Shown here: piece by piece, positions 1 through 64,000 of the stretch | Numbering within the stretch: position 1 is the first letter of the stretch | Layout of the letters: every line of letters starts with the position of its first letter | Source of the DNA: Chitinophaga sp. XS-30 | GTDB lineage: Bacteria; Bacteroidota; Bacteroidia; Chitinophagales; Chitinophagaceae | Reading direction: 5' to 3' | Assembly (NCBI RefSeq): GCF_008086345.1 | Contig: NZ_CP043006.1 | Location: 2,602,032 to 2,666,031, forward strand | Length of the DNA: 64,000 bases | Program-made: the position numbers and the translations under genes | The notes under the pieces: generated by a model | Told to the model about the DNA's origin: nothing | Databases searched by the model: none | What the model saw: only the letters and a program-made list of their open reading frames with translations

Positions 1-1284
1 ATATACCATGACCAGGGTGGTCAGCCCCATGAGCAGGGTAGATACCACAAATACCCGCAGCATTGGCTGCATCTCCAGTCCGGAGAATTTGCTGATCACC
101 CAGAAGTAGGAATCGTTGGCGTGGGAGACCGTCATGGAACCGCCGCCCAGCGCCAGCATGCACAACAGCCTGCCCATATCGCTATCCAGCCCAAGGGCCG
201 GCAATAGCGGGAATACGATGGACGCGGCGGTAATCACGGCCACAGAGGAAGAGCCTTGTGCCGTTTTCAGCAATGCGGCCAGCAGAAAGGGAAAGATCAC
301 GCCCAGGTTGCCCAGATGGATGGCATCATTTACATGCGACCCGATATTGGTGGTAGCCAGCACCGCGCCGAATGCGCCGCCTGCGCCGATGATCACGAGG
401 ATGCTGCCGGCTTTTTCAGCGGCTTCCGCTACCAGCCTGCTCATGGTTGCTGTACGGAAAGAACGGATGGACAGCAGTACGCCGATGAACAAGGCGATCA
501 CCGGATCACCCAGCACATGGAAGATCTCCAGTCCCCTCAGCATATTGCCGAAGGTGCCAAGGCCGATCAGCACGATCGGCACCAGTATGGGCAGAAATGC
601 CCTCCACACCGGAATGTCCGGTATATCGATATCTTCCGTTTCCGCTTCCTCCACCTCCTTTACCGGGATCTTTTTGCCCATGAACGATGCCCACCAGCAG
701 CCTGCGATCACGGCCGGAATGGCCACGAGGCCACCGGTAAGGATCAGCCGGCCGATATCCACACCAATGATCCCCGCCGCAGCCGTTGCGCCGGGATGCG
801 GCGGCACCAGGCAATGCACGGCATACAGACCCGAGGCCAGGGATACGGACATCACCAGGATGGAAGCCCCGCTGCGGCGGGCAACCGACTTGTTCAACCC
901 GCTCAGCACAATATATCCGGAATCGCAGAATATAGGCAGGCCAACAATGAAGCCCGTGATGCCCATAGCAGCAGTGACATTCTTTTCTCCTACAAACCTC
1001 AATATCGCTGCGGCCATTACCCGCGTAGCGCCGGTATGCTCGAGGATCACGCCAAGCGTGGTACCGAGCATGATCACGAATCCAAGGCTTTTCAGGATAC
1101 TCCCGAACCCCTCTTTCATAGCGGTGATGATATCCGCAAAAGGAAGCTGAACACCCAATCCCACCACAAAACAGGCCAGGAACAATGCGAAGAAGGCATG
1201 TACGCGGAATTTAACGGTCAGCAGAACGATCAGGCCAATGCCCGCTGCCAGCGAAAGCAGCACCTGTAGGAATGCAGTGCTCAT
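1..1284 (-). CDS. GntP-family gluconate/H+ symporter (3' end cut by window)
   Basis: Inner-membrane proton symporter of the GntP family, which imports gluconate or related sugar acids. On the minus strand an ATG at 1284 opens a frame of 428 codons that runs off the left edge. Family members are about 440-450 residues, so only the last few codons are missing. Recognisable pieces are the N-terminus MSTAFLQVLLSLAAGIGLIV, LPIFCDSGYIVLSGLNKS, PPHPGATAAAGIIGVDIG and TAQGSSSVAVITAAS, separated by many hydrophobic segments. It lies 106 nt downstream of the ROK regulator on the same strand, so the two are probably cotranscribed and the regulator may respond to the imported sugar acid. The family is clear; gluconate specificity is inferred. 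Confidence 0.9.
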   Translation of the reverse strand, partial: MSTAFLQVLLSLAAGIGLIVLLTVKFRVHAFFALFLACFVVGLGVQLPFADIITAMKEGFGSILKSLGFVIMLGTTLGVILEHTGATRVMAAAILRFVGEKNVTAAMGITGFIVGLPIFCDSGYIVLSGLNKSVARRSGASILVMSVSLASGLYAVHCLVPPHPGATAAAGIIGVDIGRLILTGGLVAIPAVIAGCWWASFMGKKIPVKEVEEAETEDIDIPDIPVWRAFLPILVPIVLIGLGTFGNMLRGLEIFHVLGDPVIALFIGVLLSIRSFRTATMSRLVAEAAEKAGSILVIIGAGGAFGAVLATTNIGSHVNDAIHLGNLGVIFPFLLAALLKTAQGSSSVAVITAASIVFPLLPALGLDSDMGRLLCMLALGGGSMTVSHANDSYFWVISKFSGLEMQPMLRVFVVSTLLMGLTTLVMVY

Positions 1285-1390
1285 ACGAATGGTTTATCCG
1301 CACAATATAATATTCCTGCATCGGAATGTATAAGCTGATTTTGATGCAGCAGAGCGGTGGTTACCTGCTTCCCTGTGAACGGGCCCTGTT

Positions 1391-2620
1391 TCATGGAAGC
1401 GACAGCAGCTTGTTCCGCACCAGCAGACAGGCGCCGATAATGCCGGCCCTTTCCCCGAGACGGGAGAGGATCAGCTGGGTATCGTTGTTAACAAGACTTA
1501 AAGAGTATTTATTGATGGCGCTTTTTACCGGCAGGCGGATGTAATCGGCCGTAGTGGAAATACTGCCGCCGAGGACCACCAGCTCCGGGTTAAAGAGGTT
1601 GATGAGCATGGCAATGCCCTTGCCGAGTTTTTCCCCCACTTCCGCGATCAGTTCTATGGCCAGCATATCATCGTTGTTGGCCGCATGAATGATATCCGTC
1701 AGCGTTACCTGTTCCGGCTGTTTGTGTTTGCGCATGACTGCGGAAGAAAACCCTTCTCTCAGCTTTTCCTGGAATTTGCGCAGCAGCGCCTGCCCGGAGG
1801 CTTCCGTTTCCAGGCAACCCTTTTTGCCGCAATGGCAGATCAGCTCGTTGTTGAAGAAAGGGATATGCCCGAACTCACCCGCGAAACCGGACTTGCCATA
1901 ATATAATTGTCCGTTGATAAGGATGCCCAAACCGATACCATGATCATGATTGACGAACAGCACATTCTTTTCGTTGTTGACGGTGCCGCTGCTGAACTCG
2001 CCGTAGGCCATGGCACGGGAATCGTTCTCCAGGAAAGTGCGGATGCCGATGCGGGCTTCGATCACCTTGCTCAGCGGCTCTTCATCGAAATGGAAAAAGC
2101 TGTAGCTGTATCCCGTAGCATAGTTGATACGGCCGGAGAGGTTCACGCCCGCCCCGAGTATCTTCTCCCGGCCTACCGGCAGCTCATCCACGAACTTTGC
2201 CACGATCTTGCACAGCTCATCCAGTGATGGCGCGGTATTCTGCAGATCATACGGCACCTTCTCCACGAACTTCACGAGGTTCTTCTTGAAGTCGAGCAGT
2301 CCCAGGTTAATATGATATTTCTTTACTTCCACGCCGATAAAAAAGCCGGCATCCGGGGCCATGCCATATAAATTAGGCCTGCGGCCGCCGGTACTGTCCA
2401 CTTTACCGTAGTCATGCACCAGCCCTTCCTGCAGCAGTTCATTCAGCAGGTGCGTTACCTTGGGTGTGCTGGCGTTCAGCTCCTTGGCGAGGTCCGCAAT
2501 AGTGGCATTATTGATGTTGGCGAAATAGGCGATGATCTTTTTCTTGAGGCTCAGGTTCTTGTAAGCAACACCACCCAGGTTTTCATTATTTAACTCTTCG
2601 AAGAATGTTGGCTGACTCAT
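1391..2620 (-). CDS. ROK-family transcriptional regulator
   Basis: NagC/XylR-type repressor: an N-terminal winged helix (about residues 20-75, TIADLAKELNASTPKVTHLL) followed by a ROK sugar-kinase-like domain. Visible ROK features are GVNLSGRIN, ENDSRAMAYGE, the signature region GIGLGILINGQLYYGKSG, and the zinc motif CHCGKKGCLE. In this family an intracellular sugar or sugar phosphate usually releases the DNA. I use the ATG at 2620 (MSQPTFFEEL); a GTG at 2665 would add 15 residues rich in Lys, Pro and Leu that do not look like family sequence. It diverges from the plus-strand sugar locus and precedes the GntP gene, so it is the obvious candidate regulator of both. Confidence 0.92.
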   Translation of the reverse strand: MSQPTFFEELNNENLGGVAYKNLSLKKKIIAYFANINNATIADLAKELNASTPKVTHLLNELLQEGLVHDYGKVDSTGGRRPNLYGMAPDAGFFIGVEVKKYHINLGLLDFKKNLVKFVEKVPYDLQNTAPSLDELCKIVAKFVDELPVGREKILGAGVNLSGRINYATGYSYSFFHFDEEPLSKVIEARIGIRTFLENDSRAMAYGEFSSGTVNNEKNVLFVNHDHGIGLGILINGQLYYGKSGFAGEFGHIPFFNNELICHCGKKGCLETEASGQALLRKFQEKLREGFSSAVMRKHKQPEQVTLTDIIHAANNDDMLAIELIAEVGEKLGKGIAMLINLFNPELVVLGGSISTTADYIRLPVKSAINKYSLSLVNNDTQLILSRLGERAGIIGACLLVRNKLLSLP

Positions 2621-3113
2621 CAGGGGGAGAGGAGGTTTTTTTAAAAAGTTTTTTGCCGATGTCACAATTATTAAACGTATCGTCTACACAAAGATAATCT
2701 TTTTAAAAAAAATTAAAAACAAATTCTTCTAAAACCTGCATTTTATATGTTTTCCCTGGTATCTGATCGATGACTGCCCAATGAGGTAATGGTATTTTCA
2801 ATTATGAGGCTACTTTTAATAATATTCGGGTTAATTATTTTGAAGTTAGAAAAAATAATTAAAAAGTACTTGTCTTTTAGTAAAAAATATTCTTATTTAG
2901 AGGAATCATTTTAAATATTTGGATCACACAACCTACATCTGAATATTATTACACGGGAGAGGAACAATTAATACGCAAACAATACAAGGCAAAACGGAGA
3001 CGGATATACGCAAACATCAATCGATCTTCCTTCAAAGCTGATGATAGGGCTGTTTATAACGGCCGGGGCATTTTTTGCCCGGAATTATTTGAACAACACG
3101 TAACGAATTACGC
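2621..3113. other. AT-rich divergent intergenic region
   Basis: About 490 nt separate the ROK gene from the divergent FAD oxidoreductase; no gene is seen. Besides the minus-strand promoter at 2689-2723 it holds a hairpin at 3063-3082 (CCGGGGCA, T5 loop, TGCCCGG with one bulge). A perfect small hairpin CGTAA-CGAA-TTACG at 3099-3112 abuts the plus-strand ATG at 3114. I found no exact TAnnTTTG box on the plus strand. Operators for the ROK protein would be expected here, but I could not identify one. Confidence 0.5.
2689..2723 (-). promoter_or_regulatory. Bacteroidota-type promoter of the ROK gene
   Basis: Read on the minus strand, TATCTTTG (2696-2689) matches the TAnnTTTG -7 element exactly. 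A TTTG at 2723-2720 lies 23 nt upstream, at the long end of the usual spacing. The predicted transcript start near 2682 allows either the GTG (2665) or the ATG (2620) start. Confidence 0.55.
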
Positions 3114-4976
3114 ATGCAGAAACGTACGCAGCTATTACTGGTATTCAGCCTGTTTTTCTCTACAGTGAGCGCACAGCAGCAGGTGGACCTGCTGATCGTT
3201 GGCGGCGGCGCCAGCGGTACAACGGCAGGGATCCAGGCTGCAAGGATGGGCACCCGTACATTAATTATAGAGGAAACGGACTGGCTGGGCGGAATGCTGA
3301 CGGCCGCAGGCGTTTCCGCCATAGATGGCAATCACCGCATGCCCTCCGGTCTCTGGGGGGAATTCCGCCGGCATCTTTATGATCATTACGGTGGCGCAAA
3401 AGCAGTATTCACCGGCTGGGTAAGCAATACACTCTTCGAACCGCATATAGGCAATCAGATACTCAAGCAGATGGTGGCCGCGGAAAAACTGCTGGAAGTA
3501 AAATACCGGACGAAATGGACGGCCATCCGCCGCGCCGGCAGCTATTGGCAGGTGACCGTGCAGCAAGGCAAAAAACAATCGGTCATCGAAGCAAAACTGG
3601 TGATCGATGCGACCGAACTGGGTGATGTAATGGCGGCCGCAGGCGCAAAATATGACATCGGGATGGACAGCCGCCACGAAACCGGCGAAGCGCAGGCGCC
3701 TGAACAGGCGAACGATATCATCCAGGACCTGACCTATGTTGTGGTGCTGAAGGATTACGGCAAGGGGGCCGACAAAACGATCCCCAAACCCGCAGGTTAC
3801 GATCCTTCCCTGTTCGCCCGCTGCTGCGACGTGTCAGACCCGGCTTCGTTCGACTCCCCGGATAACAACTGCCATCATATGATGCAGTATGGCCGTCTGC
3901 CGAACAACAAATACATGATCAACTGGCCGAAGCACGGCAATGACTATTACCTCAACATTATTGAACATACCCGGGAACAAAGGGAAGCGGCGCTTGAAGC
4001 CGCCAAACTGCACAGTCTGCGTTTTGTCTACTACCTGCAAACAGCGCTGGGCTACAAAAACCTGGGCATTGCGGATGATGAGTTCCCAACAAAAGACAGG
4101 TTGCCGATGATCCCCTATCACCGCGAATCCCGCCGCGTAAAAGGAGAAGCGCAGCTGACCGTGAATCATGTATCCAGACCGTACGACCAGCCGGAAGCGC
4201 TGTATCGTACAGGCATTGCCGTTGGTGACTATACCATCGATCATCATCACGATAAAAATGAGTCCGCGCCGAAGATCGACTTCGTGAAGATCCGTGTGCC
4301 TTCCTATAATGTACCGGTGGGCAGCCTTATCCCGAAAGGAGTGAATGGGCTGATCGTCGCGGAAAAAAGCATCAGCGTCACCAATATCGTCAACGGCGCT
4401 ACCCGCCTTCAGCCGGTGGTGCTGGGCATCGGGCAGGCTTCCGGCGCACTGGCGGCATTGGCACTGCAAAAGCAGGTGCAGCCCAGGGAGGTGGCTATCC
4501 GGGAAGTACAGCAGGCTTTGCTGGATGCCAAAGCATACATCATGCCTTTCATCGATGTGCAAAGCACAGACCCGCATTTCGCCGCCATCCAGCGTATCGG
4601 CGCTACGGGCATCCTGAAAGGAGCGGGCGTGCCGTTCAAATGGGCGAACCAGACCTGGTTCTATCCTGACCGCAAACTCAGCGGTTATGAACTGGCGGAA
4701 GGGTTGCGGCCTTACTTCGAACCGTTGCGCAACTATTGGGGCGCTTCCGGTGATCCGCTCACCCTGCAATACCTGGTGGAGCTTTTCAACCATGCGGGTG
4801 TGAAAATAACATGGCAACAGATACAGGGCGACTGGCAAAAACTTTTGCTGAAAGGTCAGCCTGCAGAAAATATGGAACTGGACCGCCGCAGCGCTGCGGT
4901 ATTGACAGACCATTACCTGCAGCCATTCCGGCGGCCGGTGGATGTCAGGGGCAGTCTCGTAAAAGCTCCCGAATAA
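3114..4976 (+). CDS. Secreted FAD-dependent oxidoreductase (FAD_oxidored type)
   Basis: 620 residues with a signal peptide (about 1-20, cleaved after a Ser-Ala motif) followed at once by a dinucleotide-binding fold. VDLLIVGGGASG carries the FAD-binding glycine pattern near residues 24-35, then an acidic strand end (LIIEETDWLGG). The long C-terminal part, with KDRLPMIPYHRESRR and NIVNGATRLQPVVLGIGQASG, fits the FAD_oxidored (PF12831) group common beside SusC/SusD pairs. It would oxidise or rearrange a sugar-derived substrate in the periplasm; the reaction is unknown. First gene of the plus-strand run, 132 nt before susC. Confident on family, not on substrate. Confidence 0.88.
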   Translation: MQKRTQLLLVFSLFFSTVSAQQQVDLLIVGGGASGTTAGIQAARMGTRTLIIEETDWLGGMLTAAGVSAIDGNHRMPSGLWGEFRRHLYDHYGGAKAVFTGWVSNTLFEPHIGNQILKQMVAAEKLLEVKYRTKWTAIRRAGSYWQVTVQQGKKQSVIEAKLVIDATELGDVMAAAGAKYDIGMDSRHETGEAQAPEQANDIIQDLTYVVVLKDYGKGADKTIPKPAGYDPSLFARCCDVSDPASFDSPDNNCHHMMQYGRLPNNKYMINWPKHGNDYYLNIIEHTREQREAALEAAKLHSLRFVYYLQTALGYKNLGIADDEFPTKDRLPMIPYHRESRRVKGEAQLTVNHVSRPYDQPEALYRTGIAVGDYTIDHHHDKNESAPKIDFVKIRVPSYNVPVGSLIPKGVNGLIVAEKSISVTNIVNGATRLQPVVLGIGQASGALAALALQKQVQPREVAIREVQQALLDAKAYIMPFIDVQSTDPHFAAIQRIGATGILKGAGVPFKWANQTWFYPDRKLSGYELAEGLRPYFEPLRNYWGASGDPLTLQYLVELFNHAGVKITWQQIQGDWQKLLLKGQPAENMELDRRSAAVLTDHYLQPFRRPVDVRGSLVKAPE

Positions 4977-5004
4977 ATACGGAGAAAGAACCAATCATTC
5001 CGTT

Positions 5005-5045
5005 CACCGGAGCAGTGGTAAAGCACACCACGCTCCTCCGGTGTG
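5005..5045 (+). promoter_or_regulatory. Intercistronic hairpin before susC
   Basis: GGAGC-A-GTGG (5009-5018) pairs with CCAC-GCTCC (5028-5036), nine pairs with one bulged A and a nine-base loop. Flanking CACCGG/CCGGTG can extend it. There is no U-tract, so it is more likely an RNA processing or stability element than a terminator. Confidence 0.45.
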
Positions 5046-5108
5046 CGCGATCTATGCAACGCAATACAATTTTTCAATAAATCTCTACTCACCTAATCTA
5101 ATTGTTTT

Positions 5109-8100
5109 ATGGAGTTTTTATCAATCAAAAGGAACATGGGACGATGGCTGATATGCATGGCGATGCTGATTGCGCCGGCCCTCGCTACCTATGCGCAATC
5201 CGGCGCCGTCAGCGGTACGGTGACCGATGATCAGGGAGGCCCGCTGCCGGGTGTTACGGTGCAGATCAAAGGCACCTCACAAGGCACAAAGACCGATGTA
5301 TTCGGTAAATTCTCCCTTTCGCTGACCAACTCGCCGGCCACGCTTGTATTTAGCTTTATCGGTTATGAGACAAAAGAAATTACGACCACCGCGGTGGAAA
5401 ATCTGACCATTAAGCTCGGTGAAACGGCCAGTGGCCTGAATGAAGTGGTGGTGATCGGTTACGGTACGCAGAAACGCCAGAATGTGATCGGTTCTGCGGT
5501 ACAGATAGGCAGCGACCAGATCAAACAGGCGCCGGTAATGAACATTACCAATGCCCTGTCCGGCCGCCTGCCGGGTTTAACTACCCTGCAGCAATCCGGC
5601 CGCCCCGGTGCTGATGATGCCACGCTCCGCATCCGCGGTGTGGGCACATTCAGCGGCAACCAGGGCCCGCTTGTAGTGGTAGACGGTGTTCCCCGTCCGA
5701 ATTTCTCCGGCATGGACCCTAACGAGATAGAGACCATCACCCTGTTGAAGGACGCGGTATCCACAGCCGTATATGGTTTGCAGGCTGCCAACGGCATCAT
5801 CCTCATCACTACCAAACGCGGTAAAGTGCAAAAGCCCACGATCACTTATGACGGTGGCGTAACCATGAGCCAGAACACCCGCTTCCCGAAATTCCTCAAC
5901 GGTCCGGATTACATGACCTGGTACAACAGAGGCACGGATATGGATAACGATTACCATGAGCATACCGGCGGCGATCCTGTTCCCTACATCTATTCCCAGG
6001 AACAGATAGAAGCGGTGCGCAATGGCACCAATACGAATCCTTTGCTGGGTAATACCGACTGGGTGGGTAAACTGGTAGGCCGCAATGCTTTCTCCCAGAA
6101 CCACGCCCTCAGTGTAAGAGGCGGTACGGAAAAAGTAAAGTACTTCGCCAACATCGGTATGCTGGACCAGGATGGTGTGGTTGAAAATACCGGCTTCAAA
6201 CGATATAACGTCCGTACTAATTTAGATGCCCAGCTGAATGATGTGTTCTCTGTGGCATTAGACCTCTCCGTCCGCCAGCAGAACACCCGCACACCGGGCA
6301 TTTCCCCGGATAACACGGCTTACCTCAACCCGTTCTACCAGGCGGTGCGCATGCTGCCCAACCTGCCGGAATATGCACCGAACGGCTTGCCTGTTGCCTA
6401 TAACAGTAACGCAGGCTGGGTAAACCCGATCGCCTCCGTGCAGCAGTCAGGTTATCAGCGCCAGCAGTCCAATATCTTTCAGGGTAACATCACGCTGAAA
6501 GCGAAAATTCCCTGGGTAGAGGGCCTGGAAGCGAAATTGCTGACGGCTTACGATAAAACAAGTAGTGAAAATAAAGGCTGGACAACGCCCTATAGCCTGA
6601 TGGGCCGTGCCAGGGACCAGGTGAGCGGCGATTATGTGATGCTGACCACCGTTCCGGGTATCACCAAAACCACGCTGCGCCAGTCATTCTCCCAGAATAA
6701 CCGGCAGACGTTCCAGCCCAGTATTACTTATAACCGCACTTTCAATAAAGACCATGAAGTAAGCGTACTGGCCCTGTATGAATGGTCGCAATACAACAGC
6801 AACCTGTTCTCCACCGGCGCCAGCAACTTTCCGCTGACGGATATTCACGAGATCAATTTCGGCAGCTCTGCTACGGAAGACTTTATCAGTCCTACCGGCA
6901 GCAGCACCGTAGATTCCAGAGCAGGTTACGTAGGCCGTATCAACTATGCTTACAAGGGAAAATATCTCTTTGAAGTAGTTACCCGTTACGATGCTTCTAT
7001 CAACTTTGCGCCGGAATACCGCTGGAATGCTTTCCCCGCGGTTGCTGCAGGCTGGATCGTGAGCAAGGAAGATTTCTTTGAGAAAGCCAGCGATGTGATA
7101 GACTTCCTGAAAGTAAAGGCATCCTGGGGTAAGGCCGGTAACGACGCCATCGGGAGGTTCACTTATCTGCAGACCTATCAGCTGACATCCGATCCGGTGA
7201 TGGTGATCGGCGGAAAACCCGCGAACGCCATCTATACCAGCGCACCACCTTATCCAACCGTAACCTGGGAAACGTCTACCATGACCAACGTTGGTTTTGA
7301 ATCTAATTTCCTGAAAGGAAAACTTGGATTTGATTTTGAGTGGTTCTACAAGCTGACCAACGACATCCTTGCTTCACAGGCAAACCTCTATCCGCTGTCC
7401 AATGGCGGTTACAACCCGAGCGCGGTGAACTACGGCATTATGGACAACCGCGGCTTCGATCTGCAGATCCGCCACAATAACACGATCGGTAAATTGGAGT
7501 ATGGCGTTACCGGTAACTTCAACTGGGCGCGCAACAAGATCATCCGCCTGGATGAAAGCAGCTCGCTGCCGGAATGGATGCGCCGTGTAGGCAAACCGTA
7601 TGGTACCAAGTTCGGTTTCCAGGCAGACGGTATGTACCAGACCTGGGAAGAAGCCCGCAATGGTTCTTCTCCCGCCGCTGGCGTGATCGCTCCCGGTTTC
7701 TTCAAATACAGGGATATCAATGGCGACGGCCGCATTACCCGTACGGATGACTTCGTAGAGATCGGCCGCAGCAACCTGCCCGAGATCATGTACGGTCTGA
7801 ACCTCTACCTGAAATATGCCGGCTTCGATTTCTCCGCATTGCTGCAGGGCGCCGCATTGAGCAGTGTAAACCTCGCCGGCACTTACGAAGGTTCCAGCGG
7901 TACCAGCGGCGTAGATGATAATACACCGTTTACCCGTGCCTTCTACGGTTATGGCAACTCCCCGTATTTCCTCGTGGAAAACGCCTGGACGCCGGATAAC
8001 CCGAACGCCGAGTTCCCCCGTCTCTCTGCCTACAAGGCACAGCTGACCGCGCATAACGCGCACATCAACTCCGGCTGGGTACGCGATGGTTCCTACCTCC

Positions 8101-8306
8101 GCCTCAAATCCATGCAGCTGGGTTATAATGTGCCGCAGCAATTGCTGAACCGTGCCAACATCCAGTCGCTGCGTGTGTTCGTGACCGGTTACAACCTGGC
8201 GACCTGGGACAAGCTGAAATACCTCGATCCGGAAATGCCGAACGTGAACAACGGTTTCTATCCGCAGCAAAGGATGTTTTCCGCAGGCGTAAACCTTTCA
8301 TTATAA
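5109..8306 (+). CDS. SusC-like TonB-dependent outer-membrane receptor
   Basis: 1065 residues. A signal peptide ends near TYAQ (about residue 29). A carboxypeptidase-regulatory-like beta-sandwich follows (about 31-110, GTVTDDQGGPLPGVTVQIKG). Then comes the TonB plug (about 115-235) with the SusC hallmarks NEVVVIGYGTQKRQNV and TVLLKDAVSTAVYGLQAANG-like text, and a 22-strand barrel ending in MFSAGVNLSL. It forms the energised outer-membrane pore that works with the SusD lipoprotein 13 nt downstream to import an oligosaccharide. The N-terminus has no STN domain, so there is no sign of anti-sigma signalling. The start is ATG 5109; an internal ATG nine codons later is also possible. Confidence 0.97.
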   Translation: MEFLSIKRNMGRWLICMAMLIAPALATYAQSGAVSGTVTDDQGGPLPGVTVQIKGTSQGTKTDVFGKFSLSLTNSPATLVFSFIGYETKEITTTAVENLTIKLGETASGLNEVVVIGYGTQKRQNVIGSAVQIGSDQIKQAPVMNITNALSGRLPGLTTLQQSGRPGADDATLRIRGVGTFSGNQGPLVVVDGVPRPNFSGMDPNEIETITLLKDAVSTAVYGLQAANGIILITTKRGKVQKPTITYDGGVTMSQNTRFPKFLNGPDYMTWYNRGTDMDNDYHEHTGGDPVPYIYSQEQIEAVRNGTNTNPLLGNTDWVGKLVGRNAFSQNHALSVRGGTEKVKYFANIGMLDQDGVVENTGFKRYNVRTNLDAQLNDVFSVALDLSVRQQNTRTPGISPDNTAYLNPFYQAVRMLPNLPEYAPNGLPVAYNSNAGWVNPIASVQQSGYQRQQSNIFQGNITLKAKIPWVEGLEAKLLTAYDKTSSENKGWTTPYSLMGRARDQVSGDYVMLTTVPGITKTTLRQSFSQNNRQTFQPSITYNRTFNKDHEVSVLALYEWSQYNSNLFSTGASNFPLTDIHEINFGSSATEDFISPTGSSTVDSRAGYVGRINYAYKGKYLFEVVTRYDASINFAPEYRWNAFPAVAAGWIVSKEDFFEKASDVIDFLKVKASWGKAGNDAIGRFTYLQTYQLTSDPVMVIGGKPANAIYTSAPPYPTVTWETSTMTNVGFESNFLKGKLGFDFEWFYKLTNDILASQANLYPLSNGGYNPSAVNYGIMDNRGFDLQIRHNNTIGKLEYGVTGNFNWARNKIIRLDESSSLPEWMRRVGKPYGTKFGFQADGMYQTWEEARNGSSPAAGVIAPGFFKYRDINGDGRITRTDDFVEIGRSNLPEIMYGLNLYLKYAGFDFSALLQGAALSSVNLAGTYEGSSGTSGVDDNTPFTRAFYGYGNSPYFLVENAWTPDNPNAEFPRLSAYKAQLTAHNAHINSGWVRDGSYLRLKSMQLGYNVPQQLLNRANIQSLRVFVTGYNLATWDKLKYLDPEMPNVNNGFYPQQRMFSAGVNLSL

Positions 8307-8319
8307 AAAGTACACAGCG

Positions 8320-10026
8320 ATGATCAAGATATCTTCAAGAATACAGAAATCACTTTTACTCGCCGGCATCGTGATGGCATCGCACGGCTGTAAAATAGAC
8401 ATAGCGCCAACGGACAGGTACACGGAAGAAGCGATATGGAAGAACCCTTCCAATATGGAGCTGTACGTGAATGGCCTGTACGCTGAATTCCAGACCTTCA
8501 AGTTCGGACAGTTCCCCATCGGGTACAGCAATGCTACCGATGCGCTGACGGACATCATGAAATATACTTCCTCCACTGCAGGCAACGGTACAGTGAACAT
8601 CCTGGCCACAGATGCCAGTCGTGTTAACGCCGCCGGTCCGCAGCTGAACTACTGGCAATCTGCCTACACCCGCATCCGCCGCATCAATGAATTCATCGAT
8701 GGTTTGCGTAAATATGCGATAGTGAGCGATGCGGAAAAGGACCAGTACGAAGCAGAAGCCCGTTTTGTTCGCGGCTACGTGTACTTCTGGCTGGTGAAAC
8801 TGCACGGCAGCGTGATCATCATGGATGATATTTCCAAGCATACGGTGAAAGACAATCCCCGTTCCAGCGAAGAAGATTGCTGGAAATTCATTGCGGCGGA
8901 TTTTGCCTATGCTGCGGATATACTGCCTCCGGCACAACCTGCCGCAAGGACAGGCCGCGCTACCAAAGGCGCCGCTTACGGCATGCTGGCCCGTACCTGG
9001 CTATATGCCGCGTCCATCGCCAAGTTCGATCGCAAACAGTTCAATGACGACCCGCTGACCGGTGTGCCCGAGGCCAATGCCCAGGCATATTATAAAAATG
9101 CTTCGGATGCAGCAGGGGAAGTGATCAAGCTGGCCAACGAAGGTTATTACGAGCTGGAATCAGATTTCACGGCGCTCTTCACCAACAAAAATTCCAAAGA
9201 AGCAGTATTCAAACTGGATTTCGTAGCGCCGCAGTTCACCCATCAGTATGACCTCGGTTTCACCCCTCCGGGAGATGTGCCGGGCCAGTGCCTCGTGTAC
9301 GGTGTACCAACGGCTGAGCTGGTTGATGAATTTGAAATGAGCGATGGTACCAGATTCTCCTGGAGCAATCCCGCTCAGGCCGCCGATCCATATGCCAACC
9401 GCGAGCCGCGTTTTTATGGCACTATACTCTACAACGGCGCTTCCTGGAAGAGCAGAACGATCAATACCACTCCCGGCAGCGCAACGGAAGGGATCATGGA
9501 GTATGGCGTTTCCACGGAACCGCGCAAAACCGTTACCGGCTACTATGTGCGCAAAATGCTGGACCAGAGCAATACCAACTTCATTCAGAACAAAAGCACA
9601 CAGCCCTGGATGGAAATGCGTTATGCGGAAGTGTTGCTGATCGACGCGGAAGCAAAAGCCAATATGAATGATGTGAACGGCGCGCAAACTTCCCTGAATG
9701 CCCTGCGTAACAAACGTGGTTTGCCGAACACCCCGGCCAGCACTCCGGCGCAGCTGCAGACCGCCATTGAGCATGAAAGGAAAGTGGAGCTGGCATTTGA
9801 AGGCCACCGTTACTGGGATCTCCGCCGCTGGCGTAAAGCGCATACCGTGCTGGACGATGTGCGCTTCTCCGGCCACAGGGTTACCGCCGAAGGTGCAGGC
9901 TTCAAATATGAAGTGGTGAGCGCGGATAATGCAGACCGTGAATTCGATCCGGCCATGTACTATATGCCGATCATCGTCAATGAATTGCAGAACAACGATG
10001 CTCTTGATCAGATCAAGGGCTGGTAG
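8320..10026 (+). CDS. SusD/RagB-like glycan-binding surface lipoprotein
   Basis: 568 residues. A lipoprotein signal ends in ASHGC (Cys near residue 24). The rest fits the RagB/SusD fold: an N-terminal TPR-like part (NEFIDGLRKYAIVSDAEK, AEARFVRGYVYFWLVKLHG) and the C-terminal hallmark ELAFEGHRYWDLRRWRKA. Lying directly behind susC it forms the lid of the SusCD importer and determines which glycan is captured. Translation is probably linked to susC, as only 13 nt separate them. Sequence alone does not show the ligand. Confidence 0.97.
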   Translation: MIKISSRIQKSLLLAGIVMASHGCKIDIAPTDRYTEEAIWKNPSNMELYVNGLYAEFQTFKFGQFPIGYSNATDALTDIMKYTSSTAGNGTVNILATDASRVNAAGPQLNYWQSAYTRIRRINEFIDGLRKYAIVSDAEKDQYEAEARFVRGYVYFWLVKLHGSVIIMDDISKHTVKDNPRSSEEDCWKFIAADFAYAADILPPAQPAARTGRATKGAAYGMLARTWLYAASIAKFDRKQFNDDPLTGVPEANAQAYYKNASDAAGEVIKLANEGYYELESDFTALFTNKNSKEAVFKLDFVAPQFTHQYDLGFTPPGDVPGQCLVYGVPTAELVDEFEMSDGTRFSWSNPAQAADPYANREPRFYGTILYNGASWKSRTINTTPGSATEGIMEYGVSTEPRKTVTGYYVRKMLDQSNTNFIQNKSTQPWMEMRYAEVLLIDAEAKANMNDVNGAQTSLNALRNKRGLPNTPASTPAQLQTAIEHERKVELAFEGHRYWDLRRWRKAHTVLDDVRFSGHRVTAEGAGFKYEVVSADNADREFDPAMYYMPIIVNELQNNDALDQIKGW

Positions 10027-10067
10027 CCGCCGCTGTTCATAACCAGTATCAACCTTTTCATTATTAT

Positions 10068-10131
10068 CAGATGAAGCCGGTATCCAAGGCTCCATCCGGC
10101 CCGTAAAAATTTAAAAAAATAAACGGATGAA
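10068..10131 (+). repeat. Start-site hairpin element, copy A (before 10127)
   Basis: GATGAAGCC (10070-10078) pairs with GGCTCCATC (10088-10096), eight pairs with one A-C mismatch. GGCCCGTAAAA and an A-rich stretch follow, then CGGATG (10124-10129) containing the start codon. CATCCG (10093-10098) is also perfectly complementary to that CGGATG across a 25-nt loop, so the two pairings exclude each other. Confidence 0.7.
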
Positions 10132-11803
10132 ACGTATCAGTTCACTTATCATATTTTCCCTCGCAGCAGCAGGAACCTTTGTGTCCTGCCGCAAAGCGGA
10201 CCCTGTCATGCGCAGCGAGGAGAACCTGCTCAGCGACATCTACGCCACAAATGACGGGAATGGAGGGCAGCGCCTGTTCAATCCCCGGTACAGCAACGAT
10301 ACCATTTATTTCGATATCCCTTATTTCTACCCGGAAGACAGCGATAATGAAACGGACCTGAGCAGGATCATCCTGCGCGGTTCCATTCCTTCCGATGCAA
10401 AGCTCAGCCCCGCGCTGGGCAGCTTTGCCGATCTGAGGAACCCTTATCCGATCAAAGTGACTTCCGGCACAGGGGAAGAAAAACATTACGTGGTGATAGG
10501 CAAAAAAGTGGGTAACACCACCATTGAAACCATTACCGTTACCTATATGGATGCGGATGGTGAGGAACAGCAGATCGAAGGTGTGGTGCAACCCTCCGGA
10601 GATGTACTGTTCTATGTACTGCCCGGCACTACCCTCACGGACGCAAAGATCAGCTATGCGATCAACCGCCATTCCACCGCTTCCATCGCGCAGGATGGCG
10701 CAGTAGACTTCGCGCAGCCGGTGCCTTTCGTTATCACCGGTGTGGATGGTATAGCCAAAACCTATACTCTGAAGGCCACAGAGCCTGTCAAACTGGACTA
10801 TGGTATCGGTATCAACCGTAAACTGTGGACAAAAGCCGGTGCTGACCTCGGGTTCGGCGCCAACAATGAAGTATGTCTCGCTGTCAGCGGAGACAATATC
10901 GTGATCACCAGGAGAACGAACCCTTCCAAATTCAGCGTGTACAATCGTTTCACTGCCGCTTTTGTAAGGGAAATCCCCAGTCCCTTCGGTTCCCAGCTTT
11001 CCTTCCAGATGGTGGAAGACACTGTAGGGCACCTGCTGGCTGCATCCTGGGCGCCGAAGAACGCGAAGTTCATACTCTACAAATACAACGATGCAATGGA
11101 CAATGCGCCGGTGAAATTCCTGGAATGGACCAATAACAATCCCGCCGGCATTACGGGAGACGGCGGGGTAGGCCGCAGAATGAACATTTATGGCAACCTG
11201 GACGGCGATGCCGTGATCATGGCGCCTGCCGGCATATCCAACATCATCTACAAATGGAGGGTTGTTGGCGGCGCACTGCTGAGCCAGACGCCCGAAGTGA
11301 TCACCTACAACGGTCTCGCTAACGGCGCTACTTCCTTCGGTTATTATGCGGAAGCACAACCGGTTTCAGCTGATGCGAATGCAAACTATTTCATCAACTA
11401 CCAGTTTGATATCGCTCTCGTGAACGGCACCACCCATGAACGGATGAGCGCTTTCTCCTACGATACCAGGGTGTATGGCGTATTCCACATGCCTACGGCC
11501 TATGTGACCTTCAATAATGCCACCTACCTGGCTATCGTCAAATACAGCGATTACAACCTGAACAAGATCAATATGTGCCTGTTCGATGTGACCAGCACTT
11601 CCAAGATATCCACACCATTCACCGACCCGAACTACGGTACGTTCAATGTGTTCGTATCCGATGAATTTGCCGGTACGGCGAACGGGAACGGAACGGCGGA
11701 CATTGCGGTAGGTTTCTCCCAGAACAAGGAAAGAATGCAGGTGTACACGCTGCTGACCAATGGTGGTGTAATGGCGCATGAATTCACACTTTACGCACCC
11801 TGA
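10127..11803 (+). CDS. Surface lipoprotein in SusE/F position, DUF5018-like
   Basis: 558 residues with a lipoprotein signal (TFVSC, Cys near residue 21). The first 230 residues look like two Ig-like sandwiches (SRIILRGSIPSDAKLSPALG, then VTYMDADGEEQQIEGVV). The remainder (YGIGINRKLWTKAGADLGFG onward) resembles a beta-propeller. This architecture and its place after SusD match the DUF5018 lipoproteins that often occupy the SusE/SusF position. The inferred role is an accessory surface glycan-binding protein. The family call is from memory of these features, not a database match. Confidence 0.72.
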   Translation: MKRISSLIIFSLAAAGTFVSCRKADPVMRSEENLLSDIYATNDGNGGQRLFNPRYSNDTIYFDIPYFYPEDSDNETDLSRIILRGSIPSDAKLSPALGSFADLRNPYPIKVTSGTGEEKHYVVIGKKVGNTTIETITVTYMDADGEEQQIEGVVQPSGDVLFYVLPGTTLTDAKISYAINRHSTASIAQDGAVDFAQPVPFVITGVDGIAKTYTLKATEPVKLDYGIGINRKLWTKAGADLGFGANNEVCLAVSGDNIVITRRTNPSKFSVYNRFTAAFVREIPSPFGSQLSFQMVEDTVGHLLAASWAPKNAKFILYKYNDAMDNAPVKFLEWTNNNPAGITGDGGVGRRMNIYGNLDGDAVIMAPAGISNIIYKWRVVGGALLSQTPEVITYNGLANGATSFGYYAEAQPVSADANANYFINYQFDIALVNGTTHERMSAFSYDTRVYGVFHMPTAYVTFNNATYLAIVKYSDYNLNKINMCLFDVTSTSKISTPFTDPNYGTFNVFVSDEFAGTANGNGTADIAVGFSQNKERMQVYTLLTNGGVMAHEFTLYAP

Positions 11804-11848
11804 TAAAAGGAACAGGAATATTCCGGACATGAAAAATAATATGAACAC

Positions 11849-13255
11849 ATGAAAAATACTTTTCTTTCCATCGGCATCGTACTGGCACTCGGATTGTCAG
11901 CCACGGTAAGCTGCAAGAAATCAGACGGTCCTCCACCACCCAATCCGGGTGGTGGAGACACCACCGTCAACCCTGAGCCCAAGCGCGATGTATTGGCCTG
12001 GGTGGATGCCCGCTCCAATGTGTTCGGTACCTACGGCCGTCTTAATGATACCACCGAATTGAAAAAAGTGCTGGATACCCTGAAGCAGGTAGGCGTGAAC
12101 GGCCTGGTCGTGGATGTGAAAGGCAGCAGCGGATACACTATGTATCCCAGCGCCATCGCGCAGCAGATCACTTCAATGGACGGGAAGACCATTACCCCCG
12201 GCGTGGATTATGTGGGCTTCATGATACAGGAAGCGCGGAAAAGAGGGTTCAAAGTGTACGGCTCCATCGTCACCTTTGTGGAAGGGGACGGCAACCGCCA
12301 GATCGGCACCGTGTTCGATGATCCGGATTTCCGCAGCAAATACGAAACCATCGTCTGCGATGTAAACGGCAACCGTGTACCGGTAACCACCACGGGCCGG
12401 AATGCCTTCGTGAACCCTGCGCAGCCTGCCGTACAGGAACGCGTGCTCAATATTATCAAAGAGATCGCAACCAAATACACTTTCGATGGCCTCATGCTGG
12501 ATTATGCCCGTTATACGGACATCGATGCAGACTTCTCCGATTTCTCCAAAGCGGAGTTCATCAAGTATCTTGAAAACAAGTACAATGATAACGATGCGAA
12601 GAACATGAAGTTCCCTCAGGACATCGTGACCACCTGGAGGACCAGTTCCGGCCAGACGCTGCCCGCCACCACCGGGAAGTATTACAAAAAATGGCTGATG
12701 TACCGTTGCTCCGTGATACAGGATTTCTTTATCAAAGCCCGCGCAGCCGTGAAAGGCGTAAAAGCCGATATGACATTCGGCACCTATGTGGGTGCATGGT
12801 ACACCACCTATTACCAGGTAGGGGTGAACTGGGCCAGCAAGGATTACGATCCTTTTAACGACCAGGGAGTGCGTTTCGACTGGGCTTACCCGGGTTATGG
12901 CGAAACCGGTTACGGAGAGCAGCTGGACCTGCTGATGACCGGCAACTATTTCACGCAGATCCGCCTGGCGGACAATCCGGCCACAGCATCGCTGAAATAC
13001 CATTGGTGGAGCATTGAAGGTTCGCTGAACGGCGGCATGTACATCACCCGCAATAAAATGCCGCTTTACGGCAGTATGGACCTGGGCAATGTGAGCTGGG
13101 CCAATACCGGCGAGATCACCAAGGCCATCCGCTACATCCTGGATAAAGCCAGTGGGGGGATCATGCTCTTCGATATCGTACACATCTACGCACCCCAGTA
13201 CAACAGGCTGAAACAGCCATTATGGGATGCTGTGAAGAATGGATTGAATAATTAA
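11849..13255 (+). CDS. GHL10-like TIM-barrel lipoprotein (putative glycoside hydrolase)
   Basis: 468 residues. A lipoprotein signal with VSCKK (Cys near 24) is followed by a Pro/Gly-rich spacer that would lift the domain off the membrane. The catalytic-type domain starts with AWVDARSNVFGTYGRLND and includes VGVNGLVVDVKG, FDGLMLDYARYTDI and FDWAYPGYGETGYGEQLD, typical of the glycosyl-hydrolase-like 10 (family-10-like) barrel. The acidic residues at strand ends (DVKG, LDYAR) are where catalytic carboxylates would lie. It probably acts on the glycan at the cell surface before SusCD import. The bond cleaved is unknown. A terminator follows at 13286. Confidence 0.8.
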   Translation: MKNTFLSIGIVLALGLSATVSCKKSDGPPPPNPGGGDTTVNPEPKRDVLAWVDARSNVFGTYGRLNDTTELKKVLDTLKQVGVNGLVVDVKGSSGYTMYPSAIAQQITSMDGKTITPGVDYVGFMIQEARKRGFKVYGSIVTFVEGDGNRQIGTVFDDPDFRSKYETIVCDVNGNRVPVTTTGRNAFVNPAQPAVQERVLNIIKEIATKYTFDGLMLDYARYTDIDADFSDFSKAEFIKYLENKYNDNDAKNMKFPQDIVTTWRTSSGQTLPATTGKYYKKWLMYRCSVIQDFFIKARAAVKGVKADMTFGTYVGAWYTTYYQVGVNWASKDYDPFNDQGVRFDWAYPGYGETGYGEQLDLLMTGNYFTQIRLADNPATASLKYHWWSIEGSLNGGMYITRNKMPLYGSMDLGNVSWANTGEITKAIRYILDKASGGIMLFDIVHIYAPQYNRLKQPLWDAVKNGLNN

Positions 13256-13285
13256 TGGTTAGCAATAAAGAAAGGCAGCAAACAC

Positions 13286-13315
13286 GGGGGCTGATGGAAC
13301 ATGTCAGCCCCTTTT
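13286..13315 (+). terminator. Rho-independent terminator after the GHL10-like gene
   Basis: GGGGCTGA (13287-13294) and TCAGCCCC (13304-13311) form a perfect eight-pair stem with a nine-base loop, followed by TTTT. It sits 20 nt before the next gene, so it may be partial and set lower expression of the downstream transport genes. Confidence 0.75.
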
Positions 13316-13334
13316 ATGAACACCGAAAAAGAAT

Positions 13335-14666
13335 ATGAACCGAAGCAACAGTCTTGATGCCCTCCGCGGCTTTGCCATCCTGGCTATGGTGCTGTCCAGC
13401 AGCATAGCTTTCGGCATTCTGCCCGGCTGGATGTATCATGCACAAACGCCGCCGCCTTCGCATCAGTTCAATCCGGACCTTCCGGGCCTGACCTGGGTGG
13501 ACCTGGTGTTCCCTTTTTTCCTGTTTAGCATGGGCGCCGCTATTCCGCTGGCGCTCAAAAAAAAGACTTCCACATTAAAAGTATCCGGGCATGTACTGCA
13601 ACGTTACCTGTTGCTGGTATTCTTTGCCATATTCACGCTGCATGCCAGGGCATGGGTACAGTCAACACAACCCGGCATAACGGAACAGTTGATGTCCATA
13701 GTGTGCTTCGGGTTGCTGGCCGTCATGTTCGTCCGTGCAACATCCCGTTGGATGCTACTCTTTAAGATCGCTGCATTTGCGGTTGCATTGCTGTTCCTGT
13801 ACAGCCAGCCGCATTTCGACATCAACCGGAGCGATGTCATTATTATTGTGCTGGCTAACATGGCCTTTTTCGGATCACTGGCCTGGTGGTTCACCCGCAG
13901 GCACCCGCTTGTGCGCATCGGGATACTTCCCTTCGTTGCAGCAGTATTTATCGCCGGGGACTGGGCGCAGGAGGTGTACAACTGGTCACCTTTCCCCTGG
14001 ATGTACAAGTTCTATTACCTCAAGTACCTGTTTATCATCATTCCCGGTACCTTTGCGGGAGAGTGGCTGATGCAGGCTGTTCCCGAAGGGACCGGTACAG
14101 ACAAGCGGAGCTGGATGATAATGGCCTGCTGCACCTTGTTGCTGGTAGTGCTGAACCTCGTTGGCTTGCAGGCCCGGTGGCAGTTGCTGAACCTGGTATG
14201 GTCTGTAGCCATCGGCACGTTCATGCTGGTGTTGAACAGCCGTTTGCAGATGCGGGTACCCGCCTGGAGCAATTTCCTGCAGGCCGGAATTTACCTGTTG
14301 TGGCTGGGCCTTTGTTTCGACAGTACGCAGGACGGCATTAAAAAAGACCCGTCCACCTACAGTTATTATTTTGTGACCGGTGGGCTGGCATTCCTGGTAT
14401 TGCTGTGCTTTTGTATCCTGGAACACTATGGCCGGGCCACATCATTGATCCGTTATCTCGCTGCCAACGGAAGGAACCCGATGGTAGCCTATGTAGCAGG
14501 GAACCTTTTGCTGTTGCCGCTGCTTCGCCTTACCGGCGCCATGGAGCTTTTCAGCCTGATGGAAAAGAACGTTTGGCTGGGCGTATTGCGCGGCCTGCTG
14601 TTCACCGGTATCGTATCGCTCATTACCATCTTTTTTGTCCGCCGTAAATGGTACTGGAAAACATAA
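13335..14666 (+). CDS. DUF5009 / heparan-glucosaminide acetyltransferase-like membrane protein
   Basis: 443 residues with about ten membrane segments. The N-terminus NSLDALRGFAILAMVLSSSI and TWVDLVFPFFLFSMGAAIP are the family hallmarks (DxxRGF and the aspartate in the next helix). Relatives of the eukaryotic lysosomal HGSNAT move acetyl groups across membranes onto amino sugars; in Bacteroidota the DUF5009 members sit in sugar loci and are uncharacterised. Here it lies just before the sodium symporter (10 nt), suggesting that imported sugar is acetylated or that periplasmic sugar is modified. The function is inference. Confidence 0.78.
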   Translation: MNRSNSLDALRGFAILAMVLSSSIAFGILPGWMYHAQTPPPSHQFNPDLPGLTWVDLVFPFFLFSMGAAIPLALKKKTSTLKVSGHVLQRYLLLVFFAIFTLHARAWVQSTQPGITEQLMSIVCFGLLAVMFVRATSRWMLLFKIAAFAVALLFLYSQPHFDINRSDVIIIVLANMAFFGSLAWWFTRRHPLVRIGILPFVAAVFIAGDWAQEVYNWSPFPWMYKFYYLKYLFIIIPGTFAGEWLMQAVPEGTGTDKRSWMIMACCTLLLVVLNLVGLQARWQLLNLVWSVAIGTFMLVLNSRLQMRVPAWSNFLQAGIYLLWLGLCFDSTQDGIKKDPSTYSYYFVTGGLAFLVLLCFCILEHYGRATSLIRYLAANGRNPMVAYVAGNLLLLPLLRLTGAMELFSLMEKNVWLGVLRGLLFTGIVSLITIFFVRRKWYWKT

Positions 14667-14676
14667 ATCAAACGAA

Positions 14677-16509
14677 ATGTCATTAAGTGTATTAGATATC
14701 GGGATCATTATCGGTTACATCATCGCCATTCTCTTCATCGGTTTTTATATCGCGAAGAAGGCGTCGAAGGACCTGCAATCCTATTTCCTCGGCGGAAATA
14801 AAATGAAATGGTATATGCTCGGCCTGAGCAATGCCTCCGGTATGTTCGATATCTCCGGTACGATGTGGACGGTGAGCATCCTCTTCATCTACGGTCTGAA
14901 AAGCGCCTTCATTCCCTGGCTGTGGCCCGTCTGGAACCAGGTGTTCGTATTTGTGTACCTCGCCATCTGGATGCGGCGCTCCAATGTAATGACCGGCGCG
15001 CAGTGGATCACCTTTCGTTTCGGTGATGGAAAAGGCGCCCGGCTTTCACATATCATCATCGTGGTATTCGCCATTGTCAGCGTGATCGGTTTTATTGCGT
15101 ATTTCTTTGAAGGGATCGGCAAGTTCTCTACCTCCATATTACCCTGGGACCTCTCCGTACAGATGGGCAGTTTTTATCTCAGCTCGGAAAGAAGTTATGC
15201 GCTCATCCTTTGTATCATGACCACCCTGTACACCATCAAAGGCGGTATGTACAGCGTAGTGGCCACCGAAGTGATGCAGTTTTTCATTATGACCATTTCC
15301 TGCTTCGTGATCGGCTACATTGCTTATACCGCAGTAACGCCGGAGCAGGTGAATGCGGCTATTCCCGCGGGTTGGAAAGACCTTTCTTTCGGCTGGACGC
15401 TTGATCTGGACTGGAGCAAAACACCATTCCCGGCTGTAGACCAGAAGATCGCGGCGGATGGGTTCGGATTGTTCGGTATTTTGATGATGATGATGCTCTT
15501 CAAAGGTATTTTTGCATCCATCGCGGGCCCGGTGCCGAGTTATGATATGCAGCGCGTGCTGTCCACCCGCACTCCGGGAGATGCCGCCAGGATGAGCTTC
15601 ACCACCATCTGGGTGATGTATATCCCGCGGTACCTGATGATCGCAGGGTTTGCAGTGCTGGCGCTGGTGTACCTGCAAACGGAACTGGGGGCGCAGGGCA
15701 GTAATATCGATTTTGAGAAGATAGCGCCGGAAGCCATTGCCAAGTTTGTGCCGGCAGGTTTTAAAGGCTTGCTGCTGGCGGGGCTGCTCGCGTCTTTCAT
15801 GGGCACCTTCTCCGCCTTTGTGAACGCAGCGCCGGCCTATATCGTGAACGACATCTACAAGAAATACATCAATCCCGCCGCCTCCAATGCAAAATACATC
15901 CGCATCAGCGTGATCGCTTCACTGGTGCTGGTTTTTGTGGGCATTCTCTTCGGGTTTATGGGCGCTTCGCTGAACAAGCTCACCCTCTGGATCACCTCCG
16001 CCCTGTACGGTGGATACGCTGCAGCGAATGTTTTGAAATGGCTCTGGTGGCGGTTCACCGGTTACGGATATTTCTACGGGATGTTGTTCGGGCTGATCGG
16101 GTCTACCATCAAACTGTTCTTCTTCCCGGACATCGTGGATATCTATGTATTTCCGGTGATCCTCGCATTCTCCTTCCTGGGCTGCATCATCGGCACTTAC
16201 CTGACGCCGCTGGTGAACATCGAAGCGGTAAAGGCATTTTATAAACAGACGAGACCCTGGGGCTTCTGGGGGCCGGTGAAAAAAGCAGTGATGAAAGAAG
16301 ATCCGTCCTTTGTACCGAACAAGGATTTCGGCCGGGATATGCTTAACATCGTAACGGGCATTATCTGGCAGATGGCCCAGGTGGTGATCCCCATTTACTT
16401 TATGATCAGGGAGAACTACCGGATGCTGGGCTGGGTGATCATCTTCATCGCCACTACCTGGTTATTGAAGAAGAACTGGTGGAACCATCTCGGTAAAGCA
16501 GATAAATAG
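14677..16509 (+). CDS. Sodium:solute symporter (SSS family)
   Basis: 610 residues and at least 13 hydrophobic segments. SVLDIGIIIGYIIAILFIGF opens the protein, followed by YFLGGNKMKWYMLGLSNASG, which is the SSS-type first-helix and sodium-site region. Later segments include GLLLAGLLASFMGTFSAFVN. It imports a monosaccharide or sugar acid across the inner membrane with Na+. I chose the ATG at 14677 (MSLSVLD); the longer TTG-initiated frame overlaps the previous gene and adds non-hydrophobic sequence. The AGE epimerase downstream suggests an N-acyl sugar or a hexose as cargo. Confidence 0.92.
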   Translation: MSLSVLDIGIIIGYIIAILFIGFYIAKKASKDLQSYFLGGNKMKWYMLGLSNASGMFDISGTMWTVSILFIYGLKSAFIPWLWPVWNQVFVFVYLAIWMRRSNVMTGAQWITFRFGDGKGARLSHIIIVVFAIVSVIGFIAYFFEGIGKFSTSILPWDLSVQMGSFYLSSERSYALILCIMTTLYTIKGGMYSVVATEVMQFFIMTISCFVIGYIAYTAVTPEQVNAAIPAGWKDLSFGWTLDLDWSKTPFPAVDQKIAADGFGLFGILMMMMLFKGIFASIAGPVPSYDMQRVLSTRTPGDAARMSFTTIWVMYIPRYLMIAGFAVLALVYLQTELGAQGSNIDFEKIAPEAIAKFVPAGFKGLLLAGLLASFMGTFSAFVNAAPAYIVNDIYKKYINPAASNAKYIRISVIASLVLVFVGILFGFMGASLNKLTLWITSALYGGYAAANVLKWLWWRFTGYGYFYGMLFGLIGSTIKLFFFPDIVDIYVFPVILAFSFLGCIIGTYLTPLVNIEAVKAFYKQTRPWGFWGPVKKAVMKEDPSFVPNKDFGRDMLNIVTGIIWQMAQVVIPIYFMIRENYRMLGWVIIFIATTWLLKKNWWNHLGKADK

Positions 16510-16510
16510 C

Positions 16511-16594
16511 ATTCCACCTGCCGGTAAAAAATTAAATAAGAGCAGATGTGAAAACATTCCATCTGACCGTAAAGTATAAATAAGAATAGATGAA
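16511..16594 (+). repeat. Start-site hairpin element, copy B (two units, before 16590)
   Basis: Two related units: ATTCCACCTGCCGGTAAAAA (from 16511) and ATTCCATCTGACCGTAAAG (from 16556). CAGATG (16543-16548) pairs perfectly with CATCTG (16560-16565), which can instead pair with TAGATG (16587-16592) overlapping the start codon. The ATGs at 16546 and 16590 are 44 nt apart. The first ATG is followed at once by TGA. Confidence 0.65.
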
Positions 16595-17273
16595 ATTTTC
16601 ATGTAAATATGCATCATTAGGCTGGATACTGGGTATAGTTACCTTTACCGGCGCCAGCGCACAGACGGTTGACAGCACTTACGACAATTCGCATTACCGG
16701 GAGCGGCAGGAGCTGTTTGCCACGCTGCCGAAGCAGAAGAAAGCCATCGTATTCCTCGGCAACAGCATTACGGAAGCCGGTAAATGGAACGAAATACTCC
16801 CCGGCAAACCGGTACAGAACCGGGGCATCAGCGGAGACAATACCTTTGGCGTGCTGGCCCGTCTCCCGGATATCGTGGCCGCCCGCCCCGCAAAGCTCTT
16901 CCTCCTTATCGGTGTAAATGACCTGAAAAGGGAAGTGCCGGTAACGGTGATCATTGACAATTATCGGAAGATGGTGCAAATGGTGAAGGAAGGATCTCCG
17001 AAAACAAAGCTTTACCTGCAAAGCGTACTACCGGTCAATGATACCATCCTGATCGAGCCTTTCCGGAAAGTGACCAATGCCAATGTGGCGAAGCTGAACG
17101 AAGCGCTGCAGCAGCTGGCTAAAGACAACAATTGCCGGTTCGTCAATCTGCATGAGCCCTTCGCGGACGCGCAGGGCCAGCTGAAAAGGAAAGATACGCC
17201 GGACGGGCTGCACCTTAAAGTAGGCGCTTACGCCATCTGGGTGAATTATCTGCGAAGCAAAAAATATCTGTAG
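16590..17273 (+). CDS. Secreted SGNH/GDSL hydrolase 1
   Basis: 227 residues with a signal peptide (ends near ASAQ, residue 25). All SGNH blocks are visible: I VFLGNSITE (nucleophile Ser), II ISGDNTFGVL (Gly), III LIGVND (Asn), V PDGLHL (Asp and His). Such enzymes remove O-acetyl or other ester groups from carbohydrates. It is followed 26 nt later by a clear paralogue, so the pair probably removes two different or differently placed esters from the glycan handled by this locus. Confidence 0.92.
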   Translation: MKFSCKYASLGWILGIVTFTGASAQTVDSTYDNSHYRERQELFATLPKQKKAIVFLGNSITEAGKWNEILPGKPVQNRGISGDNTFGVLARLPDIVAARPAKLFLLIGVNDLKREVPVTVIIDNYRKMVQMVKEGSPKTKLYLQSVLPVNDTILIEPFRKVTNANVAKLNEALQQLAKDNNCRFVNLHEPFADAQGQLKRKDTPDGLHLKVGAYAIWVNYLRSKKYL

Positions 17274-17299
17274 AAAATATTCCGAGAAAAAATATACGA

Positions 17300-17977
17300 A
17301 TGAAACGATTATGGATATATATGGCAGCCTGTCTCTTCTCCGCCTCAGCTTTCGGGCAGGACAAGCCAAAGATCGACAGCAGCTACGCCAACTGGTACTA
17401 CGAAGGAAGGATGGAATTGTATGCGCAGCTGAACGATCAGCCGGCTGATATACTGTTCCTCGGGAACAGCATTACCGAAAGAGGGGAGTGGCATGAGTTG
17501 TTGCCTGGGCGTAAAGTAGCGAACCGGGGCATCGGCGGAGATAACACCTTCGGCGTACTGGCGCGGCTGGATGGTGTGATCAGTCAAAGGCCAAAGAAAA
17601 TCTTCCTGCTGATCGGCATCAATGACATCGGTCGCGGATTGCCGGTGGATGTGATCCTGAATAACTATAGAAGGATACTGGAAAAGTTGTCAAAAGGCCT
17701 TCCGAAAACGAAGATCATTGTAGAGAGCGTATTGCCCATGAACGAGAGCAAACTGGCATATGATTATCTGAAGAACAAAGCAGACAAAGTGAAAGCATTG
17801 AACGAAGGCATTGAAAAACTGGCATCGGAATTTCGCCTGACCTATCTCAACCTGCATGAGTTGTTTGCAGATGAGAACGGGGCATTGAAAGCGGAATATA
17901 CGAAGGACGGCATTCATGTACTGCCCGGTGCGTATGTGGACTGGGTGAACTGGTTAAAAAAGAAAAAACAATTGTAG
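17300..17977 (+). CDS. Secreted SGNH/GDSL hydrolase 2 (tandem paralogue)
   Basis: 225 residues with a signal peptide (ends near AFGQ). SGNH blocks: FLGNSITERGEW (Ser), GIGGDNTFGVLARL (Gly), LIGIND (Asn), KDGIHV (Asp, His). It aligns over its whole length with the preceding gene (for example GDNTFGVLARL and the LPKTK/SPKTK region), so the two arose by tandem duplication. A degenerate copy of the start-site element (ATTCCG, A-rich, CGAATG) may precede it. Predicted periplasmic sugar esterase. Confidence 0.92.
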   Translation: MKRLWIYMAACLFSASAFGQDKPKIDSSYANWYYEGRMELYAQLNDQPADILFLGNSITERGEWHELLPGRKVANRGIGGDNTFGVLARLDGVISQRPKKIFLLIGINDIGRGLPVDVILNNYRRILEKLSKGLPKTKIIVESVLPMNESKLAYDYLKNKADKVKALNEGIEKLASEFRLTYLNLHELFADENGALKAEYTKDGIHVLPGAYVDWVNWLKKKKQL

Positions 17978-18040
17978 CCATGAAGCCGGCATGTTTAAAA
18001 TAATCATTCAACACAGGATATGAATATTTCAAACATCAGC

Positions 18041-18080
18041 AGCTCCATCCGGCCCGAAAAAATAAAAATATACGGATGAA
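18041..18080 (+). repeat. Start-site element, copy C (before 18076)
   Basis: CTCCATCCGGCCCG followed by an A-rich stretch and CGGATG. CATCCG (18046-18051) is perfectly complementary to CGGATG (18073-18078) across 21 nt. No strong upstream arm is visible, so here only the start-codon pairing is available. The decamer ATGAAGCCGG at 17980 also occurs in copy A. Confidence 0.6.
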
Positions 18081-19011
18081 AATAACAGGCACTTTCCTGG
18101 ATGAGATCAGCCATGACATCCCGCACCAGAATTGGGGGCGGGAGGAATGGGACAGGGATTTCGGTTATATGAAAGCCATTGGCATCGATACGGTGATTTT
18201 GATCCGGAGCGGATACCGCCGGTTCATTACCTATCCCTCTGCTTACCTGCAGCAGCAGTTCGGTTGCTATGAACCGCCGGTTGACCTGGTGAAGATGTAT
18301 CTGGAGCTGGCGGAGAAACACGGCATGCAGTTCTATTTCGGCTTGTATGACAGCGGCCATTATTGGGATACCGGTAACATGCAGCACGAAATAGACGCCA
18401 ACCGCTATGTGATAGATGAAGTATGGCAGCAGTACGGGCATTACCCGGCTTTCAAAGGCTGGTATCTCAGCATGGAGATCAGCCGCAGAACAAAAGGCGC
18501 GGTGGAAGCATTCCGCACATTGGGGAAACAATGCAAAGAAGCCAGTAATGGTCTTTTTACGTTCATCTCCCCCTGGATGGACGGGAAGAAAGCGGTGCTG
18601 GCCGCATCTGCGGGGCTTACCAAGGAAGATGCCGTTTCCGTCAGCGAACATGAAAAAGAGTGGAGCGAAGTATTTGACGGTGTGCGCGGCGCCGTGGATG
18701 CCGTTGCTTTCCAGGACGGGCATATCGATTACCATGAACTGCCGGAGTTCTTCGCCGTCAATAAAAAGATGGCGGACAAATACGGTATGCAATGCTGGAC
18801 AAATGCGGAATCCTTTGACCGGGACATGCCCATCAAATTTCTGCCGATCAAATTCGAGAAACTGCGGCTGAAGCTGGAAGCTGCGCGCCTTGCGGGGTAC
18901 GACAAAGCGCTCACCTTCGAGTTCTCCCATTTTATGAGTCCGCAATCCGCTTACCTGCAAGCGGGACATTTGTATAACCGCTACAAGGAATATCTGCAGG
19001 GATTGAAGTGA
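18076..19011 (+). CDS. DUF4434 family protein (putative TIM-barrel glycosidase)
   Basis: 311 residues without a signal peptide, so apparently cytoplasmic. MKITGTFLDEISHDIPHQNW, IGIDTVILIRSGYRR, FKGWYLSMEISRR and VDAVAFQDGHIDYHEL fit the DUF4434 family, which is thought to adopt a glycosidase-like barrel. Conserved acids in LDEIS, SMEIS and FQDG would be candidate catalytic residues. Following the transporter and esterases it may process the imported disaccharide. No activity is established that I know of. Confidence 0.78.
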   Translation: MKITGTFLDEISHDIPHQNWGREEWDRDFGYMKAIGIDTVILIRSGYRRFITYPSAYLQQQFGCYEPPVDLVKMYLELAEKHGMQFYFGLYDSGHYWDTGNMQHEIDANRYVIDEVWQQYGHYPAFKGWYLSMEISRRTKGAVEAFRTLGKQCKEASNGLFTFISPWMDGKKAVLAASAGLTKEDAVSVSEHEKEWSEVFDGVRGAVDAVAFQDGHIDYHELPEFFAVNKKMADKYGMQCWTNAESFDRDMPIKFLPIKFEKLRLKLEAARLAGYDKALTFEFSHFMSPQSAYLQAGHLYNRYKEYLQGLK

Positions 19012-19094
19012 TGATCAGATAAAAAGCATGGAGACCGGGCGTGAAAATTTTCCCGCAGGAGCGTAGTGTGCCGGTAATAGAAAAATAATATTAA

Positions 19095-19191
19095 CTGATG
19101 AGATGTGAGTCCTATCAGGCCCGTTAAAATAATGTCAACTGATGAAATACCATTCCGTCAGACCCGTAGAAAAATAATGTCAACTGATGAA
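19095..19191 (+). repeat. Start-site hairpin element, copy D (tandem, before 19187)
   Basis: Two full units, with ATGs at 19098, 19142 and 19187 (periods 44 and 45 nt). CTGATGAGAT-GTGA-GTCCTATCAG (19095-19118) forms a ten-position stem capped by a GNRA tetraloop. CTGATG (19139-19144) pairs with CGTCAG (19156-19161), which also pairs with CTGATG at 19184-19189 over the start codon. Each unit could encode a peptide of about ten residues ending before the next ATG. A decayed further unit may lie at 19040-19095. Confidence 0.7.
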
Positions 19192-20371
19192 ACATTTAGC
19201 CGCTTTATATAAGAAGGAATTATTGGAAAACGTGTTGCCCTTCTGGATCAATCATTCTAAAGACGAGCAGTCCGGAGGATATTTCACCTGCCTGGACCGC
19301 ACCGGGAAGGTATTTGATACCGACAAGTTCATGTGGCTGCAAGGCCGCGAAGTATGGATGTTCTCCATGTTGTACGACAAAGTACAGCAGAACCCTCAAT
19401 GGAAAGAAATGGCGGAGCATGGCGCAGCCTTCATGGAAAAATACGGAAGGGATGAGCAGGGCAACTGGTATTTTTCCCTCACCCGTGATGGTCAGCCCCT
19501 CATCCAGCCCTATAACATTTTTTCCGACTGCTTTGCGGCGCTGGGATTCGGTGCTTTATACAAGATAGACCCGAAGCCGGAATACTTCAGGATCGCAAAG
19601 GATACTTTCGATAATATCCTGGCACGCCGCAATAATCCCAAAGGATCGTACACGAAGAATGTAGCAGGCACCCGCAACCTGAAGAACTTCGCCCTCCCGA
19701 TGATCCTCTGCAACCTCTCGCTGGAGCTGGAGCATATCCTCGGCAGTGAGAAAGTGAATGAATTCATCCCCGAGGTGCTGGAAGAAGTGATGCACGTTTT
19801 CTACCAGGAAGACAGCGGCCTGGTGCTGGAAAATGTGTATGAGGATGGCAGCTTTTCAGATTCCTTTGAAGGCCGCCTGATCAATCCCGGGCATGCCATC
19901 GAAGCCATGTGGTTCATTATGGACCTTGGGGTGCGCCTGAAAGACGAGGCGCTGATTCACAAAGCCCTGAAGATCGGCTTGCATATGCTGGAATACGGCT
20001 GGGACAACCAATACGGTGGTATCCTGTATTTCATGGATATTAAAAATCATCCGCCGCAACAACTGGAATGGGACCAGAAACTCTGGTGGGTACATATGGA
20101 AACGCTGGTGTTTCTTGCCAAAGGCTGGCAACTGACCGGCAGCGAGGCCTGCAAGGCCTGGTTCGAAAAAGTGCATGCCTATACCTGGGAGCATTTTAAA
20201 GATAAAGAGCATCCTGAATGGTTCGGTTACCTGAATCGGAGAGGGGAACCTTTGCTGCAGCTGAAGGGCGGGAAATGGAAAGGATGTTTTCATGTGCCGC
20301 GCGCGCTTTACCAGGTCTGGCAGGCGCTGGAGAAGGCGCCAGCTTTCGTTGCGCAACCGGCAGCCGTGTAA
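19187..20371 (+). CDS. AGE-family N-acylglucosamine 2-epimerase/isomerase
   Basis: 394 residues, (alpha/alpha)6 barrel of the AGE superfamily. Visible are LQGREVWMFSMLYD, YNIFSDCFAALGFGAL, NPGHAIEAMWFIMDLGVRL (catalytic-type His) and WWVHMETLVFLAKGW (second catalytic-type His). Members epimerise N-acetylglucosamine/N-acetylmannosamine at C2 or isomerise mannose/fructose. No signal peptide, so cytoplasmic. Together with the SSS symporter and SGNH esterases this recalls sialic-acid or amino-sugar catabolism, but no aldolase/lyase is present in the window, so substrate remains open. Confidence 0.92.
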   Translation: MKHLAALYKKELLENVLPFWINHSKDEQSGGYFTCLDRTGKVFDTDKFMWLQGREVWMFSMLYDKVQQNPQWKEMAEHGAAFMEKYGRDEQGNWYFSLTRDGQPLIQPYNIFSDCFAALGFGALYKIDPKPEYFRIAKDTFDNILARRNNPKGSYTKNVAGTRNLKNFALPMILCNLSLELEHILGSEKVNEFIPEVLEEVMHVFYQEDSGLVLENVYEDGSFSDSFEGRLINPGHAIEAMWFIMDLGVRLKDEALIHKALKIGLHMLEYGWDNQYGGILYFMDIKNHPPQQLEWDQKLWWVHMETLVFLAKGWQLTGSEACKAWFEKVHAYTWEHFKDKEHPEWFGYLNRRGEPLLQLKGGKWKGCFHVPRALYQVWQALEKAPAFVAQPAAV

Positions 20372-20431
20372 AGTGAAGGCAGCGATGCCCGTGGATGTTG
20401 CGATATAAAAATTGATTGTCTATATTGAGAT

Positions 20432-21286
20432 ATGAGAAGTCTGCTTTTATTGCTGCTCACTGGCAGTGTAGCACAGGCGCAAACGCGCATCACATACGAT
20501 ATCAAAGGGGAAGATACCTTATACATGGATCATTATGCCCCTTCAGGAAACCCGAATGGCATGTCCGTTATCTTTGTGCATGGCGGCGGTTTTTCCAGCG
20601 GTGATCCGAAGAATCAGCGGCCCTTCGCGGAAGGGATGAGCCGGCGTGGGTATAATATCTTCGTGATATCCTACCGGTTGTATCTGAAAGACAGCAGCTT
20701 CAGCTGCAACACCCCCACGCCCGTAAAGCTCAAAGCGGTGCGCCTGGCGGTAGAGGACGCGGCAGATGCCTCGAAATACATTATCAGCAACGCCGCATCC
20801 CTGCAGGTGGATACCGGCAGGTTGTTCATCGCAGGCAGCAGCGCCGGCGCGGAAACAATCCTGCAACTGCTCTACAATCCTTTCGCCTCCTCAGACCCCG
20901 CGCGGTTTGATTTCTTCAGGCAGCAGCGCTTCAAAGGCGCGATGGTTTTCGCCGGCGCTTTGATCGATATCAATACCATGCGCAAGGATAATTACATTCC
21001 TACTTTGCTGATGCACGGCACAAAAGATCAGCTGGTGCCTTTCGGTACGGCAGCACATCATTATTGCAATGGCAATGCCGCCGGATGGCTGATGCTTTTC
21101 GGGGCAAAGACCATCTATGAACAGGTAAAATCCTGGAGAAAGCAGGTAGTGTTATATACTTATGAAGGCAAGGGGCATGAAGTGAGCAACCGGATGTTCC
21201 GGGAATTTGAGAAGATGGATGGATTTATGAAAAGTGTTGCCGCCGGGAAGAAAATAGGGGCCAGGGAATTTTTTGTTAATGATTGA
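20432..21286 (+). CDS. Secreted alpha/beta-hydrolase (carboxylesterase-like)
   Basis: 284 residues with a short signal peptide (ends VAQAQ, residue 17). VFVHGGGFSSGD-like HGGG gives the oxyanion hole, AGSSAGAE the nucleophile Ser, HGTKDQLVPFG the acid Asp and YEGKGHE the His. It resembles BD-FAE/carboxylesterase-type enzymes that remove acyl or feruloyl groups from glycans. Last gene of the plus-strand sugar locus, 60 nt after the epimerase. A third esterase-type activity in one locus suggests a heavily acylated substrate. Confidence 0.87.
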   Translation: MRSLLLLLLTGSVAQAQTRITYDIKGEDTLYMDHYAPSGNPNGMSVIFVHGGGFSSGDPKNQRPFAEGMSRRGYNIFVISYRLYLKDSSFSCNTPTPVKLKAVRLAVEDAADASKYIISNAASLQVDTGRLFIAGSSAGAETILQLLYNPFASSDPARFDFFRQQRFKGAMVFAGALIDINTMRKDNYIPTLLMHGTKDQLVPFGTAAHHYCNGNAAGWLMLFGAKTIYEQVKSWRKQVVLYTYEGKGHEVSNRMFREFEKMDGFMKSVAAGKKIGAREFFVND

Positions 21287-21319
21287 TTATCAATTGTTTG
21301 ATGAAAGTTTACTGGAGAA

Positions 21320-21603
21320 TTGCCCCCAAAATGGGTCTGTAAAGTGAAGAAATTGCCCCCTAAATGTGCCTGATTTCACTTCAGTTGCCCCCAAAATGGG
21401 TCAAAAAAATGAAAAAATTGCCCCCTAAATGTGCCGCTCCGCACAACCTCGCAGTACGGTTATATAACGGGAAGGTTAAAATAGACAAGCTGACTACCAT
21501 AAAAGGGAAAGATTACCAATTGCTGAATCTCCCTTATTACTTAAGCACACATATCGGAAAGTACCTGGACTGGATGATTGCTGCCGCAACAGCATCAGGT
21601 TAA
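21320..21603. mobile_element. Probable insertion-sequence remnant with 65-bp tandem terminal repeats
   Basis: TTGCCCCCAAAATGGGTC occurs at 21320 and 21385, and AATTGCCCCCTAAATGTGCC at 21351 and 21416, giving two tandem 65-bp units. Such multiple end repeats recall the transposase-binding ends of IS21-like elements. The rest encodes a short open frame to 21603 (visible text KIDKLTTIKGKDYQLLNLPY) that I do not recognise and that could be a fragment. No transposase genes are nearby. I infer a deletion scar; family assignment is tentative. Confidence 0.4.
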
Positions 21604-21604
21604 C

Positions 21605-22465
21605 TCAAAACGTTCTGTACTCCACCTTTTTCTTTTGACTGCTTTGCCATACCGCTTTGGTCACGAAATGCCCCAGCAGCGATCCCATCACCACATCGCT
21701 CGCCCAGTGCCGGTTATGGTATATTCTTGATATAGCCGTAACGCCGGCAATGGTGTACACCAGCGGCGGCACCCATTTCGTATCCCTGAATTCCAGCGCC
21801 AGCGCTGTGGCTACGGTAAAGATCGTATTGCTGTGGCCTGAAGGGGAGGAGGTGTAACCCTGTTTGGCGAAAGGAAGCGCATAATCAAAAGCAGAGTTGG
21901 TGGCATCGGGCCTGGCCCGGCGGATCAGTTTTTTGCTGGCCGTGTATATAACCGTGGAGATCGCCAGCGCCTTGACCCCGGTAAGCCCGGCGGATTCAAA
22001 TTTGGGCTGCCTGGTAATAAGGCCGGCCACGTACATGGCGGGGAAGATATATACGCCATAAGTATTGCCGAATGGCTCCGCAGTATTGGCTACTTTTTCA
22101 CCTATACCGCCGCGGTTATGCTGCACGATATGGCGGATCTCCCAGTCCGCCGCCATTAATGCGCCAATGCTGGCGGTGGCAACGGAAAACCTTACCCAGT
22201 CCTTCTTTTCCCAATGTGCCGGCCGGGAAACGGTATAGGTGAAGGATGGCCAGAAGCTTTTCAGGTAGCGGGCATTGAGGCGGTAATATTGGGGTTCGGG
22301 GGCGAGGGTATCCGCCTGTCCGCTCCCATATTGCCCGTCCGGAGCCAGGGTATCCACCTGAAGCTGTTCCTCCCGCGGAATGGTATCCGCCTCGTGATAA
22401 TGGCCCATGGCCGCCGCAGCCGCGATCAGAAAATTCGCCAGTAAGACAAACGCTCGAAAAAACAT
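21605..22465 (-). CDS. PAP2-family lipid phosphatase
   Basis: 286 residues with a signal peptide or anchor and several membrane segments. The phosphatase signature is complete: KKLIRRARP, SPSGHSN and SRIYHNRHWASDV supply the Lys/Arg, Ser-Gly-His and Arg/His/Asp residues. Members dephosphorylate undecaprenyl pyrophosphate or phosphatidic acid, or lipid A in Bacteroidota (LpxE/F-like). The region after the signal has repeated TLAPxxQY text, a low-complexity linker. It lies 19 nt downstream of the LytTR regulator on the same strand and may be cotranscribed with it. Confidence 0.92.
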   Translation of the reverse strand: MFFRAFVLLANFLIAAAAAMGHYHEADTIPREEQLQVDTLAPDGQYGSGQADTLAPEPQYYRLNARYLKSFWPSFTYTVSRPAHWEKKDWVRFSVATASIGALMAADWEIRHIVQHNRGGIGEKVANTAEPFGNTYGVYIFPAMYVAGLITRQPKFESAGLTGVKALAISTVIYTASKKLIRRARPDATNSAFDYALPFAKQGYTSSPSGHSNTIFTVATALALEFRDTKWVPPLVYTIAGVTAISRIYHNRHWASDVVMGSLLGHFVTKAVWQSSQKKKVEYRTF

Positions 22466-22484
22466 GCTGCGAATATATGAACTT

Positions 22485-23174
22485 CTACCGCTCCTTCAGC
22501 TTGTTCAGATTGATCTTGAAGGTTTGGCCTACCGGAAGGCTTTCGTCCAGGATCACCACATGCCGCGGCCCCCATTCTTCCACTTTATCCGCCGCAATGA
22601 TGTAGGACTTGTGTATCCTGACGAATGTGCCGGATGGCAGCAGCTTCTCCATCTCCGCCGTGGTGGCGTTCACCACCAGGCATTTGTTTTCGAGGTACAC
22701 TTTCACATAGTTGCCCATGCTTTGCACATAGTAGATATCCTGCGGGTCCACGGTGGTCTGGGTGCTGCCGGTTTTCAGCACCAGCGGCTCTTCCGGCTGA
22801 TTGCTGGGAGGCGCTTCCTGCTGCAGGATCTTGTTCACCGCTTTGAGAAAGCGGGGAAAGCTGATGGGTTTCAGGATGTAGTCCACCACATCGTACTCAT
22901 AACTCTCCAGCGCAAACTCGCTGTAGGCGCTGGTAAGAATGATCTTGGGATGATTGTTGTTCAGGATCTTCAGCAGGTCCAGCCCGCTTAGTTCCGGCAT
23001 ATTGATATCCAGGAAAACCAGGTCTACCTTCTCCCGGTGCAGGAAATTGGCGGTTTCCATGGCATTGTAGCAATGGCCTGTGATCTGCAGGGCCTGTACT
23101 TTTTCGATATGGGCTTCGAGCACATAATGCGCTCCCGGTTCATCATCTACGATCAGGCAACGGAGTGCTTGCAT
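22485..23174 (-). CDS. LytTR-family response regulator
   Basis: 229 residues. Receiver domain (1-120) with the DDE acidic pair near the start (CLIVDDEPG), phospho-acceptor Asp in FLDINMPELSG, Thr/Ser in LTSAYSEF and Lys in YILKPISF. LytTR DNA-binding domain (about 130-229) with VQSMGNYVKVYLENK and RIHKSYIIAADKV. I start at ATG 23174; an upstream TTG at 23183 would add three residues. It overlaps the 3' end of the kinase gene by 32 nt, so the pair is translationally coupled. Confidence 0.95.
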   Translation of the reverse strand: MQALRCLIVDDEPGAHYVLEAHIEKVQALQITGHCYNAMETANFLHREKVDLVFLDINMPELSGLDLLKILNNNHPKIILTSAYSEFALESYEYDVVDYILKPISFPRFLKAVNKILQQEAPPSNQPEEPLVLKTGSTQTTVDPQDIYYVQSMGNYVKVYLENKCLVVNATTAEMEKLLPSGTFVRIHKSYIIAADKVEEWGPRHVVILDESLPVGQTFKINLNKLKER

Positions 23175-24177
23175 GGCGTTCAAGTGTTAACAGGAGTTCT
23201 GTATGATAAATATTGTTCTCTTCATGGGTCACCAGCGTATGCTTGTCCGGGTACGCCAGGGCCAGCCGCTGCTTCACGTTGTTCAATCCCACCCCTGTCG
23301 AAGATACGGAGGATTTGTTTGCCGGTACGGTATTGCGGATACGCAGCAGCAGCGTTTCATTCCTGATCTCCAGCTCTACCTTGATATAGCTGGCCTGGAT
23401 ACTGGATGGCGCATACTTGAAGGCATTCTCCACAAAGGTAATGAGTATCAGGGGAGTGATCAGCAGGTCTTTCTCACTGCCCTTTTTCTTGAAATTCACC
23501 TGGCACCGCTGCCGGACCCGCGCCCTTTCCAGGTGTACATAGTTGCGGATGAACTGCAGCTCATCTTCCAGCGGCACCAGCTGCTTGCGGGAGCTTTCCA
23601 GCTGGTAGCGCAGCAGCTCGGAAATACTGAGGATCAGCTCCGGCGTTTTATTCGGATAACGGAGACTGACGCCGTACAGATTGTTCAGGGTATTGAAAAA
23701 GAAGTGCGGGTTCAGCTGGCTTTGCAGGTACTGGATCTCCTTATCGCGCATCAGCAGCGAATTGCGCAGCTCCATCGTATGGAGGGTTGCCTGGCGGTAC
23801 ATGAACCACAGGCCGATCCCCACCAGCAGGCAGGTCACCGCAAACACAAGGTCCCCGATCCAGAACATTTCTATATCCACCTTGAAGATATGTACCCGCA
23901 AGCCATAGGTGATAGCTGTCGTTACCGTCAGCCACCCCGCCAGCAGCCAGATATACTGCCAGTATTGCCGTTTCATGATCAGCAATTGCAGCATGTACTT
24001 GTTGTGCAATACCGCCATGATGTATACCGCCAATACCGAGATCCCCTGGTACAGGTACACTTTCGTATTGCTGAGTGGCGTATATTGAATATTGATGAGC
24101 ACATTCAGCGTCAGCAATATGATCAGAAAAAGTATGTTGACAACCCAGCTCCTGTTCAGAATGTTTTTGAAAGCCAT
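23143..24177 (-). CDS. LytS-like sensor histidine kinase (His_kinase family)
   Basis: 344 residues. About four membrane helices in the first 135 residues with short loops, so sensing is probably within or near the membrane. A coiled linker and the kinase core follow, with QSQLNPHFFFNTLNNLYG as the phospho-acceptor His region, ITFVENAFKYAP as the N-box and GVGLNNVKQRL as the G-box. Partner of the overlapping LytTR regulator. These pairs in Bacteroidota often control neighbouring transport or envelope genes; the target here may be the PAP2 gene. Confidence 0.95.
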   Translation of the reverse strand: MAFKNILNRSWVVNILFLIILLTLNVLINIQYTPLSNTKVYLYQGISVLAVYIMAVLHNKYMLQLLIMKRQYWQYIWLLAGWLTVTTAITYGLRVHIFKVDIEMFWIGDLVFAVTCLLVGIGLWFMYRQATLHTMELRNSLLMRDKEIQYLQSQLNPHFFFNTLNNLYGVSLRYPNKTPELILSISELLRYQLESSRKQLVPLEDELQFIRNYVHLERARVRQRCQVNFKKKGSEKDLLITPLILITFVENAFKYAPSSIQASYIKVELEIRNETLLLRIRNTVPANKSSVSSTGVGLNNVKQRLALAYPDKHTLVTHEENNIYHTELLLTLERHASTPLPDRR

Positions 24178-24250
24178 ACAGCAGGCAATTTAAGGCGATC
24201 CGGCGCTATTTTGAACAAATATCTGATGATTCGCATTCATCAACCGGCTT

Positions 24251-24279
24251 TTTGTATCCCGGGTTTACCGGTATCTTTA
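24251..24279 (+). promoter_or_regulatory. Candidate promoter of the EcsC-like gene
   Basis: TTTG (24251-24254), 17-nt spacer, then TATCTTTA (24272-24279), one base from TAnnTTTG. The predicted transcript start near 24286 would give an 11-nt leader to the ATG at 24297. Confidence 0.5.
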
Positions 24280-24296
24280 TAAAAACAAATATCAGG

Positions 24297-25037
24297 ATGT
24301 ACGATCAGCAGACAAAACGGGAGATGGAAACCTGGCAGCAAAAGATGCGCAAAGACCCTAATTGGGTGGACCGTACCGCGAAATCTGTGCAGGACCGTAT
24401 CAACCGTGTGATCCCGGAGAAAGTGCATCATGCCATTACGGCTACGATCAAGCAGATGGTGCGCGGAGTGCTGTTCGGCGCAAAATATACCGTGCCTGCG
24501 CTGCCGCGCCACGTTTCCCTGATGCAGACGGAAACGGCCGTACGCAGACAGATCGATATCTACCGGAAAACGGCCGCGGCCGAAGGCGGGATCACCGGTG
24601 CGGGAGGCATTTTGCTGGGGCTGGCGGACTTCCCCATCCTCCTGGGCATCAAGCTGAAGTTGTTATTCGATATCGCCACGCTGTACGGCTATGACGTGAA
24701 AGATTACAAGGAACGGGTATATATGCTCCATATTTTCCAGCTGGCCTTCAGCAGCCCGCAGCACCGGAAAATGGTATTTGAACAGATCACGGACTGGAAT
24801 ACGAAAAGCAAAGCACTGCCGGATGATATTCATGCCTTCGACTGGCGCAGGTTCCAGCAGGAGTACCGGGATCATCTGGACCTCGCCAAGATGGCGCAGC
24901 TGATACCCGTGATCGGCGCTGTGGTGGGTGTTGTGGTGAACTACCGCCTGATCAACAGGCTGGGAGAAACGGCCATGAATGCTTACCGGATGCGGTATTG
25001 GGCGGACCTAGCGGAAGAGCGGTCAATACTGCCTTAA
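24297..25037 (+). CDS. EcsC-family protein
   Basis: 246 residues. The GGITGAGGILLGLADFPILL glycine-rich hydrophobic segment and the later LIPVIGAVVGVVVNYRLINR segment are the EcsC hallmarks. EcsC proteins accompany the Ecs exporter in Firmicutes, but stand-alone members in Bacteroidota have no settled role. The ATG at 24297 follows an A-rich/AGG stretch; the longer TTG-initiated frame would lie within the promoter. The stop codon overlaps the convergent aminopeptidase gene by 15 nt. Confidence 0.85.
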   Translation: MYDQQTKREMETWQQKMRKDPNWVDRTAKSVQDRINRVIPEKVHHAITATIKQMVRGVLFGAKYTVPALPRHVSLMQTETAVRRQIDIYRKTAAAEGGITGAGGILLGLADFPILLGIKLKLLFDIATLYGYDVKDYKERVYMLHIFQLAFSSPQHRKMVFEQITDWNTKSKALPDDIHAFDWRRFQQEYRDHLDLAKMAQLIPVIGAVVGVVVNYRLINRLGETAMNAYRMRYWADLAEERSILP

Positions 25038-26414
25038 AGCCTCTATCTCCTTCAACGTTTTCGGGAGGTGCTTGCCCAGCTTATGGCTGCCATCTGCGGT
25101 GATGAGGAAATTGTCTTCTATCCTGATGCCTCCAAAGTCTTTGTAAGCCGCTACAGCCTTATAATTGATGAACTGTTCCAGTTTCTTTTCGGCCATCCAG
25201 CGGTCGGTCAGCTCCGGGATCATATAAATGCCCGGTTCTACCGTCAAAACAAACCCCGCTTCCAGCTCGCGCCCCAGGCGGAGGGATTTCCAGCCGAATT
25301 CCCGGCTTTTTTTCAGGCTGTCCGTATACCCCACATATTCCTCACCCAGGTCTTCCATATCATGCACATCCAGGCCCATCATATGGCCCAGTCCGCATTG
25401 AAAGAACAGGGTATGCACACCGGCGGCCACTGCTTCCGCAGGGTCGCCTTTGATCAGCCCGATGGCCTTCATGCCGCTGAGCAGGGTTTCGCAGGCCTGC
25501 GTATGCACTTCCCGGAAGGTGATGCCCGGCCGCAGGAGGCTGATGGCATGGTCCATTGCCCCCAGCACGATCTGGTAGATCTCCTTTTGCCGGCTGGTGA
25601 ACTCCCGGCCCACCGGGAAAGTGCGGGTAAGGTCGCCGGCGTAATGCATCGCGTTTTCCGCGCCGGCATCGTTCAGGACCATCTGTCCATCCCCGATGGT
25701 ATTGCCATGATAGTGATTATGCAGGATCTCCCCGTTGACGCTGAGGATCACGGGATAGGCCAGGCGCCCATTGGCCGCGGCCGCCACTTCTTCCACTTTT
25801 GCCACCAGCTCGTATTCCTTCATGCCGGGCCGTGCATGCCGGATGGCGGCCATATGCATATCCGTGCTGATGGACACGGCATCTTCTATTTCCCTGATCT
25901 CGATATCCTCTTTATAGGCCCGTTGCCGTATCACGGCTTTGATCAGGGTAACGGAATCCGCCAGCTCCGGTGCTGTTTGCAGCCAGGCGGCCAGCTGTAT
26001 GCAGTTCTCCGGACGGTAAGGCTTCAGTATATGCACCGGCCGGCCATGTGCCTGCGCATCCTGCACCACTGCTCCGGCCTTTTGATAGGGCGCAGTGGAG
26101 GAAACGCCCACCAGCTCCGCCATTTCCCGTACCGTGGGCAGCGGCCCCGTCCAGATAATATCATCGATACCCTGCTCATTCCCGTAGATGGTCGCTTCCC
26201 CGCTGGCCGTATCCATTATAGCGGCCAGGCCCGGCACATCCAGCCCGAAATAGTACAGGAAAGTACTGTCCTGGCGGAAAGGGTAGCAGTTATCTTTATA
26301 GTTCATACTGCTCTCCTGGTTGCCCATCAGGAGGATCAGGCCGGTGCCTACTTCCTGCAGCAGCTTTTTTCTTCTGTTGATATAGACTTCTTTCGGGAAA
26401 AGACTGAAATGCAT
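25023..26414 (-). CDS. Xaa-Pro aminopeptidase (aminopeptidase P)
   Basis: 463 residues: N-terminal AMP_N domain (NRRKKLLQEVGTGLILLMGN) and a C-terminal pita-bread peptidase. The two-metal ligands are visible in order: Asp in VLNDAGAEN, Asp in AGDLTRTFPVG, His in CGLGHMMGLDVHD, Glu in LTVEPGIYM and Glu in GGIRIEDNFL. It removes N-terminal residues preceding proline and is cytoplasmic housekeeping. It overlaps the 3' end of the EcsC-like gene. TACATTTG on the minus strand (26441-26434) is a good -7 element 20 nt before the ATG. Confidence 0.95.
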   Translation of the reverse strand: MHFSLFPKEVYINRRKKLLQEVGTGLILLMGNQESSMNYKDNCYPFRQDSTFLYYFGLDVPGLAAIMDTASGEATIYGNEQGIDDIIWTGPLPTVREMAELVGVSSTAPYQKAGAVVQDAQAHGRPVHILKPYRPENCIQLAAWLQTAPELADSVTLIKAVIRQRAYKEDIEIREIEDAVSISTDMHMAAIRHARPGMKEYELVAKVEEVAAAANGRLAYPVILSVNGEILHNHYHGNTIGDGQMVLNDAGAENAMHYAGDLTRTFPVGREFTSRQKEIYQIVLGAMDHAISLLRPGITFREVHTQACETLLSGMKAIGLIKGDPAEAVAAGVHTLFFQCGLGHMMGLDVHDMEDLGEEYVGYTDSLKKSREFGWKSLRLGRELEAGFVLTVEPGIYMIPELTDRWMAEKKLEQFINYKAVAAYKDFGGIRIEDNFLITADGSHKLGKHLPKTLKEIEALRQY

Positions 26415-26520
26415 GGTAATGATAATTGATATTCAAATGTAAAGAATGCAGCGCAGAGGCCGGCCATTTTTAGATATTTTCAAAAAATGACCGCTATTTC
26501 AGCATTTTACAAGAAATTAA

Positions 26521-26550
26521 TTTGATTATCCGGATTACTTCCTAAATTTG
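26521..26550 (+). promoter_or_regulatory. Promoter of the his operon
   Basis: TTTG at 26521-26524, an 18-nt spacer and TAAATTTG at 26543-26550, an exact match to the Bacteroidota sigma factor consensus. The transcript should begin near 26557, only about 11 nt before the leader-peptide ATG. Confidence 0.8.
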
Positions 26551-26567
26551 CACTCGAATTATAAAAC

Positions 26568-26633
26568 ATGAACAACAACGTACATACACATCATCACCAT
26601 ACTTACCCGAACGGTAGGCAGGGGATGCTGTAA
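26568..26633 (+). CDS. hisL: Histidine operon leader peptide
   Basis: 21-codon open frame too short for most gene finders. The peptide starts MNNNVHTHHHHTYPNG: five of its codons 6-11 are His (CAT ACA CAT CAT CAC CAT). It lies between a consensus promoter and a terminator hairpin, immediately upstream of hisG. When charged tRNA-His is scarce the ribosome should stall on this run, directly before the first pairing segment (26602-26607). This is the classic attenuation arrangement known from enterobacterial his operons; here it is deduced from sequence alone. Confidence 0.9.
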   Translation: MNNNVHTHHHHTYPNGRQGML

Positions 26634-26688
26634 TGTACATGCAGATATTCACCATAAAAGGCTTACCGCATCCCGGTAAGCCTTTTTT
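26602..26688 (+). terminator. his attenuator (mutually exclusive hairpins with terminator)
   Basis: Segment 1 CTTACC (26602-26607) can pair with segment 2 GGTAGG (26613-26618). Segment 2 extended, CGGTAGGC (26612-26619), can pair with segment 3 GCTTACCG (26661-26668), eight pairs including one G-U. Segment 3 also forms the terminator AAAAGGCTTACCG / CGGTAAGCCTTTT (26656-26668 with 26674-26686, five-base loop) followed by a T tract. Segment 1 starts two bases after the last His codon, so stalling there frees segment 2 for antitermination. Confidence 0.87.
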
Positions 26689-26698
26689 GTTTCAAACC

Positions 26699-26797
26699 GG
26701 ATGAAACGGAGGTTTCTCCCGGCCCGTGAAAAATAAAAATGAACTGATGAGACGTAAGTCCCATTTGGCCCGTAAAGTATAAAAATGTACAAATGAA
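26699..26797 (+). repeat. Start-site hairpin element, copy E (tandem, before hisG)
   Basis: Two full units with ATGs at 26701, 26747 and 26793, exactly 46 nt apart. Unit 1 hairpin: CCGGATGAAAC-GGAG-GTTTCTCCCGG. Unit 2 hairpin: CTGATGAGAC-GTAA-GTCCCATTTG with a GNRA loop. The loop-proximal pairs differ between units yet stay paired. CATTTG (26762-26767) is perfectly complementary to CAAATG (26790-26795) spanning the hisG start. The short frames MKRRFLPAREK and MRRKSHLARKV end before the next ATG. Confidence 0.75.
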
Positions 26798-27647
26798 ACT
26801 GCGAATTGCCATCCAGAAGTCCGGCCGCTTACACGACGATTCTATCAAACTGCTGAAAGAATGCGGGATAGATATCAACAACGGCGTTAACAAACTCAAG
26901 ACAGAAGCCAGTAACTTCCCGCTGGAAGTATTCTTCCTCCGCGATGATGATATTCCGCAGTACGTGGAAGACGGTGTGGCAGACATCGGTATTGTCGGAG
27001 AGAATGTCGTGCTGGAAAAGAACCGACCTTTGCGCACCGTGGAAAAGCTGGGTTTCGGCAAATGCCGTTTAGCCATGGCCGTTCCCAAAGCAATGGACTA
27101 CAACTCCATCCAGGACCTGAACGGGCAGCGCATCGCCACCAGCTATCCCGTGATCCTGGGCGATTATCTGCAAAAAATGGGGATCACCGCCGAGATCCAC
27201 GAGATCAGCGGCTCCGTGGAAATAGCGCCCGGCATCGGGCTGGCAGATGCGATCTGCGACCTCGTGAGCAGCGGTTCCACCCTGTTCATGAACGGATTGA
27301 AGGAAGTGGAGACCATCCTCCGCTCCGAAGCCATCCTGGTATCCAACAACGCACTCACCCCCGAGCAGGAGCAATTGCTGGGCAAACTGATCTTCCGCAT
27401 ACAGGCCGTGAAAAAAGCCAAGAATAATAAGTACGTGCTGCTGAATGCCCCAAACAACAAGTTGCCCGAGATCATCGGCCTGCTTCCGGGCATGAAAAGC
27501 CCCACCGTACTGCCGCTGGCGGAAGCCGGATGGAGTTCTGTGCATTCGGTGCTGAATGAAAATGATTTCTGGGACATCATCGAAAGCCTGAAAGCCGCAG
27601 GGGCACAGGGCATACTGGTGGTGCCGATCGAAAAAATGGTGATTTAA
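26793..27647 (+). CDS. hisG: ATP phosphoribosyltransferase (long form)
   Basis: First step of histidine synthesis: ATP + PRPP to phosphoribosyl-ATP. 284 residues, the long HisG form with a C-terminal regulatory domain (about 210-284, ACT-like) that binds histidine for feedback inhibition, so no HisZ is needed. MKLRIAIQKSGRLHDDSIKL opens the protein; GVADIGIVGENVV and GIADAI-like ADAICDLVSSGSTLFMNGL form the PRPP/ATP site. The start is fixed by the upstream repeat element. Ten bases separate it from hisD. Confidence 0.97.
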   Translation: MKLRIAIQKSGRLHDDSIKLLKECGIDINNGVNKLKTEASNFPLEVFFLRDDDIPQYVEDGVADIGIVGENVVLEKNRPLRTVEKLGFGKCRLAMAVPKAMDYNSIQDLNGQRIATSYPVILGDYLQKMGITAEIHEISGSVEIAPGIGLADAICDLVSSGSTLFMNGLKEVETILRSEAILVSNNALTPEQEQLLGKLIFRIQAVKKAKNNKYVLLNAPNNKLPEIIGLLPGMKSPTVLPLAEAGWSSVHSVLNENDFWDIIESLKAAGAQGILVVPIEKMVI

Positions 27648-27657
27648 AAAACTCGTT

Positions 27658-28935
27658 ATGCAGATCATCCGCTATCCGGAAAAAGATACCTGGGGCCAGC
27701 TGTTGCAACGCCCCGCACTGGATACCCGCCAGCTGGAAGCCACCGTGTCCGCCATCCTTGCCGATGTAAAAGCAAAAGGGGATGCCGCACTGATACAATA
27801 CACCCAACAGTTCGATAAAGTAACGTTAACGGATATACAGGTTTCTCCGGAAGAATTTGCCGAAGCGGACGCAATGCTGGAAGAATCGCTGAAGGCTGCC
27901 ATCCGCCTCGCTGCTGCCAATATCGAAGCCTTTCACCGCCCGCAGGTGGAAGCCGTGAAGATGGTGGAAACCATTCCCGGTGTGCAATGCTGGCGTAAAC
28001 CCGTGGGCATTGAAAAGGTGGGCCTCTACATCCCCGGCGGCACGGCGCCGCTGTTCTCCACCATCCTCATGCTGGCCATCCCCGCCCGCCTGGCCGGTTG
28101 CAGCCGCATCGTATTATGCACGCCGCCCGGAAAGAACGGGACGGTGCATCCCGCAGTGTTATGGGCGGCGCAATACACCGGTATCACCGAGGTGTTCAAG
28201 ACCGGCGGCGTACAGGCTATCGGCGCCATGGCTTACGGTACCGAAAGTGTTCCGAAAGTCTACAAGATCTTCGGTCCGGGTAACCAGTATGTCACCTGCG
28301 CCAAACAGCTGGTGAACAGCGCCGGCACGGCTATCGACATGCCTGCCGGTCCATCTGAAGTAGCCGTTTTTGCGGATGACAGCTGTGTACCGGCCTTCGT
28401 AGCGGCAGACCTGCTCTCGCAGGCGGAACACGGGGCGGACAGCCAGGTATTGCTGGTGACCACCTCGGAAGCTGTGCTGACAGCGGTGGAAGCTGCCGTA
28501 CAGGAACAGCTGGCGTTGCTTCCGCGGAAAGACCTTGCCGCCAAAGCCCTCGGCAACAGCAAACTGGTACTGGTGAGCGACCGGGATGAAGCGATGGACA
28601 TGCTTAACGCCTACGCTCCCGAGCATCTCATCATGGCCTGTGAAAATGATGAGGCCCTCGCCACCAGGGTCATTAACGCCGGCTCCGTATTCCTCGGCAA
28701 CTATTCCCCCGAAAGCGCGGGCGACTACGCTTCGGGTACCAATCATACGTTGCCGACCAATGGGTATGCCACGGCTTACAGCGGCGTGAGCGTGGACAGC
28801 TTTGTGAAAAAGATCACCTTCCAGCGCCTGAGCCGGGAAGGCCTGCAATCCATCGGTCCCGCTATTGAAGCCATGGCTTCCGCCGAAGGGCTGGAGGCAC
28901 ACCGCAGGGCCGTATCCATCAGAATAAATCCGTAA
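27658..28935 (+). CDS. hisD: Histidinol dehydrogenase
   Basis: Last two steps of histidine synthesis (histidinol to histidine, NAD+, zinc). 425 residues. IYGPGNQYVTCAKQ-like FGPGNQYVTCAKQLVN, DMPAGPSEVAVFAD, LLSQAEHGADSQV (zinc-site Gln/His) and YAPEHL (Glu-His) are all present, as is the C-terminal GDYASGTNHTLPTNG with the zinc-site Asp/His. Lies between hisG and hisC with 10- and 9-nt gaps. Confidence 0.98.
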   Translation: MQIIRYPEKDTWGQLLQRPALDTRQLEATVSAILADVKAKGDAALIQYTQQFDKVTLTDIQVSPEEFAEADAMLEESLKAAIRLAAANIEAFHRPQVEAVKMVETIPGVQCWRKPVGIEKVGLYIPGGTAPLFSTILMLAIPARLAGCSRIVLCTPPGKNGTVHPAVLWAAQYTGITEVFKTGGVQAIGAMAYGTESVPKVYKIFGPGNQYVTCAKQLVNSAGTAIDMPAGPSEVAVFADDSCVPAFVAADLLSQAEHGADSQVLLVTTSEAVLTAVEAAVQEQLALLPRKDLAAKALGNSKLVLVSDRDEAMDMLNAYAPEHLIMACENDEALATRVINAGSVFLGNYSPESAGDYASGTNHTLPTNGYATAYSGVSVDSFVKKITFQRLSREGLQSIGPAIEAMASAEGLEAHRRAVSIRINP

Positions 28936-28944
28936 TTACAATAT

Positions 28945-30009
28945 ATGTTCGATCTGAATAGTCTGTTAAGGGACAACATCAAACGCCTCGTACCGTATTC
29001 CTCCGCCCGCGATGAATTCAAGGGTGATGCATCCGTTTTCCTGGATGCCAATGAGAACAGCTTCGGCTCCCCGCTGCCGGTGGCGTATCATCGTTATCCG
29101 GACCCGCTGCAATGGAAAGTGAAGTACAAGCTGGCCGATATCAAAGGTGTGCCGCCGCAGAACATCTTCCTGGGCAATGGCAGCGATGAGGCCATCGACC
29201 TGCTGTTCCGCGCATTCTGCCGCCCGGGCACCGACAATGTGCTGCTTTGCCCCCCAACCTACGGCATGTACGAAGTAAGCGCGAACATCAATGATGTGAC
29301 GGTGCGGAAAGCTACGCTTACGGCCGATTTTCAGCTGGACTTACCGGCCATGGAGGCTGCGATAGATGCCAATACCAAGCTCATTTTCATCTGTTCCCCC
29401 AACAATCCTACGGCGAATGCTATACGAAGGGAAGACATCGAGATGGTCCTGAATAATTTCGATGGCATTGTGGTGGTGGATGAGGCCTACATCAACTTCT
29501 CCCGGCAGAAAACACTGATACAGGAATTGACGGAATACCCGAATCTCGTCATCCTGCAAACCCTTTCCAAAGCCTGGGGCCTCGCAGCTCTGCGGGTAGG
29601 GATGGCCTTTGCCAGTGAAGACATTATCAATGTGTTCAACAAAGTGAAACCGCCGTATAATATCAACCAGGCCTCGCAGGAACTGGCGCTGGAAGCACTG
29701 AACAATATTGAACAGGTCAATAGCTGGATCAGGGAAACCGTGGAAGAGCGGGGTAAACTGGAGCAGGCGCTGAATACCCTGCCCATCGTGGAAAAAGTAT
29801 ATCCAAGTGACGCCAACTTCCTGCTGGTGAAAACCACCGATGCCAAAGGGATCTACCAGCACCTGGTGGATAAAGGCATTATCGTGCGTGACCGCTCCAG
29901 GGTGGAACTTTGCGCCGGATGCCTGCGGATCACCATCGGCACACCGGTAGAAAATGTACAGTTGTTTACCGCTTTGCGGGATATGGCGGGGCTGCAAGGC
30001 TCCATCTGA
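28945..30009 (+). CDS. hisC: Histidinol-phosphate aminotransferase
   Basis: PLP-dependent transamination of imidazole-acetol phosphate with glutamate. 354 residues. FLDANENSFGSPLP binds substrate phosphate/PLP region, NGSDEAIDLLFRAF, SPNNPTANAI, VVDEAYINFS (Asp/Tyr) and LQTLSKAWGLAALRVG (Schiff-base Lys) are in order. The last codons and stop (CTCCATCTGA) form part of the start-site element of hisB, so the gene end and the element are interlocked. Confidence 0.97.
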   Translation: MFDLNSLLRDNIKRLVPYSSARDEFKGDASVFLDANENSFGSPLPVAYHRYPDPLQWKVKYKLADIKGVPPQNIFLGNGSDEAIDLLFRAFCRPGTDNVLLCPPTYGMYEVSANINDVTVRKATLTADFQLDLPAMEAAIDANTKLIFICSPNNPTANAIRREDIEMVLNNFDGIVVVDEAYINFSRQKTLIQELTEYPNLVILQTLSKAWGLAALRVGMAFASEDIINVFNKVKPPYNINQASQELALEALNNIEQVNSWIRETVEERGKLEQALNTLPIVEKVYPSDANFLLVKTTDAKGIYQHLVDKGIIVRDRSRVELCAGCLRITIGTPVENVQLFTALRDMAGLQGSI

Positions 30010-30039
30010 CCCGTAAAAGAATAAAAATGAACTAATGAA
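29986..30039 (+). repeat. Start-site hairpin element, copy F (before hisB)
   Basis: GGGGCT-GCAA-GGCTCC, spanning the last hisC codons, forms a six-pair stem on a GNRA tetraloop. CATCTGACCCGTAAAAG, an A-rich stretch and CTAATGAAA follow. CATCTG (30003-30008) makes only four of six pairs with CTAATG (30032-30037), the weakest start pairing except copy G. The hisC stop TGA is inside the conserved core. Confidence 0.6.
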
Positions 30040-31168
30040 ACGCGTATTATTTATAGACAGGGACGGCACTATGATCAGGGAGGTGCCGCCTACTTACCAG
30101 ATCGACAGCCTCGAAAAAGTGGTGTTCTACCCCAAAGTGTTCACCTACCTCGGCAAGATAGCGGCGGAGCTGGATTACGAACTGGTCATGGTCACGAACC
30201 AGGACGGTCTCGGTACGGCCTCATTCCCCGAAGAAACGTTCACCGCCCCGCACCGGCACATTATGCAGTCCTTCGAAAACGAGGGTATCACCTTCGCCGC
30301 CGTGCATATCGACAAAAGCTTCCCTGCGGATAACCTGCCTACCCGCAAACCCGGTACCGGTATGTTGCAGCAGTATTTTTCCCCGGAATATGATCTGGCC
30401 AATTCCTATGTGATCGGTGACCGTATTACCGATGTGAAACTGGCGCAGAACCTCGGCGCCAAAGCCATCTGGCTGAATGCCGATGCCTCGCTGGGCGCCG
30501 CGGAAGTAACGGATATAGATAGCCTGAAAGATGTCATAGCGCTGGAAAGCACGGACTGGGCGAAGATATACGAGTTCCTGAAGATCGGTCTCCGGAAAGT
30601 GGAGCACGTCCGCACCACGAAGGAAACGGATATCCGGATATCGCTGAACCTCGACGGGAAAGGGCAGGCGAATATCCACACCGGCCTCGCTTTCTTCGAT
30701 CATATGCTGGACCAGATCGCAAGGCATGGCAGCATAGACCTGGACATCCAGGCGAAAGGGGACCTGCACATCGATGAACATCACACCATCGAAGATACCG
30801 GCATTGCCCTGGGAGAAGCCTTTGCCATGGGGCTTGGGGACAAGAAAGGAACAGAGCGATATGGTTTCTGCCTGCCGATGGACGACTGCCTGGCGCAGGT
30901 GGCGATAGACTTCGGCGGCCGTAACTGGATCGTCTGGGATGCAGCATTCAAAAGGGAAAAGATCGGGGAAATGCCTACGGAGATGTTCTTCCACTTCTTC
31001 AAATCCTTCTCCGACGCGGCCAGGTGCAACCTGAACATCAAAGCCGAAGGGGAGAACGAGCATCACAAGATCGAAGCGATCTTCAAAGCCTTTGCAAAAG
31101 CCGTCAAGATGGCCGTGAAACGCAATCCGGACAATATGCAATTGCCAAGTACAAAAGGGGTGTTGTAA
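30035..31168 (+). CDS. hisB: Bifunctional histidinol-phosphatase / imidazoleglycerol-phosphate dehydratase
   Basis: Two enzymes in one chain, 377 residues. The N-terminal HAD phosphatase (about 1-165) has FIDRDGTMI (catalytic Asp pair), [10 protein letters not shown] and [17 protein letters not shown]. The C-terminal IGP dehydratase (about 180-377) has [27 protein letters not shown] and [18 protein letters not shown], whose His and Glu residues bind two Mn. This fusion is also found in enterobacteria. Last gene of the first his block; the trp leader begins 57 nt downstream. Confidence 0.97.
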
Positions 31169-31184
31169 GATGATCAAAATAAAA

Positions 31185-31216
31185 TTTGCATTTTTGAATA
31201 AATCCCCCCATATTTG
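31185..31216 (+). promoter_or_regulatory. Promoter of the trp operon
   Basis: TTTG (31185-31188), a 20-nt spacer and CATATTTG (31209-31216), one base from TAnnTTTG. The transcript would start near 31223, almost at the leader ATG (31225), so the leader mRNA may be close to leaderless. An internal promoter here lets trp genes be transcribed independently of hisGDCB. Confidence 0.6.
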
Positions 31217-31224
31217 CCCTCACA

Positions 31225-31284
31225 ATGCAAACGAACATCACATACAAACATTGGTGGCACACAGAGAAATTCTCCGCTGTGTAA
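31225..31284 (+). CDS. trpL: Tryptophan operon leader peptide
   Basis: 19-codon frame MQTNITYKHWWHTEKFSAV with adjacent Trp codons (TGG TGG, 31252-31257), in a region with no other gene. Position, tandem rare Trp codons and the downstream terminator reproduce the arrangement of enterobacterial trpL. The codons just before the Trp pair are part of a 10-bp RNA pairing (31242-31251 with 31292-31301) that a stalled ribosome would disrupt. Confidence 0.9.
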   Translation: MQTNITYKHWWHTEKFSAV

Positions 31285-31352
31285 CAGTGCCATGTTTGTA
31301 TTGAACATACTTTAAGAAGGCTCGCTGTACACAGCGGGCCTTCTTCGTTTTT
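31242..31352 (+). terminator. trp attenuator (alternative hairpins with terminator)
   Basis: ATACAAACAT (31242-31251), overlapping the leader codons, pairs perfectly with ATGTTTGTAT (31292-31301). CGCTGT (31275-31280) can pair with ACAGTG (31284-31289), which can alternatively pair with the CGCTGT at 31323-31328. The terminator AAGAAGGCTCGCTGT / ACAGCGGGCCTTCTT (31314-31328 with 31331-31345, one G-U) is followed by CGTTTTT. Duplicated CGCTGT and ACAG(T/C)G segments are the typical sign of 1:2, 2:3, 3:4 competing structures. Confidence 0.87.
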
Positions 31353-31383
31353 GGCCCTTTCCTGACGGAGAGGTAACAATGGC

Positions 31384-31436
31384 CGGATGGCAGAAAAACA
31401 CCATCTGGCTGATAACAAACAACCTTAACGGATGAA
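31384..31436 (+). repeat. Start-site hairpin element, variant before trpE
   Basis: CGGATGG (31384-31390) pairs with CCATCTG (31401-31407), seven pairs with one G-U and a ten-base loop. The same CATCTG (31402-31407) pairs with CGGATG (31429-31434) over the trpE start, six pairs with one G-U, across 21 nt. The GGCCCGTAAAA core is replaced by different, still A-rich sequence, so pairing and spacing are kept while primary sequence is not. Confidence 0.6.
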
Positions 31437-32841
31437 AAAAATTCAGGTAAAAACACGATCCAAACAGATGCTGGCGGATGTCTTCACCCCGGTGAGCATC
31501 TACCTTCGCATCCGCGACAAGTTCCCCGGCAGCATCCTCCTGGAAAGCACGGACTCCCACGCCAGCGAGAACAGCTTTTCCTTCATCGGTATCAAACCCA
31601 TTGCAGGCATAGAGGTAACTTCCACCGATATCTTCGAGTTCAAATATCCCGGTCAGCCTGTTGAGCGTAAACAGCTCAAAAGCCGTCAGGAAGTGCTTAA
31701 AGAGATGGAGTCGTTCCTGAAAAGCTTTTCCTTCTCCGAAAAATCACCGGTGCCATTCGCGGAAGGACTGTTTGGATACAGTACCTATGACTCCGTTCAG
31801 TTCTTTGAAAAGATCGCTTTCAACAAACGTCCGGCAGCAGGGAATACCATTCCGTTGATGCGTTACCGTTTTTACCAGTATGTGATCGCCATCAACCACT
31901 TCAAGGATGAGATGCACCTGATCGAGAACGCTGTAGACGGTCAGGAGAGCGAATTCGATTTCCTGGAAACACTGATCCGCAACAAGGATTTTCCCAGTTA
32001 TCCGTTTTCCGCAAACGGCACGGAAGAAAGCAATATGACGGATGAGGACTACATGGCGATGGTGGAAAAAGGCCGGCAGCACTGCTTCCGCGGGGATGTT
32101 TTCCAGATCGTATTGTCCAGGGCCTTCAGCCGTGCTTTTTCGGGGGATGAGTTCAACGTATATCGCGCCCTGCGCTCCATTAATCCATCTCCTTACCTTT
32201 TCTATTTCGATTATGGTGACTATAAACTGATGGGTTCCTCTCCGGAAGCCCAGCTGATCATTAAAGACCGTAAAGCCGTGATACACCCCATCGCCGGCAC
32301 TTTCAAACGCACCGGCAATGATGAGCAGGATAAAATTCTGGCGGACCAGCTGCTGGAAGATCCCAAAGAGAATGCCGAGCATGTGATGCTGGTAGACCTT
32401 GCGCGTAACGACCTGAGCCGCTATGCGAAGGATGTGGAAGTGGAAACCTACCGTCAGATCAAATATTATTCACACGTCATTCACCTTGTCAGCGAAGTCA
32501 CCGGCAGGCTTGAAGGAGATGTAAACCCCTTTGATATCCTGGCTGCCACCTTCCCGGCAGGCACGCTTTCCGGCGCGCCGAAGTACAAGGCCATGGAGCT
32601 GATCGACAGCTATGAACCGACCGCGCGTGGTTTTTATGGCGGCTGTGTGGGATTTGTAGGGTTCAACGGCAACTTCAATCATGCCATTATGATCCGCTCC
32701 ATCCTCAGCAGGAACAACACATTGTACTACCAGGCCGGCGCGGGAGTGGTCGCCAAAAGCGTGGCCAGTTCAGAACTTCAGGAAGTGAACAACAAACTCA
32801 ATGCATTAAAACAGGCCATCAGCCTGGCTCAAAATATCTGA
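31432..32841 (+). CDS. trpE: Anthranilate synthase component I
   Basis: Chorismate to anthranilate using ammonia from TrpG; entry step of Trp synthesis. 469 residues. N-terminal SILLESTDSH holds the LLES motif that binds feedback Trp. The C-terminal chorismate-binding domain has FQIVLSRAFSRAFSG, PSPYLFYFDYG, IHPIAGTFKRTGNDEQD, HVMLVDLARNDLSRYA and TFPAGTLSGAPKYKAMELID. Its stop is one base from trpG, fitting a two-subunit complex. Confidence 0.97.
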   Translation: MKKIQVKTRSKQMLADVFTPVSIYLRIRDKFPGSILLESTDSHASENSFSFIGIKPIAGIEVTSTDIFEFKYPGQPVERKQLKSRQEVLKEMESFLKSFSFSEKSPVPFAEGLFGYSTYDSVQFFEKIAFNKRPAAGNTIPLMRYRFYQYVIAINHFKDEMHLIENAVDGQESEFDFLETLIRNKDFPSYPFSANGTEESNMTDEDYMAMVEKGRQHCFRGDVFQIVLSRAFSRAFSGDEFNVYRALRSINPSPYLFYFDYGDYKLMGSSPEAQLIIKDRKAVIHPIAGTFKRTGNDEQDKILADQLLEDPKENAEHVMLVDLARNDLSRYAKDVEVETYRQIKYYSHVIHLVSEVTGRLEGDVNPFDILAATFPAGTLSGAPKYKAMELIDSYEPTARGFYGGCVGFVGFNGNFNHAIMIRSILSRNNTLYYQAGAGVVAKSVASSELQEVNNKLNALKQAISLAQNI

Positions 32842-32842
32842 T

Positions 32843-33415
32843 ATGAATATTCTGGTGTTTGACAATTATGACTCATTTACCTATAACCTGGTACACCTTG
32901 TTGAAAAGATCATCGGCGGGAAAGTAACGGTCGTGCGGAATGATGAGATCAGTCTGGATGATGTGGAGCAATATGACCGGATCATTTTGTCCCCCGGCCC
33001 GGGAATCCCTGAGGAAGCCGGATTGCTCCTGCCGCTTATCAAACGGTATGCAGCCACCAAATCCATCTTTGGAGTATGTCTTGGTCAGCAGGCGATAGGG
33101 GAGGCCTTCGGGGCAAAGCTCATCAACCTGAAAGATGTATATCATGGCGTGGCAACGCCGGTACAGATCACCGCCCGCAGCGGCCGCCTCTTTAACGGGC
33201 TGCCCGATCAGCTGGAAGTAGGAAGGTATCACTCCTGGGTGGTAGATGAAAAGACCCTGCCTGAAGCGCTGGAAGTGACCGCGCGTGATCAGAACGGTTA
33301 TGTTATGGCCGTACAGCATAAACAGTATGATGTCAGCGGCGTGCAGTTCCATCCGGAAAGCGTGCTGACGCCGGAAGGAGAGCGGATATTGCGGAACTGG
33401 CTGAACCTGCCCTGA
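32843..33415 (+). CDS. trpG: Anthranilate synthase component II (glutamine amidotransferase)
   Basis: 190 residues, class I glutaminase supplying ammonia to TrpE. The triad is visible: nucleophile Cys in FGVCLGQQAIGEAFG, and His and Glu in VQFHPESVLTPEG. ILVFDNYDSFTYNLVHLVE is the usual N-terminus. In many bacteria this subunit also serves folate synthesis (PabA); its place between trpE and trpD points to Trp. Confidence 0.97.
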   Translation: MNILVFDNYDSFTYNLVHLVEKIIGGKVTVVRNDEISLDDVEQYDRIILSPGPGIPEEAGLLLPLIKRYAATKSIFGVCLGQQAIGEAFGAKLINLKDVYHGVATPVQITARSGRLFNGLPDQLEVGRYHSWVVDEKTLPEALEVTARDQNGYVMAVQHKQYDVSGVQFHPESVLTPEGERILRNWLNLP

Positions 33416-33468
33416 TCAGGCACCGGAGCGTAAACATATCTGAATCAACATCAACGAATGCAACACCC

Positions 33469-34461
33469 ATGAAAAAGATACTGAACTACCTGTTCGAACA
33501 CAAGACCTTCTCCCGGGAAGGCGCCCGCGAGATACTCACCAATATCTCCAAAGGCACATACAACGAAAGTGAGCTGGCGGCTTTTATGACGGTCTTCCTG
33601 ATGCGCAGCATCACCATCGAAGAGTTGCTGGGTTTCCGCGATGCCCTTTTGGAACTCTGTGTACCGGTGAACCTGGACGGCCATGCCGTGCTGGATATCG
33701 TAGGCACCGGCGGCGATGGCAAGAATACCTTCAATATCTCCACGCTTTCCTGCTTCATTGTGGCCGGTGCAGGCGGGAAGGTAGCCAAACACGGTAACTA
33801 TGGCGTATCTTCGATCAGCGGGGCTTCCAACGTGATGGAATCCGTAGGGTACAAGTTTAAAAGCGATCAGGGCAAGCTGCGGCAGGAGATAGAAGAAGCC
33901 GGCATCTGTTTTTTACATGCACCGCTCTTCCACCCGGCGCTGAAGAATGTAGCCGGTGTACGGCGCCAGCTTGGGGTGCGCACATTCTTTAACATGCTCG
34001 GGCCGCTGGTGAACCCGGCTTTCGCGCAGCACCAGCTGATCGGCGTGTACAACCTGGAAATGGCGCGCATTTATAATTATCTGTTCCAGCAGACCGATAA
34101 ACAGTTTGCCATCGTACACAGCCTGGACGGATATGACGAGATCTCCCTCACCGGAGATACCCGCATCATCACCAATAAAGGAGAACAGGACTGGACGCCC
34201 GAAGCGCTCGGCAAACGCAAGGTGCATGCGGAAGACATTTATGGCGGCAACTCCCCGGAAGAAGCCGCGAAGATATTCATGAAAGTATTGAAAGGCGAAG
34301 GCAGCTGGGCGCAGCATTCCGTTGTGATGGCCAATGCCGCCATGGGCCTCTATTGCCTGGAAAAATACCCGACTTATGAGGAATGCTTTCTGGCAGCGGT
34401 GGAATCCCTGGAATCCGGCGCGGCTTACAGAACATTCAGCAAACTGATCGCATTACAGTAA
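33469..34461 (+). CDS. trpD: Anthranilate phosphoribosyltransferase
   Basis: Transfers phosphoribose from PRPP to anthranilate. 330 residues. GTGGDGKNTFNIST binds PRPP, KHGNYGVSSISGASNVMESVG is the second substrate loop, and RTFFNMLGPLVNPA the anthranilate region. No fused TrpG domain, unlike enterobacteria. 53 nt after trpG with A-rich leader. Confidence 0.97.
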   Translation: MKKILNYLFEHKTFSREGAREILTNISKGTYNESELAAFMTVFLMRSITIEELLGFRDALLELCVPVNLDGHAVLDIVGTGGDGKNTFNISTLSCFIVAGAGGKVAKHGNYGVSSISGASNVMESVGYKFKSDQGKLRQEIEEAGICFLHAPLFHPALKNVAGVRRQLGVRTFFNMLGPLVNPAFAQHQLIGVYNLEMARIYNYLFQQTDKQFAIVHSLDGYDEISLTGDTRIITNKGEQDWTPEALGKRKVHAEDIYGGNSPEEAAKIFMKVLKGEGSWAQHSVVMANAAMGLYCLEKYPTYEECFLAAVESLESGAAYRTFSKLIALQ

Positions 34462-34466
34462 TCAAG

Positions 34467-34511
34467 GATGAGCCTTAAATAATGCTCATCTGATCAACAA
34501 GAACAAATGAA
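34467..34511 (+). repeat. Start-site hairpin element, distant variant before trpC
   Basis: GATGAGC (34467-34473) pairs perfectly with GCTCATC (34484-34490). CATCTG (34487-34492) can make five of six pairs with CAAATG (34504-34509) at the start, but the loop is only 11 nt. No GGCCCG core. Included as a possible relative of the family. Confidence 0.4.
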
Positions 34512-35334
34512 GAACATCCTGGCAGAAATTGTCGAGCATAAAAAAACAGAGGTCACAGAGCGCAAGAAAAGGCGTGGTGTGGATGAATTGAAGCATTCCC
34601 AGATGTTCAGCCGCCCGGTGCATTCCCTTCGCGCTTTCCTGAAAAGCCCGGGGCGTAACGGCATCATTGCCGAATTCAAGCGGCAGTCCCCCTCCAAAGG
34701 ATTGATCAATGGTACCGCAAGTGTGCAGGATGTAACCGCCGCATATGCCCGCAATGGCGCATCCGGTTTGTCGGTACTGACCGACCAGCAATTTTTTGGC
34801 GGATCGATGGATGACCTGCAGCAGGCGCGTGCCGTGAACAGCATCCCCATTTTGCGAAAGGATTTCGTGATCGATGAATACCAGATAGCGGAAGCCAGGG
34901 CCATCGGCGCCGATGTGATCCTGCTGATAGCCGAATGCCTCAGCAAAGCCGAAGTGGCGCATCTGGCGAAATATGCGGTGGACCTGGGCCTGGAAGTATT
35001 GCTGGAAGTGCATAGCGCAGAACAGCTGAAGAAGATCACCCCCGATACCCAACTGGTGGGGATCAATAATCGTGACCTGACCACCTTCAAAGTAGATATT
35101 CACCGTTCCATGGAACTGCTGAAGCAGATCCCGGCGGAATACAGCAAAGTGGCGGAAAGCGGTATGGATGACCCGGCTACTATCGTTACGCTGAAAAACG
35201 CAGGTTTTGACGGGTTCCTGATCGGAGAGCATTTTATGAAGGCAGAGAACCCCGGCAGTGCATTCGAAGCATTTACACAACGGTTGAAAGAGTTGACGGA
35301 TGTGCAGGCTCAACCCCCGCATACCGGCGGTTGA
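34507..35334 (+). CDS. trpC: Indole-3-glycerol phosphate synthase
   Basis: 275 residues, (beta/alpha)8 barrel that closes the indole ring. GIIAEFKRQSPSKGLI carries the catalytic Lys and Ser-Pro-Ser-Lys phosphate loop, VLTDQQFFGGSMDDL, ILRKDFVIDEYQ (second Lys), LVGINNRDLTTFKVD and AESGMDDPATI follow in the standard order. Stand-alone enzyme; trpF is a separate downstream gene. Confidence 0.97.
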   Translation: MKNILAEIVEHKKTEVTERKKRRGVDELKHSQMFSRPVHSLRAFLKSPGRNGIIAEFKRQSPSKGLINGTASVQDVTAAYARNGASGLSVLTDQQFFGGSMDDLQQARAVNSIPILRKDFVIDEYQIAEARAIGADVILLIAECLSKAEVAHLAKYAVDLGLEVLLEVHSAEQLKKITPDTQLVGINNRDLTTFKVDIHRSMELLKQIPAEYSKVAESGMDDPATIVTLKNAGFDGFLIGEHFMKAENPGSAFEAFTQRLKELTDVQAQPPHTGG

Positions 35335-35368
35335 GAGGGCTTGAACGTAAAAGCATAATATCAAAAGC

Positions 35369-35998
35369 ATGAAAATAAAAGTCTGCGGTATCACCAGGCC
35401 TGAAGACCTGGAAGCATTAGTAGAACTCGGCGCCGACTACGCCGGTTTCATCTTTTACGGCAAATCGCCCCGCTTTGCAGGCAACAAACTCGATGGCAGA
35501 ACCGTGCGCGAAAAAGGGAAGAATATCAGCAAAGTAGGCGTATTCGTTAATGCCGATGCCCGGCAGATCATGCAGACCGTCAAAGATTATGCGCTCGACC
35601 TCATCCAGCTGCATGGAGAAGAAAGCGCTGCCCTGTGCGGACAATTGCGGGAGACCGTTCCGGTAATGAAAGTGTTTCATGTGCATGAAAAAGGATACGA
35701 ACAGGTGTCCCCGTACCTCGGCGCCAGCGATTACTTCCTGTTCGATACCGCCAGCGCGGATTACGGAGGTACCGGCCGGCAGTTCAACTGGGAACTGCTG
35801 AAAGATTACGGGTTCGATCAGCCCTTTTTCCTGAGTGGCGGTATCGGTCCGGCTGATGCGGATACCCTGCGGCAATGGGCACATGAAAAACTGTTTGCCG
35901 TTGACGTCAACAGCCGGTTTGAAACATCCCCGGGTGTGAAAGACCTGGAAAAGGTCGCGGCATTCATCAAACAATTAAAAGGAAAAACAAAAAAATAG
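35369..35998 (+). CDS. trpF: Phosphoribosylanthranilate isomerase
   Basis: 209 residues, small (beta/alpha)8 barrel. [20 protein letters not shown] holds the catalytic Cys, [11 protein letters not shown] the phosphate region, [35 protein letters not shown] (catalytic-type Asp) and [11 protein letters not shown]. Presence of a dedicated TrpF means the HisA homologue in this cluster need not be a dual-function PriA-type enzyme. Confidence 0.96.
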
Positions 35999-36006
35999 CA
36001 CGCATC

Positions 36007-37212
36007 ATGGATATAGCGGTGGATACCTTGCAATCCAGGTATCATGTAAACGAAAAAGGCTACTATGGAGAATTTGGCGGAGCGTACATCCCCGAGATGC
36101 TCTATCCCAATGTGGAAGAGCTGCGGTTGCAATACCTGCAGATCATGGCGGAGCCTGCTTTTCAGGCGGAGTTTGAGCAATTGCTGAAAGATTATGTAGG
36201 CCGGCCTTCTCCCTTGTACTTCGCCAAACGCCTCTCCGAAAAGTACAAAGCAAAGATCTATCTCAAGCGGGAAGACCTGAACCACACCGGCGCGCACAAA
36301 GTGAACAACACCATCGGCCAGATATTGCTGGCCAAACGCCTGGGCAAAAAACGCATCATCGCGGAAACAGGGGCCGGTCAGCATGGCGTGGCCACCGCCA
36401 CCGTATGCGCCCTGATGGATATGGAGTGCATTGTGTACATGGGCAGTGTGGACATCCAGCGCCAGGCCCCCAACGTAGCGCGGATGAAAATGCTCGGCGC
36501 CACCGTAGTGCCGGCCACCAGCGGCAGCAAAACCCTCAAAGACGCCACGAACGAAGCTATCCGCGACTGGATCAACAATCCCGTGGATACCCATTATATC
36601 ATCGGCTCTGTGGTAGGCCCGCATCCGTATCCGGATATGGTGGCCCGCTTCCAGTCCGTTATCTCCGAAGAAATTAAACAGCAGCTGCTGGAAAAAACAG
36701 GCAGTGAAGATCCGGGTTATGTGATCGCCTGCGTAGGTGGCGGCAGCAATGCCGCAGGCGCATTCTTCCATTTCACGGATCGCGAAAACGTGAAGCTGGT
36801 AGCCGTGGAAGCCGCCGGAAAGGGGCTGGACAGCGGGTACTCCGCCGCCACATCGCAGCTCGGCAAACCGGGCATCATACATGCCAGCAAAACCCTGCTG
36901 ATGCAAACGGAAGACGGCCAGATCGTGGAACCGCATTCTATTTCGGCGGGACTGGATTATCCCGGTGTAGGGCCGATGCATGCACATCTCTATCAGACCG
37001 GCCGCGCGCAGTTCCTCAACGCCACCGATGAAGAATCCCTCGCCGCCGCATATGAACTGAGCCTGCTGGAAGGGATCATTCCCGCGCTGGAATCCGCGCA
37101 TGCGCTGGCGAAGCTGAAAGAGCTGCCGCTGAAGCCGGAAGACGTTGTAGTGGTATGCCTCAGCGGCCGCGGAGATAAAGACCTGGAAACCTATATCAAA
37201 CATCTAAAGTAA
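36007..37212 (+). CDS. trpB: Tryptophan synthase beta chain
   Basis: 401 residues, PLP enzyme joining indole and serine. [13 protein letters not shown] at the N-terminus, Schiff-base Lys in [16 protein letters not shown], catalytic Glu in [14 protein letters not shown], and [12 protein letters not shown] binding PLP phosphate. Canonical TrpB1 length. Five bases separate it from trpA, its partner in the alpha2-beta2 complex. Confidence 0.98.
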
Positions 37213-37217
37213 AGGCC

Positions 37218-37988
37218 ATGAACCGCATCGACCAGTTATTCAGCAACAGATCCTCCAACATACTCAACATATACTGTACCGCGGGGTTCCCGGCCCTGAA
37301 CGACACCCTCACCGTTGTGGAAGCGCTGCAGCAAAGCGGCGCCGACATGGTGGAACTGGGCATGCCCTTTTCCGATCCCCTGGCGGACGGGCCGGTGATA
37401 CAGGACAGCAGCACCCGCGCCATCGCCAATGGCATGCGCATCAGCGTGCTGTTCGAACAGCTGAAAGGGTTCCGGGACCGTATAAGCCTTCCCGTTATCC
37501 TCATGGGATATATGAACCCCGTATTGCAGTTCGGCGTGGAGAACTTCTGCAAGAAATGCGCGGAAACCGGGATAGACGGGCTTATTCTGCCTGACCTGCC
37601 CATGGATGAATATGAAAGTCAATACCGGCCCCTGTTCGAACAGTACGGCCTGCATCTCATCTTCCTGGTGACACCCGAAACCAGTGAAGCCCGCATCCGC
37701 AAGATCGACAGCCTGAGCAAAGGTTTTGTATATGCCGTTTCTTCCTCTTCCACAACGGGGAAAGACAAGGTAATGGCCGATCAGCAGGCCTACTTCGCCC
37801 GTCTCAAAAGCATGCAGCTGAAGAACCCGGTGCTGATCGGTTTCGGCATCAGGGATAAGGCCACATTCAACACTGCCTGCGCCAACAGCAACGGCGCCAT
37901 CATCGGCAGCGCTTTTGTGAAAGCCATCGAAAACAGTACTAACTTGCAGCAGGATATCCTGCAATTCGTGGAAAATATAAAAAAGTAA
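37218..37988 (+). CDS. trpA: Tryptophan synthase alpha chain
   Basis: 256 residues, cleaves indole-glycerol phosphate. MVELGMPFSDPLADGPVIQ contains the catalytic Glu and Asp; FVYAVSSSSTTG is the phosphate-binding turn and GFGIRDKATF the last barrel strand. Ends the trp block; 86 nt and a start-site element separate it from hisH. Confidence 0.97.
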   Translation: MNRIDQLFSNRSSNILNIYCTAGFPALNDTLTVVEALQQSGADMVELGMPFSDPLADGPVIQDSSTRAIANGMRISVLFEQLKGFRDRISLPVILMGYMNPVLQFGVENFCKKCAETGIDGLILPDLPMDEYESQYRPLFEQYGLHLIFLVTPETSEARIRKIDSLSKGFVYAVSSSSTTGKDKVMADQQAYFARLKSMQLKNPVLIGFGIRDKATFNTACANSNGAIIGSAFVKAIENSTNLQQDILQFVENIKK

Positions 37989-38011
37989 AAGGGACGATGT
38001 GTGCAAGAAAC

Positions 38012-38079
38012 CGGGCATGAGCGGCATGCTGATGCGAGGTTCCACCCGGCCCGTAAAAATTCAAATATTGACCGATGAA
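38012..38079 (+). repeat. Start-site hairpin element, copy G (before hisH)
   Basis: CCGGG (38011-38015 region) and CCCGG near 38046 can close an outer stem. TTCCACCCGGCCCGTAAAAA, an A-rich stretch and CCGATGAAA follow. CACCCG (38043-38048) makes four of six pairs with CCGATG (38072-38077). Conserved core, weaker pairing. Confidence 0.6.
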
Positions 38080-38668
38080 AACAGCCATCATCAAATATAA
38101 CGCCGGTAACATCCGTTCCGTGTTGTTCGCCCTGGAACGCCTGGGAGTGGAAGCAACGGTAACTGACGACCCGGAAGAGCTGCGTTCGGCGGATAAAGTG
38201 ATCTTTCCCGGTGTGGGAGAGGCCAGCACCGCCATGAACTACCTCAGGGAAAGGAAGCTGGACCTCCTGATCCGTGATCTCCAACAACCCGTGCTCGGCA
38301 TTTGCCTCGGCATGCAGCTGTTATGCAAACATTCGGAAGAAAATGATACGGAATGTCTCGGCGTGTTCGACCTGCCGGTGAAGAAGTTCGTTTCGCCGGT
38401 GGACAATCTGCTGAAGATCCCGCAGATCGGCTGGAACAATATTGCCGGCTTGCACAGCGTCATCTTCGAGCATGTACCGGAGAACAGCTACATGTACTTT
38501 GTGCACAGTTATTATGTAGCGCTGGGTCCCGAAACCACCGCTATTGCGAACTACGTGATCAACTACAGCGCCGCCCTGCAAAAGGATAATTTTTATGCTG
38601 TGCAGTTCCATCCGGAAAAATCCGCGGAAGCCGGTCAAAACCTCATTGAAAGTTTCCTGAAATTGTGA
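38075..38668 (+). CDS. hisH: Imidazole glycerol phosphate synthase, glutaminase subunit
   Basis: 197 residues. Supplies ammonia to HisF for imidazole ring closure. Nucleophile Cys in LGICLGMQLLC, His/Glu of the triad in VQFHPEKSAEAG, and IKYNAGNIRSVLFALERLG at the N-terminus. Its stop TGA overlaps the GTG start of the following GNAT-hisA fusion. Opens the second his block after the trp insertion. Confidence 0.97.
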   Translation: MKTAIIKYNAGNIRSVLFALERLGVEATVTDDPEELRSADKVIFPGVGEASTAMNYLRERKLDLLIRDLQQPVLGICLGMQLLCKHSEENDTECLGVFDLPVKKFVSPVDNLLKIPQIGWNNIAGLHSVIFEHVPENSYMYFVHSYYVALGPETTAIANYVINYSAALQKDNFYAVQFHPEKSAEAGQNLIESFLKL

Positions 38669-39810
38669 GCGTGACCATCAGAAATATTACAACGGAAGAT
38701 ACCCTGCCCCTGCGCAGGGATGTACTGTATCCGCACTGGCAGCTGGAACAGGTGCGTGTGGACCATGACGATGAAGGATGGCATTTTGGCCTGTATGAAG
38801 GGAAAGAACTGGTAACCGTAGTGTCCCTCTTCATCAGCGGCCCTGCTGCGCAGTTCCGGAAGCTGGCCACCGCAGCCCATTACCGCGGTAAAGGTTACGG
38901 TAAAAGGATGATGCAGCATCTGCGGGAAGTCTGCCTCCGCCACGGTGTGCGCACCCTCTGGTGCAATGCGCGCGATTCCGCGGAAACCTTCTATTTACAG
39001 CTGGGCTTTACCCGCACCAGTGATATATTTTACAAAGACGATATTGCGTTCTATAAAATGGAGATCAATCTGAAAGCCCCGGATACCGGGCGTTTTAATA
39101 TCATTCCCGCCATCGACATCATCGATGGTAAATGTGTGCGCCTCACACAAGGGGACTACGATCAGAAAAAGGTGTACAATGAGCATCCGCTCGAAGTAGC
39201 GAAAGAGTTTGAGAACAGCGGCATCAAACGCCTGCACCTCGTGGATCTGGACGGCGCGAAGAAAGGCGCGGTAGTGAACTGGAAAGTGCTGGAAACCATC
39301 GCCGGAAAAACCGGGATGGTTATCGATTTTGGCGGCGGCATCAAAAGCGATAAGGATGTAGCCATCGTATTTGAAAGCGGCGCCGCCATGGCCACCATCG
39401 GCAGCGTAGCCGTAAAGCAGCCGGAGCTGTTTTTTCACTGGCTGAAAACATACGGTGCGGAAAAAATGTTCCTCGGCGCGGATGTGAAGGAAGAAAAGAT
39501 CGCCGTAGGCGGATGGCTGGAAACAACGGAGCTGAGCGTATTCGATTTCCTGAAAGCCAATAAGGAAAAAGGCGTCACACAGGTATTCTGTACCGATATC
39601 GCAAAGGATGGCCTGTTGCAGGGCGCTTCCACCGACCTTTACCGCAAGATCATCGAAAATGTGCCGGGCATACAGCTCACGGCCAGCGGGGGCGTCAGCC
39701 ATATCGGGGACGTGGAGGAACTGAAAGAAGCCGGCCTGGCCGGCGTGATCATCGGCAAAGCGATCTATGAAGGACGCATCACATTAGCGGAATTAAAGAA
39801 ATTTATATAA
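38665..39810 (+). CDS. hisA: GNAT acetyltransferase-HisA fusion (ProFAR isomerase)
   Basis: 381 residues, about 135 more than normal HisA. The N-terminal part (1-130) is a GNAT acetyltransferase with [20 protein letters not shown] (acetyl-CoA loop RxxGxG type) and [15 protein letters not shown] (C-terminal GNAT strand). After a short linker ([12 protein letters not shown]) HisA begins with [41 protein letters not shown] and [12 protein letters not shown] complete it. No stop codon separates the parts. An ATG at 39058 could still start HisA alone. The start is a GTG overlapping the hisH stop. HisA isomerises ProFAR to PRFAR; the GNAT target is unknown. Confidence 0.9.
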
Positions 39811-40565
39811 TGCTCACAAAACGCATCATCCCCTGTCTGGATATCAAGGACGGACGTACCGTAAAGGGCGTCAACTTCGAGAACATCCGCGATGCCGGAG
39901 ACCCGATAGAACTGGGCGCATTGTATGCGCAGCAGGGAGCGGACGAACTGGTGTTCCTGGACATCACCGCCACCAACGAGCGCCGCAAAACGCTCTCCGA
40001 ACTGGTGACCCGCATTGCCCGGCATGTGAATATTCCCTTTACCGTTGGTGGCGGCATCTCCTCCGTGGAGGACGTTAGCGTACTGCTGAATGCCGGGGCG
40101 GATAAAGTGTCCGTAAACACCGCGGCATTCAAAGATCCGGGATTGCTCAACGCCCTTTCCCGCGAATTCGGCAGCCAGTGCATCGTACTGGCTATCGATA
40201 CCCGCTTTGAGGATGGCGACTGGTTCGTGTACCTTAACGGGGGCCGGGTGAAAACGGATACCCGTACGACCGACTGGGCAAAGGAAGCCGTAGAACGCGG
40301 CGCCGGAGAGATACTCCTTACCTCCATGAATAACGACGGCACCAAGCAGGGCTTTGCCCTGGATATCACCCGCCGCCTGTCTGAAAACCTGAACGTACCG
40401 GTCATCGCTTCCGGAGGCGCAGGCACTATGGAGCATTTTGCCGATGTATTCGAAAAAGCGCATGCCGATGCCGCCCTGGCCGCCAGCATTTTCCATTACA
40501 AGGAGATAGCCATCCAGGACCTGAAGAACTACCTCTACCACAGGGGGATACAGATCCGGTTTTAG
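39810..40565 (+). CDS. hisF: Imidazole glycerol phosphate synthase, cyclase subunit
   Basis: 251 residues, (beta/alpha)8 barrel. [18 protein letters not shown] holds the first catalytic Asp, [20 protein letters not shown] and [15 protein letters not shown] the second Asp region, and [13 protein letters not shown] the phosphate loop. Start ATG shares one base with the stop of hisA (TAATG), so translation is coupled. Works with HisH. Confidence 0.97.
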
Positions 40566-40701
40566 GCAGCTGCCCATGGACGGATACATCACCGGCTTTT
40601 TACGGCGGCGGCAAACTATCACCAGCGGGCTTTCAGGGCCCATGTGTCCGCTTTTAGCCGTAACTTTACAGATTATTTTATTATATTTAATCATAATATA
40701 G

Positions 40702-41298
40702 ATGCAGGTAGATTTTTCAAAGTCACCGGACGGGCTGGTTCCCGCCATTATCCAGGACGCCATTACCAACAAGGTGCTGATGCTTGGATATATGAACCGT
40801 GAAGCGCTGGACAAAACGCTGGCGGAGGGAAAAGTGACTTTTTTCAGCCGTTCCAAGAACAGGCTGTGGACCAAGGGAGAAGAAAGCGGCAATTTCCTGC
40901 ACCTGCAGCATTCGGCGATCGACTGCGATGGTGATACGCTGCTGTTGAAGGTAAATCCCGCAGGGCCTGTCTGCCATACCGGCACCGATACCTGCTGGGG
41001 CGAAACGAACAAAGCGGCCGCCACGTTCCTGCACTCGCTGGAACAGGTGATCCGGGACCGGAAGAACAACCCGACCGAAAAATCCTACACGGCATCCCTC
41101 TTCGCCAAAGGCATCAACAAAATTGCCCAGAAAGTAGGGGAGGAAGCAGTGGAAGTGGTGATTGAAGCGAAAGACAATAATGATGAGCTTTTTCTGAATG
41201 AATCGGCGGACCTGCTGTTTCATTATTTGATACTGCTGCAGGCCAAAGGCTTTACGCTGGAGGATGTAGTGACCATATTAAAAGACCGGCATAAATGA
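40702..41298 (+). CDS. hisIE: Bifunctional phosphoribosyl-AMP cyclohydrolase / phosphoribosyl-ATP pyrophosphatase
   Basis: 198 residues carrying steps two and three of the pathway. The HisI half (1-105) has LGYMNREALDKTLAEGKV, AIDCDGDTLLLKVNPAG and CHTGTDTCWGE with the zinc/metal Cys and Asp residues. The HisE half (about 110-198) has KINKIAQKVGEEAVEVVIEA with the Mg-binding Glu residues. A 136-nt gap, unusually long for this cluster and AT-rich at its end, precedes it, so an internal promoter is possible. Its stop overlaps the next ATG (ATGA). Confidence 0.97.
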   Translation: MQVDFSKSPDGLVPAIIQDAITNKVLMLGYMNREALDKTLAEGKVTFFSRSKNRLWTKGEESGNFLHLQHSAIDCDGDTLLLKVNPAGPVCHTGTDTCWGETNKAAATFLHSLEQVIRDRKNNPTEKSYTASLFAKGINKIAQKVGEEAVEVVIEAKDNNDELFLNESADLLFHYLILLQAKGFTLEDVVTILKDRHK

Positions 41299-42383
41299 AA
41301 AACATTGCGCTCCTGGCGCTTTGCATGGCAACAGCCGTGGCAACCAGCGCACAATTTACCGTAAAAGGCAGGATTAGCGGGGCAGACAGCCTGCAGCTCG
41401 TTTTCCTGAGTGAAGATGGCCAGACCAGGGATACCACCCAACTGCTGGATGAAGGGGATTTTTCTTTTACCACGTTACATAAACCCGGTAAGGACGATAT
41501 GTTCGCCCTCCTTCTGGAAGGCCTGCCTGCTCCGTTATTGCTGGTAGCGGACCAGCCTGTTGTAGAGCTGGAAGGAGAGAAGCAGCATTTTCCCGTTGCG
41601 GCCGTTCAGGCCGGGCAGCAAACCCGATGGATGCAGGATTATCACCTCGCCTATCAGCCCGTGATCCGGAAAGCCATGGCCCTCAATATGGAAGCTGCGG
41701 AGATCGGTGGTGACGATGATGCCGCCAAGGAAGATTTCCGCCGGAAGGCGCAGGAATTTGAGAAAGAAGTGATGATGACGGGCCTGAATTTCATAAAAGA
41801 TCATCCAAAGGCGCATGCCAGCCTTTTTCTGCTGACCAATGAGCTGAAAGGCCGTTTGCAGGATGAACAATTCATTGCGTTATTCAAAGGGCTGGACCCG
41901 GTTGTCAGAAACAGCCGTTTGGGCAAAAACGTCGCCGCCCAGGTTGCGCAAATGGAGCAATCCGCAAAAGATGTTGGCCTTGCAAAGGACTTTGAACAGA
42001 AAAATCCGGAAGGCCAGCCCGTAAAGCTCTCTTCCTTCCGGGGAAAATATGTGCTGATCGACTTCTGGGCCAGCTGGTGCGGGCCCTGCAGGATGGAAAA
42101 TCCTAATGTGGTGGCAGCCTATCACCGTTTCAAAGACAAGAATTTCACCATACTCGGCGTATCGCTCGATAAAAGCCGTGGCGACTGGCTGGAGGCCATC
42201 GAGCAGGACAAACTGGTGTGGACCCAGGTATCCGACCTGAAAGGCTGGGGCAACGAGGCTGCGCAATTATACGGCGTTCGCGGCATTCCGCAGAATTTCC
42301 TCATCGACCCGCAGGGAAAGATCATTGCCAGCAACCTGCGCGGCAAAGCCCTGGAACAGAAACTGGCGGCCATCCTGCAGTGA
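41295..42383 (+). CDS. TlpA/ResA-like thioredoxin lipoprotein-type protein 1
   Basis: 362 residues with a signal peptide (ends TSAQ). N-terminal DUF4369-like sandwich (FTVKGRISGADSLQLVFLSE), a helical middle, then a thioredoxin domain (about 230-362) with LIDFWASWCGPCRMENPNVV, whose CxxC is intact. Such periplasmic reductases are frequent in Bacteroidota. The start codon overlaps the hisIE stop (ATGA), making it part of the his cotranscript, although no link to histidine synthesis is known. A paralogue follows. Confidence 0.9.
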   Translation: MKNIALLALCMATAVATSAQFTVKGRISGADSLQLVFLSEDGQTRDTTQLLDEGDFSFTTLHKPGKDDMFALLLEGLPAPLLLVADQPVVELEGEKQHFPVAAVQAGQQTRWMQDYHLAYQPVIRKAMALNMEAAEIGGDDDAAKEDFRRKAQEFEKEVMMTGLNFIKDHPKAHASLFLLTNELKGRLQDEQFIALFKGLDPVVRNSRLGKNVAAQVAQMEQSAKDVGLAKDFEQKNPEGQPVKLSSFRGKYVLIDFWASWCGPCRMENPNVVAAYHRFKDKNFTILGVSLDKSRGDWLEAIEQDKLVWTQVSDLKGWGNEAAQLYGVRGIPQNFLIDPQGKIIASNLRGKALEQKLAAILQ

Positions 42384-42462
42384 CCGCTTATCACTTTAGC
42401 CTTGCTTTTCCCTGCCGGATAAGCCAAATTTGTCAGAGTTAAAATCATAAACGTAACCAAGC

Positions 42463-43593
42463 ATGAAGAAATTGATCCTTGCAGCGGCGCTGTTATGCCC
42501 CGTTGTGCTGACAGCACAAAAAAAAGCGAAGGAAAAACCTTACACCATCCAGGGCACGATCGTTCAACAGGAAACACCCACCAAAGTAACCCTCAGATAT
42601 AGAAAAGACGGCAAAATAGTTACCGATACCACGCTTACCGCAGATGGCAGATTCGTGTTCAAAGGCACGGTCCCCGAGCCCATGCAGGTACAACTGCTGG
42701 CCGATGTTCCAAAATCCGCCACCAATATGAACGGAAAAACGGAAGTCGCCCCCATCTTCCTCGCTCCCGGCACCACCACGGTGACCATGGAAAGCCTGGA
42801 CAAGAAAGGCACCGCTACCGGTACCACCGCACAGGATGATTATAACCAGCTGAATGCCCTGCTGGACCCGCTGTATAAACAAGGCGCCGAACTGAACAAG
42901 GAATACCGCGCCTTACGCGAAGCAAAGGACGAAGCGGGCATGAAAAAGCTGGAAACCCGTTTCGAACAGCTGGAAGCCAGCCGCAAAGCTGTGCTGAACA
43001 AATACCTGGAAGACCGTCCAGGATCGCCGCTCGGCATCTTTGTGCTGTCCCAGGTGGCAGGGTACGACCTGGACCCCGAGAAAATCGATCCCCTGTTCAA
43101 CCGGTTGTCCAAATCCGTGCGCAAGACCCCTTCCGGCAAGCAGTTCGAAGAGCGCCTGGACATCGCCCGGAAAGTACGGGTAGGCAACCCCGCTATGGAA
43201 TTCAGCCAGAACGATCCCTCCGGCAAGCCCGTGAGCCTGGCCTCTTTCCGCGGAAAATATGTGCTGGTGGACTTCTGGGCAAGCTGGTGCGGCCCCTGCC
43301 GCGCTGAAAACCCCAATGTGGTGAAAGCCTTCAATATGTATAAGGACAAAGGGTTCACCGTCCTCGGCGTATCTTTTGACGACAACAAGGAGAAATGGGT
43401 GGAAGCCATCGATAAGGACGAACTGCACTGGACGCAGGTGTCCGATCTGAAAGGCTGGAGCAACGAAGTAGGCAAAATGTACGGTATCCGCGCCATCCCG
43501 CAGAACCTGCTGCTTGACCCGGAAGGCAAGATACTGGCCAAGAACCTCCGCGGCGAAGCTCTTGAAAGCAAACTGGCAGAGCTTTTCAAATAA
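42463..43593 (+). CDS. TlpA/ResA-like thioredoxin protein 2
   Basis: 376 residues, signal peptide (VVLTAQ), DUF4369-like N-terminal domain (YTIQGTIVQQETPTKVTLRY), coiled middle region rich in Lys/Glu (about 125-190), and a thioredoxin domain with LVDFWASWCGPCRAENPNVV. Very similar to the preceding gene in its last 130 residues (TQVSDLKGWSNEVGKMYGI against TQVSDLKGWGNEAAQLYGV), so a tandem duplicate. Predicted periplasmic disulfide reductase. Ends at a strong terminator. Confidence 0.92.
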   Translation: MKKLILAAALLCPVVLTAQKKAKEKPYTIQGTIVQQETPTKVTLRYRKDGKIVTDTTLTADGRFVFKGTVPEPMQVQLLADVPKSATNMNGKTEVAPIFLAPGTTTVTMESLDKKGTATGTTAQDDYNQLNALLDPLYKQGAELNKEYRALREAKDEAGMKKLETRFEQLEASRKAVLNKYLEDRPGSPLGIFVLSQVAGYDLDPEKIDPLFNRLSKSVRKTPSGKQFEERLDIARKVRVGNPAMEFSQNDPSGKPVSLASFRGKYVLVDFWASWCGPCRAENPNVVKAFNMYKDKGFTVLGVSFDDNKEKWVEAIDKDELHWTQVSDLKGWSNEVGKMYGIRAIPQNLLLDPEGKILAKNLRGEALESKLAELFK

Positions 43594-43613
43594 TTATACC
43601 GGTACCGTCCCGG

Positions 43614-43653
43614 AAAAAAGACCCCGGTTGCCACTGGCAGCCGGGGTCTTTTT
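43614..43653 (+). terminator. Rho-independent terminator ending the his-trp-TlpA cluster
   Basis: GACCCCGGTTGCC and GGCAGCCGGGGTC (43620-43648) form a 13-position stem (one T-G) with a three-base loop, flanked by an A-run and followed by TTTTTGTTT. It marks the end of a cluster that may be transcribed from 26557 onward. Confidence 0.87.
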
Positions 43654-43827
43654 GTTTATGCCTTCCCCGACTTGAGCCGTTTGCCACTGTGCCGTGCTTC
43701 CCTGCCGCCAAAGTCCTTAATCAGCCGATTTCCCCCAACCGGAATCATTTTCCTTCTCCTGAAGCCCCGATCCCTGCCGGTATCCCGCCAATTCCCCATC
43801 CTCCCCCAAAAAAAATATCCTCCCGAA

Positions 43828-43871
43828 TTTGTTATTCTACGAATTATTCGTAGATTTACGATAGGTTCGTA
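43828..43871 (+). promoter_or_regulatory. BlaI-type promoter with two operator palindromes
   Basis: TTTG (43828-43831), 19-nt spacer, TAGATTTA (43851-43858), close to the Bacteroidota consensus. A perfect palindrome TCTACGAAT-T-ATTCGTAGA (43836-43854) fills the spacer and reaches the -7 box. A second, TACGA-TAGGT-TCGTA (43857-43871), covers the predicted transcript start. As 15-mers, TACGAATTATTCGTA and TACGATAGGTTCGTA, their centres are 19 bp apart. They fit binding of a dimeric BlaI/MecI repressor such as the one encoded at 45034. Confidence 0.72.
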
Positions 43872-43874
43872 TTT

Positions 43875-45011
43875 ATGAAGTATGTTTTCGGTTTTTGGAT
43901 ATGGATGATCGTCTGCACAACACCCGTTTTCGCGCAAACGGATTTCCGCATCACCGGAAAAGTACTGGATGAGAACGGGAAACCGATGCCTTTTGCCAGC
44001 GTGTTCCTCAATCAGACCACCATCGGCGACCGCACCACGGAACAGGGTGATTTCACCATCCGGCAGGTACCGCCCGGCAAATATGAGCTCATCGTTTCTT
44101 ATCTTGGTTATGAGCCGCTGCTGATACCGCTGACAGTAGATAAAAACATCAGCGGCATCACCGCTGGCCTGAAGCCGAAAGCAGGACAGCTGAAAGAAGT
44201 GGTCATCAAAAGAAATGCGGAGCGGGACCGGTGGATGAGGGTCTTTAAAGAAACCTTCCTCGGCAAAAGCAACAACGCCGGGCAATGCACGATCCTGAAC
44301 GACGAGATCATAGATCTGCAGTACGATCAGGCGAAACACAAACTCAGCGCAACTTCAGATGACTTCATCATTATCGAGAACAAGGCGCTCGGATACAGGA
44401 TCAGGTTCCTGCTGATCAACTTCGAGATCAATTTCAGCACGGGTTATTCGATCTACTATGGTAATCCGTTGTTCGAACTGATGCGGCCAAAGAACAGGAG
44501 ACAGGGCAAGAAATGGGAAGAAGCGAGAGAAAAGGCGTATTACGGATCATCGATGCAGTTCTTTAAAAGTCTTGTCAACCACCAGTTACAGGAAGATGGA
44601 TTTGAAGTGAGGAAACTTGTGCGGATAAAACGGAGCAGGGATTTTACACCGCCAACCGGCAACGACAGCGCGAAAGTGCTGAAACCGGGCTTCCTTTCCA
44701 GTTATGTCAACTACCTGTACAACAAGATACTGCCGTACGACAGTATTTACAGGAAAACGGCTGACGGTTATGCGCTCCATTTCCGGGATCACCTGCACAT
44801 CACCTATACGAAGGAAAAAGAAGGGAGGGATTATCTGGGTGAAGGCAATACCGCCAAACCAGGCCACCAGCTTTCCGTGATGAGGCTCCTGGAACCGGAA
44901 GTGCCGCTGGACGTGAACGGAATACTGGAATCGCCTGTTCATGTATTGTATGAACAATACTGGGGATGGGAAAAAATGGCGGAAATGCTGCCGCTGAACT
45001 ATAAACGTTAA
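43875..45011 (+). CDS. Carboxypeptidase-regulatory-like domain protein
   Basis: 378 residues with a signal peptide (TTPVFAQ). An N-terminal CarboxypepD_reg-like beta-sandwich (about 25-105; FRITGKVLDENGKPMPFASV, FLNQTTIGDRTTEQGDF) is followed by an uncharacterised 270-residue region (GYRIRFLLINFEINFSTG, PLDVNGILESPVHVLYEQYW). The architecture is common in Bacteroidota surface or periplasmic proteins of unknown role. First gene behind the operator-bearing promoter, 22 nt before BlaI, so part of the regulon whose repressor it precedes. Confidence 0.82.
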   Translation: MKYVFGFWIWMIVCTTPVFAQTDFRITGKVLDENGKPMPFASVFLNQTTIGDRTTEQGDFTIRQVPPGKYELIVSYLGYEPLLIPLTVDKNISGITAGLKPKAGQLKEVVIKRNAERDRWMRVFKETFLGKSNNAGQCTILNDEIIDLQYDQAKHKLSATSDDFIIIENKALGYRIRFLLINFEINFSTGYSIYYGNPLFELMRPKNRRQGKKWEEAREKAYYGSSMQFFKSLVNHQLQEDGFEVRKLVRIKRSRDFTPPTGNDSAKVLKPGFLSSYVNYLYNKILPYDSIYRKTADGYALHFRDHLHITYTKEKEGRDYLGEGNTAKPGHQLSVMRLLEPEVPLDVNGILESPVHVLYEQYWGWEKMAEMLPLNYKR

Positions 45012-45033
45012 TATCAATTTCAATCGTTTCAAT

Positions 45034-45393
45034 ATGGAAAAACTGACCAAACAGGAAGAAGCGGCCATGCAGGCCATATGGAAAGCAGGGAAAGGCTTTG
45101 TGAAGGAATTCCTGGAAGCGCATGCCGCGCCTGTGCCGCCATATACCACACTGGCATCTACCATCAAAAACCTGGAGAAGAAAGGATATGTGGACGCCAA
45201 AAAGATAGGTAACGTGTATGAATACACGCCAACCATCGGTGAAGGGGAATACAAGCAGAAGTTCATGAACGGATTTGTGAAGGACTACTTTGAGAATTCC
45301 TACAAGGAACTGGTCACATTCTTCGCCAGGGACAAGAAGATCAGTCCTGATGAACTCAAGGAGATCATCAACATGATCGAGAACAAAAAATAA
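45034..45393 (+). CDS. BlaI/MecI-family repressor
   Basis: 119 residues: winged helix (about 5-75; LTKQEEAAMQAIWKAGKGFV, YTTLASTIKNLEKKGYVDAK) and a C-terminal dimerisation helix region (about 80-119). In the Bla/Mec systems the repressor is proteolysed once a membrane M56 peptidase senses a beta-lactam. The adjacent gene here is such a peptidase, and TACGAAT-type palindromes lie at the operon promoter. No beta-lactamase is nearby, so the signal is unknown. Confidence 0.94.
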   Translation: MEKLTKQEEAAMQAIWKAGKGFVKEFLEAHAAPVPPYTTLASTIKNLEKKGYVDAKKIGNVYEYTPTIGEGEYKQKFMNGFVKDYFENSYKELVTFFARDKKISPDELKEIINMIENKK

Positions 45394-45430
45394 CCTGCAG
45401 GTCTGCATTCATGACGTAAATATCAATGGC

Positions 45431-47236
45431 ATGTCTGAATTCTTTTTATATCTGATCAAAGCGAATATTGCGCTCTGCCTGTTTTACCTGGCTTATCAGC
45501 TTGGGCTTCGCAGGCTGACCTTTTATACCCTCAACCGTTACTTCCTGTTGTCGGGGATCGTTTTTTCCTCACTGTTCCCGCTGGTGAATGTGAATGATTT
45601 TGTGAACCGGCATGAAACGCTGGCGCAGCAGGCAATTATTTATCTGCCTGATCTGAATGCCTGGCAGCAACCTGTGCAGCCAGAGCCATTCAGCGTCTGG
45701 AACCTCATGGAATGGGTGTTCTGGGCCGGTGTGGCGGTGATGGCCCTGCGGCTGGTCCTGCAATTATTTTCCCTGCTGTTCCTGCACCGCAAGTCCCGTC
45801 CGGCTAAACTGATGGACCGCAGGGTACGCCTGATGCCGGACTCCATGAACCCGTTCTCTTTCTTCCGCCATATATACGTGAATCCATCGTTGCACGGCCC
45901 CAATGAATTGAAAGCCATCCTGCAGCACGAGGCCATTCACGTCAGAGAATGGCACTCTGCGGATGTGCTGATGAGTGAAGTGAACCAGGTATTCTACTGG
46001 TTCAATCCCGGGGCATGGCTGATGAAAACCGCGGTAAAGGAAAACCTCGAATTCCTGACGGACCGCACCATGCTTCGTACGGGAGTGGACAGAAAGGCGT
46101 ACCAGTACAGCCTGGTACAGGTGAGTGCCGCGCAGTATGCCGCCGGCATCGCCAACAATTTCAATTTTTCCCATCTTAAAAACCGCATCAAAATGATGAA
46201 CAAAGAAAAATCGTCCCGCCTGCAAATTACCCGTTATGCGGTACTGGGCATCATCGTTTGCGGTGCCTTATTATCCCTGAACTTTACCCGTGCCGGCGCT
46301 GTTGTGCAGGAGGCCGTGCAGGATGTGCAACGCGTGCTTGTAGCGCCGCAAATACAGCCGGTGGATACCGTGGTGCCCGCACAACCTGCGGCGGCGCCGG
46401 TGAAGCAGGAAACAAAAGAAAAGGTGATAAAAGGGCAGGCAACCGGTATTATTATTTCAAGAGATAACATCATTAGAGAAGTGGAAGAAGCGCCGCAGGC
46501 AGAATCCGCCCCGGTAGCTACTGCTTTCGGCGGAGAGCCGGCTCAGATCAGGCTCACCGGCCCCATTGATACCACAAGAAAACCACTGATCGTAGTTGAT
46601 GGCGTGCCGATGGATGCAGACAAGTATCCTAGTCCGCTGCAGCAGCTGAACCCGAATGACATTGACGCGATCACTGTACTGAAAGACGCCTCTGCTACCG
46701 CGATCTATGGTAAAAAAGGACAGCATGGGGTGATCCTCATCACGACCAAAAAAGGGAAGCCCGCATTGCAGGAAGTGACCGTAGTAGGATATCCCGCCAG
46801 AGACAAGGATGCGGTGAATTTTGAAGCAGCAGGCGATGATGGTACCCGTTCACTCAAAGGCGTGGTAGTGGTAGGGTATGGGAAAACTGATGCGGCAACC
46901 ACCTTGGCTGCGGGCGCCACTGGTACAGACAAGGCAGGTCTGAATGAAGTGACCGTAACCGGGAAGCCTGCCGCGGCAACAAGCATAGGGCCTTTAAAAG
47001 CTTATCCGAACCCTACCTCCGGCATCGTGTCCGTAACATTTACGGTGGATAAACCCGGCAAGGGATATATTGAAGTGACCGATGCCAACGGCAAACCGGT
47101 CTACCAGAAATCGATCTCGGATTTTAAAGGCACGTATAACGGTCAGATCGACCTCAGCCGTTTCCCGGCAGGGATATACTACCTGGTGGTGGTGAAAGAC
47201 GGTGCAAAAATATCTTCCCGTATTGTAAAGAATTAG
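45431..47236 (+). CDS. M56 (BlaR1-like) peptidase fused to a TonB-plug-like domain and a T9SS-type tail
   Basis: 601 residues. Three membrane helices (about 3-23, 37-55, 88-117) frame an M56 metallopeptidase with the zinc motif HEAIH (166-170) and downstream ENLEFLTDR. A fourth helix lies near 260-280. A Pro/Val/Gln-rich linker leads to a SusC-plug-like segment (about 383-445; PLIVVDGVPMDADKYPS, TVLKDASATAIYGKKG). Two NEVTVTG/VVVGYG-like repeats follow, and the C-terminus (521-601; LKAYPNPTSGIVSV, FPAGIYYLVVVKDG) is like a type-A T9SS sorting domain. An inner-membrane sensor with outer-membrane modules is unusual. Presumed signal transducer for BlaI. Confidence 0.9.
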   Translation: MSEFFLYLIKANIALCLFYLAYQLGLRRLTFYTLNRYFLLSGIVFSSLFPLVNVNDFVNRHETLAQQAIIYLPDLNAWQQPVQPEPFSVWNLMEWVFWAGVAVMALRLVLQLFSLLFLHRKSRPAKLMDRRVRLMPDSMNPFSFFRHIYVNPSLHGPNELKAILQHEAIHVREWHSADVLMSEVNQVFYWFNPGAWLMKTAVKENLEFLTDRTMLRTGVDRKAYQYSLVQVSAAQYAAGIANNFNFSHLKNRIKMMNKEKSSRLQITRYAVLGIIVCGALLSLNFTRAGAVVQEAVQDVQRVLVAPQIQPVDTVVPAQPAAAPVKQETKEKVIKGQATGIIISRDNIIREVEEAPQAESAPVATAFGGEPAQIRLTGPIDTTRKPLIVVDGVPMDADKYPSPLQQLNPNDIDAITVLKDASATAIYGKKGQHGVILITTKKGKPALQEVTVVGYPARDKDAVNFEAAGDDGTRSLKGVVVVGYGKTDAATTLAAGATGTDKAGLNEVTVTGKPAAATSIGPLKAYPNPTSGIVSVTFTVDKPGKGYIEVTDANGKPVYQKSISDFKGTYNGQIDLSRFPAGIYYLVVVKDGAKISSRIVKN

Positions 47237-47272
47237 CGCGGCTGTTATCCTCTCATGCAGCCATGCCGTGGA

Positions 47273-47307
47273 AAGGGAGAATTGCTGAAGGAGCCCGATT
47301 CTCCCTT
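47273..47307. terminator. Hairpin between convergent genes, possible bidirectional terminator
   Basis: AAGGGAGAAT (47273-47282) and ATTCTCCCTT (47298-47307) are perfect ten-base complements with a 15-base loop. The 3' arm overlaps the stop codon of the minus-strand gene. U-tracts are weak on both sides, so termination is inferred from position. Confidence 0.5.
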
Positions 47308-48352
47308 ACTGCAGGCTTCTGGCGCAGCGGAAACCGAGGTTGGACAATCCTGATTCCGGCGTTGTTTTCATCCTTGCCGAAACGCGGTATCCCCTGCAAT
47401 ATTCATCACTGCACATAAAAGATCCGCCCCGGATCACCCGCTTGGGAGCGTTCGGGTCCATAGCGTCATAAGGTTGAGCGGGACCGGTGGGATTTGCAGC
47501 GCCGGATTGCATTTCTTTGTAATAGTTGGTGGAATACCAGTCCGCCGTCCATTCCCATACATTTCCGGCCATGTCGTACAGCTGATAACCGTTGGCGGCG
47601 AAGGATTTCACGGGAGCGATATGATAAAAGCCGTCCGTTTCCGTGTTCTCATACGGGAAATGACCGTTCCAGATATTGGCTTTTGCTTTACCCGTTTGCG
47701 GCAGTTCCGTGCCCCAGGGGAAGGGTTGCTCTTTCAGGCCGCCCCTGGCTGCAAATTCCCATTCCGCTTCTGTTGGAAGGCGTTTTCCCGCCCATTTCGC
47801 GAAGGCCTGGGCATCTTCCCAGGAAACATGGATGACCGGATAATGGTCCTTGCCATTGATATCGCTGCCCGGCCCTTCCGGATGCTGCCAGTCCGCCCCC
47901 AGCACAAAACGCCACCACTGGCCTACATCATTCAGGTCTACCGCCTGGGCAGTGGGTGTGAATACGAGGGAGCCAGGCGATAACATGGAGCTGTCCGGCT
48001 CAGGGGAACCGGGAGGAAGGCTGCGCATGTATTCTTCTTTGGTGATCGGCCTTTCCGCCGTGGTGATATATCCCGTGGCTTTTACAAAGGCGCGGAATTC
48101 CGCGTTGGTCACCTCATGTTCATCAAGCAGAAAGGAATCTACTTTTACGGTGTGCGACGGATATTCATCCGGCATGCCGCTGTCATCATCAGCCCCCATC
48201 CTGTATTCTCCCGCCGGGATCAGGATCATCGGGTTAAGGAGGGCTATGCTGGCAGGAACTTCCGTCTTTCCCTGCTCCGGTGTTGCGGTATGGCAGGAGG
48301 CCAGCATACAACTCAGGGAAACAATGATAGAGATAGCGTAAAGTTTCATCAT
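47306..48352 (-). CDS. Formylglycine-generating-enzyme-like lipoprotein (SUMF1 family)
   Basis: 348 residues from ATG 48352 (a TTG three codons upstream overlaps the promoter). Lipoprotein signal CMLASC. FGE-sulfatase domain from about residue 45: PAGEYRMGADDDSG, HEVTNAEFRAFVKATGY, VSWEDAQAFAKWAGKRLPTE, AGNVWEWTADWY and RVIRGGSFMCSDEYCRGYRV. Both cysteines matching the FGE redox pair (CxxxxC) are kept, unlike many relatives, so it may truly convert sulfatase Cys/Ser to formylglycine. No sulfatase gene is in the window. Minus strand, convergent with the M56 gene. Confidence 0.9.
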   Translation of the reverse strand: MMKLYAISIIVSLSCMLASCHTATPEQGKTEVPASIALLNPMILIPAGEYRMGADDDSGMPDEYPSHTVKVDSFLLDEHEVTNAEFRAFVKATGYITTAERPITKEEYMRSLPPGSPEPDSSMLSPGSLVFTPTAQAVDLNDVGQWWRFVLGADWQHPEGPGSDINGKDHYPVIHVSWEDAQAFAKWAGKRLPTEAEWEFAARGGLKEQPFPWGTELPQTGKAKANIWNGHFPYENTETDGFYHIAPVKSFAANGYQLYDMAGNVWEWTADWYSTNYYKEMQSGAANPTGPAQPYDAMDPNAPKRVIRGGSFMCSDEYCRGYRVSARMKTTPESGLSNLGFRCARSLQ

Positions 48353-48358
48353 ACCCTG

Positions 48359-48411
48359 CAAATTTATAGCACAGGATCGTGAATCTGTAATTTGAACAGG
48401 ATTAATCCTGT
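48359..48411 (-). promoter_or_regulatory. -7 element and palindromic sites upstream of the FGE-like gene
   Basis: On the minus strand TAAATTTG (48366-48359) matches TAnnTTTG exactly and would place transcription start at or next to the ATG (48352), implying a leaderless mRNA. Just upstream lies a perfect 16-bp palindrome ACAGGATTAATCCTGT (48396-48411). A weaker relative, ACAGGATCGTGAATCTGT, lies at 48371-48388, centres 24 bp apart. No -33 TTTG at normal spacing, consistent with an activator-dependent promoter. Confidence 0.5.
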
Positions 48412-48526
48412 ACGGCTGTTACCGCTGCTTTGCATTGTGAAATTGTTAAATTAGCGCCGGAAATCTTTCATATTGCCGGAAGCGGCCATATTATCCGTAT
48501 TTTAATCCCGTAATTATTGAAACTGC

Positions 48527-49867
48527 ATGTCTTTCAGCCGTAGCGACTTTGGTACTGATTTCAAATGGGGGGTAGCGATCTCCGCTTTTCAGAACGAAGG
48601 CGCTCACGATGCGGATGGCAAAGGCCTCTCGGTCTGGGATACCTTTACAGCCCGCCGGGGCAAGATCAAAGACGGAACGCATGCCCGCACTGCCTGCAAT
48701 TTTTACCACTGTTACCGGGACGATATTCTGCTGGCAAAGGAAATGGGGTTCGATGTTTTCCGCTTTTCCCTTTCCTGGCCGCGCATCCTCCCTGACGGCA
48801 CCGGCCGTGTGAACCAGGCTGGTATCGATTTCTATCACAAGGTCATCGACGCCTGCCTCGAAGCCGGCCTGGAGCCGTATATAACGCTGTATCACTGGGA
48901 CCTGCCACAGGCGCTGGAGCATAAGGGCGGCTGGTGCCACCGCGGCACCGTGCATGCTTTTGAGGACTTCGCCGTGATCTGCGGCAAGGCATATGGCCAT
49001 AAAGTGAAGCACTGGATCGTGCTGAATGAGCCTTTCGGTTTTACATCACTGGGATATATGCTGGGCGTACATGCTCCCGGAAAGTTCGGACTGTCTTACT
49101 TCCTCCCCGCCGTGCATCATGTGGCGCTGGCCCAGGCTGCCGGAGGGCGCGCTATCCGCGCGGAAGTACCGCAGGCAAAGATCGGCACCACTTATTCCTG
49201 CTCCCATATCATCCCATATACGCAGAATAATAACGACCTGCAGGCCGCAAAACGCGCCGATGCATTGTTTAACCGGCTTTTTATTGAGCCGGCGCTGGGC
49301 CTGGGCTATCCGGTGGAAGCATTCCCCCTGCTTCGCCGCATCGAAAGGCGCTATGCGTTGTGGCGCGACTGGGACAAGCTGGCTTTTGATTTCGATTTTA
49401 TCGGCATACAGAATTATTTTCCGCTGGTGGTCAGGTACAATGCGTTCATGCCCTATGTGCAGGTATCGGAAGTGAAAGCGCGCTATCGGAATGTACCGCT
49501 CACAGCCCTGGGTTGGGAGATCAGCGGGGACGGCATGTACAACATCCTGCAGCAGTTTGCCGCATATGATGGCGTGAAAGAACTGATCGTTACGGAAAGC
49601 GGCGCCGCCTTCAATGATCTGTTGCTGAACGGCAATGTGGAGGATGAGCAGCGCGTCAGCTACTTCCGGGAATACACCGGGGCTGTGCTCCGTGCAAAGC
49701 GCGCCGGCGTTCCCGTTTCCGGATATTTCGCCTGGACGCTTACTGACAATTTTGAATGGGCGGAAGGGTATAAAGCCAGGTTCGGGCTGGTGCATGTGGA
49801 TCTTGAAACACAGCAGCGCACGATGAAAGCCTCCGGCCGCTGGTTCCGCGACCTGTTGCGTTCATGA
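48527..49867 (+). CDS. GH1 beta-glucosidase
   Basis: 446 residues, normal GH1 length, no signal peptide. FGTDFKWGVAISAFQNEGAH opens the barrel; DVFRFSLSWPRILPDGTG and YHWDLPQALEHKGGW are typical. The acid/base Glu is in WIVLNEPFGF and the nucleophile Glu in IVTESGAAF (usually TENG), followed by YFAWTLTDNFEWAEGYKARF. It hydrolyses beta-linked glucosides or galactosides in the cytoplasm. Its 3' end overlaps 128 nt of the convergent AraC-like frame. Confidence 0.96.
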   Translation: MSFSRSDFGTDFKWGVAISAFQNEGAHDADGKGLSVWDTFTARRGKIKDGTHARTACNFYHCYRDDILLAKEMGFDVFRFSLSWPRILPDGTGRVNQAGIDFYHKVIDACLEAGLEPYITLYHWDLPQALEHKGGWCHRGTVHAFEDFAVICGKAYGHKVKHWIVLNEPFGFTSLGYMLGVHAPGKFGLSYFLPAVHHVALAQAAGGRAIRAEVPQAKIGTTYSCSHIIPYTQNNNDLQAAKRADALFNRLFIEPALGLGYPVEAFPLLRRIERRYALWRDWDKLAFDFDFIGIQNYFPLVVRYNAFMPYVQVSEVKARYRNVPLTALGWEISGDGMYNILQQFAAYDGVKELIVTESGAAFNDLLLNGNVEDEQRVSYFREYTGAVLRAKRAGVPVSGYFAWTLTDNFEWAEGYKARFGLVHVDLETQQRTMKASGRWFRDLLRS

Positions 49868-50282
49868 CCTTCATCTTCAAAGGGCTTGTTCCGAATTTTT
49901 TCCGGAAGGCATTGCTGAAATGTGAAAGCGAAGTATATCCCATATCATATGCGATCGCCGTGATGGATTTATTTCCCTGCAATACATCACGCCTGGCCAG
50001 TTGCAGCCGGTGCTCACTCAGATAGCCAAATACAGAATTGGAAAATACCGCCCTGAAACCAGCTTTCAGTTTGAACCCGTTCAATCCTGCCAGTGCTGCC
50101 AGCGCAGATAATGTAGGCGGGCTTTGAATATCCCGCAGCAGGATTTCCCTTGCCAGCCGCACTTTCCTGATATCGGCATGAGAAAGCTGGAACGGCTTTT
50201 GCGGCTTTCCTCCGGTGTTGGCTGTGCCATCCGGCAGAAAAAGGCCGGGCTGTTTTTCATGGATAGTCATCATTACACGCAT
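49740..50282 (-). CDS. AraC-family regulator reduced to its DNA-binding domain
   Basis: 180 residues. Two helix-turn-helices are clear: PTLSALAALAGLNGFKLKAG and SITAIAYDMGYTSLSHFSNA, ending in FRKKFGTSPLKMK. The usual N-terminal sensor domain of PchR-like relatives is missing. About 35 extra residues follow the normal C-terminus and read antisense into the GH1 gene, suggesting loss of the original stop. The start at ATG 50282 is chosen because a promoter lies at 50364-50392. It may be degenerate, or a working short regulator. Confidence 0.65.
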   Translation of the reverse strand: MRVMMTIHEKQPGLFLPDGTANTGGKPQKPFQLSHADIRKVRLAREILLRDIQSPPTLSALAALAGLNGFKLKAGFRAVFSNSVFGYLSEHRLQLARRDVLQGNKSITAIAYDMGYTSLSHFSNAFRKKFGTSPLKMKVMNATGRGTSGRRLSSCAAVFQDPHAPARTWLYTLPPIQNCQ

Positions 50283-50363
50283 ATCTCCCGTAAAATGTTC
50301 AATATAAAGACGGATTTTTGAGCGATCACCCCCAAAGGCACTTTCAAAAGAACCGGTGATCTG

Positions 50364-50392
50364 CAAAATTAAAATCCCTTTTATGCAACAAA
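50364..50392 (-). promoter_or_regulatory. Promoter of the short AraC-like gene
   Basis: Minus strand: TTTG (50392-50389), 17-nt spacer, TAATTTTG (50371-50364), exact match to TTTG-N17-TAnnTTTG. Predicted start of transcription near 50357 excludes the longer upstream ATG at 50402 and supports a start downstream of it. Confidence 0.65.
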
Positions 50393-50438
50393 GGGATGGC
50401 ATGAAACAGGAATTTAGCGGGATAAAAATATTGGAGAC

Positions 50439-51326
50439 ATGGCTGTTATACGGAAGGGAATGAATACGAAACATCTGGCACTGGCGCCTGTTTTTGCAGT
50501 GGCATATTTACTGAATGTATTGCCGCATTTTATGCAGCGGGGTTTACAGCAGCTGATCTTCACCGTGCTGTTCAGAGTGATCAACTACCGTTACAGCGTA
50601 GTATTGCAGAACCTCTCCCGCTCACTGCCCGGCAAGTCTTACGCGGAGATCAGGGCTATCGCAAAGCGGTTCTATCAGCATTTCAGCGGATTGTTCCTGG
50701 AGATCACGCAATTACTGGTAGCCTCCGGTGAAAAGCAGAAACAACGTACCCGCATTGTCAATCCCGAGCTGCCGGAATACTATTATCGCCACAACCGCAG
50801 CATTATCATGATGATGGGGCATTACGGCAACTGGGAATGCCTGAATGTATTGCCCGGTTTCTTTGCGGCGGATGTTTACGCGGTGTATAAACCCCTGTCC
50901 AACACTTATTTCAATGCGCTGATGTATCATATCCGCACCCGCTTCGGTATGAAGCTGTTATCCATGGAACAGGCCGCAAGGCATATGCTGCTGCATCGGG
51001 ATCAGCCGAATGTGTACATCTTTATTGCCGATCAGTCCCCGCCGCCGGGTACCAGATGCCAGGTGGATTTCCTGCATCAGCCCACCAGCCTGTTCACCGG
51101 CGCGGAAAAACTGGCAAAGGCGCTGGACGCTGCCGTAATGTACACATCGGTAAAGAAAGATGAAGTTTCGGAAGGCTGGGATATATCGTTTACCCTGTTA
51201 ACGGACCGGCCCGCTGCAGTGAAAACGAACGGTATCATGCAGTCATTTGCCGCGCACCTGGAGCAGGATATTTTGCAGGCTCCGCCTTACTGGCTGTGGA
51301 CCCACCGCCGCTGGAAGCATGCATAA
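50439..51326 (+). CDS. Lipid A acyltransferase-like protein (LpxL/HtrB family)
   Basis: 295 residues (ATG 50439, alternative ATG 50460). LPxL-type features: a membrane segment at the N-terminus (LAPVFAVAYLLNVLPHFM), the catalytic HxxxxE motif in MMGHYGNWECLN, and FIADQSPPPG (second conserved block). It transfers a fatty acid to the lipid A precursor at the inner membrane. Ends before a long inverted repeat. Confidence 0.92.
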   Translation: MAVIRKGMNTKHLALAPVFAVAYLLNVLPHFMQRGLQQLIFTVLFRVINYRYSVVLQNLSRSLPGKSYAEIRAIAKRFYQHFSGLFLEITQLLVASGEKQKQRTRIVNPELPEYYYRHNRSIIMMMGHYGNWECLNVLPGFFAADVYAVYKPLSNTYFNALMYHIRTRFGMKLLSMEQAARHMLLHRDQPNVYIFIADQSPPPGTRCQVDFLHQPTSLFTGAEKLAKALDAAVMYTSVKKDEVSEGWDISFTLLTDRPAAVKTNGIMQSFAAHLEQDILQAPPYWLWTHRRWKHA

Positions 51327-51342
51327 GGTACAGGGATAGGAA

Positions 51343-51431
51343 AACGCGGCAGGTAAGGGAAGACCAGTTTTGGGGTAAGCCGTATAAAGGTTATCAGTGC
51401 AAGTCAGATCTTCCGGGTTACCTGCCGCGTT
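51343..51431. repeat. Long inverted repeat between convergent genes
   Basis: AACGCGGCAGGTAA (51343-51356) and TTACCTGCCGCGTT (51418-51431) are perfect 14-base complements 61 nt apart. GGAAGA/TCTTCC extends the stem inward after a small internal loop. It lies between the acyltransferase and the convergent outer-membrane protein gene, so it may terminate both. The length of the loop also allows a small palindromic mobile element. Confidence 0.6.
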
Positions 51432-51435
51432 GTTG

Positions 51436-52671
51436 TTATTGTTCCCTGAGTTTGAAGAACCAGTTATCACGCAGTGAAAGGTGCAACACCACATTGATAT
51501 AATTCTCCTGTATCAGTCCTTTTGAAGATGTGCCGCGCTGCCCGGCCTCAAGGCCGAGATAGTAGCGGAGATGCCCTGTTTTGCTGGGGAGTGAAGCCCC
51601 GGCCGTTACCCCGAAATCCCGCACCGGCTCATTCTTGATCTGCATATAGGCGGTATGGTAGTTGAGACCGGCCTGAACGATCAGCCCTTCTACCTGTTTA
51701 TTGTACTGGAACTTGTAAAAAGTATATTCCATCCCGCCGGAATAACGTTGTGAGTTGACGAAGCTGTAATCCTGCTTGTCCGCGTTCGCGCCTTTCCAGT
51801 TCTGCTGACGGTAATCCGCCAGCCAGTTGATACGCCCGTTGCTGAAGCTCAGGCCCACCGCCCATTGCTGCGGCAGCGTGAAATCCCTGGAGCTGAGCTC
51901 CTCTTCGAACAGCACCGTTTCATCTGCATAACGGATAGAGAAATCTTCCTCGGAAGCCAGCTTTGTTCTAAAGCGGTAGGTAGCCCCTGCGCCGATCAGC
52001 CATTGCCCGGCTTTACCCGCATATTGTGCGCCCGTGGTGAAATTGAAATTATGCATGAACCGCCGCTGTTCCGTGTACACATCCGTAGCGCTGCCGCTGC
52101 TGCCCAGGCTGTCTGTGGTCGTTATCGGGCCAAACAACAAAGCGGAGGAAACGCCTACGGAAAAGTTTTTGTTGAGCTGCAGCGCATTGGAGAAATACAG
52201 CCGGTTGATCCCGCCGGTACCTTCAACGGCATTGCGTGTACCTGCTGTAGTGCCTTCCACGTAACGGGTATTGAGCAGCTTGTAATCCACACGGCTGTAC
52301 GGCATGAGGCCCAGGCTCAGTCCCCACATTTTGCTGGCTTTGAAGCCCATCGCAAATCGCTTGAAATTGATGTCGCCGGCATTCTGGTTCAGGTTGGTGC
52401 CGTTGTATTGCAGGCTCTTGCCGGCAAGGGACGCCTCAAAGAAAAATGTTTCCATGGGTAAACGCCCGTAGGAAGCAGGGTTCAGCTCATTCAGAAAACT
52501 ATGAGAGCCGCGGGCAACGCCGGCGCTGCCCACACCGAAGTTGCGGCTGTAATCTTTTTCCTCCAGGTCGCCGATACCGAATGCGGAGTATATCGAATTA
52601 ACGCCTTTTTGCGCCTGCACCTGCCCGGCGGCCAGCAGTAAACAGCATCCTATGGTAAATCTTCGCATCAC
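51436..52671 (-). CDS. Outer-membrane beta-barrel protein (FadL-like, unassigned)
   Basis: 411 residues with a signal peptide (AAGQVQAQ). The rest alternates polar and hydrophobic residues as in a transmembrane barrel; NFGVGSAGVARGSHSFLNEL and NPASYGRLP resemble the FadL-like porin N-terminus with the NPA turn. The C-terminus ends in hydrophobic strands (YINVVLHLSLRDNWFFKL). It lies 6 nt downstream of the DUF4270 gene, a pairing often seen in Bacteroidota. Cargo unknown. Confidence 0.75.
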   Translation of the reverse strand: MMRRFTIGCCLLLAAGQVQAQKGVNSIYSAFGIGDLEEKDYSRNFGVGSAGVARGSHSFLNELNPASYGRLPMETFFFEASLAGKSLQYNGTNLNQNAGDINFKRFAMGFKASKMWGLSLGLMPYSRVDYKLLNTRYVEGTTAGTRNAVEGTGGINRLYFSNALQLNKNFSVGVSSALLFGPITTTDSLGSSGSATDVYTEQRRFMHNFNFTTGAQYAGKAGQWLIGAGATYRFRTKLASEEDFSIRYADETVLFEEELSSRDFTLPQQWAVGLSFSNGRINWLADYRQQNWKGANADKQDYSFVNSQRYSGGMEYTFYKFQYNKQVEGLIVQAGLNYHTAYMQIKNEPVRDFGVTAGASLPSKTGHLRYYLGLEAGQRGTSSKGLIQENYINVVLHLSLRDNWFFKLREQ

Positions 52672-52677
52672 AAGGAA

Positions 52678-53982
52678 TTAATTGTATAAGAGATAATAAA
52701 TTTTCAGTTGCGCGCGGTTCCCGGAATTTTTCCCGTCGCCAAGTATCAGCCGGTCGAATTTCGTGTAGTAATCCCCGGCAGTCGGTATAGCCAGCAATCC
52801 CCGGTAAGTATAGGTATCCATTTCTATGAGTGCACGGCAGTAGGACGTTACATCGTAGATATAGGCCGTATTGGCAGGATTGAGGAAATCCACCTGCATG
52901 TTGCCGCCCTGGTAACCGTTGTCATTGGAAAGCGTGTCGCCGGAAAGCACATAATGTTTGTTGTCCGCCGGGCACAGCATCAGCCGGGGCGGCAGGCGGT
53001 AGTCCCTGTAGGTGCCGGCTACCGGCCGCAATACCAGCTCTGCATACATGATGCGCCCGTATTTGCCCAGTTCCGGCAACGCAGCTATAGACGGAAAGTC
53101 CATCCGCGTAACGGTCCGCGTAAGGCTTTGCACGAATGACTGGTTGCCGGTAGCCGTACTGGGCAATCCCGTTTGTCCGGATGGCAGCTGCTCCAGCGCC
53201 GTGCCGGAGCGGTCCGACTTTATTTCATTGAACTGGAGGTCCGGAGAGCTCATCCGGAAATCAAAATATTTCTCTTCCACTTCAGTGGAGCTGATGTGGT
53301 AATGCAGGCGGATATAGAGATTGGAATCTGTGGCCTGGAAGCCCAGTGCGGCTTTATTGTTATTCCCGCGTATCGCCATCCCTTTGAAGTATTCCGTAAA
53401 ATAGTCGTTGTCGGAAACATCCTGCGATTTGTCCCGCAGCAGGTCGAACAAGGCTTTGCCTTTGATGTCGCTCAGCCGGAGATGCAGCAGGTTGCCGTCC
53501 GTGGGGCGGATCATTACCGAAGTATCTGCCCAGGGGGTGCTTTCCACGGCAAATTGCTGATGGCTGAAGAACATATAATAATCGTCCGGCAGCACCAGTT
53601 TCTGGGAGAGTTTATATACCCGGAACTGCTGCGGTACCGTAGTGTCCCCGTACCAGGAGCCGTCCGGTTTCATGATCAGCTCAATGGAATCATACACGGC
53701 ACGGATGTCCACCTCCCGTTCTGCGGGAAGGGAGATGTGGAAATAAGTGCCGGCCTCCACTTTACCGAACACCGGGTCCGTATATCCCCCGATCAGTGCG
53801 GTACCGGTGCCGGAGGTAGGAATGGAATCGAGCTGCACGGTGCGCATCTGGATGGTAAAAGTGTCCAGTAAAGTGTATTGCACATTGCCGCCATCTAACA
53901 CATTATCATAGCTGAAGCCGTTCTTCTCACAGGCCGAGAGCAGGAGAACGCCTGCGGCCGCAATGAGCATATTTCTCATCAT
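52678..53982 (-). CDS. DUF4270 family lipoprotein
   Basis: 434 residues with a lipoprotein signal (LLLSACEK, Cys near 18). DSIPTSGTGTALIGGYTDP followed by VFGKVEAGTYFHISLP is the recognisable DUF4270 start. The C-terminal part (YAELVLRPVAGTYRDYRLP, ALIEMDTYTYRGLLAIP) also fits. These lipoproteins are confined to Bacteroidota and have no known function. Cotranscribed with the downstream barrel protein. Confidence 0.85.
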   Translation of the reverse strand: MMRNMLIAAAGVLLLSACEKNGFSYDNVLDGGNVQYTLLDTFTIQMRTVQLDSIPTSGTGTALIGGYTDPVFGKVEAGTYFHISLPAEREVDIRAVYDSIELIMKPDGSWYGDTTVPQQFRVYKLSQKLVLPDDYYMFFSHQQFAVESTPWADTSVMIRPTDGNLLHLRLSDIKGKALFDLLRDKSQDVSDNDYFTEYFKGMAIRGNNNKAALGFQATDSNLYIRLHYHISSTEVEEKYFDFRMSSPDLQFNEIKSDRSGTALEQLPSGQTGLPSTATGNQSFVQSLTRTVTRMDFPSIAALPELGKYGRIMYAELVLRPVAGTYRDYRLPPRLMLCPADNKHYVLSGDTLSNDNGYQGGNMQVDFLNPANTAYIYDVTSYCRALIEMDTYTYRGLLAIPTAGDYYTKFDRLILGDGKNSGNRAQLKIYYLLYN

Positions 53983-54285
53983 AAAGCAATGGTTTTGTAC
54001 TTGTATAGCTGCGCAATGATAATCAGGAAGGTTTTGCCCGGTATGGCGTAATATGCCAATCCGGTGTTTTTATCGATGATCCGAGGGATAACATCGTTAG
54101 TTGCCATTTTCAGGCTGACAGGGTTTTTTTGGGGGAAATGCCCGCAAGTGCGCGCAAGATGCTCATAAAGAGCAGATTAGATAGTACTGTTAGTAACGCC
54201 AAGTAGATCGGTGTACCGGAACAAGCGTTACCTTGCTCCGGGTGGACAGCATATTTAGTGGGATGATATTCATTTGAACAGCAGT
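53983..54285. other. Intergenic region with one hairpin
   Basis: About 300 nt between two minus-strand genes; no gene is seen. A hairpin at 54216-54241 (CCGGA-A-CAAG, six-base loop, CTTG-C-TCCGG) lies just downstream of the antiporter gene and may protect or end its mRNA, though no T tract follows. The promoter of the DUF4270 gene should lie here but no clear TAnnTTTG was found. Confidence 0.4.
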
Positions 54286-55896
54286 TCAATGCCCTGTTCC
54301 TGTTATTTTCAGTTCATCCAGGTCCAGCTGCAACTCTGCTTTTCGAATAGCTTCATCGCTGTAGTACTTCTCTTTTCGCAGCTGAAACAATTCCTTTCTC
54401 TGCAAGGCATATGCATCCAGCATTACTTTATGGTAGAGCGCTATTTCCCGGTGCTGGATGTCCGCACATTCCAGGGAATCCAGGCGTTGTTGGGTACTGC
54501 TGATCTCATTTTCAAGATTTGACTTGAAGAAGCCCACCAGTTCATTATTTTTTGCCTCGGAAGCATATTTTTCATTGATCAGTTTCAGGGCGATATGGTG
54601 CAGCCTTAGCTGGATGCCCGCCTGCTGTTCATCTTCAGGAAGAATATTATCTATTTCCCTGAGTTTGACGAGCCTGATGACCAGCGGCAAGGTCAATCCC
54701 TGAAAAACCAATGTGATGAATATGACCACGAATGTGATAAAGACAATCAAATTGCGATGCGGAAATGCGGTGATCTTGTCATCCATCAACATGGGAATAG
54801 ACAATGCCGTTGCCAGCGATACTACACCGCGCATTCCTGCCCAGCTGATTATCAAAGGCCCTTTCCAGCCGGGGGAAGGGTCCTGTCTTATCCTGGCGCT
54901 TAGCCAGCGCGGGATGTGAGCGATCGGGTACACCCAGAGAAAGCGGAGCGCTATCGTGATGGCGCTTACGATCAGCCCGTACCGGATACCATCGGCAACG
55001 GAATATTCGCCCAGTCCGGCAATGATCTCCGGAAGTTCCAGGCCGATCAGTATAAACACCAAAGCATTCATCACAAAGATCATTGTCGTCCACACGCCAA
55101 GCATGTTCATCCGGGTATTTCCTGTACGGAATACTTCATGTGCGCGGTAAGACATGAACAGCCCGCCACTCACTACCGCCATAACACCCGAAAAGTGAAA
55201 CTGCTCCGCCGCCAGGAACAGCATATAAGGCGTCATCACCGTAAAAGCTGCATCAATAGCCGGCGTAGTAGGTAAAAAACGATGGATGACGTACATGATA
55301 TGCGCTCCCGCCAGTCCCACAACAATGCCCATGCCGGCCACCAGGAAGAACTGGCCGGTGGCTTCCTGCATGGAAAATGTGCCCGTCAGTACGGCTGCCA
55401 GTGCGAATTTGAATACGATCAGGGAAGAGGCATCATTTACGAGGCTTTCGCCTTCCAGGATGGTCATCAATCGTTTGGGTACGCTCATTCCTTTCATGAC
55501 CGTAGCGGCGGCCACGGCATCCGGCGGTGATACGATCCCGCCCAGCAAAAAGCCCAACCCCAATGTAAAACCGGGTATGATGGCAGATGTGGAATAAGCG
55601 ATAATGGTGGAGGTGAAAAACACCAGGCCGAAAGCCAGCAAGGCGATGGGCCGTTTCCATTTCCAGAAATCCTTCCACGAGGTGTACCAGGCCGCTTCAT
55701 AGAGCAGGGGCGGCAGGAAGATCAGGAAAATCAGTTCCGGGTTGAGATGCAGCAGTGGCACACCGGGGATAAAACTGATGCCCAGCCCGGCGATGACCAG
55801 GAAAATGGGATAGGCCACTTTCATTCTTTTTGCCAGCAATACCAGGAGCATGACCGCGAATAACAAAGCCAGTATAAGGAGCAGATGATGGTGCAT
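54286..55896 (-). CDS. Na+/H+ antiporter (CPA1/NhaP type)
   Basis: 536 residues: about 12 membrane helices (1-400) and a cytoplasmic helical tail (about 410-536). GGIVSPPDAVAAATVMKGM and LEGESLVNDASSLIVFKFAL contain the ion-binding acidic residues of the CPA1 family. PLLYEAAWYTSWKDFWKWKR is typical of YjcE-like members. Exchanges Na+ for H+ at the inner membrane for pH and salt control. The 22-nt gap to the methyltransferase upstream suggests one transcript. Confidence 0.94.
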   Translation of the reverse strand: MHHHLLLILALLFAVMLLVLLAKRMKVAYPIFLVIAGLGISFIPGVPLLHLNPELIFLIFLPPLLYEAAWYTSWKDFWKWKRPIALLAFGLVFFTSTIIAYSTSAIIPGFTLGLGFLLGGIVSPPDAVAAATVMKGMSVPKRLMTILEGESLVNDASSLIVFKFALAAVLTGTFSMQEATGQFFLVAGMGIVVGLAGAHIMYVIHRFLPTTPAIDAAFTVMTPYMLFLAAEQFHFSGVMAVVSGGLFMSYRAHEVFRTGNTRMNMLGVWTTMIFVMNALVFILIGLELPEIIAGLGEYSVADGIRYGLIVSAITIALRFLWVYPIAHIPRWLSARIRQDPSPGWKGPLIISWAGMRGVVSLATALSIPMLMDDKITAFPHRNLIVFITFVVIFITLVFQGLTLPLVIRLVKLREIDNILPEDEQQAGIQLRLHHIALKLINEKYASEAKNNELVGFFKSNLENEISSTQQRLDSLECADIQHREIALYHKVMLDAYALQRKELFQLRKEKYYSDEAIRKAELQLDLDELKITGTGH

Positions 55897-55918
55897 GTAA
55901 GGTCCGAAATTTATGCCG

Positions 55919-56455
55919 TTATGTATTAGTGATCAGGGCCGCATACATGGTGCCGCCGTAGACCGATCGTTGTTCACCGGTTTTCGTTATTTTTTGATAT
56001 CCGGAATGCAAAAATAATTGTTTTAGATCACGAAAAGGGAGGGGGTAAGGCACCCAGGGGTTCGGGGTACGATGGTCATATTCTACAATGATCCAGCGTT
56101 TGGTACCGGCAAAATGATGTTCCAGCTTCCGGATCAGTGCAGGTTTTTCCTGCACAAAATGCAGGGCATTCGCCATCAGTATTCCATCCAGCGGCGGAAG
56201 CATCAGTGCATCATGAACAAAATCCGCCTCCTGGAAGGAAACGGATACATTATCCCCCATTACGGCCGGGAGCAGCTGCGGCATTTTGTCCACACCGGTA
56301 ATATGGCTCCGGGCGGGTAAAATGGCCGCAAGCACTTCGGAGAATACGCCTTCGCCGCAACCGAGATCAGCCCATTGCAGGGACGTTGATCGGGCAAATG
56401 CGGAAGACAAGGGGCTTAGCAGGGTAGCATATTTATCTGATCTGTTCAAATACAA
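55919..56455 (-). CDS. Class I SAM-dependent methyltransferase
   Basis: 178 residues. SAM-binding motif I in LQWADLGCGEGVFSEVLA, motif II acidic end in ITGVDKMPQ, and DGILMANALHFVQEKPALI as the post-strand-4 region. Small Methyltransf_11/25 type. The substrate is unknown; the short length argues for a small-molecule target. Upstream of the antiporter. Confidence 0.85.
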   Translation of the reverse strand: MYLNRSDKYATLLSPLSSAFARSTSLQWADLGCGEGVFSEVLAAILPARSHITGVDKMPQLLPAVMGDNVSVSFQEADFVHDALMLPPLDGILMANALHFVQEKPALIRKLEHHFAGTKRWIIVEYDHRTPNPWVPYPLPFRDLKQLFLHSGYQKITKTGEQRSVYGGTMYAALITNT

Positions 56456-56589
56456 GTGGTTTTTTGCCGGGCCATCGCTTACCGGTGAATGGTGGATAAA
56501 GCGTTAATACTTCACCTGTCCTGCCCGCAGGGTTGCAGTGATCGGCAGTGTTTTCACAAGCCTGTGACGTGTTGCCAGTGTTTGTTCAG

Positions 56590-56943
56590 TTATTCCCCGG
56601 TTCTCAACGGGTGCTGCAGATAGATGATCACCAGGTTAAGCAACAGGAACGGCAGCTCAATAAATGCTCCTTTGAGGTCTTTATCCTGCAGGTGAAAGCA
56701 AGTGATCATCAATATGCCGGCTGCCATGAGGAAGTTGCCCCATATGAATGTTTTGGGGAACAGGATCAATGCTGCGGCAATAATGGTCACCGCTCCGTTG
56801 ATCATCAGTCCGGTTTTTGTAAATCCCCATTGACTGAACATCTCCAGCATTGCTGCTTTGCCGGTGAGCATAGCGTATCCCTGCTTGAAGCCCATAAAAA
56901 CGGCAACGGAGATCAGTACTGCGTTGATAATTTTCAGGATCAT
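56590..56943 (-). CDS. Small four-helix membrane protein (DoxX-like)
   Basis: 117 residues from ATG 56943, four hydrophobic helices (IINAVLISVAVFMGFKQGYA, GLMINGAVTIIAAALILFP, FLMAAGILMITCF, ELPFLLLNLVIIYL). Resembles DoxX/DoxD-like small membrane proteins. These often accompany oxidoreductase genes, and an SDR lies just upstream. A 34-bp palindrome separates the two. Function unknown. Confidence 0.7.
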   Translation of the reverse strand: MILKIINAVLISVAVFMGFKQGYAMLTGKAAMLEMFSQWGFTKTGLMINGAVTIIAAALILFPKTFIWGNFLMAAGILMITCFHLQDKDLKGAFIELPFLLLNLVIIYLQHPLRTGE

Positions 56944-56958
56944 ACTGTGTTTTTTAAA

Positions 56959-56992
56959 GAAAGGCAAATGACCCCGGGGTCATTTGCCTTTC
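56959..56992. terminator. Perfect 34-bp palindrome between the SDR and DoxX-like genes
   Basis: GAAAGGCAAATGACCCC (56959-56975) is followed directly by its exact complement GGGGTCATTTGCCTTTC (56976-56992). In the minus-strand transcript it forms a stem of up to 15 pairs after the SDR stop, followed by a T-rich/A-rich tail, so a terminator is likely. Its perfection also suits a protein-binding or cruciform site. Confidence 0.6.
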
Positions 56993-57011
56993 AAATGTAT
57001 TCTTTTTCCAA

Positions 57012-57767
57012 TTATCTTGTTGTGTATCCGCCATTGGCAAAAATGGTCTGCCCGGTGATCCACCATCCGTCTGTTACCAGGAATTCAACCAGGGGGGCAA
57101 TGTCGTTGATATCCGTCAACCCGCCCAATGCGGAGGCTGATTTATGGTAAGCAACCGCATCCTCACTTTCCTGCCCGTAAAAGAAAGGGGTGTCCATTGG
57201 TCCTGGAGCAACGGCGGTGACGGATATACCTCGTGTCCCGAATTCTTTGGAGGCCATTCTCGTAAAGTGTTCCACCGGTGCCTTTGCGCCTGCATAGGTG
57301 GAATATAACCCGGTATAAGCCGCCAGCAGAGAGGTAACGATGGTACAGACCTTGCCATTGTTATTCAGGGTTCTTCCCGCTTCCTGGATGAAGAAGTAGG
57401 CGACTTTCGAGTTGATGTCGAACATCGTATCGTACTCTGCTTCCGTAGTATCCAGGAAAGGTTTTTTCAATACCATACCCACGGTATTGACAGCGATATC
57501 GATCCCCCCGAATTTTGATCGGGCCGCAGCGAAGAGCATTTTGATGTTGTCCACTTTTGTCAGGTCCGCCTGAAACAGTAAAGCCTCTCCACCCGCGCTG
57601 GTGATATCCGCTAATGTTTTTTCGGCATCAGTTTTTGTACGGTCGCTATTGTAGTGTATAGCTACTTTTGCACCTTTCGCCGCAAATTTTCGACTCAGCA
57701 AGCCTCCCAGATTTTTAGCGCCACCGGCTATTAATACTACTTTCCCGCTTAAATCATTTCTTACCAT
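57012..57767 (-). CDS. Short-chain dehydrogenase/reductase
   Basis: 251 residues from ATG 57767; a longer frame would run through the promoter. VLIAGGAKNLGGLLSRKFAA is the nucleotide-binding loop (a GGAKNLGG variant of TGxxxGxG), IAVNTVG replaces NNAG, and the catalytic Ser-Tyr-Lys are in TSLLAAYTGLYSTYAGAKAP. VAPGPMDTPFF and the C-terminal GQTIFANGGYTTR complete the family pattern. NADP-type use is suggested by basic residues after strand 2 (NSDRTKTD). Adjacent AraC gene probably regulates it. Confidence 0.93.
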   Translation of the reverse strand: MVRNDLSGKVVLIAGGAKNLGGLLSRKFAAKGAKVAIHYNSDRTKTDAEKTLADITSAGGEALLFQADLTKVDNIKMLFAAARSKFGGIDIAVNTVGMVLKKPFLDTTEAEYDTMFDINSKVAYFFIQEAGRTLNNNGKVCTIVTSLLAAYTGLYSTYAGAKAPVEHFTRMASKEFGTRGISVTAVAPGPMDTPFFYGQESEDAVAYHKSASALGGLTDINDIAPLVEFLVTDGWWITGQTIFANGGYTTR

Positions 57768-57786
57768 AGTTTTTATTTTTTTATGG

Positions 57787-57810
57787 GTTACAGTTAATGT
57801 AACAAAGCTA
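57787..57810 (-). promoter_or_regulatory. -7 box and inverted repeat before the SDR gene
   Basis: TAGCTTTG on the minus strand (57810-57803) matches TAnnTTTG. GTTACA-GTTAA-TGTAAC (57787-57803) is an inverted repeat covering the predicted transcript start, a good repressor position. No -33 TTTG is seen. The AraC protein encoded from 58245 is the likely ligand. Confidence 0.5.
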
Positions 57811-57855
57811 TGGGAAGCAGGGGGCTGCGTCATGGTGAACTTTTCGGAAGTTTTT

Positions 57856-58245
57856 TTACCGGCTGTTTTTTTTCTGATGGGCGCTTCTGAAGTCGCCGGG
57901 GGTTATGCCGGTCCATTTTTTGAAAAACTTGGAGAAATTGGACGGGTCGTAAGTAAGCGTCATGGCAACCCCGGCAATGGATTGCCTGGATTCGGTCAAT
58001 AGCTGTCGGGCTTTATCGATGATCTTTGCATCGTAAAAATGGCAGGGGTGATGTGCCTTTTCCATTTGAATGGTATCAGTGAGATGTTTATGCGAAATAG
58101 CCAATTCGCGGGCAATCTCGTTAAGTTCCAGGAACCGGGGCGCCCGGCCGCTGACCACATCTTCAATGTGCTGGTCCAAAAAATGGAAGTACTGCCGGGT
58201 TATTTCCGTGCTCCTTTTCGTTTTTTTATGTTCTGCATTTTTCAT
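57856..58245 (-). CDS. AraC-family regulator, DNA-binding domain only
   Basis: 129 residues from ATG 58245. ELNEIARELAISHKHLTDTI and SIAGVAMTLTYDPSNFSKFF are the two helix-turn-helices; WTGITPGDFRSAHQ closes the domain. No sensor domain, which suits the compact AraC/SDR pairs found in Bacteroidota and Proteobacteria. It lies 88 nt upstream of the SDR gene on the same strand. Confidence 0.88.
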   Translation of the reverse strand: MKNAEHKKTKRSTEITRQYFHFLDQHIEDVVSGRAPRFLELNEIARELAISHKHLTDTIQMEKAHHPCHFYDAKIIDKARQLLTESRQSIAGVAMTLTYDPSNFSKFFKKWTGITPGDFRSAHQKKNSR

Positions 58246-58618
58246 CCTGCATCGTTCAAATGGTCCTGCCGCAACATAACATCCCTCAATGAAACACAAG
58301 ATACTGAAATGTAATCAGTTAAGTAGTGTTTCGCTGTAATTGACCGGCGGGGGCAGGGGGATTGGCCCCAGGTATTACATAGCTCAAAGAGGAGCGCTGT
58401 GGCCTTCCCGCACCGGTTGAGTGCCTGTAAAGCACTGAATATAAACTGATTTTGCGGCTGTGTGGGTGGCTGCTGTCTGCGGATACTTTGGCGGGAACAA
58501 AATGGCTTGTTCGCAGATGAAAAGCAGATATTCGTCCGCTTACAACCCCGGTCCGTCTATTTTATATTAACCCTAACAGTTCCCCGGATAATTTTGGCGG
58601 TGACAAAAAAACAATTGT
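58246..58618. other. Divergent intergenic region before the Kelch gene
   Basis: About 370 nt between the AraC gene and the divergent Kelch gene; no gene is seen. TAATTTTG (58589-58596) is an exact -7 element 23 nt before the Kelch ATG, with TTTA rather than TTTG upstream at long spacing. GGGGGCAGGGGG and other G-runs occur near 58350. Confidence 0.45.
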
Positions 58619-59638
58619 ATGCAGAATGCAAGACACTATTGTTGGATATTGGCGGGCCTGCTGGCTGCATGTTCCAATAACGATTCGGATGATGATCTCA
58701 TCGGGAACTGGATTGAGAAGTCCGAACTGGCGGGAAAGCCCCGTTCCGAGGCTGTGGCTTTTACGATCAATGACACGGCTTATATCGGAACAGGCTACGA
58801 CGGGGAGAAGTACCTGCGTGATTTCTGGAAGTACACGGCTAACGGCGGCTGGATCACACAGATCGCTGAACTGCCTGCGGCGGCGGCGGCACGCGGAAGT
58901 GCCGTGGCAATGGTCATAGACGGGAAAGCTTATGTGGGTACCGGCTTTGATGGTTACAACCGGCTGAATGATTTCTGGGCCTATTCTCCTGTTACCGGGC
59001 AATGGGAACCGAAAGCGCCGCTCGTAGACCCTAATCCGAGCATAGACTTGTCCCGCCGCGATGCGGTGAGTTTTGTGCTGAAAGGTAAAGGGTACGTAGC
59101 TACGGGCAACGATGGCGGTGCATTGAAGGATGTGTGGCAGTACGATCCGGGTAGCGACAGCTGGGCCAGCAAGAATACCTTCGGCGGCTCCAAGCGCACG
59201 GAAGCGCTGGCGTTCGTGATCGGTGAAAAAGCATATATCGTTACGGGCACCAACAACAACGAACTGAAGAACGATTTCTGGGAATACAATCCGGATACCG
59301 ATCTGTGGACGGAGAAACGAAAAATATCCGATGTTACCGATGATGACTTTGATAATGACTACGATGTGGTACGCAGCAATGCCGTCGTGTTCATTATGAA
59401 CAACAAGGCTTATATCAGCACCGGCAGTAAAGGCGGCCTCTCCACACACACCTGGGAATACAATGCCGTGGATGATATCTGGACGAAGAGGACCGATTTT
59501 GAAGGTACCGCCCGCACCGGCGCCGTTGCATTTACACTGGATGGCAAAGGGTATGTCTGCGCAGGCCGCACCTCTTCCTTACCGCTGGATGATCTCTATC
59601 AATTCGATCCGCTTGCAGCATATGAAGAAAATGACTAA
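58619..59638 (+). CDS. Kelch-repeat surface lipoprotein
   Basis: 339 residues with a lipoprotein signal (LLAACSNN, Cys near 18). About six Kelch blades follow, each with AVAF/YIGTGYDG and a Trp-containing W-Y pattern (FWKYTANGGW, FWAYSPVTGQW, VWQYDPGSDSW, FWEYNPDTDLW, TWEYNAVDDIW). Forms a beta-propeller at the cell surface. Stop overlaps the DUF4907 start by 17 nt, and a LytS/LytTR pair follows, suggesting a co-expressed envelope module. Confidence 0.9.
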   Translation: MQNARHYCWILAGLLAACSNNDSDDDLIGNWIEKSELAGKPRSEAVAFTINDTAYIGTGYDGEKYLRDFWKYTANGGWITQIAELPAAAAARGSAVAMVIDGKAYVGTGFDGYNRLNDFWAYSPVTGQWEPKAPLVDPNPSIDLSRRDAVSFVLKGKGYVATGNDGGALKDVWQYDPGSDSWASKNTFGGSKRTEALAFVIGEKAYIVTGTNNNELKNDFWEYNPDTDLWTEKRKISDVTDDDFDNDYDVVRSNAVVFIMNNKAYISTGSKGGLSTHTWEYNAVDDIWTKRTDFEGTARTGAVAFTLDGKGYVCAGRTSSLPLDDLYQFDPLAAYEEND

Positions 59639-59957
59639 ACATCTCCGTCGCTTCATGATCTGGACGTTGCCGCTGGTAGCAGGGTTGGTATTACTGACCG
59701 TTTTTTCTTCCAGGGGGGAGAAGAAACTGCTCCGGCTGGCACCCGTCCAGACGCCCAACGGCTGGGGATACCGCATCACCATCGATAACAAGCCGTTCAT
59801 TCACCAGGATTGTATTCCCGCAGTGCCAGGTTATCTGCCGTTTCATGACAAGGACGATGCCATGCGTGTAGGTTCGCTGGTCATGCACAAGCTCCGGCAT
59901 CAGCTTTCTCCGGCAATTACCCGGAGGGAACTGGACAGTCTGCGCATCAGGTTATAG
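59622..59957 (+). CDS. DUF4907 family protein
   Basis: 111 residues, one N-terminal membrane segment (FMIWTLPLVAGLVLLTVFSS), then NGWGYRITIDNKPFIHQDCI and FHDKDDAMRVGSLVMHKLR, the DUF4907 hallmarks. It overlaps the Kelch gene by 17 nt in another frame. In Bacteroidota this family is regularly found beside Kelch proteins; role unknown. Probably periplasmic, anchored to the inner membrane. Confidence 0.85.
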   Translation: MKKMTKHLRRFMIWTLPLVAGLVLLTVFSSRGEKKLLRLAPVQTPNGWGYRITIDNKPFIHQDCIPAVPGYLPFHDKDDAMRVGSLVMHKLRHQLSPAITRRELDSLRIRL

Positions 59958-60024
59958 CGTGCTTAACTTTAACACTTGCTTAATAGTTGGAAAGTGCTTT
60001 TAACACTTGTTTAAGAGACTTCTG

Positions 60025-61398
60025 ATGTATGTTTACCGCCGATTAGCACCTATGCTCAATATCAGGAATATATTCAGGAACAGGCTTGTGATCATCACCA
60101 TGCATCTTATGGCATGGCTCTGCCTTTTTCTCTTCCCGTTCTTTGTTTATCGTATCCAGGTGCAGGACCATTCGTTCTACATCAAGGAAGCGATCAACAC
60201 CCTCTTTCTGATCGGAATATTTTATCTGAATGTATATGTGCTGATCCCGCGGTTCTTTACTTTGAAGCGGATCGGTATTTACATCATGTGCGTATTGGGA
60301 CTGATCATTTTCATTGCCGTGCAGCAGGCTGTTGTGGAATATCGCTTTATGTCGGTAATGATCGCAAGAACGGGAACGGGGCCGTTTCCCGCCGCACGCC
60401 TGGCCGTTGCGGGAAGAGGCGCCGTATTCTCCCGGCCGGCGGACCTGGTGGTGGCAGAACACGGCATGCCTGCGGGCAGAACGATAGGTTTCAGCACACC
60501 CGCGGGTACCCTGCTGGAAGACAGCCTTTTTGACCGGCATGTGATCTCCTGGAGAAAAAGATTGTTTACGAGCTGGCGCAATCAACGGCCGAGCATCCAG
60601 GGCATCAGGGATTCCTTTCCCATGGCCGTGCGCACCATACATCCGTTTGAAGACCGGATATTTTTCCGGCATTTCTTCTTCCCGGAAATGTTGCGCAAGT
60701 CAGCCACCTTCGCATTGCTGATGCTGTTCATGAGCGGCTTTATCAAGATCGCGCTGGAATGGTTCAAAAGCGAGAAACAGCGCGAAGCCCTCACGGTCGC
60801 CAATCTGAATGCAGAATTGAAATTTTTGAAGTCTCAGATCAATCCGCATTTCCTGTTCAACAGCCTGAATACGATATACTCCCTGGCACATCGGCGTTCG
60901 CCGGAAACCGAGCATGCACTGGTGAAATTGTCCACCATCATGCGGTATATGATCTATCAGAGCAATGAGGACAGGGTGATGCTGGAGAAAGAGCTGCGTT
61001 ACCTGCAGGATTATATCGACATACAACGCCTGCGCATGACGCGGCAGGTACCTGTGGAATTTATTGTGGAAGGTGATGCAGCAGGGTTGGAAATTGCACC
61101 GATGCTGCTGATACCTTTTGTGGAAAATGCCTTCAAGCATGGCATCAGCCTGAAAGACCCGGCATTCATCAACATCCGCATAGCAATTTCCGAAGATGGC
61201 GTACTGCATCTCGTGGTACGCAACAGTTTATTCAAACAGCGCGTTTCAGAAAAAGGCGGCGTAGGATTGACAAATGTGCTCAAACGATTGAGCCTGCTAT
61301 ATACAGATGCACACACCATAACTGTCAGAGAGCATGGAGACGAATTTATTGCTGACCTAAAAATTGCGCTGAAACATGATAAAGTGCTTAGCTCTTGA
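60025..61398 (+). CDS. LytS-like sensor histidine kinase with a large extracytoplasmic loop
   Basis: 457 residues (ATG 60025; a TTG six codons upstream is less likely). Three membrane helices in the first 110 residues, a basic/Pro-rich loop of about 100 residues (about 115-220) that is longer than in the other LytS homologue here, and one more helix (FALLMLFMSGFIKIAL). Kinase core: KSQINPHFLFNSLNTIYSLA, IPFVENAFKHG and GGVGLTNVLKRL. Partner of the overlapping LytTR regulator. The loop may sense the Kelch/DUF4907 products. Confidence 0.93.
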   Translation: MYVYRRLAPMLNIRNIFRNRLVIITMHLMAWLCLFLFPFFVYRIQVQDHSFYIKEAINTLFLIGIFYLNVYVLIPRFFTLKRIGIYIMCVLGLIIFIAVQQAVVEYRFMSVMIARTGTGPFPAARLAVAGRGAVFSRPADLVVAEHGMPAGRTIGFSTPAGTLLEDSLFDRHVISWRKRLFTSWRNQRPSIQGIRDSFPMAVRTIHPFEDRIFFRHFFFPEMLRKSATFALLMLFMSGFIKIALEWFKSEKQREALTVANLNAELKFLKSQINPHFLFNSLNTIYSLAHRRSPETEHALVKLSTIMRYMIYQSNEDRVMLEKELRYLQDYIDIQRLRMTRQVPVEFIVEGDAAGLEIAPMLLIPFVENAFKHGISLKDPAFINIRIAISEDGVLHLVVRNSLFKQRVSEKGGVGLTNVLKRLSLLYTDAHTITVREHGDEFIADLKIALKHDKVLSS

Positions 61399-62071
61399 TG
61401 ACGAGCCGCTGGCTTTGGAGATCATTGAAGATTTTGCCACGCGGGCGCCTTTTCCCATGCAGGTCAAAACATTCGAGAATGCCGCACTGGCACTCCGTTA
61501 CCTGCAGGAAGAACCGGTGGACCTGATCTTCCTTGATATCAAGATGCCTGATATTACAGGCATCCAGTTCCTGAAATCGCTGAAACATCCGCCGATGGTG
61601 ATCTTTACCACAGCGTATGAAGAATATGCGCTGGACGGATTTAACCTGGACGTAGTGGATTACCTGCTCAAACCCATACCCTTCGAGCGTTTCCTCCGCG
61701 CCGTAACCAAAGCGCAGGAGATCATGTCCGTCTCGCAGCCAAAGAGCAATACGGATAACGACTACATCTTCGTGAAAACAGAATACAAGATCATCAAGAT
61801 CAATCTCGAAGATATCCTTTACATCGAAGCATTGAAAGATTATATCAAGATCTATACACAACATCAGCCCGTGCTCACGCTCAAAAGCCTGAAGGCCTTC
61901 GAAAGCAGGCTTCCGAAAGACAAGTTCATCCGTGTGCACCGCTCTTACCTTGTAGCCATGAACAAGATCAATTCCGTAGAGAAGAATACGGTGATGATCG
62001 CCAACCAGTCCATTCCCATCAGCGAAGGGTACCGGGACAAATTCTATAACGTGGTGGCGAAATATTCCTGA
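61376..62071 (+). CDS. LytTR-family response regulator
   Basis: 231 residues. Receiver: CLALDDEPLALEII, phospho-acceptor in FLDIKMPDITG, TTAYEEYALDGF and YLLKPIPF. LytTR domain: YIEALKDYIKIYTQHQP and RVHRSYLVAMNKINSVEKN. It overlaps the kinase gene by 23 nt. A small hairpin CCTGAG/CTCAGG (62067-62084) covers its stop codon and that of the convergent cytochrome gene. Confidence 0.95.
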   Translation: MIKCLALDDEPLALEIIEDFATRAPFPMQVKTFENAALALRYLQEEPVDLIFLDIKMPDITGIQFLKSLKHPPMVIFTTAYEEYALDGFNLDVVDYLLKPIPFERFLRAVTKAQEIMSVSQPKSNTDNDYIFVKTEYKIIKINLEDILYIEALKDYIKIYTQHQPVLTLKSLKAFESRLPKDKFIRVHRSYLVAMNKINSVEKNTVMIANQSIPISEGYRDKFYNVVAKYS

Positions 62072-62079
62072 GCGGTATC

Positions 62080-63105
62080 TCAGGGTTGCGTGGCCGGCAT
62101 TTGCCTGATCCATGCTTTGATCAGTTCCAGTCCTTCTGCATGCACGAGTTTACGGCTCAGTTCAGGCATCATCACACCCGGGTCTGTGGATGCCATGCGA
62201 TATACGAGGATGGACCTTTCCGGGTCGCCGGGCACAATATTGTACTGCAGGCCGCCGGAGCCGCGTCCCGCTGCTACCGGAGTTTTATAGAAACCAAGAC
62301 GGGTGGAATCCTTTTCCTCATAGCTTAACAGCAATGCCGATGTGCGCGCCGGGCCGTCCTGTTTATGGCAATGCGCACAGTTGATGTCCAGCCACGCCCG
62401 CGCGCGGTCATTCAGGCTGCCGGTGGCGGGATCGTTCCAGACCGGTGTTGCCGGCACTTCATTTATCGGCGGAAGGTCTTTCAGCATGCCGAGGCGGCTC
62501 CAGTGCTGCAACTGGTTTTCCGTGCCGGAAGCGTAAAGGAGTTCTCCGTTGAGCTGCCGGGCGGAGGGGCCTATCGGCTGCATCACATCGTTGGTATTAT
62601 GGCAGCCTTTGCATTGATTGAGATTGGGCATGATGTAGTCGAAAGTGATCTCCCGTCCTGCCGGGTTCGTGATCGTCACCGGTTTCCGGTCTCCCGCCAC
62701 TTCCAGCACGGCATCGGTCTGCTCATCATTCCAGATATATTCCAGTGCTTTCCATCCCCCGGCTTCATGTATCAGCAGCCTGGTTTCCATCAGCCGTTTT
62801 CCCCTGTCCGTCTGCGGGAAATAGAATGTTTTAATGAGCACCGTGCCCACCGGGAATTGCAGTACGCCGTTCGCACTATAAGGAACGGCGGCGCCCTGCG
62901 GCAGTTTAATGAAACGGGCTTTTTCCGCATAATCCGAAAACAGCGGTGTATTCAGCTGATAGGGAATCACCCCCTCCGCGGGAACCTGGTCTGCCAGCCT
63001 GCCCGTAAAGAAGCCGTACCCGGAAAGCAATTCCTCAGGCCCTGGCTCGCTGCGGGAAGACAGCAATACTATGGCCAGCATGCTGATGAAAATGAGTTTT
63101 TTCAT
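62080..63105 (-). CDS. Diheme c-type cytochrome-like protein (HNE_0200/SO2930 family)
   Basis: 341 residues from ATG 63105 with a signal peptide or lipid anchor. Two heme-binding motifs: NQCKGCHNTND and NCAHCHKQDGPAR. YQLNTPLFSDYAEKARFIKL and the C-terminal PGDPERSILVYRMASTDPGVM fit a family I recall as regularly encoded next to a parallel beta-helix protein. Exactly that partner lies upstream, with an ATGA overlap. Periplasmic electron-transfer role inferred. Confidence 0.88.
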   Translation of the reverse strand: MKKLIFISMLAIVLLSSRSEPGPEELLSGYGFFTGRLADQVPAEGVIPYQLNTPLFSDYAEKARFIKLPQGAAVPYSANGVLQFPVGTVLIKTFYFPQTDRGKRLMETRLLIHEAGGWKALEYIWNDEQTDAVLEVAGDRKPVTITNPAGREITFDYIMPNLNQCKGCHNTNDVMQPIGPSARQLNGELLYASGTENQLQHWSRLGMLKDLPPINEVPATPVWNDPATGSLNDRARAWLDINCAHCHKQDGPARTSALLLSYEEKDSTRLGFYKTPVAAGRGSGGLQYNIVPGDPERSILVYRMASTDPGVMMPELSRKLVHAEGLELIKAWIRQMPATQP

Positions 63106-64000
63106 AGCGCGATATTGTTGTCCGCTTCCCGGGAAGGTCCCGTCAAAGGCAAAGTGCAATCGTGCAGGGCCATGCTCCGGGATATGTTCCTGAAATTATT
63201 TCCCGCGTCGATATTGGCGAAGGAAACATTGTTGTTATTGCGGATGCAGATGCGGTATTCATCCCGGTAACGGCCGCTTTCATCTGTCCAGTCATCATTC
63301 AGTATGCCATCGTAGATGATATGCGGCACATTCCTCCCGAAACGTAGTTTGAATCTGAACATCAGCCCCATTCTGCCCTTGCCCTGGAACTTCACTTTAT
63401 CCCGGCGGTAATCGTTATCGAAAATCTGCACCGCGGCAGGGTAGGGGACGTAAGTGCTGTCCTTCACCGGTTTCTCCGTCATGAAATAACTGATTACCGC
63501 CGTGCCTATGCTGTTGTTGTAGTGTATCCTGTTGCCATAAACGGCTACGTTGCCGGTGGCCAGCACCATTACCCCTGTGCCTTGCGGCACCTGTGCCACG
63601 ATATTGCCTTTCGGCGCGAAATTCGGATAGTTGTTGTGGTGAATATTGTTGTTGTACACTTTTACATGCCCGCCTTTTTTCACGATCAGGTCCGGCAGGT
63701 CGAACACAAGAATGCCGCCGGTGTTTTCCGTGCATTCGTTATGGAAGACTTCCGCATAAGTGGAATTCTCGATTTCTATCCCCGCCACATTATGCCTGGC
63801 CAATGAGTTCTTCACAACGATGCGGGTGGATTGCCCTACGTATATGCCCGCGTCCGAGGCGCCGATGGCTGTGCAGCTGTCTATGAGCACATTTTCGCAC
63901 TGCACCGGGTAAAGGCCATACGCCCCATTGTCCGCCCCCGGTTTGCCCGTCCACTCCGTTTTAACGTTCCGGAAGGTAATACCGTTAACATGCATGGTCT
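63102..64000 (-). CDS. Parallel beta-helix protein (5' end cut by window)
   Basis: About 299 codons of the C-terminal part are visible; the frame enters from the right edge. Repeated right-handed helix rungs: NVLIDSCTAIGASDAGIYVG, IVVKNSLARHNVAGIEIENS, VFHNECTENTGGILVFDL, VYNNNIHHNNYPNFAP, VAVYGNRIHYNNSIGTAV. Carbohydrate-lyase or C5-epimerase-like folds use such rungs. The stop overlaps the diheme cytochrome start (ATGA), indicating coupled translation. Function unknown. Confidence 0.88.
   Translation of the reverse strand, partial: TMHVNGITFRNVKTEWTGKPGADNGAYGLYPVQCENVLIDSCTAIGASDAGIYVGQSTRIVVKNSLARHNVAGIEIENSTYAEVFHNECTENTGGILVFDLPDLIVKKGGHVKVYNNNIHHNNYPNFAPKGNIVAQVPQGTGVMVLATGNVAVYGNRIHYNNSIGTAVISYFMTEKPVKDSTYVPYPAAVQIFDNDYRRDKVKFQGKGRMGLMFRFKLRFGRNVPHIIYDGILNDDWTDESGRYRDEYRICIRNNNNVSFANIDAGNNFRNISRSMALHDCTLPLTGPSREADNNIAL

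Follow-up and report, generated by a model that had tools for sequence, protein, structure and literature searches.

The leaders of the E. coli ilvGMEDA, ilvBN and thr operons carry control codons for several amino acids. These operons are named in PMC1183508. Two components of the present case were already known: the trp leader RNAs of Bacteroidetes, described as the tryptophan peptide leader RNA Bacteroid-trp (RF01692; Weinberg et al., 2010; PMC2864571), and the his-trp-his gene order, described in 2021 as a his operon interrupted by trp genes in Thermoflavifilum thermophilum and Filimonas lacunae (PMC8305728). The latter paper mentions no leader and refers to attenuation a single time, in its general introduction. 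Attenuation by leader peptides ahead of amino-acid operons has also been noted in Flavobacterium psychrophilum (PMC9723704). Our literature search, in which subscription journals were thinly covered, returned no leader combining Trp and His codons, no tie between a His codon of a trp leader and downstream his genes, and no paper on leader peptide attenuation in Chitinophaga operons.

The window, by which we mean the whole 64,000-nt stretch of DNA analysed, comes from Chitinophaga sp. XS-30, whose genome is a single contig of 6.18 Mb. On the + strand, its genes follow the order hisG-hisD-hisC-hisB, trpE-trpG-trpD-trpC-trpF-trpB-trpA, hisH-(GNAT)hisA-hisF-hisIE, which is the same kind of gene order as in the two species of PMC8305728. 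The best NCBIfam model for trpE scored 435 of 518 bits, which is under its curated cut-off. The leader ORF sits between hisB and trpE (Table 1). Judged from its sequence, we consider the element to be a ribosome-mediated trp attenuator of a known kind. Like the E. coli trp leader (Trp_leader, RF00513), it has a short tandem-Trp ORF, a pairing over the control codons, an antiterminator and a terminator before trpE, and positions 31246-31347 span the full RF00513 model at 29.4 bits (E 2.6e-4), below the cut-off of 41. Like Bacteroid-trp, in the accessible description of that RNA, it is a tryptophan peptide leader of Bacteroidota; RF01692 scored 27.2 bits on the window (E 0.34; gathering cut-off 49), and its sole match at the cut-off among the 40 loci scanned was L154, a leader reading WWWS (71.3 bits) whose trp genes are not linked to his genes. 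Unlike the E. coli trp leader, however, the leader of the window has His codons flanking its Trp codons, his genes downstream, and a predicted transcription start that stands almost at the start codon. It resembles the ilvGMEDA, ilvBN and thr leaders in that one leader covers several amino acids, since the genes behind it serve several, but those genes belong to a shared pathway, whereas the window joins two separate pathways in one transcription unit.

Table 1. Features of the his-trp-his locus, in positions of the window.
Feature	Position	Strand	Basis or remark
his leader before hisG	26568..26686	+	peptide MNNNVHTHHHHTYPNGRQGML (26568-26633), terminator 26656-26686
Proximal his genes hisG, hisD, hisC, hisB	26793..31168	+	upstream of the trp leader; hisB ends at 31168
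Predicted promoter	31185..31216	+	TTTG (31185-31188), 20 nt, CATATTTG (31209-31216)
Leader peptide ORF (trpL) MQTNITYKHWWHTEKFSAV	31225..31284	+	sequence; stop TAA 31282-84; kept in 27/27 genus sequences
Segment 1	31242..31260	+	can pair with 31287-31301 when no ribosome covers segment 1
Control codons CAT TGG TGG CAC (His-Trp-Trp-His)	31249..31260	+	sequence; CAT 31249-51, TGG 31252-54, TGG 31255-57, CAC 31258-60
Segment 2	31274..31301	+	31274-31289, antiterminator half; 31287-31301, partner of segment 1
Intrinsic terminator (segments 3 and 4, then T5)	31314..31352	+	terminator scan, sequence
trpE, trpG, trpD, trpC, trpF, trpB, trpA	31432..37988	+	NCBIfam matches; trpE begins at 31432
Distal his genes hisH, GNAT-hisA, hisF, hisIE	38075..41298	+	behind the trp attenuator

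The original prediction placed a tandem-Trp leader peptide and a terminator stem inside the his-trp cluster, and the ORF, the codons and the hairpin were all found. The sequence WW occurs in 14 of the 1043 ATG-started short frames of the whole window (8-40 aa, both strands, nested starts included). After the leader ORF, a hairpin of -24.2 kcal/mol stands before a T-run; at a limit of -12 kcal/mol, one of the other 13 WW frames has a hairpin that barely passes (-12.1 kcal/mol), and 12 are without one. Folding of 31224-31360 gave -49.6 kcal/mol compared with -29.6 (sd 3.8) for shuffles (z -5.2), none of the 200 being as good. In an alignment of 27 sequences (24 genomes of the same genus, two more, and the window itself), the leader, two or three Trp codons, the following His codon and the terminator are present in all 27, with two reading Trp-Arg-Trp. 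A chance origin of the leader is excluded because of this conservation. The terminator stem had been described as covering 15 positions; its arms (31314-31328/31331-31345, with T5 at 31348-31352) are indeed 15 nt long, but the innermost pair would close a 2-nt loop, and the scan gives 14 pairs and a 4-nt loop. In the genus alignment, 95.8% of the terminator cells are paired, compared with 28-58% in slid controls, and three pairs are changed on both sides.

The promoter of the form TTTG-N20-CATATTTG is near the Bacteroidota consensus TTTG / TAnnTTTG, and it predicts a transcription start at about 31221 and a 5′ leader of about 4 nt. Across the class, a -7-like box stands before 130 of the 172 leaders searched (53/870 in shuffled controls), and its distance to the leader ATG is 4-10 nt in 104 of these 130 (median 7). 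With the box at -12 to -5, as given in PMC9723704, the 5′ leader in those 104 cases would be 0-6 nt long. By such spacing, the trp leader mRNAs of the class look nearly leaderless, for example at 31209-31225 of the window. In this phylum, leaderless mRNAs make up only a small share of transcripts: they account for 5.5% in Flavobacterium psychrophilum (PMC9723704), and 5′ UTRs under 10 nt for 3.7% in Bacteroides thetaiotaomicron (PMC7366714).

The element has two mutually exclusive structures, an antiterminator and a stem spanning the control codons, and both are kept in the genus. Segment 1 can pair through 31242-31250:31293-31301 and 31255-31260:31287-31292; this stem is paired in 83.5% of cells (slid controls 30-44%), with both sides changed in 4 pairs, and its inner part, TGGCAC/GTGCCA, in 97.5%. 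The antiterminator, formed by 31274-31289 with 31323-31337, has 15 pairs and one bulged A and is paired in 92.5% of cells (slid controls 16-54%); in the genus alignment, it had no covariation and was not better than column shuffles (427/500). A perfect 10-bp pairing of 31242-31251 with 31292-31301, which the original prediction singled out, is present in the sequence and forms the outer, weaker half of the control-codon stem. We rejected it as the main switch: its main helix is kept in 70.4% of the genus cells, and it leaves the terminator untouched. The pairing that decides termination is likely that of 31274-31289 with 31323-31337, where there is an additional perfect 10-bp pairing (31274-31283/31328-31337) absent from the prediction. 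Conservation in relatives, which had been proposed as a check, gave a divided result: the Trp codons are kept in all 27 sequences but the outer pairing only in part. The claim of duplicated segments likewise stands by half: CGCTGT occurs twice (31275-80 and 31323-28), but ACAGTG occurs once (31284-89) and is able to pair with either CGCTGT. The downstream ribosome edge was assumed to lie 13 nt from the A-site codon, counted from its first base. With the ribosome stalled at Trp or the next His, folding from this edge to 31337 gave the antiterminator (-26.5 kcal/mol), and with the ribosome at the stop codon the terminator formed, which is how ribosome-mediated attenuation is expected to work. 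When the whole terminator has been transcribed, the terminator is the lower-energy state; therefore, the antiterminator must form first, during transcription.

Separate control of the trp genes within the his cluster had also been proposed. With a promoter-like sequence and a leader and attenuator of their own, the trp genes can, on sequence grounds, be controlled apart from hisGDCB. They do not stand alone, however, as hisH-A-F-IE lie behind the same attenuator and His codons flank the Trp codons. In the window genome, the gap from trpA to hisH is about 86 nt, and a search of it for a his leader or a TAnnTTTG box found neither, which places the distal his genes behind the trp attenuator. Within this distal group, 38665-39810 is a single open frame joining a GNAT acetyltransferase domain to HisA. 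Among the 68 loci in which hisA was read, the two are fused in 27 (24 of them in the window's genus), GNAT is a separate gene beside hisA in 9, and no adjacent GNAT was found in 32.

The proximal his genes are preceded by a leader of their own, and a box, TAAATTTG (26543-26550), lies ahead of its peptide. The top Rfam scores in this region (26543-26686) were 32.8 bits for Thr_leader and 23 bits for His_leader, both under the cut-offs. A His-rich leader was present ahead of hisG in 34 of 34 loci examined, two of which have a Trp residue in a listed frame.

To compare the His codon with gene order, we read leaders from Chitinophagaceae (f1, the family of the window), from the class, and from two other families of mixed linkage. 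Of the 113 f1 genomes in which trpE was matched, 81 were covered, roughly one for each genus with a second for some; the reading also took in 46 of 49 further class genomes and 31 of 44 from f30. Linkage was assigned from the position of the his genes. Of 183 loci in total, we excluded 17 whose linkage could not be assigned and 9 that have no Trp-run leader (8 unlinked and one linked, L091), which leaves 157. Both trpE loci of G195 were counted; G103, with hisF 48 kb downstream, was scored as unlinked; and of the genomes without a hisF match, four in f1 were scored as unlinked and two outside f1 (G191, G292) were given no linkage. Eight unlinked cases stand at contig ends; a stricter set drops these eight and adds G342, G344 and G191 as unlinked. 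A set of named species was kept out of the counts.

Several loci in this collection are unusual. Four (L167, L170, L173, L179) have trpB ahead of trpE and no Trp-run leader close before trpE, and four others (L054, L077, L097, L132), an f1 clade with unlinked trp genes, have a different leader, YWWLSRWQ. The two leaders of G195 (L168 and L169) read WRWQ and WWWF. No hisF match at E 1e-50 was obtained in G081, G125, G158 and G183, whose leaders continue from the Trp run with Gln, Gln, Gln and His, respectively.

Among the 157 leaders, the codon next to the end of the Trp run encodes His in 83 of the 85 that are linked versus 24 of the 72 that are unlinked (Fisher 9e-20), and in the stricter set the counts are 83/85 versus 23/67 (83/2 versus 23/44 as His/non-His). 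The linked exceptions are L112, which reads WWWQH, and L230, without His nearby. By family, the ratio of His to non-His is 67/1 linked versus 10/14 unlinked in f1, 13/1 versus 11/5 in f30 (p 0.18, not significant alone) and 3/0 versus 0/1 in f48; it is 3/28 in the remaining families, all of which are unlinked. Of the leader's His codons, it is the one behind the Trp run that is tied to his linkage; a His immediately ahead of the run occurs in 25 of 85 linked versus 1 of 72 unlinked leaders. When CAN codons alone are considered, CAY:CAR (His:Gln) is 83:1 linked versus 24:19 unlinked (p 7e-10), and 67:1 versus 10:9 within f1. The linked leaders use both CAT (48) and CAC (35), which indicates that the amino acid rather than a base is kept. 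In the named species, Filimonas zeae is linked and has His, and Arachidicoccus ginsenosidivorans is unlinked and has Gln; unlinked species with His are Draconibacterium orientale (trpE at 1.01 Mb and hisF at 2.41 Mb of one chromosome), Draconibacterium sediminis, Kaistella antarctica, Halpernia frigidisoli and Prolixibacter denitrificans.

Because the genomes are related, Fisher tests alone were judged unsafe, and tree-based tests were used. On the TrpE tree, a correlated-evolution test gave a likelihood ratio (LRT) of 42.2 (p 1.5e-8), with 41.1 on a second tree. The LRT was 24.1 for f1 alone (p 8e-5; reached by 0 of 98 null simulations) and 16.6 outside f1 (p 0.0023). On the stricter set, the LRT was 38.9 over all leaders, with 21.8 as a further value. 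On the f1 tree, the observed Fisher p was reached by 27 of 2000 null simulations, and 10 of the 11 non-His clades of f1 are unlinked. Strict independent pairs on supported branches numbered 11, with means of 4.2 for, 0.2 against and 6.5 ties (median p 0.125), a number of pairs at which this test lacks power. The fitted rate of His loss is 3.6 unlinked versus 0.14 linked in f1 but 1.5 unlinked versus 9.5 linked outside f1, where His gain and several rates lie at their bounds; we therefore draw no conclusion as to which trait changed first. The statistical tie between the His codon and hisHAFIE downstream is itself an observation.

In the 74 linked loci for which the trpA-hisH gap was read, its median is 30 nt, and it is 150 nt or less in 63. 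Judging by these gaps, the his genes behind trpA are mostly without a leader of their own; in the gaps longer than 40 nt in Chitinophagaceae, the search for a his leader listed just two six-residue HH frames. A TAnnTTTG box was present in 8 of the 74 gaps, including all 3 of f48 and both of f30, and where the gap holds such a box, the distal his genes may have their own promoter. In both linked f30 loci whose gap was read, hisHAFIE are preceded by an additional His-rich leader with a terminator. With a His leader (f30) or a promoter-like box (f48) in the gap, it is less clear why the trp leader would need a His codon there. In these two f30 loci (L192, L194), the peptide in the gap reads MNPTPRTY(V/I)HHS... 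with its terminator and lies between two genes. The gene before it, we presume, is DAHP-synthase-like and the one after it phenylalanine-hydroxylase-like, followed by hisHAFIE.

According to the mechanism that we propose, transcription would start a few nt before the leader ORF or enter from hisGDCB. If tRNA-Trp and tRNA-His were charged and plentiful, the ribosome would reach the stop codon (31282-31284) and cover segment 2, the hairpin 31314-31345 would form, and RNA polymerase would stop near 31352. In a shortage of Trp, the ribosome would wait at 31252-31257, and in a shortage of His, at 31249-31251 or 31258-31260. Either stall would cover segment 1 and leave 31274-31289 free for 31323-31337; the antiterminator would then block the terminator, and the polymerase would enter trpEGDCFBA and afterwards hisH-A-F-IE. 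The element is probably a composite attenuator in this sense, opened by a shortage of Trp or His. We infer the stalling, the termination, and the sufficiency of one or two His codons for sensing histidine. A single His codon may sense weakly, by analogy with the link between codon number and sensitivity in PMC1183508.

A tentative alternative, to which we give distinctly less credence, is a plain attenuator responding to Trp only, in which the His codon senses nothing and owes its retention either to the RNA, with CAY taking part in the pairing of segment 1, or to common descent. Of the 24 genus leaders that have the partner, 23 show a pairing between segment 2 and the third base of this codon, and the RNA and codon explanations are thus confounded there. 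Moreover, 60 of the 72 unlinked leaders also have C as the base following the Trp run, as if an RNA pairing held TGGC, so that some RNA constraint is likely; the retention of His in a third of the unlinked operons (24/72) would also be in keeping with this alternative. However, when one partner motif was sought, the partner sequence was missing in 42 of the 56 linked His leaders outside the genus, and among the 12 leaders elsewhere in the family that do have it, just 2 show pairing of the third base. As the reason for the His codon, RNA pairing therefore fits the genus and fails elsewhere for the one motif sought, and we set it aside as the main explanation. It also leaves unexplained the near-absence of CAR in linked leaders alone and the tree-based tie.

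The same unlinked leaders with His, together with several distant named species, would accord with a His codon that is a general cross-pathway signal in the trp leaders of the class, independent of gene order, as both pathways use PRPP. We find this improbable, because CAY and CAR are close to even in unlinked leaders and only 3 of 31 leaders outside f1, f30 and f48 have His. Even harder to accept is an ORF that is not a sensor, with the operon controlled by reinitiation, by a protein-bound terminator (TRAP-like) or by a T-box. Nothing specific speaks for it, and the window has no Rfam match at the cut-offs; tandem Trp codons just before mutually exclusive hairpins are the usual layout of ribosome-mediated attenuation, and this layout stands before trpE in most of the class genomes read.

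A broader reading, to which we give a probability of roughly 0.55, is that gene order shapes the codons of the leader peptide: a trp attenuator enclosed in a his operon would act as an either-or sensor for Trp and His and so keep the distal his genes under histidine control, and once the clusters had parted, the His codon would be lost, in most cases to Gln through a change of its third base. Attenuators in series, His before hisG and Trp plus His before trpE, would then coordinate one his-trp-his transcription unit. The position of the last histidine genes downstream of this attenuator is probably the reason why the leader carries His codons. Without a response to histidine, a polymerase that had passed the his attenuator would halt at the trp attenuator when tryptophan was plentiful; with the His codon, the distal his genes could be expressed when histidine is scarce, even if tryptophan is plentiful.

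At their cut-offs, the two Rfam trp leader models miss the trp attenuators in most of the loci scanned. The merger of two operons creates a conflict of control, in that the attenuator of one pathway gates genes of another. The many genomes in which these clusters are joined or parted offer a natural experiment on the way regulation adapts to gene order, and they suggest a possible solution to this conflict: a single added codon in a leader peptide some 20 residues long.
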